Below the pieces are notes generated by a model, which searched no databases, was not told where the DNA came from, and was given only the letters and a program-made list of their open reading frames with translations. DNA of 25,029 bases, from positions 1-25,029 of the IMG/VR virus record IMGVR_UViG_3300046464_000573; one strand, 5' to 3'. How positions within the stretch are numbered: the stretch's first letter is position 1; each line of letters starts with the position of its first letter. Positions 1 to 25,029 of the stretch are shown here, one piece after another. This DNA is from a virus. The translations under genes were made by a program, and so were the position numbers.

Positions 1-3000
1 ATTTCATACAATCAGACAACTTGTTTAACACATCAGGATCTAGGATTGTAAGTTTAGTATCTCTAAGTGACAATCTAGAACCATTTGAAGTAAATCAAAG
101 TGTTGCTTTAATTGAAACATCTTCTGATCATGGTCTTGGTATTGGAGATTCTGTAGATATTAACATTTTTCCAGATGATGCAGCAAAAACAAAAACATAT
201 TATATTAGAAAAAGGTTATACCAAGAAGTAGTTTTAAGAGATCCATCCGAGTCTTCTACTTTAGACTTTGATGGTATTGGTGTATTTACTCTTCTGAATG
301 GTGGTGCTGATTATACGACAGGGACGTACACAGATATTCCAATCACAGGAGGTTCTGGTTCCGGTGCTACTGCAAATATTACAGTATCTACTGCTGGAGT
401 AATATCATCTTTCCAAATTAGTAATGGCGGATCTGGATATAATAGAGGAGATTATTTAGGTGTTGATGATGATCAGTTAGCAAGATCCGGTGCTTCTTTA
501 AGTTCTTCTAGACTTTCAGTTTATGTTGATCACGCAGGCACTGCTAGTTTTAGTACAGTAATCAAATTTAAATCTGCATTAGGTTTTGTCAATGGGGACT
601 TTGTTAGTATTGGTTCCGAAATTATGGAGATCTCTTCAATTTCTGGTAATGATGTAACTGTTATTAGAGGAAGAGAAGGGACCACAGCAGTAAATCATTA
701 CGATAAGCAATCCATATCTTTATTCAAACCTCGTTATAATTTCACACCAAATTTTGCAATATCTACTTCTGCTGGTGCTGGTCGAGTTTCTTCGTATGAT
801 TTAAACACACAGAAAGCTACAATTATATTTGATTATAGTATAAACTTAGCAAATGCTTCTACTTTACAGAATGGAGTAACTTTCTTTGATGCTAGCAGCA
901 CTCCAAGATTAGTAACAGTAAACTCTTCTTCAGAAACTAAATTTAAATTTGAGTTTTCAGAAGATAATACGACATTTACCCCAAATCCAAACATTAATAT
1001 TCAAGAATATTACAAATATGTTTTTGATACTTCGCATCCATCTTTATTGCAAACCTACTTTGATTTGAGTCCTAGTAGAAGTTTTAACTTACTGACCTTA
1101 GAAAAAGAAGAGTCATCTATTTTACCAGGAAATGTTGGATCTTTTACTAATGTAAAATTTGGATTTGGGTCAAGACTTGCACAAAACAATTTCCAAGAAA
1201 AAGTAAAAACTAACTTTACAAATTTTTATTATTTTGATAAAAATGGAATTGTAGATTCGGAAGGAAAGTTTCTTAAAATTATTACAGATCCATTACAAGG
1301 AACAAAAACTATTAACTATGTTACCCCCAATCGTTTTGTTTATGATATAACTTCGACTCCACTATGGGATGGTTCTGGAATTATTACTTATACTACTACA
1401 GGTAAATTTGCTATTGGTTCAATTGAAAATATTAAAATTGTCAATTTAGGAGATAATTACAAAAAACTTCCAATAATTATTGGTGTAAATCCTGCAAATG
1501 ATTTTAAAGCAGATGCTACTGTTTTATATGATACAGATGCTAATATTATTTCCGGTGTTAAAATTAATAATAATGGAAGTAATTACATAAAACCAAAAGT
1601 TTCTATAACAGATGGTGATGGTGTGGGAGCTACTTTCAAAATTTTACAAAATCAAGGTAAAATTGATACTATTGTTGTTGATAATCCTGGAAAAGGTTAC
1701 ACTAAAGCACCTGTAATTGAGATTATTGAAACGGATGTTAAGTTGTTTGCTGAAAGTGATCGTATTGGAGTTCCACTAACAATATCAATTATCAATAATG
1801 GTGGAGGTTATTATGTTGATGAAACAGTATCTTCAAACTACACTTCAAATTACACGTTACAATTAAAATCCACAGGGACAGAGTTTGAATATAAAAGAGG
1901 AGAAAGAGTAACACAAACTGTTAATAACGTAGAAGTATTTTCAGCAGAAGTTTCCGAATACCGAAAAGATTCAAATTTACTCAAAGTCAAAAAAGTTAAT
2001 GGTATCGTTAGGGAAAATGTTTCCATTTTAGGAAATATTTCCAGATCTACTGCCAAAGTTAAAAAAATATTTGTAAGTGTCTTAAAAGTAGATATTAGTA
2101 GCTACTATGATAACTTAGGATTTTACACTTCAGATAAAGGAAAGTTAGGTGTATCAAATCAAAAAATAACAGATAGTTTCTTCTATCAAGATTATTCTTA
2201 CGTTATTCAATCTAAAACTTCTATTGAACAGTGGAGAGACTTAATTAAGTCAACCACACATCCAGCAGGATTTAAATTATTTGGACAAGTAGATATTGAT
2301 ACTATTGGCAGTAATGAAATGCCAGTAGCATCTCGTAAAGCAGATACTTTTAGTATTATTCAATTATGGGATCCAGAAAAGAATAATATTACAGTTGAAA
2401 GCACTAAGCAAATAACTACACAAACAATTCAAACTGTAAGAACTAATAGTTTAGTAGAAGGTTCTGGATCTGCGGCAACCTCAGAATATAATTTCAATCA
2501 AACTCGTGCATTTAATTTTACATTACTACCAGCGTTTGATGGAACATTTAATTCGGATGGTCAATTAGTAGGAACAACATCTTTCCAAGTTAAAGATCCG
2601 CAAAATAATTCATTCTCTCCAGTTAGTGCAGAAAGTTTAATTATCACATTAGATGGAATTTTACAAGAACCAGGAGTTTCTTATACTGTATCTGGAGATA
2701 GAGTTATCTTTTCCCAACCACCTCTTGGTGCAGGTGCAAAATTAACTGGTCAAAGTTTAACTGCAACATCTGCATTCGAAGGATCTAGATTTGTAGGAAG
2801 AGCATATTATTTTACAGATGCTCAGTATAATACAAGGTATATAAGAAAATTAAGAAATATTTTCCAAAGAAATGGAATTTGGATTGATGCAGCTAATCAA
2901 ATTGATCGCAACAAGCAATTTATTATTGAAGAGTCTGTTGGTTATGGTCAAGAAAAATATCCAGAACTTGATTGGAGTACTAAGTTAGATGATTACTCTA

Positions 3001-6000
3001 TTGATATTGGTTATATTTTAGAAGCATATGAACATGATTTAAGATTTGGCGGAAATATAAAAGTATTTGATTACTCCACATTATTTGCAAATAATAGTGC
3101 TTATATCACAGAAAATAAAACAGAGTCTTTAGCAATTTTTAAATATGCTACAAACCTAGCAAATCTTTCAATTAGAAATTGGGACTACACTGATAATCTA
3201 GTTAGTTATATCTTAGGATCTAAAATTGTCAATGTTACAAATACCGACAACTTAGCAGTTGGTATGTTTATTAGTTCTGGAAAATCATTTAGCAGTGACA
3301 CAAAAATTGTTTCGATCGATAGTTTAACACAGGTAACATTAAATAAAATTGCTTTAGCAAATGCTGGTGGTGTTGTTGGTGCATCTGCAGGAATAACAAA
3401 TGTATCGGGAACTACTACTGGCAATGTTACTCTTGAGACTAGCACTTTAGCAGTCAATCCAGGCGAAACATATACCGTTTCTGATGGAGATATCATAAAT
3501 GTTCCACTTTCTATAAGTGGAAATGGCGTTGCAACTTTCTCTTTCAGTGCTGTTAATAATGGAACTTTTTATGATGCTTCCAATTTAATCAATGCAAACA
3601 AAGCATATTTACAAGAAGAAATTTCTCAACTAGTTTACGCTACTTATCCATCGCTATCAACATCAGTTTCAAAATGTTCTAGAGATTTAGGTTTCTTGAT
3701 TGATAATATTGTTTACCACTTAAAATTTGGTGGCAATGAAAAAGTTGTAGAATTTGCACAACTTTATTATACTAGAAAACCATATCCAATTGGAGAAGAA
3801 TTAGCATATCTAAACAGAACTCCTGATGAAACTGCTGCAGCAATATTAGCATGGGATAAGGTAGCAGAACTTGCTATTTTAGCAATGAGACAAACTCTTC
3901 CTGCAGGAACATATACATCAATTACTCCAGTAACAGATCCTGATATCATTACAGATTCAGAAACACCTATATGTGCGGAAGTTTCTTCTGCAATCAATTC
4001 TTACATAACAATTGTTAAAGATATTATAGAAGATGGTCCCGGCACAATTAATCCAACAAAACAAAATGAAAATAAGAGTGGAAATTGGACTAATAAATTA
4101 ACTTACTCTAATTACAATATTTTACCTGATCCTCTTCTTCCTGAAGAAGAATGCACTACTGTAATTTCATCTGTAAATTCTTTATATTTTTTACTAGATG
4201 ATATTTTAAATGATATAGAGTCTGATAAAACTCTTCCGGATTATGTGGATGGTGAAAATAAAGAATTTGAAATGTATTGGAGTAACGGAGATCAGGTAGT
4301 TCTTGAAAAATATGAAAATATTTTACTAACTTTAAATGCAGTCTTACAAGAAACTAAGTTTACAGCAGAATTCCCTGGAGATGATGCTTATTATATTGAT
4401 AAAACAGTAGTTCCTAATAAACTAATATTTGATGTTGCTCCAATATGGGATCAAGATTCTGGTGCTAGATCTTTAGGAGAACCAACTGCTGTAGAGAGAG
4501 TTGTTGGTAGGGGAGTAGGAAATTACAAGAGACTTACTATCCAACGAGATTTTATTAATAACGTAACAAAAGGTCCATTCTTAATTTTAGATCTTGAAGA
4601 TAATACAGTTGCAAATATCGAAGAACCAGATTATTTGCTAGTTTTTATTGATAGTGTATTACAAAAACCTGAAGATTCTTATGAAATATCTGGACCAAAT
4701 ATCACATTTAAGTTCCCAGTTACGGAACAGATGAAAATTGATTTTAGATATTTGTATGGTAGAGATATCGGTCAAATTCTAACAATCTATAATTATAATA
4801 AAAATATTTACAGTGCAAAATCTGTAGTTTCTTTAGAAGCTAATAGTAATATAGATGAATTTTTTACATTTTCTTGGATGAATGATAGAGTTGGCAACCC
4901 GATTCAAGCATATCAAATCAATGATAACGGATCTTTGAATATAATTGGTGATTGCTCAAACTTCTCTAATATTAATGGAACAGTAAGTTTCGATGTATTT
5001 GGTATTGAATGTGAACTAATTCAAGGTCGTGATGTATACTTCTGTATAAAAGGAAGATACTTCAAACCAGAAAGAATTATCATGGGAATTGATTCTAGTG
5101 GCAACACTATAACATACAATGTAGATGAAGTAGGAAGAAATCTTCTTGAAACTAAATCACAATCTTCCTCATCAAACCCATTCATTAGTTTAAGAAGTAA
5201 TTCTAGAATTAAAATTGAGGGTGAAGATAATTTTAGAAAAATTAAAATGCTTCCAACTCAAGTAACGAGTACAGAAGGAAGAAAACAACAGCAATTATCT
5301 AATTCTTTTTATGGTGAAGTTGATGTAAGTTCTTACAACGGAATTACTAGAGGTGAAGGATTGTCTGTAGTTGCTACTATAGAAAATGGTTCTGTTGTTG
5401 ATTTGACTTGGAACCAACGTAGTTATGACCCAATCACACAACCCACTGCATATCAATATTACACAACACCAGTATTGAATTTTATTCCGAAAGATGGAAA
5501 TGGTGGTGGTGCTAGAGCGAGAGTATTAGTAAACAACGGAGATGTTATAAGTGTTGATTTAATTGATGGTGGATCTGGATATACTCAAACCCCAAAAGTT
5601 GTTGTTGCTAGAAAATATGCAATTGAAAAAGGACCTGATGGTGGCGGAATTGGACTAAATGAACTTATTTTAGATATTACGAGTCGAATATTTCTTGATG
5701 TATCTGTCATATCCAACGTTTCTGTTGTTGGAAGTCAAATTCCTGGAATTAACTCCTTCACTTCTATTTTATTTGATAGTCCAGTAGCATCAGATAGGCA
5801 AATTGAAAACATTATTACACCAAAATTATTAGAAGTAAGTGAGGATTTGAATGCTCAACTTGATGTTGGAAATGTAATTATTGAATTGGATTTACAAAAT
5901 GTAGATACTCAATTTAAAGAAACTACAGTAACAAATATTATTAGCACTCCATATATTGTTGATATTGAATCTTCTTCTACACTCATTGCATCAGCAACAC

Positions 6001-7244
6001 GAGAGATAACTTCTAGTGTTAATAATGTTATAAACAATACTGCACTTTCCAATATTAATTATTATGCTACTGGTGCATTCTTAGATCTTCCACTAACTGC
6101 AACAGATAACATTGTATACATTACTGATACTTCCAAATTTAGTTCTTATGGTTACTTATTAATTGGCACTGAAGTAGTTCGCTACTATCGTAAGATGAAT
6201 GATCGCTTCTTAATGGTACAAAGAGGCGAAAACAACACGACTGCACAATCGTGGAATGCTGGAATATTCATTAGACAAATTCCAGATCCAACTGTATCAC
6301 TTTCTGTTGGTGTAACTATTGTTGAATCTGATTCTTTATTAGTCACTATGCCTGCTGCATCACAGTTAGGTAAAAAAGAAACTAAGACTAGTAGTCAAGT
6401 AATTACCCCAATAACCACCATCAATCAAACTAATATTGATATTGTAATTGGATCAAATGTAGAAATTAATACAGAAATTTCTTCGGTTACTTTAGAAACA
6501 GTTAAAGTTATTCAAACACACTTGTTTGATATAGTTTCAATGTCGCAATTAGCGACAAACACTGAAGTTCTTAATAATGTTCAAATTTCTACTCCCACAC
6601 AAACAATAACAAAAAATCAGTTTGAACTTCTAAGAATACCACCTCCATCAGGAGTTATTGACAGATATCAAGAGTCGGTATTCATAACAGATCCTATTAG
6701 CACAAGATCTGGACTAGTCGATATTCTAGAACTATCAAATAATGTATATGAAGTTATTACTAGAAGTGGAGACAGTATTATTGTTGGAAATAAATCTTCA
6801 ACTCAAAATGAATATCAAGGCAATTATAGTATATCAAATGCTGGATATACAATCGGATCTTTCCAAAGTTCTTTTGATAGCGGGACAGCAAATGTTTCTG
6901 GAATAACATTAATAGAATTTGCTATGATGTATAGTGATATGACTATTAGAGACTTTGAGGAAAGATCAAATTCTAGTTTCACATTGAGTGGAAGAATATT
7001 TAACTTACTACCACCATCTATTCAAAATCCGGTTGCAACAACAACATCCAGTGGAACTATACCTACTACAATTGTTGTATTAAATACTACATATTTCCCA
7101 GATTCTGGATATTTATTTACTTCTAGTGGATCGGTAATTCAATACACTGGCAAAACATCTACTGAATTTACTGGTTGCACTTTGTTTAGAGGACCAAATT
7201 CCATTACTTCTGGTGATGAATTGATACCCTTTACAGTTTACTGA
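1..7244 (+). CDS. Giant gp7-like baseplate wedge protein (5' partial)
   Basis: The frame is open from base 3 with no plausible start, so the gene begins upstream; 2413 codons are visible. At about 2175-2291 it encodes a segment with the pattern YQDYSYVIQSK, W-RD, then HPAGFKLFGQV. This matches the late part of T4 gp7 (SYYVMKIKS, SRWKSDVIRF, VHPVGFGF), and lying directly before a gp8 homologue supports the gp7 position. T4 gp7 ends roughly 135 residues after that motif, whereas this protein runs on for about 1650. The extension holds DGILQEPG-type segments (about 2637-2730 and 4630-4775), two copies of a helical FGGN domain (2890-3195, 3577-3900), a GM/SDTK module (3210-3540), a GGSGY module (5472-5615) and an RG-type beta module near the C-terminus. 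No signal peptide or membrane segment is in view. Basis: motif comparison from memory. The gp7 relationship is moderately sure; roles of the extension are unknown. Confidence 0.72.
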   Translation, partial: FIQSDNLFNTSGSRIVSLVSLSDNLEPFEVNQSVALIETSSDHGLGIGDSVDINIFPDDAAKTKTYYIRKRLYQEVVLRDPSESSTLDFDGIGVFTLLNGGADYTTGTYTDIPITGGSGSGATANITVSTAGVISSFQISNGGSGYNRGDYLGVDDDQLARSGASLSSSRLSVYVDHAGTASFSTVIKFKSALGFVNGDFVSIGSEIMEISSISGNDVTVIRGREGTTAVNHYDKQSISLFKPRYNFTPNFAISTSAGAGRVSSYDLNTQKATIIFDYSINLANASTLQNGVTFFDASSTPRLVTVNSSSETKFKFEFSEDNTTFTPNPNINIQEYYKYVFDTSHPSLLQTYFDLSPSRSFNLLTLEKEESSILPGNVGSFTNVKFGFGSRLAQNNFQEKVKTNFTNFYYFDKNGIVDSEGKFLKIITDPLQGTKTINYVTPNRFVYDITSTPLWDGSGIITYTTTGKFAIGSIENIKIVNLGDNYKKLPIIIGVNPANDFKADATVLYDTDANIISGVKINNNGSNYIKPKVSITDGDGVGATFKILQNQGKIDTIVVDNPGKGYTKAPVIEIIETDVKLFAESDRIGVPLTISIINNGGGYYVDETVSSNYTSNYTLQLKSTGTEFEYKRGERVTQTVNNVEVFSAEVSEYRKDSNLLKVKKVNGIVRENVSILGNISRSTAKVKKIFVSVLKVDISSYYDNLGFYTSDKGKLGVSNQKITDSFFYQDYSYVIQSKTSIEQWRDLIKSTTHPAGFKLFGQVDIDTIGSNEMPVASRKADTFSIIQLWDPEKNNITVESTKQITTQTIQTVRTNSLVEGSGSAATSEYNFNQTRAFNFTLLPAFDGTFNSDGQLVGTTSFQVKDPQNNSFSPVSAESLIITLDGILQEPGVSYTVSGDRVIFSQPPLGAGAKLTGQSLTATSAFEGSRFVGRAYYFTDAQYNTRYIRKLRNIFQRNGIWIDAANQIDRNKQFIIEESVGYGQEKYPELDWSTKLDDYSIDIGYILEAYEHDLRFGGNIKVFDYSTLFANNSAYITENKTESLAIFKYATNLANLSIRNWDYTDNLVSYILGSKIVNVTNTDNLAVGMFISSGKSFSSDTKIVSIDSLTQVTLNKIALANAGGVVGASAGITNVSGTTTGNVTLETSTLAVNPGETYTVSDGDIINVPLSISGNGVATFSFSAVNNGTFYDASNLINANKAYLQEEISQLVYATYPSLSTSVSKCSRDLGFLIDNIVYHLKFGGNEKVVEFAQLYYTRKPYPIGEELAYLNRTPDETAAAILAWDKVAELAILAMRQTLPAGTYTSITPVTDPDIITDSETPICAEVSSAINSYITIVKDIIEDGPGTINPTKQNENKSGNWTNKLTYSNYNILPDPLLPEEECTTVISSVNSLYFLLDDILNDIESDKTLPDYVDGENKEFEMYWSNGDQVVLEKYENILLTLNAVLQETKFTAEFPGDDAYYIDKTVVPNKLIFDVAPIWDQDSGARSLGEPTAVERVVGRGVGNYKRLTIQRDFINNVTKGPFLILDLEDNTVANIEEPDYLLVFIDSVLQKPEDSYEISGPNITFKFPVTEQMKIDFRYLYGRDIGQILTIYNYNKNIYSAKSVVSLEANSNIDEFFTFSWMNDRVGNPIQAYQINDNGSLNIIGDCSNFSNINGTVSFDVFGIECELIQGRDVYFCIKGRYFKPERIIMGIDSSGNTITYNVDEVGRNLLETKSQSSSSNPFISLRSNSRIKIEGEDNFRKIKMLPTQVTSTEGRKQQQLSNSFYGEVDVSSYNGITRGEGLSVVATIENGSVVDLTWNQRSYDPITQPTAYQYYTTPVLNFIPKDGNGGGARARVLVNNGDVISVDLIDGGSGYTQTPKVVVARKYAIEKGPDGGGIGLNELILDITSRIFLDVSVISNVSVVGSQIPGINSFTSILFDSPVASDRQIENIITPKLLEVSEDLNAQLDVGNVIIELDLQNVDTQFKETTVTNIISTPYIVDIESSSTLIASATREITSSVNNVINNTALSNINYYATGAFLDLPLTATDNIVYITDTSKFSSYGYLLIGTEVVRYYRKMNDRFLMVQRGENNTTAQSWNAGIFIRQIPDPTVSLSVGVTIVESDSLLVTMPAASQLGKKETKTSSQVITPITTINQTNIDIVIGSNVEINTEISSVTLETVKVIQTHLFDIVSMSQLATNTEVLNNVQISTPTQTITKNQFELLRIPPPSGVIDRYQESVFITDPISTRSGLVDILELSNNVYEVITRSGDSIIVGNKSSTQNEYQGNYSISNAGYTIGSFQSSFDSGTANVSGITLIEFAMMYSDMTIRDFEERSNSSFTLSGRIFNLLPPSIQNPVATTTSSGTIPTTIVVLNTTYFPDSGYLFTSSGSVIQYTGKTSTEFTGCTLFRGPNSITSGDELIPFTVY
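2890..3900 (+). repeat. Duplicated helical FGGN domain split by a beta module
   Basis: Two diverged copies lie in the gp7-like protein. Copy 1 (about 2890-3195) contains IDRNKQFIIEE, YPEL, DIGYILEAYEHDLRFGGN and K-FDYS. Copy 2 (about 3577-3900) contains INANKAYLQEE, YPSL, RDLGFLIDNIVYHLKFGGN and KVVEFA, followed by a helix rich in A and L. The order of matching elements is the same in both. Between them (about 3210-3540) sits a beta-type segment that also occurs in the gene at 17559. I recall similar FGGN segments in large structural proteins of marine cyanophages; their role is unknown to me. Confidence 0.7.
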
Positions 7245-7251
7245 ACAAAGA

Positions 7252-7265
7252 TATAAATATAAATA
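7252..7265 (+). promoter_or_regulatory. Two overlapping T4-type late promoters
   Basis: Two exact copies of TATAAATA, at 7252-7259 and 7258-7265, share two bases. They lie in the 59-base gap between the stop of the gp7-like gene and the gp8-like start, 44 and 38 bases before the ATG. TATAAATA is the T4 late promoter element, read by the phage late sigma factor gp55 with its coactivator and sliding clamp. Expected transcription starts lie about six bases downstream of each copy, giving leaders of roughly 30-40 bases. Transcription from them is inferred. Confidence 0.75.
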
Positions 7266-7303
7266 ACACAAGCACAAATCACTAACATCGGAACAGAAAA
7301 CCA

Positions 7304-9142
7304 ATGGCTGCTATTATCTCTGATAAGTTTCGTATTTTTAACGCGAAACAATTCCTGGAATCACTAACCGAAGGTGCTAGTGATACAGGTGCAGATCGCA
7401 CAAGAATGTATTTCTTCGTCGGTCGTCCACAACCGTGGAAAACATATTTAGAAATTCATGCTAAAGGAAGCACGAATTTTACTGTAGGAAATGAAATTTT
7501 TGTCGGCACTACTGCTGGCAATTACGCCACCACGGCATTTAAAGGAACAATCGCTGCAGTTTATGATACTGCACTCCTTATAACTGATGTTGGTGGCACA
7601 TCTGGTATTAATTCAAAACCACCAATTAATTCCTCACTTAGAGAAACATCAGATGCTGGTAGTACTATTACTGCTGACGCAACTGCATTTTCTGGTGTAT
7701 ATCGTTATGCTACAGAAGAAATTCCGCCTGCACCTCTAGACAACCAGAGAGAAAAAGTAGAAATTTATGACGAATTAATTGCAGCAAAACGTATTACTAG
7801 TGCATTTGCTAGAACTGTAATTCGTCGTTATAACTGGGATGTAGCTGTAAATCCTAAGTTTGATATGTGGAAACCTGACTATTCTGCAAGTCCTGCAGGC
7901 AGTGGTCAAATTGGCAAGACAACTGCAACTGGTGAAGACTCCATTTCAAATGCTAAATTCTATGTTCTAAACTCAGATTATGAAGTATTCAAGTGTCTTT
8001 ATAATGGAGAGAATGAGACATTTCCCAGTGGTCAAAATGCTGTAGAAGAACCATCGACTTCTTCGGGTAACTATTCTAACGGAATTTACACAGCATCAGA
8101 TGCTAGTGGATATATCTGGAAGTATATGTATACTATGCCTACCGATGATGTTCTAAGATTCCTTTCTTCGGACTTCATGCCTATTGTCCTTCCAAGTAAC
8201 AATTCACGTACAAACGTAGTTTCTGCTGCTATTGATGGTGCAGTTGAAGTTGCTATTATTGAAAAAGCGGGAACTGGTCTTCCTGCTTCTACTATTTTAT
8301 ATACCTCTATTAAAGGTGATGGAGTTGGTGGAGTAGTTAAGTTTGAAACAAATGGCAGTGGAACTATTACTTCTGCTAGCATTCAAACTAAAGGAACTGG
8401 ATACACATATGGTCAAGTTCTGCTAGGAAACGGTAATTTATTCTCCGACTCTACTTTATCAAATTCTGTCGCTACTGGTGCTTCTGCGGTTGGTGCTATT
8501 GAAGTTATTATGTCGCCTAAGGGTGGACATGGTTCTGACCACGAGCAAGAACTAAATGGTAAGCGTGTAATGACTAACATTCGCCTTACTTATTCTGAAG
8601 GTTCTGGTGACTTCCCAGTAGATAATGACTTCCGTCGTATTGGTATTCTTAAGGATCCTTTTGACTTTGGTACAACTACTCCATGCACTCTTGACACCCG
8701 TTCGGGTCTAAAGGCAGTCAAGATCACTGGAGGATCTGCCAACTTTATTCCAGATGAGCAAATTACTCAAACTGTAAGTGGTGGAACTGCAAAAGGAACT
8801 GTTGTTTCATGGACTCTAGATAGCGGTTCAACTACTGCAGGAGTTCTTAAGTATATCCAAACAGTTGATAGTGATCAAGATCAGGGTGTTGTAAGAGCAT
8901 TTGAAAGCACTGCCAACGCAATTACTGGTGGTCTTAGTGCAGCGTCTGGTAATGTTGATACAAACTACTTTGGTTCACTTTTGGGCACTCAGTTTCCTGG
9001 AGTTGATGCTTCTAGCGCAACTGGATTGGCAAATCCAGAAATCGAAAATAATTCGGGTGAAGTTATTTACTTAGAAAATCGTCGCCTAATTACTCGTGCT
9101 GCTGACCAAATTGAAGATATTAAACTGGTCATTGAGTTCTGA
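7304..9142 (+). CDS. 8: Baseplate wedge protein, T4 gp8-like, with inserted modules
   Basis: The 612-residue product aligns in blocks with T4 gp8 (334 residues), which joins gp7, gp10, gp6, gp53 and gp25 in the baseplate wedge. Matching blocks: IISDKFRIFNAKQF at the start (T4 SKFRTEKMLNF); YFFVGRPQPW, residues 36-45 (T4 ITFGRSEPW); VIRRYNWD, about 167 (T4 VIPRRDWGD); GYIWKYMYTMP, about 270 (T4 GYVWEYLFEIP); RRIGILKDP, about 444 (T4 RQISIITNP); and the last 29 residues with SGEVIYLENR (T4 SGEMIYMENR) and DQIEDI (T4 DQTEEI). Extra length comes largely from two inserts, a GTGY-type beta module at about 306-400 and a GE-type module with SGGTAKGTV at about 465-560. The ATG at 7304 fits the homologous N-terminus; only weak CGGA lies upstream. 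Codon use differs from the preceding gene: arginine is often CGT and GC is higher. It is followed by its own terminator. Confidence 0.9.
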   Translation: MAAIISDKFRIFNAKQFLESLTEGASDTGADRTRMYFFVGRPQPWKTYLEIHAKGSTNFTVGNEIFVGTTAGNYATTAFKGTIAAVYDTALLITDVGGTSGINSKPPINSSLRETSDAGSTITADATAFSGVYRYATEEIPPAPLDNQREKVEIYDELIAAKRITSAFARTVIRRYNWDVAVNPKFDMWKPDYSASPAGSGQIGKTTATGEDSISNAKFYVLNSDYEVFKCLYNGENETFPSGQNAVEEPSTSSGNYSNGIYTASDASGYIWKYMYTMPTDDVLRFLSSDFMPIVLPSNNSRTNVVSAAIDGAVEVAIIEKAGTGLPASTILYTSIKGDGVGGVVKFETNGSGTITSASIQTKGTGYTYGQVLLGNGNLFSDSTLSNSVATGASAVGAIEVIMSPKGGHGSDHEQELNGKRVMTNIRLTYSEGSGDFPVDNDFRRIGILKDPFDFGTTTPCTLDTRSGLKAVKITGGSANFIPDEQITQTVSGGTAKGTVVSWTLDSGSTTAGVLKYIQTVDSDQDQGVVRAFESTANAITGGLSAASGNVDTNYFGSLLGTQFPGVDASSATGLANPEIENNSGEVIYLENRRLITRAADQIEDIKLVIEF

Positions 9143-9159
9143 TTTTATTAAACAATTTG

Positions 9160-9186
9160 AAATCCTCCCTAGGGGGGATTTTTTTT
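9160..9186 (+). terminator. Rho-independent terminator after gp8-like gene
   Basis: A nine-pair stem with one G-U wobble pairs AAATCCTCC (9160-9168) with GGGGGATTT (9173-9181) around the loop CTAG. The right arm runs into eight T residues (9179-9186). It starts 18 bases after the gp8-like stop codon. It should end transcripts from the 7252/7258 promoters and separate them from the next unit. Confidence 0.88.
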
Positions 9187-9191
9187 ATCTC

Positions 9192-9199
9192 TATAAATA
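9192..9199 (+). promoter_or_regulatory. T4-type late promoter for the 2706-residue gene
   Basis: An exact TATAAATA lies six bases after the terminator T-run and 36 bases before the ATG at 9236. The context CTATAAATAC suits a T4-like late promoter. It restarts transcription immediately after termination, so the downstream genes form a separate late unit. Near the start codon the leader also carries GGCGGA (9225-9230), a partial Shine-Dalgarno match five bases before the ATG. Confidence 0.85.
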
Positions 9200-9235
9200 C
9201 TAAGGACAAAGAATTCTAGTATTTGGCGGAAAACA

Positions 9236-12200
9236 ATGCCACAGAAGACAAACCTTAACGTAAATCCTTATTTCGAGGACTTTGACGCAAGTAAGAATTT
9301 TTACAAAATTCTATTCCGTCCTGGATATTCTATTCAAACTAGAGAATTAACACAAATACAATCTATTCTACAGAATCAGATTGAAAGTTATGGCAAGTAT
9401 GCTTTTAAACAAGGCGACCTAGTTGTTCCTGGAGAAGTTGGACTTAATACTAGATTAGACTATGTAAAGTTATCTTCCGTATCAGAAGTTGCTGTCAATG
9501 AAGGAAATGATATTGTATATAAAAAATATGATATTACTCAACTTATAGGACTGAAATTAAAAGGTTTAAGTTCTGGTGTTATTGCTACTGTATTAAAAAG
9601 TAAATTAGGCAATGATACTAGATCAGATACATTGTATGTAAATTATTTAAATAGCGGCGACTCTAATACAGAACCAACTTTCCGTCAAGGTGAGACTTTA
9701 GAAGTTGTTGATGGAGTAAATACTCCACTTTTAGTGGTTGGAACAGATGGTAGTGTTTTGCCTACTAGTATTAGTATTACTGATCCGGACACACAAGAAT
9801 CTACTTCTTTAGAAAGTCCAGCAATGGGTTTTTCTTCTGCTGTTGAAGTAGAAGAAGGAATATATTTTGTAAATGGATTTTTTGTTAGAAATGAAAGAGA
9901 ACTTTTAATCATAGACAATTACTATGATATTCCATCTGCTAAAGTAGGATTTACTATTAGCGAAGATATTATTACCCCAGAAGAAGACTCAAGTCTTTAT
10001 GACAATTCTATTGGAGCTTCAAATTTTACTTCTCCTGGAGCACATAGGTTAAAGATTAGTTTAAATCTAACAAGATTTGATTTGAATGAAAAAACAGACA
10101 AAAATTTTATTCAACTAATTACAGTATATAAAGGATCTATACAAAAAAAAGTATCGGTAACTAATTACAGTTTAATTGAAAAGACACTTGCCAGAAGAAC
10201 TTATGATGAAAGTGGCGATTACATTGTAGATAATTTTTCTGTAGATATTAGAGAATATGCACAAAAAAATGGAAATGGCGGTATCTATAGCAAAGATGAA
10301 TTTGATAAAATTAATGGATTAACTGAAGCAGAAGCATCAAGAAAATTAATTGCTAGTATTGGTCCAGGAAAAGCATATATCCGTGGATTTGAAATTGTTA
10401 ATAAAGAAACAAAATATATTGAAGTAAATAAAGCAAGAGAAAGTCTTACTAGTGATAACATAAGGTTAAAAACAAAATCTTTACCAACTTTTAATATTAC
10501 CAATAACTACGGTAGTGTTCCACTTAACAAAGAAGGTGCTGAATTAACAGCATATCCATTTGTAAATTTGTACACCACATTTAGTGACGGATCGATTGGT
10601 CTGAACGATACAGAATTATCAACTGCACACAGACAAACTTTATCTAGAAGAGGTGAGTCTTTTAGTGTCGATGATGGTGTAAAAACTATTACTATTGATG
10701 TAACAGATACAAACAATCCAATTGTAGGATTTACCGGAGCTAATTTTCAATCTGAATTAGGAACTCTTTATTTTGTTAAGACTAGAGATGATTCTGGAAC
10801 AGCTGTTGCAACAGGGTCATTAAAATCTTTAGCATTTGCAAAAGTAAATAAACCATTACTTAATACTAATGATAATGTAAAATACTTAGAAATAACTGTT
10901 TTTGGAGACAAAGCAGATGTAGAACTTTTATTGAAAGAATATGATGAAGGTGATGCTGGAAAGAGGAGAAAAATATACACAACTCAAGCAGCTGCAGCTG
11001 CTGATACTGGTGAGTTAGGTTATATTGTAGATTATAGTGAAACTATTACTCCTTTAATTGGAAGAGCAAAACCAAATAATTTTTTCCTTAAGAAGAGAGG
11101 AACTGGATTTAATTCAGATTCTGATATTGTAATATCTAAAGGTCGTTTACCAGATGGTTCTCCGTCATATAATTCTATTTTTGGATTGTCGTATTTCGAT
11201 CCTGAGTTTTTCACTAAACTTATTTTAGACAATGCCCCATCTGAAGGCAGTTTCAATTTAGGGGATTATGTTTTTGGTTTAACCAGCGGTGCATATGGTG
11301 TTGTAGAAGGAGGTCCCTCTGGTAAATATTCTATTGGACCAATCCTTTTCGTCAAAACTCTATCTGGAAGATTTGTTTCTGGAGAAAGTATTCGAGATGA
11401 AAATAGCAATGTTTCTAGGATTGCAAAAGACAATACAATTTCACATTTTATTGTTGCTAATCCAGGACTTGGATATGCAAGCAATTCTGCTCTAGTTATT
11501 AACGGAGTAGAATATGACGCTGGTGTTGCAGAACTACAAAGACAAAGTAATGGTGGTTTTTACAGAGTAATTGTTAATAATAGAAATGCTTTATCAGTTG
11601 AGTATTCACAACCTCCAGCTGTAACAGTTGTTCAACCATCAGGATCATCTGATCCTTCTGTTGGTGCTTCTATCATTCCCGTTCTTTATAGGAATTCTGT
11701 AACAACGTATTCCCCTCAAAATGTTAAATCTCTTGCATCAGAATACGGTTCTGGAAATGAAAATGTATTTACAGCAGATGTTGTAATAGACGATAAAGAA
11801 TTTGCAGAAATTAAATCTGTAACTGAATTTACTTTCTTTGGAAGTAAAGGTTCTAATTTTGTAGAATCTACTAGTTTTAACGCAGATGCTAGTTTAGTTT
11901 TACAACAAGGAGATTTAGTACAGTTTACTGACGTAGACAATAGAATTGTTCGTTCAATTGTTCAATATGCGACAATTGCAGAAAGTTCTGCAAAGACAAG
12001 AATTTACTTAGATATAGCTTTACCAGGAGATGTTGTTAACACTAGTGTTGTTCGTTTACGACCTACAGTAGTTAATTCAAGTCAAGGTTCTTTAGTATTT
12101 CCTACTGGTAGTAAGCAGATCCAAAAAATTTCTACAACTCCTGAGCAAACTGATATTAAATATTTTTTCCGTAGAGATTTTGTAACTACAGCAGCATCTT

Positions 12201-15200
12201 CTGGTGGAACTATCACATTCGCTGCACAACTACCATTTGGAACTCAAAAGTTTGCTGAGTTTACAGAAAATAATTATATTATTACCGTATTAAATCCAGG
12301 GGATGCTCCAAATATACAAAGAGGTGATATTGTTTATGTTGAAAAAGATTTTATTACGATTACTTCATCTACAGATACTTCGAGTGGTCTTACTTCTGGA
12401 AGTATCAGTTTAAATCTGTCTTCTACTTATTTTGGAGCAATCCCAAGTAACGGAACATATCCAACATTAAAATTAAGTGCTACTTTAGAAGTAGAAAATG
12501 CAAAACCAAGATTAAAAACTTCTGTCGATAACAAAAGAATTGTAATTACTTCTTCTGGAGATCGTGTAATTCCATTCAGAGGAAAAGACTACGATAGTGA
12601 TGTAGTAGAAGTTATTACATATTCTGATGCTTACAAGTTAAGATATGTTTACGAAGGAAGTCAAACACAACCACCCAGTGTTGATACTGCAGGTAACTTA
12701 GTTTCCGGAACTGATGTAACTGATAGATTTACTTTCGATAATGGTCAAAGAGATACAGTATATGATGTTTCTAGGATTGTATTAAAATCGGGAGCAGTAG
12801 AAACTACTGGTCAATTAGTAGTTGCTTTCGATTATTTTGAACATTCACAAGGAGATTTTTGCACTATCGATAGTTATCTCCATGAAGCAGGAGTTCCTGA
12901 AGACGAAATTCCTTCATTCAATTCTACAGTCCATGGAATTGTAAATCTTAAGAATGTTATCGATTTCAGACCTAAGGTAGATTCAACCTCAACTATTTCG
13001 GGATTCCAAAATAAATCTTCTTTATCAAATACTATTGGAAGTTTTGCTAATTCTGGAGCAGTTATTGCATCCTCACCAGCATCAGATTCTAACTTGGAAT
13101 ACACATTATCATTCAGTCAAATTCAGTATCTCGATAGAATTGATGGAATTTTTCTTAATAAGAAAGGGCAATTTATTACCAAAGAAGGAAACTCTTCGTT
13201 GAATCCAACGAAACCTGATCCTGTTGATGATGCGATTCCACTTTTCTATGCATACATTCCTGCATATACAACTAACAGTAAAGATGTAAGAATTACCAAC
13301 ATCGATAACCGTCGTTATACAATGCGTGATATCGGTAAACTAGAAAAACGTATTGAACGTTTAGAGTATTATACTACATTAAGTATTCTAGAGCAGCAAG
13401 CTCTAAATATGCAAGTTAAAGATGAAATTGGTTTTGATAGATTTAAGAGTGGATTCTTAGTAGATAATTTTGAATCACATAGATCTGGTAATTTAGTATC
13501 TGCTGATTATCAATGTTCTATTGATTCTCAACAGTCTGTATTACGTCCACAATCAAAAGAAGATTCTTTCATCCTTAAAGAAAACAACGAAAGGGAAGAT
13601 CAAAGAGTTGTTTCTGGATATAAAAGATCTGGAGATATTGTTACTTTACCATACACAAATATAGAACTATTAGGAAATAGTTTTGCTTCAAAACCACTAA
13701 ACCCTAATCCGTTCGTTGTCCTTCAATATGTTGGAGATGTAAGTATATCACCAAGTATTGATCAGTGGTATGATCAAACTGCAACACCTTTGATTGTAGA
13801 TACCAACACTGATTTATATAAAATTTTCCTTTCTAAAGTAGATGTAACAGAGAGTTTTTCATCTTTACATAATTCATTTATTATAAACTGGGTTGGTTCT
13901 TCGCCATCATTTACTTCAATTAATTCTCTCGGTGGTGTCAATAGCATTGACTCACAAGCAACTGTAGAATCTGCATCTATTTCTAGTTCTTCTAATATTA
14001 GTCCTAATAATAATGACGTTGCTAAGGGAGTTCAAATTACTACAACTAGAGAAAGAAATGTTTCTTCTTCATTGCAGTTTTTTGCAAGGAGTATTCCAGT
14101 TAAGTATGTTCTCCAAAGATTAAAACCAAATACAGAGATTAGTGTATTCTTAGAAGGAAGAAATGTTAGTCGTTGGGTTAATCCCGATTTGAGATTTACT
14201 GGTGTGGCCACAAATTCATTGTCTTCTTTCAATGGAAAAATTGTTACAGATTCTGATGGAAATGCAAGTGGATTAATTATTATTCCTGCAGGTTTACCAC
14301 CATCCGAAAATACTACATGGACTGGTGATATAGACACGGTAGATTACGATGATTCTGCAGAAGAAATTAAAATAAGCACAGGAATCAAAACTTTTAGATT
14401 TACATCTAGTTCTACAGATTCCGATAAACTTAAAGTAGATACATATGCAGAAGTTAAGTATTATGCTACAGGAATTTTACCAAATAATCCTTCTAATATT
14501 ATTTCAACAAAACCAGCATACTTTAAAGCCAATGAGGGTATCCAATTTATCGATTCTAATACCGACAATCCGATAAGACCAAATCCATTGGCACAAACAT
14601 TCAAGATTGAAAATTATGATGGTGGTGTATTCACAACAGGGGTTGACCTCTACTTCAAGAAAAAGAGTACTGTTATCCCAATCAAAGTATATCTTTCAAA
14701 TGTAGATTCTGATAAACCAGGAAAAAATATTGTTCCTGGAACAGAAAGAATTCTATCACCTTTAACATTCTTAAAAGTATATACGAATGGTAATGTTAAT
14801 GTGACTAAAGGCGAAAATGTGGTTGGGTCTACAACTGCTGCAAGTGGTCCAATTGAAAAAATTATTGACAAAAATGGAGTTGATTTAGTTCCATCTTCAA
14901 CAGGAAGATTTTTGTTAACGAATGAGCAAGTGTATACCATGGTTCTTTCAAATCATAATGGTCGTTCATTTAACCAAAATGAATCTTTAACAATTCCATC
15001 AGTTACTTTAACAAATGCTACACAAGGAGAAACTGGACTAGTAACTATTGCTAAAGATAGTGGAAGTGTATCTGATATCAGAATTGTCAACACCGGAGAT
15101 AATTATGACAGTGCAATTATTTCTATCGAGAGTCCTCGACTTCCAGGAGGATCTGTTGCAACCTCTAGAATTGAAATTTCTGAAGGAAAAATTTATAATG

Positions 15201-17356
15201 CTGAAGTTTCATTAACAGGATTTGGATATACAGAAGCACCTTCAGTTGTCATCAAAGGCGTTGGAAATGGTGCTGGAGGGTGTGTTATGGAGACTTCTAT
15301 ATCAATTGATACACCTGCTGTTAGGATGGGCGTAGCAACCGATTTCGAAGGAGTTACAGAGTCTACTACACCAACTAAATTTATCTTTGATCATCCAGTT
15401 TATTTGCAAAATGATACTGAATATGCACTTGCTGTAGAAACCGATTCTGTAGATTATGAACTTTGGGCATCTAGACTAGGCGAAACTGACATTTCTACTA
15501 GTACGGTTATTACCACGCAACCATCTTTAGGTTCTGTTTACAAATCACAAAATATTGATAACTGGACTGAAGATAATTTTGAAGATCTTAAATTCTCATT
15601 GTATAGAGCAGAATTTGATATTAGTAGAACATCTGAATTAATTTTAAAGAACGAATCTCTTGGTTACGAATTGCTAAAAAACAATCCATTAGAAACTAGC
15701 GCCGGATCGAATACAAATGCTACGGCAAAACTATTTAAAAATAATAACAAAATTATACAAGTTCAACATAAAAATCATGGATTTGAAGATAGCGGAGACT
15801 CTAAGGTATTTTTCAGAACGGCATTGGGAACTGGTGGTATCACCGCTAATGTTTTAAATAGTCGATTGTTTACAATTTCGAATAGTGGAATTGATACTTA
15901 TAATATTACATCTACAACATCTTCAGCAAATAATACTGTTGGGGGAGGAAAGAATCTTTATGCTACCTATAACAGAAAATTTGAAGTTCTTTATCCACAA
16001 ATTCAATATTTAACATTTAGTTCTACTAAGTTAGAATCTACTGTTAAGACTACGGATGTTATTCCTGTGGACTCTACTACATCAACATATACATCATATA
16101 ATCAAAATAATTACGAAAAAACATTTTTGAATGAACCACATTATTTCACAAATCAGAAAATGATTTTATCTGAAGTAAATCAAACTTTTAATAATATTGA
16201 TAATTCGTTAACTTATAAGTTATCTTTATCTTCTGAAGTATCATATCTTTCTCCAGTAATTGATCTTTCAACTGCAAGTGTTAAGACTATCACAAATAGA
16301 ATTGAAAAATCAACCGGTAAAGAAAACAGATATGGAAGAAGAGATCAAATAATTCAATTTTTCCCTATCTATAAATTTAACTTATCAAATCTAGGTGGAT
16401 CTTCTATCCAAGATGATCAATCAATAGAAGGTCAAACTTCCAAAGCAATTGGAACAATTGCAAAAGTAGATGGCAACACTGTATGGGTACGAGTAAAAAC
16501 TGCACAGTATTTTAAAAGAGGTGAAAGATTAGCACTTGGTAATCAACCAACTTTAATTGAAACTGTCAATGGAATCGAAGTTCCACGAGCTACTGTAGAT
16601 ACAAACCCAATTCAATTGTTTATTGATATTGAAGATGCTTCTACAATCGTTGCTAGAAACCCATCTGTTTTTACAGAAACTTACGATAATAATATTACCG
16701 GAAGAACTGTAATTTGGAATAATAAAACTCAAGATTTAATTTTGAAAAATGATATTCAACCAATTAATGATGACTTCGATGGAAGAATTATTGATTCGGT
16801 AGCATTTAATAGAAATGCTATTACGGCAGATCAATTAAAAGATATCTTTAGAGTTGGAGATTTTGTAAAATATCCAGGTCAAGAAGATGCTGATGCAAAA
16901 TTACTTGAAATTGGAAAACTTACATATACAAATGGTGTAGAATTTGTTCCAGAAAATACTTCTGGAAACACTTCATCTATTGCAAAATATGTTACAAAAG
17001 AAGTTACGATCAATAATCCAGGAACTGCTATCAATGTCCAATTAACTTTGAACACCAAAGAGATTTCTGATGTTGCCGTTCTTTATAAGTATAAAACTGC
17101 ATCTAGTCAAGAAAATTTTGAAGATATTGATTGGGAATATTTTAACGAATCGGGAGAACCTGACAGTTTAGTTATTTCTACTCCAGAAAATACAATATCG
17201 TCCACATTAGAAAAGCAATCATCATATCAGGATATTAAATATAGTGTTTCTAATTTACCAGAATTTTCTGCTTTTTCTATTAAAATTGTCATGATGGGAA
17301 CTGATCCAGCATTTGTTCCCAAGATTCAGGATATTCGTGCTGTAGCAGCTTTCTAA
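9236..17356 (+). CDS. Giant virion structural protein, DUF4815-like
   Basis: This 2706-residue protein has the N-terminus I associate with DUF4815 phage proteins: KTNLNVNPYFEDFD, then NFYKILFRPGY, RELTQIQSILQNQI and KQGDLVVPGEV. Further conserved-looking blocks follow: FTFDNGQRDTVYDVSRIVLK and FDYFEHSQGDF (about 1162-1215); DFRPKVDS (about 1243); YTMRDIGKLEKRIERLEYYT, a probable coiled coil (about 1360-1380); RSIPVKYVLQRLKPNT (about 1618); PLAQTFKIENYDGGVF (about 1784); PVYLQNDTEYALAVETD (about 2054); and YKSQNIDNWTEDNFEDL-F-LYRAEF (about 2100-2127). Between the last PLAQTF region and PVYL lies a roughly 195-residue GFGY-type insert. No enzymatic motif, signal peptide or membrane span is seen. 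Position after gp8 suggests a peripheral baseplate or fibre-attachment component in the place of T4 gp9-gp12; this is inference. It has its own terminator-promoter pair upstream and ends nine bases before the next gene. Confidence 0.82.
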   Translation: MPQKTNLNVNPYFEDFDASKNFYKILFRPGYSIQTRELTQIQSILQNQIESYGKYAFKQGDLVVPGEVGLNTRLDYVKLSSVSEVAVNEGNDIVYKKYDITQLIGLKLKGLSSGVIATVLKSKLGNDTRSDTLYVNYLNSGDSNTEPTFRQGETLEVVDGVNTPLLVVGTDGSVLPTSISITDPDTQESTSLESPAMGFSSAVEVEEGIYFVNGFFVRNERELLIIDNYYDIPSAKVGFTISEDIITPEEDSSLYDNSIGASNFTSPGAHRLKISLNLTRFDLNEKTDKNFIQLITVYKGSIQKKVSVTNYSLIEKTLARRTYDESGDYIVDNFSVDIREYAQKNGNGGIYSKDEFDKINGLTEAEASRKLIASIGPGKAYIRGFEIVNKETKYIEVNKARESLTSDNIRLKTKSLPTFNITNNYGSVPLNKEGAELTAYPFVNLYTTFSDGSIGLNDTELSTAHRQTLSRRGESFSVDDGVKTITIDVTDTNNPIVGFTGANFQSELGTLYFVKTRDDSGTAVATGSLKSLAFAKVNKPLLNTNDNVKYLEITVFGDKADVELLLKEYDEGDAGKRRKIYTTQAAAAADTGELGYIVDYSETITPLIGRAKPNNFFLKKRGTGFNSDSDIVISKGRLPDGSPSYNSIFGLSYFDPEFFTKLILDNAPSEGSFNLGDYVFGLTSGAYGVVEGGPSGKYSIGPILFVKTLSGRFVSGESIRDENSNVSRIAKDNTISHFIVANPGLGYASNSALVINGVEYDAGVAELQRQSNGGFYRVIVNNRNALSVEYSQPPAVTVVQPSGSSDPSVGASIIPVLYRNSVTTYSPQNVKSLASEYGSGNENVFTADVVIDDKEFAEIKSVTEFTFFGSKGSNFVESTSFNADASLVLQQGDLVQFTDVDNRIVRSIVQYATIAESSAKTRIYLDIALPGDVVNTSVVRLRPTVVNSSQGSLVFPTGSKQIQKISTTPEQTDIKYFFRRDFVTTAASSGGTITFAAQLPFGTQKFAEFTENNYIITVLNPGDAPNIQRGDIVYVEKDFITITSSTDTSSGLTSGSISLNLSSTYFGAIPSNGTYPTLKLSATLEVENAKPRLKTSVDNKRIVITSSGDRVIPFRGKDYDSDVVEVITYSDAYKLRYVYEGSQTQPPSVDTAGNLVSGTDVTDRFTFDNGQRDTVYDVSRIVLKSGAVETTGQLVVAFDYFEHSQGDFCTIDSYLHEAGVPEDEIPSFNSTVHGIVNLKNVIDFRPKVDSTSTISGFQNKSSLSNTIGSFANSGAVIASSPASDSNLEYTLSFSQIQYLDRIDGIFLNKKGQFITKEGNSSLNPTKPDPVDDAIPLFYAYIPAYTTNSKDVRITNIDNRRYTMRDIGKLEKRIERLEYYTTLSILEQQALNMQVKDEIGFDRFKSGFLVDNFESHRSGNLVSADYQCSIDSQQSVLRPQSKEDSFILKENNEREDQRVVSGYKRSGDIVTLPYTNIELLGNSFASKPLNPNPFVVLQYVGDVSISPSIDQWYDQTATPLIVDTNTDLYKIFLSKVDVTESFSSLHNSFIINWVGSSPSFTSINSLGGVNSIDSQATVESASISSSSNISPNNNDVAKGVQITTTRERNVSSSLQFFARSIPVKYVLQRLKPNTEISVFLEGRNVSRWVNPDLRFTGVATNSLSSFNGKIVTDSDGNASGLIIIPAGLPPSENTTWTGDIDTVDYDDSAEEIKISTGIKTFRFTSSSTDSDKLKVDTYAEVKYYATGILPNNPSNIISTKPAYFKANEGIQFIDSNTDNPIRPNPLAQTFKIENYDGGVFTTGVDLYFKKKSTVIPIKVYLSNVDSDKPGKNIVPGTERILSPLTFLKVYTNGNVNVTKGENVVGSTTAASGPIEKIIDKNGVDLVPSSTGRFLLTNEQVYTMVLSNHNGRSFNQNESLTIPSVTLTNATQGETGLVTIAKDSGSVSDIRIVNTGDNYDSAIISIESPRLPGGSVATSRIEISEGKIYNAEVSLTGFGYTEAPSVVIKGVGNGAGGCVMETSISIDTPAVRMGVATDFEGVTESTTPTKFIFDHPVYLQNDTEYALAVETDSVDYELWASRLGETDISTSTVITTQPSLGSVYKSQNIDNWTEDNFEDLKFSLYRAEFDISRTSELILKNESLGYELLKNNPLETSAGSNTNATAKLFKNNNKIIQVQHKNHGFEDSGDSKVFFRTALGTGGITANVLNSRLFTISNSGIDTYNITSTTSSANNTVGGGKNLYATYNRKFEVLYPQIQYLTFSSTKLESTVKTTDVIPVDSTTSTYTSYNQNNYEKTFLNEPHYFTNQKMILSEVNQTFNNIDNSLTYKLSLSSEVSYLSPVIDLSTASVKTITNRIEKSTGKENRYGRRDQIIQFFPIYKFNLSNLGGSSIQDDQSIEGQTSKAIGTIAKVDGNTVWVRVKTAQYFKRGERLALGNQPTLIETVNGIEVPRATVDTNPIQLFIDIEDASTIVARNPSVFTETYDNNITGRTVIWNNKTQDLILKNDIQPINDDFDGRIIDSVAFNRNAITADQLKDIFRVGDFVKYPGQEDADAKLLEIGKLTYTNGVEFVPENTSGNTSSIAKYVTKEVTINNPGTAINVQLTLNTKEISDVAVLYKYKTASSQENFEDIDWEYFNESGEPDSLVISTPENTISSTLEKQSSYQDIKYSVSNLPEFSAFSIKIVMMGTDPAFVPKIQDIRAVAAF

Positions 17357-17365
17357 TTTCCGCGT

Positions 17366-17572
17366 ATGAGTTATACTAAAGTTGAAGGTTATGATGGTCT
17401 CGTAAGAGACGAGACCACAGGTGCTATAATCAATCTCGATGATTCTGCCATAGAATCTAGACGCAAATCAAAACATTTGAATTCCGCGTTAGAAGATATA
17501 AATATGTTGAAGAATGAAGTTTCTGAAATAAAATCCCTTCTGCGCGAGCTAATAAGAAATGCCAGCAATTAA
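17366..17572 (+). CDS. Small coiled-coil protein between giant structural genes
   Basis: This 68-residue protein starts nine bases after the preceding stop and overlaps the next gene by 14 bases, so it is probably translated through coupling; no Shine-Dalgarno is evident. The N-terminal half reads KVEGYDGLVRD, TTGAIIN, a pattern I recall from short phage proteins of unknown role. The second half (about 38-64) has hydrophobic residues at heptad-like spacing (LNSALEDINMLKNEVSEIK, then LLRELI), so a helical coiled coil is likely. It may be a small scaffold, chaperone or minor structural part; this is unproven. Its coding sequence also holds a nine-pair hairpin (17395-17417) and a late-promoter motif (17497-17504). 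Confidence 0.8.
   Translation: MSYTKVEGYDGLVRDETTGAIINLDDSAIESRRKSKHLNSALEDINMLKNEVSEIKSLLRELIRNASN
17395..17417 (+). other. Strong RNA hairpin inside small coding gene
   Basis: A perfect nine-pair inverted repeat pairs TGGTCTCGT (17395-17403) with ACGAGACCA (17409-17417) around the loop AAGAG. It starts 29 bases after the ATG of the 68-residue gene and is GC-richer than its surroundings. No T-run follows, so it is not a standard terminator. It could slow ribosomes, protect or define an mRNA end, or be chance within a conserved peptide (DGLVRDETTG). The structure is seen in the sequence; any function is inference. Confidence 0.6.
17497..17504 (+). promoter_or_regulatory. Candidate late promoter inside the small gene
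   Basis: An exact TATAAATA lies in the coding sequence of the 68-residue protein, 54 bases before the ATG of the 1705-residue gene. By eye, exact copies of this octamer in the window occur only just ahead of gene starts, which makes chance less likely. It would give the large gene its own late transcript in addition to readthrough from 9192. It encodes part of DINM, so coding constraint is an alternative explanation. Confidence 0.55.
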
Positions 17573-20500
17573 TGTAGCAAGAACCGATACCTTTGAGATT
17601 CAAAGGCAAAAAATTAATAATATCAGCACACAAGTTTTCAACGTAACATCTGGTGGTAGTGATTTATCTACAGGTAACTTAAAACTCGGCAACGGAACAA
17701 TTTCTTCTCCATCGTTATCTTTTGATTCCGAAAATACACTCGGATTTTACAGAAAATCTCAAGGTATTATTGGATATGTTTCAAATGACAAATTGCTTTA
17801 TGAACTAGAAGATAGTGGATTTCTTTCTTATAGAGATTTTGTCTTTAGAAAAACCGAATTATTCACTGAAGGACTCGTCATAAATTCCGGAGGTCAAAAT
17901 TATGATCCAGGAACATACAATCAAATTTCTGCTATTGGTGGAACTGGACAAAGTGGAATTTTAAGTCTAACTGTAGATGACTTTGTAGGAACATCAAGTT
18001 CATCAACAAACTACACACCAGGAAATTTTAGTAACATACCAACAACCGGTGGGTCAACGTCTACTAGAAGTTTTGTATCATTTACAGTTGATCCAATTGT
18101 AGTAGATATTACTAACGCTGGTTCTGGGTATACTGACGGAAGTTATACTGGAGTATCATTAACGGGAGGAACCGGAACAAATGCTACTGCAGATATCACA
18201 GTTTCTGGTGGTATATCGTATTCTGGTTCTATTGCTGCAGGTAGTGGATATACTGAAGGAGTTTATAGTAATGTAAATTTAAGAAACCAAGCAAAACAAA
18301 CTTTTGTAGTAACCAAACAACTTGGTGATTACTTTATAGATGGATCACAACAACCCGTTTTAAATTTTGAAGCAGCAAGTACTTATAGATTTGATCTATC
18401 AGACCCCAGCGTTGATGATTCTCTAATTATTAGGGGTGCTGGAGGTGTTGGAACACCCCCTAGTGGTATAACTACAATTTCAGTTGGAACAGTTGGACAA
18501 GCAGGTGCATTTGTAGATGTAATAGTTGAAAGTGGTTACTCTTTGACTACTGCTTCTTATATCGGAATTGCCAATACTGCTGGTGCAGATATTAATTTTA
18601 CCACAGGAACTCCCCAACAATTTGGAACGGGTGCATCTGCTGACGTAACTGTTAATAACACTGGAAATATTTCAGCAATTACATTTACATCTATTGGTTC
18701 CAATTATCAAGCAACGGATGTATTAGAAATCCCACCAGTTACAATTGGAGCAGGAACTAGTGGAGGGTATACTATTAATAGTATTAATCCAAATGGAACA
18801 ATTACTGCATTAACTATTGTAAATAGCGGTCAAAATTATATCCAAAATGATGTTCTTTCTGTAGCAGCTGCAGATGTTGGATCAACTGGAAGTAATGCAT
18901 CTTTTACTATTACTTCACAACCAGGAATTTTAAGAAATTTTACATTCAATAATGCTGCTAATGATTATCTTGCAAATGATATCATTTCTTTGCCAGCAAC
19001 ACAGACTGGTGTAACTACCACTTTAGTTGGTAGTGATGGTGGAAATACTGATCCAGAACTTACATTTACTGTAAGTGATGTTTCCCTAATTGTTCCTGGA
19101 TCTGTTGTAACTTTAACTGCTGGAACTGGATCTTTAGGTTCAGGAGAAACTCTAGTAGAGGCTATTGATTATGATGCTAATAGCATAACAATTAATAATA
19201 ACCCAGCAACTTCTGGTAGTGGCACATTAACTTTCACACCACCTTACGGAACTCCAACATCAGCATTTACATATACTATTAATAATATTGGTGTTGTATC
19301 ATCAGTTTCTGTATCTAATGGTGGTATTGGTTATTTTGAAGATGATTTGATCAGTGTAACAAATACTGACTTAGTACAACCAATTTCTTATACTGCTAGA
19401 GTAATTGATTTACAAGAATTAACTTTTGGAGCATCTACAATTCCAAGTGGGACATTTACCACAAGTCAATCTATTAAACTTAGAGATGGAACTCCTGTTT
19501 CATCAAACTTAACATCTTCTACTACATTAACTCCAAATACAGTAGGACCACTATCAGCAACATTAACTACAACTACAAATCTAACAACAGTATCTAATGC
19601 TGCAGGAATTGCAATTGGTTATAGAGTAACATCTACAGGAACTGGTTCTGTGGGTCCCAATATTACAGTTACTGGTGTGAATCTAGGAACTGGAGAAATA
19701 ACATTATCAGCAAATCCAATTGCTTCTGGTTTAGCAAACCTCACATTCACAGAAGACAAAACTGCGACATACAGTGGTGTTGCTACTACTACAAATAGTG
19801 CAAATGGAATTAACGAAACTTTAAATATATCTAGAAATGCCGAAGGTGTTATTTCTAGTGTTGTAATTGTTGGATCTGGATTCTTTTATGCTGCCGGGGA
19901 TACATTAACTATTGCAGGAAACTTAGTTGGTGGATCTTCTCCAGCAGATGATGCAGTTGTAACTATTGACGACGTTTCAGAAACTACATCTGCTCAAGTA
20001 AGAGAAGTAACAGAGTCTGGTGGATTCACAACTTCATTATTAGTTGATGTAGGTGGATTTGGTAATACTTCACAGTTTATTGTTGTAGGAACAACTACTC
20101 CAATTTATACTGCTCTTACTGCAACTGGATCTGCAGAAAGGTTTGGGTTTACTATAGATACTGGTTCCGGTCCAGTATATAATCCAAATTTAACTCTATT
20201 GGAAGGAAATTCTTATACTTTTAACATAGGAGATGCCAGTATTTCTCCACTTGATTTTCAACTTTCACAGTTTCCGGGCGGTATTTGGGGAAATAGTTTT
20301 ATTGAAAATGTTAATGCAACTTTGGTTGCTGGAAGTACTTCAATAAACGTTGGTAGCAGCACTGGTATTATCCAAGGAATGCGACTTTCTTTAGTTAGTG
20401 GTGATGGATCTTTGCAAAGTGATACTAAAGTTGTTTCTATTGTAGATGGAAGTAATATTACAGTAGACAAATCACCTACTGCAAATGGATCATGTGTATT

Positions 20501-22676
20501 GAACTTCCGTGGATATGCATATGAAAATGGAGTATCTCTAGGAACTTCTGGTTTAACAATCAAAGTTTTATCAGATACACCAACTTTATATTACTATGCA
20601 AACAATAGTTCAAATGTAAATTATGCAAACATTGGCGGTAGTCCTGGAAATGAAGCAACTTTAACGGTAGATACAAACAATCCAAAAGTTTTTGGTTCTG
20701 GATTAGAAATTCAGGTATCTACAATTAGTTCTATTGATATCATCAAGAATGAAATTTCAGAAGGTAGAATTACCGCAAATGCAATTACTGCAGTTACTGG
20801 CAATGTAACTACGTTAACTTCAACTACAGGTAATATAACATCTATAACTGCAAATTCGTTAACGTTATCAACTTTAAATACTACAAATTTAAACGTAATA
20901 GGTTCTAGTGTTAGTTTTACTTCCCCAGATGTAAACATTGGAACTAATGTATCAATTACAAATAGTTCAGGAAATATTACAACAAGTGGTGTTTTAAGAA
21001 GTAATAATCAAATCAATTCTAACGGATTACTTACAATTTCAAACGCTACTATATCTACATTAGGATCAGAAGATTTATTGTTCTCGCCTGCCTCAAACAG
21101 AGTAGCGAAAGTAACAGGAACAACTGCATTTGTTATTCCATCTGGAGATAGTTCACAAAGACCAATCTCACCTATTGCACAAAATGGAGCGATTAGATTT
21201 AATACAGAATCTAATCAATATGAAGGTTATAGTGCTGCATCTTCTTCGTGGTCTTCTCTTGGAGGAGTTCGTGACCTGGATGGAAATACCTATATTGTAG
21301 CAGAAGAAACTGTTGGTGCTAATGACAATACATTATATTTTTATAATGATAATAATAACACTATAAAATTAACACCAAATTCTCTAGACTTTAATACTGT
21401 TAAAAAGATTAAGTCTATTAATATTTCTGCTCCAAACTCCACAGAATGGGCAGCAAATACCACAATTTCTGATGGTACATTCATCAAATATAAAAAAAAT
21501 ATTTACATAGTTCCAGTAGGTGGAAGTGGAACGACAGGAACTACTGCACCAACACACACAACAGGAACTGAAACAAATGGAACTGCTCAACTAGAATGGA
21601 ATGTAACTGCAGTATCAGAATTATCATTTGAAGAAATATCTGAGGTAAGAATAGGTGCAACTGACGATACTCCTCTAGTAATCAGTCAAGACTTGAGACT
21701 TACCGGAAATTCTATTTCTACAGATATAGGTGATTTAGTTCTCAGACCAAATAGTGGTCAAAAATTAAAAGTTGATGCAACTTCTTCTTTAGTAATTCCT
21801 GTTGGAGATCAAAATCAAAAAGGATCTGCAGAAGTAGGATCAATAAGATTTAATACATCTGATACTATTTTTGAGGGATATGATGGATCTAACTGGGGAT
21901 CATTGGGTGGTGTAAAAGATATTGATCAAGATACGTTTATTAAACCAGAAATTTCTCCGGGTTCGGATGAAGACACTTTGTATTTCTTTAATGCCGGAAC
22001 AGAAACGGTAACATTAAATACAAATGGATTCACCTTTTCATCTATAGATACAATTAATGTTTCCGGAGAAACATTAAATATAGAAACACAAAATTTTGTT
22101 CTTGAGAACAATTCTCTTACTATTCTAAATGGAGATGGTGCCAATTCAGATAGATCATTTATCTTTACTTCAAGAGAGTTCCTAGATTTAGGAGTATCTT
22201 CTGGAGTAAATAATGATGCTATTTTAAGACTAGATGATCAAGGTGATGTTTTCTTTAATCTTGGATTTGGAACAGGAATTTATAATGGAGTTAAAATTTT
22301 TGATACGGAGTTGAAAGAATTTGAGCTTTCCGATTATAAAATTTTAACAAAAGATTTATCATTCACTGTTGGAACTGTAGATACTGGAGCGGTTGTTCTC
22401 TACGACCCAAGTATTGCTATTGGATGTAAAGTTACTGTTGCTGCTTTAAATATTACTTCAGGTGAAAAAGAGATTGTAGAATTTACTGTTGTCAATAACG
22501 GATCCGATATCTCATATACTGATTTCGGAAACGTCAAAACCGGCATAGATCAATTTACATCAGTGTTTGATATCGATGCTGGAAATAATGTGCGATTGAC
22601 AATCACTTCAGCGAGTGGATTGACTACAGGAGATAATGTTATTGTTACAACTACTACAAACATCTACAAGAGATAA
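17559..22676 (+). CDS. Large modular fibre/baseplate protein with gp9/gp10-like end
   Basis: The 1705-residue product starts at the ATG overlapping the previous gene; INVARTDTFEIQRQKINNI at the N-terminus is a type I recall from cyanophage structural proteins. Then come SSPSLSFDSENTLGFYRKS (about 47-65), at least four GGTG/GSGY beta modules (about 105-235 and more to about 460), three copies of a GY/GM-type module (about 498-560, 667-731, 919-984), and a LYYYAN domain interrupted by the third copy. A low-complexity, probably trimeric beta stretch follows at about 1050-1180. Two copies of an IRFNT-YEGY-SLGGV module (about 1190-1282 and 1410-1500) flank a chitin-binding-like segment ending TTAPTHTTGTETNGTA. 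The last 115 residues (SFTVGTVDTGAVVLY, then EFTVVNNG, TDFGNV, NNVRLTIT) resemble the C-terminal domain shared by T4 gp9 and gp10. It is probably a baseplate-periphery or fibre protein; exact role unknown. Confidence 0.78.
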   Translation: MPAINVARTDTFEIQRQKINNISTQVFNVTSGGSDLSTGNLKLGNGTISSPSLSFDSENTLGFYRKSQGIIGYVSNDKLLYELEDSGFLSYRDFVFRKTELFTEGLVINSGGQNYDPGTYNQISAIGGTGQSGILSLTVDDFVGTSSSSTNYTPGNFSNIPTTGGSTSTRSFVSFTVDPIVVDITNAGSGYTDGSYTGVSLTGGTGTNATADITVSGGISYSGSIAAGSGYTEGVYSNVNLRNQAKQTFVVTKQLGDYFIDGSQQPVLNFEAASTYRFDLSDPSVDDSLIIRGAGGVGTPPSGITTISVGTVGQAGAFVDVIVESGYSLTTASYIGIANTAGADINFTTGTPQQFGTGASADVTVNNTGNISAITFTSIGSNYQATDVLEIPPVTIGAGTSGGYTINSINPNGTITALTIVNSGQNYIQNDVLSVAAADVGSTGSNASFTITSQPGILRNFTFNNAANDYLANDIISLPATQTGVTTTLVGSDGGNTDPELTFTVSDVSLIVPGSVVTLTAGTGSLGSGETLVEAIDYDANSITINNNPATSGSGTLTFTPPYGTPTSAFTYTINNIGVVSSVSVSNGGIGYFEDDLISVTNTDLVQPISYTARVIDLQELTFGASTIPSGTFTTSQSIKLRDGTPVSSNLTSSTTLTPNTVGPLSATLTTTTNLTTVSNAAGIAIGYRVTSTGTGSVGPNITVTGVNLGTGEITLSANPIASGLANLTFTEDKTATYSGVATTTNSANGINETLNISRNAEGVISSVVIVGSGFFYAAGDTLTIAGNLVGGSSPADDAVVTIDDVSETTSAQVREVTESGGFTTSLLVDVGGFGNTSQFIVVGTTTPIYTALTATGSAERFGFTIDTGSGPVYNPNLTLLEGNSYTFNIGDASISPLDFQLSQFPGGIWGNSFIENVNATLVAGSTSINVGSSTGIIQGMRLSLVSGDGSLQSDTKVVSIVDGSNITVDKSPTANGSCVLNFRGYAYENGVSLGTSGLTIKVLSDTPTLYYYANNSSNVNYANIGGSPGNEATLTVDTNNPKVFGSGLEIQVSTISSIDIIKNEISEGRITANAITAVTGNVTTLTSTTGNITSITANSLTLSTLNTTNLNVIGSSVSFTSPDVNIGTNVSITNSSGNITTSGVLRSNNQINSNGLLTISNATISTLGSEDLLFSPASNRVAKVTGTTAFVIPSGDSSQRPISPIAQNGAIRFNTESNQYEGYSAASSSWSSLGGVRDLDGNTYIVAEETVGANDNTLYFYNDNNNTIKLTPNSLDFNTVKKIKSINISAPNSTEWAANTTISDGTFIKYKKNIYIVPVGGSGTTGTTAPTHTTGTETNGTAQLEWNVTAVSELSFEEISEVRIGATDDTPLVISQDLRLTGNSISTDIGDLVLRPNSGQKLKVDATSSLVIPVGDQNQKGSAEVGSIRFNTSDTIFEGYDGSNWGSLGGVKDIDQDTFIKPEISPGSDEDTLYFFNAGTETVTLNTNGFTFSSIDTINVSGETLNIETQNFVLENNSLTILNGDGANSDRSFIFTSREFLDLGVSSGVNNDAILRLDDQGDVFFNLGFGTGIYNGVKIFDTELKEFELSDYKILTKDLSFTVGTVDTGAVVLYDPSIAIGCKVTVAALNITSGEKEIVEFTVVNNGSDISYTDFGNVKTGIDQFTSVFDIDAGNNVRLTITSASGLTTGDNVIVTTTTNIYKR
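21127..22062 (+). repeat. Duplicated IRFNT-SLGGV module flanking a SAPTH-type segment
   Basis: Copy 1 (about 21127-21405) contains FVIPSGDSSQRP, GAIRFNT, YEGY, SSLGGVRDLDGNTYI and NTLYFYND. Copy 2 (about 21787-22062) contains LVIPVGDQNQKG, GSIRFNT, FEGYDGSNWGSLGGVKDID and DTLYFFNAG. The two are clearly homologous at protein level. Between them (about 21448-21605) is a segment with IKYKKNIYIV and TAPTHTTG, like the chitin-binding-type modules common in phage tail proteins. Confidence 0.75.
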
Positions 22677-22679
22677 AAA

Positions 22680-23180
22680 ATGGCAATTACTAATAAAGAG
22701 TTTGATTCCGTAGGAGGATTCTCTATATCAAATACACAAGTCGCAAATGAGTTTCGCGATTTTAAGAATCTAAACACACTTGAATTAAAAAATCGATTTC
22801 ATTCTGATAGTAAAACTACAAATTATATTCTTAGGGGTTTAAATACAACGTCTTTGCAAATTGATGATATCGGTTCTGGAATACCAATTGAAAATTCAAC
22901 TGTCAATTTTATTACTGGTAATATATTAGCAGTAAATCCATCAGGAACTGTTTACTCTTTGAAAATTGAGAGTACAGTTGGATGTAACAGTCTCGGTAAT
23001 GTATCTGTTCTATCATCTCTAACTACTATTATTAAAGATGATATTCCAAATGGTGAGTCTTGGACTGTTTCTCCTCAAGGATCTACAAATAATTTTACTT
23101 ATAATACTGGAAGAACTGGAACTGTTCAAAATATTAAATGGGTTGCATCAACACAAGTTGTTAGTATTGATTGGGCATAA
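22680..23180 (+). CDS. Conserved-type cyanophage structural-region protein, function unknown
   Basis: This 166-residue protein starts three bases after the previous stop, so it is almost certainly cotranslated or coupled; only a weak AAGAGA lies upstream. It begins MAITNKEFDSVGGFSISN with RDFKNLNTLELKNRF following. It then has an ILRGLNTTSLQIDDIG stretch and ends with SWTVSPQGSTNNFTYNTG and IKWVASTQVVSIDWA, which reads as beta strands. I recall similar proteins next to fibre genes in marine cyanophages but know no assigned function. No catalytic motif, signal peptide or membrane segment is visible. It may be a small virion component or fibre-assembly factor; both are inference. Its stop codon abuts the next promoter motif. 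Confidence 0.8.
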   Translation: MAITNKEFDSVGGFSISNTQVANEFRDFKNLNTLELKNRFHSDSKTTNYILRGLNTTSLQIDDIGSGIPIENSTVNFITGNILAVNPSGTVYSLKIESTVGCNSLGNVSVLSSLTTIIKDDIPNGESWTVSPQGSTNNFTYNTGRTGTVQNIKWVASTQVVSIDWA

Positions 23181-23181
23181 T

Positions 23182-23189
23182 GATAAATA
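23182..23189 (+). promoter_or_regulatory. Near-consensus late promoter before the last gene
   Basis: GATAAATA, one mismatch from the T4 late element TATAAATA, begins two bases after the stop codon of the 166-residue gene and lies 34 bases before the ATG at 23224. The spacing matches that of the other late promoters here. A weak AAGGA (23207-23211) is the only candidate ribosome binding site, with a 12-base spacer. Confidence 0.55.
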
Positions 23190-23223
23190 GAAGATAGGAA
23201 AAAGTCAAGGATACGGCAGCACC

Positions 23224-25029
23224 ATGAGTTTTAACATTAATTCCGATAAGGAAAAGATCAGAGGTGTAAATCCCAGTCTCATCGGTAATAATGAACTAAC
23301 CATACGTGGGGGAACTGGTTCAGATGAAAAAGAGATTTTAAGAACAGAACTTAATTCTGACGGTTTCGCCCGTGTTGGTATTAACAGAACTGGTCAAAAA
23401 GTTAATAATATAACGGTAACTGCGGGTGGAACTGGATATAGTTCTCCTCCTGCAGTTACTTTAATTGGTGGAGGAGGTTCTGGTGCTACTGCCACTGCTT
23501 TTATTTTCAACGGACAAGTTATTTCTATTGCAGTAAATACACCAGGAAGTAATTTTTCTAGCAATCCTATTGTACAAATTTCCGGGGGAGGTGGAACGGG
23601 TGCTGCTGCTGAATCTGCGCTCGACAGTGTAGATTTCGAATTAGATATTAATGGTGCTATTAGAACATCAACATCAATTATTTCTGATACTGCTAGAGTT
23701 CTAAATCTAGATGTTGAAAATTTCGTAACGCCAAATTTATCATTAAGAGCACCAAATTTAAAAACTTATGTAAATAATACCGGTATTGTTTGGGATGCAA
23801 ATGTTATTGTCCAAAAAGATTCATATCGATATTTTGGAAGTAATGTATATCAAGCATTAAATTCTGGACAAACTAGTTCTTCTGCTCCATCCCATGTAGA
23901 TGGAGTTGAAGAAAATGGCACTGTATCATTTAAGCATATTGGTTTTAGAGTAATTGATCCTGCAAAATATAAGTTTTCAGAAACTGGAGATTCTGGTGAA
24001 TTCCCCCGTTCTATTACACCACTACTTGGTGATAGATCTGACAAGATTGCAACTACAGAATACGTTCTCAACCTAGCAACGAATGACGTTGGTGGTCGCA
24101 TATATGTTTCTGCACAAATTGGTTCCGACTTAAATGATGGTCGTTCTGCTGTAAATCCAGTCAGAACAATTAAAAAAGCAGCACAACTTGCTTGGTCTAC
24201 AGTTGGTGTAAAAGAAACTTTAATTGTTTCTGGTGGAGATTATGTAGAAGATAATCCAATTTCATTACCACCAGATGCTTCAGTTGTTGGAGATAATCTT
24301 CGTCTTGTAATTATCAGACCAGCTAACCCAAAGAAACATATTTTCAAATTTGGTGATAAAAATTATGTTACTGGTGTAACATACAGAGATCAAATTGATT
24401 CCAATGGAGATTCTGTAGCTACTTGGGATTTTGCTATGGTATTTGATGATAAACAAAGAATTATCATCGATAATGAAGTCAATGGAGATTTTGGAGTTGA
24501 CTTTCCAATTGGACATCAAATCTTCGGACCAGATGAATTTAGAGTTTCTTTTTCCCAAAATACAGGTCTTGCACAATTAGTATCCGGAAGATTAGTAAAA
24601 GGTTTAAATACTGGATCTAGAGCAAAAATAAATGCAGTAGATTTTACTACTACTACTGGAGCTAGTGCATATCTAGCAGGAAAAGTTGATGTTAGATTGA
24701 TTAGTGGTTCTTTCTTACAAGGTGAACAATTTCAATATTTAACTGGAGCAACACCAACTGCAACAACATATAGCACATTACTAACTGCAACTGAAACTGA
24801 TGGTTTAAATGCACTATTATTATCTTCGGATCCATCTGGTCAAATCAACCCTGGTAATTTTATAAGATTAACTGCAGGAAACACCGCGAGTGGACAGGCA
24901 ATTGGTGGTGATTATGAAGTTATCAGTATAGGAACTTCTTCTCCATACAAATTAACTCTTGCTCCAATTTTATCAACTACTGGATGGACTTCTGATGGAG
25001 AGTCGATATCTGTAACTGCAGCAACAGAA
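23224..25029 (+). CDS. Large structural protein with beta-helix segment (3' partial)
   Basis: An ATG at 23224 opens 602 codons without a stop to the window edge, so the gene continues beyond it. The N-terminus is MSFNINSDKEKIRGVN. Residues about 61-135 are two GGTGY/GGGGSGA-type beta modules (TVTAGGTGYSSPPAVTLIGG). Residues about 139-245 include LDINGAIRTST, NFVTPNLSLRAPNLKTYVNN, RYFGSNVYQALNSG and SAPSHVDG, the last like a chitin-binding-type segment. Then IATTEYVLNLATNDVGG leads into YVSAQIGSDLNDGRSA, NPVRTIKKAAQLAW (from about 294), typical of the DUF1565 / right-handed beta-helix start, followed by GGDYVEDNPISLPPDASVVG and RDQIDSNGDSVATWDFAMVF. A GE-type beta module (SGSFLQGEQFQYL) is near the right edge. 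This layout fits large cyanophage tail or fibre proteins; a carbohydrate-contact role is inference. Confidence 0.82.
   Translation, partial: MSFNINSDKEKIRGVNPSLIGNNELTIRGGTGSDEKEILRTELNSDGFARVGINRTGQKVNNITVTAGGTGYSSPPAVTLIGGGGSGATATAFIFNGQVISIAVNTPGSNFSSNPIVQISGGGGTGAAAESALDSVDFELDINGAIRTSTSIISDTARVLNLDVENFVTPNLSLRAPNLKTYVNNTGIVWDANVIVQKDSYRYFGSNVYQALNSGQTSSSAPSHVDGVEENGTVSFKHIGFRVIDPAKYKFSETGDSGEFPRSITPLLGDRSDKIATTEYVLNLATNDVGGRIYVSAQIGSDLNDGRSAVNPVRTIKKAAQLAWSTVGVKETLIVSGGDYVEDNPISLPPDASVVGDNLRLVIIRPANPKKHIFKFGDKNYVTGVTYRDQIDSNGDSVATWDFAMVFDDKQRIIIDNEVNGDFGVDFPIGHQIFGPDEFRVSFSQNTGLAQLVSGRLVKGLNTGSRAKINAVDFTTTTGASAYLAGKVDVRLISGSFLQGEQFQYLTGATPTATTYSTLLTATETDGLNALLLSSDPSGQINPGNFIRLTAGNTASGQAIGGDYEVISIGTSSPYKLTLAPILSTTGWTSDGESISVTAATE

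Follow-up and report, generated by a model that had tools for sequence, protein, structure and literature searches.

In phage T4, the baseplate wedge is initiated by gp7 (PDB 5IV5, 5HX2), which links two copies of gp6 in every wedge and whose gene occupies the slot between gp6 and gp8. According to a passage in PMC6300606, (gp6)2-gp7 forms the core bundle and the trifurcation. The T4 protein begins with fn3-like and other domains (residues 1-640), which are absent in the family described here, and continues with a helical and KG..S region and then a segment with HPVGF at residue 884. These last two elements recur, in the same order, in the gene that we analyse below.

The most similar described proteins are P-SSM4 'gp7' (AAX46881, 7,312 aa) and Syn9 gp101 (6,076 aa), which share both the gene slot and a split core with this gene. 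These two and S-SZBM1_208 differ from it in having a longer insert (2,689-2,780 residues) and a longer tail (2,570-3,715 residues), and the available portions of the published accounts of the three carry no mention of a split or of modules. Mass spectrometry of S-SZBM1 virions detected a 'baseplate wedge initiator' of 6,619 aa, with an entry of 71 in the peptide column of the table concerned (PMC9146016). The gp7 identity of such genes is not wholly new, because the P-SSM4 and S-CRM01 records already annotate the gene as gp7 or wedge initiator, a table in PMC5349666 that sets DLP6 beside other T4-type phages has a gp7 row, and Pfam includes the family PF23786 (Baseplate_wedge).

The giant gene and its neighbours

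The window, meaning the whole stretch of DNA that was analysed, is itself the virus record, complete at 25,029 bases, and thus the 5' end of its first gene cannot be read in this phage. Its nearest named relatives are the Synechococcus phages S-CAM4, ACG-2014 and S-RSM4, with a DNA identity of 67-71%. The first-pass annotation had described a frame running on to position 7244, and indeed no stop interrupts it between base 3 and the stop codon at 7242-7244, which gives 2,413 aa. It corresponds to residues 1082-3493 of the S-CAM4 homologue (3,494 aa) with 60.6% identity. The whole protein of this cyanomyovirus has about 3,500 residues and occupies the gp7 slot (gp25-gp6-X-gp8). We consider it very probable that this ORF makes up the last two thirds of the phage's gp7, with a core split by about 1,530 residues and followed by 1,644 more, and that it would work with two copies of gp6.

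The homologous genes of S-CAM4 and S-RSM4 are located directly between gp6 and gp8. In all 12 of the non-T4 isolate records, gp6 lies immediately upstream of the gp7-slot gene, and the window phage shows the downstream gp8 alone (Table 1). In P-SSM4, Syn9 and ACG-2014d, whose giant gp7 proteins exceed 6,000 aa, the stretch read downstream of the gene shows no gp8. For a possible fusion of gp8 into the P-SSM4 or Syn9 giants, the matches are short, weak (best E 9e-6 over 176 columns) and not clearly gp8. The VrlC-like protein of the window matches DUF4815 (PF16075, 8.3e-47), a family of unknown function.

Table 1. Positions of genes, core parts and modules, in the window unless a relative is named.
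Feature	Position	Strand	Remark
Giant gp7-slot protein, C-terminal 2,413 residues	3..7244	+	open frame, 5' end off window
Remaining part of the insertion between gp7 core halves	3..2087	+	YHYH domain and N-half upstream in relatives
GxGY module, copy 1	315..446	+	family HMM
'IG-E-V-Y...RG' module, copy 1	552..722	+	family HMM
GxGY modules, copies 2 and 3	1500..1724	+	family HMM
Closing half of gp7 core (...YQDYSYVIQSKTSIEQWRDLIKSTTHPAGFKLFGQVDI)	2088..2309	+	HPAGF segment
C-terminal extension, 1,644 residues	2310..7241	+	
'DGVLQ...YTVSG' beta module, copy 1	2625..2726	+	family HMM
Phycobiliprotein-like helical module, copy A	2868..3338	+	site 1 DYSID, without cysteine
Phycobiliprotein-like module, copy B	3555..4028	+	site 1 KCSRD (Cys 3675-3677), site 2 ICAEV (Cys 3972-3974)
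Partial third module copy, C-terminal third only	4056..4208	+	site 2 ECTTV
'DGVLQ' beta module, copy 2	4629..4718	+	family HMM
GxGY module, copy 4	5463..5606	+	family HMM
'RG' module, copy 2	6102..6287	+	family HMM
C-terminal ~170 residues	6729..7238	+	separate gene in S-PM2 (S-PM2d082; L008:19908-20435)
'RG' module, copy 3	7053..7238	+	family HMM
gp8, baseplate wedge (separate gene)	7304..9142	+	PF09215 E=1.7e-12
VrlC-like structural protein	9236..17356	+	unrelated to gp7 profiles
cpeT	S-CAM4 L179:2013-2537; S-RSM4 L180:14524-15048; S-PM2 L181:1909-2436		upstream of a tail gene of 3.8-4.5 thousand residues

A gp7 core split in two

A segment reading YVIQSK...HPAGFKLFG had been likened to a region near the end of T4 gp7. 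In the window ORF, YVIQSK is found at 2199-2216 and HPAGFKLFG at 2259-2285, and the T4 counterpart is SYYVMKIKSNLPSSRWKSDVIRFVHPVGFGF. Taken alone, this motif is marginal against T4. A closing-segment HMM built without T4 matched six of six T4-type gp7s at the right place (E 0.0013-0.11 among 1,867 ORFs), compared with 0.012 for the best unrelated ORF and 0.072 for the best decoy, and hhalign of the closing segment with T4 alone gave P=7.8. Direct comparison of the giants with T4-type gp7 was likewise weak (P=12 and 25.7), and the giant N-ends had no match in the PDB at E<=1. A marginal motif accords with the view that cyanomyoviruses lack gp7 and have VrlC in its place, in which case the ORF would be a fibre protein only and its motif a product of chance. 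In print, gp7 is described as absent and apparently substituted by VrlC in a passage of PMC7029224, and part of PMC3037559 lists it in the non-cyanophage core. We nevertheless hold replacement by VrlC to be very unlikely, because it is contradicted by a chain of profiles through minimal relatives and by the accompanying controls.

Short proteins occupy the gp7 slot in Desulfovibrio phage 7757 (586 aa), Pseudomonas phage pf16 (523 aa) and Stenotrophomonas phage Yut3 (503 aa), and minimal forms are also found in many metagenomic contigs, the shortest with about 388 aa. A profile of 31 minimal relatives (A5, comprising 27 of 37 minimal ORFs and four longer ones) aligned with T4-type gp7 over T4 residues 642-916, including HPVGF (hhalign P=97.6, E=3.8e-12), and with the giants (P=98.6). 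The closing segment of the window and its relatives aligned with the minimal family at P=98.9 (E=3.7e-17). The other sets were A6 (the window and 39 of 45 non-redundant segments, from 77), A7 (23 of 73 listed giant N-ends and three isolates) and A8 (the window and 23 of 80 segments). The hhalign controls (reversed, gp6, gp8, gp25, VrlC) reached at most 0.3; for VrlC, P was 0.2 against the minimal gp7 family and 1.0 against T4-type gp7. Moreover, many loci with the gp7 core also have a VrlC-like gene.

When the minimal-family profile was compared with 177,635 distinct PDB sequences, two T4-type gp7s alone fell below 0.01 (8.3e-8, 5.3e-6), and both show the two halves in order. Foldseek with a predicted minimal relative gave two matches below 0.001, both of them gp7 chains (9f4a_A0, 5iv5_BJ), from a weak model (pLDDT 60, pTM 0.34) that superposes on gp7 with an rmsd of about 15-21 Å. 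One minimal gp7 used as the query against viral contigs gave no match. Because the bridging minimal relatives link T4 gp7 to the giants, the gp7 relation of the giants is secure, and with it the resemblance first noticed in the motif.

Other searches point to the same gene. An N-half HMM built without T4 matched six of six T4-type gp7s at 1e-7 to 4e-6, with the best decoy at 2.0. The first-pass annotation had allowed for a separate gp7 elsewhere in the genome, but the searches found gp7-slot genes only. Over 13 phage records, the T4-type gp7 profile matched T4 gp7 and one place each in six others, always the gp7-slot gene, and had no match at E<=1 in the other six, among them S-CAM4, S-RSM4 and S-PM2. 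PF23786 matches gp7-slot genes exclusively, in 11 of 12 records, with the two ends of the model on the two core halves. However, this model lacks an insert of such size, and the window ORF scores 16.8 bits against it, below the 27-bit cut-off. The Pfam domains of T4 gp7 (PF21428, PF21427 and PF21456, the last for T4 domain VI) have no match at E<=1 in the window, S-CAM4 or S-RSM4. Since these models describe T4-type proteins, we describe the protein as a distant relative of gp7 rather than as a T4-type gp7.

The N-half of the core is composed of helices and a KR...YxxKGTxxS..F.F segment. It is present in 77 of 80 close relatives, where it lies upstream of the region corresponding to the window, and in the window phage it would lie outside the window. 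Of the three exceptions, two contigs are truncated at their 5' ends and L021 has an interrupted frame. The interruption of the giant gene in L021 (3569-9655) is either a sequencing error or a real split.

The N-half precedes the C-half in all 169 ORFs that have both, with gaps of 78-2,800 residues and tails of 15-3,715 residues, ranges that are not population frequencies because the sets were picked for their resemblance to the window and the Desulfovibrio protein. Among 80 distant loci, the gap spans 78-1,011 residues; in close relatives, where it could be measured at 77 of 80 loci, it is 1,528-1,794, and isolates have gaps of up to 2,800. Gap and tail lengths are uncorrelated in the distant set (r=-0.03, n=73).

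The extension after the motif, put at roughly 1650 residues in the first-pass annotation, is real and measures 1,644, as would be expected for an ordinary gp7 with a C-terminal extension only. Such a layout has very little to recommend it. The core halves of close relatives are separated by the distances given above, compared with roughly 150 residues between the two conserved motifs of T4, and the N-terminal half of T4 gp7 is missing, with no counterpart of T4 residues 1-640 in the regions aligned. The proposed 'gp7 plus extension' must give way to a core that in relatives is split by about 1,530 inserted residues, most of which precede the motif and part of which fall within the window.

In the insert, a Pfam scan identified a YHYH domain in S-CAM4 (3.1e-30) and S-RSM4 (1.1e-27). 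At the other end, the last ~170 residues form a separate gene in S-PM2, and thus joining or splitting occurred there. The inserted domain of a minimal gp7 (L117:4480-5649, model 133-227) resembles attachment domains of phage tail fibres and tailspikes, T7 gp17 among them (Z 4.3-8.1), a likeness of predicted structure that is suggestive.

Single-sequence BLAST found almost no internal repeats, and family HMMs of segments were needed to reveal them. With these, the window ORF has four GxGY, two 'DGVLQ' and three 'RG' modules and two full helical copies, in agreement with the repeated fibre-like modules noticed in the first-pass annotation. GxGY copies are also found in the window's gp8, VrlC-like protein, 1705-aa protein and last ORF, and the P-SSM4 and Syn9 giants have 19 each. 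The suggestion that functions of separate T4 proteins became fused onto the wedge initiator survives in part. Fibre-type modules are indeed fused, but gp8 is a separate gene and a Pfam scan at E<=1 found no T4 gp9, gp10, gp11 or gp12 domain in the window ORF. Thus, the fused parts are fibre-type and phycobiliprotein-like modules and not demonstrably T4 proteins.

Phycobiliprotein-like modules and phage pigment genes

Two modules of ~160 residues in the C-terminal extension have a predicted phycobiliprotein fold. A template-free AF2 model of window residues 780-1600 has a mean pLDDT of 66 and a pTM of 0.50, and its helical part is mostly at about 80-90. By VIA, model residues 400-564 gave Z scores of 13.6-15.6 and phycobiliproteins as all 50 matches listed, and in the best rows the predicted structure superposes at 2.2-2.5 Å over 129-139 residues. 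The modules resemble C-phycocyanin and phycoerythrin (PF00502) in predicted fold, size, a C-x-R-D site and a second cysteine. They differ from these proteins in being repeats embedded in giant tail proteins, in the score of the window copy, which is under the PF00502 threshold, and in that bilin attachment is putative.

Chance similarity among helical proteins would fit some of the scores. Foldseek gave the helical module a probability of 1.00 against phycobiliproteins with an E no better than 0.025, and a profile of close relatives' modules had phycobiliproteins as 17 of 17 matches at E<=5, with a best value of 0.17 that is not significant alone. In addition, the window module copy alone has no match to PF00502, and three non-cyanobacteria among 14 control genomes (E. 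coli, Thermus and Deinobacterium) do match this family at E<=1. We find such a coincidence scarcely credible when set against the structural matches and the broader profiles. A9, made from 12 module copies hand-picked for diversity, matched phycocyanin in the PDB at E=4.7e-7, and A10, made from 13 copies from other tail genes, gave 7.1e-5; phycobiliproteins accounted for 60 of 60 matches listed in each case. Likewise, PF00502 is the sole Pfam family in a tail protein of S-RSM4 (4,482 aa; E=3e-15, 57 bits) and in one of S-PM2 (3,779 aa; 1.1e-9, 38.8 bits), both above the curated cut-off of 22.2 bits, which among the control genomes only Synechococcus elongatus exceeds.

Matches to PF00502 at E<=1 occur in six of 13 phage genomes, all cyanophages and all in giant tail or baseplate frames, with two above the cut-off. 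A tblastn search of 50,697 phage records with copy B matched 305, named as Synechococcus phages (241), cyanophages (53), Prochlorococcus phages (10) and 'Marine' (1). Phycobiliprotein-like modules with C-x-x-D also occur in another S-CAM4 structural protein, encoded close to the baseplate operon (L001:43150-47973).

In the alignments, the KCSRD cysteine of copy B (window residue 1225) falls on phycocyanin alpha Cys84, a bilin-binding residue, and its Asp falls on Asp87. Across seven proteins, the site-1 cysteine is present in 21 of 26 covered copies, all 21 of which have Asp at +3. The second cysteine is kept in 16 of the 20 copies that cover its position. The 13 of 13 cysteine invariance of A10 is biased, because these copies were chosen for coverage from the listed tail-protein copies, with fragments and three longer copies set aside, and one omitted copy (L179:4900-5223) is without the cysteine; the unbiased value is 21 of 26. 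Among the close giants, C, R and D of this site are retained in copy B, and the position between Cys and Arg is freely variable. The window ORF has seven cysteines in 2,413 residues, and two of these are the site cysteines of copy B. The second, Cys1324, would fall on beta-chain residue 153 in the model if the last 19 residues align ungapped. A passage of PMC10452541 assigns CpeT to the CpcT type of lyase, whose members act on beta Cys153.

A gene for CpeT (PF06206) is present in five of the 13 genomes, all with module matches. In S-CAM4, S-RSM4 and S-PM2 it is on the same strand as the module-rich tail gene and 0.3-1.5 kb upstream of it, with tRNAs and small genes between, and the cpeT of Syn9 adjoins other tail genes. 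Five of six genomes with a PF00502 match have cpeT compared with none of seven without (one-sided p=0.005, kinship ignored), a co-occurrence confounded by kinship because S-CRM01 is the sole cyanophage among those seven. The position of cpeT near the module-rich tail gene is suggestive of a functional link, with kinship and a common tRNA and tail region as confounders. Bilin reductase (PF05996) was found in one of the 13 genomes, that of P-SSM4. In the part of PMC3037559 that discusses them, phage pcyA and pebS have a role described as 'a mystery', and the role of phage cpeT is termed 'unresolved'.

Tail and baseplate domains derived from host phycobiliproteins might still hold bilin on one or both cysteines, and CpeT (with PebS, PcyA and Ho1 where present) might pigment the virion tail rather than, or in addition to, the host antenna. 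We offer this as a tentative proposal and judge it rather unlikely. An alternative account is that the modules are a host-derived helical fold used as a spacer or receptor-binding domain, which carries no bilin and whose cysteines serve folding or disulphides. In its favour, the site-1 cysteine is missing from copy A and from three P-SSM4 copies, both cysteines are missing from two P-SSM4 copies in which the two sites are covered, PF00502 finds nothing in S-CRM01, and the modules sit in fibre-type proteins. A role without bilin does not readily accommodate the frequency of C-x-x-D and of the second cysteine, or the location of cpeT in S-CAM4, S-RSM4 and S-PM2, but we still regard it as somewhat more probable than not.

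A proposed place for the giant gp7 in the wedge

By analogy with T4 and other contractile systems, the two gp7 halves would come together as a core with two gp6. The insert and tail, with their fibre-type beta modules and two phycobiliprotein-like domains, would then project outward to make up the wedge periphery and fibre network, with a probable role in fibre attachment. According to a passage in PMC10457771, the gp7 orthologue of XM1, gp17, holds the tail spikes through two stretches that are unresolved in the structure, residues 80-106 inside the first domain and 201-242 at the end. Therefore, such sites are suggested to be tolerated growth points. In the available portions of the open-licence literature, no description of a split gp7 core or of phycobiliprotein domains in phage tails was found.

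These results correct a claim in print that cyano- and pelagimyophages lack gp7. They also reveal that a keystone of the baseplate accommodates insertions as long as about 2,800 residues, and thus the evolution of the wedge can be traced stepwise from minimal to giant forms. Finally, the tail proteins of these phages have phycobiliprotein-like domains that conserve residues of the bilin site. Such domains are a candidate substrate for phage CpeT and PebS, and they may help to explain why such viruses carry pigment genes.
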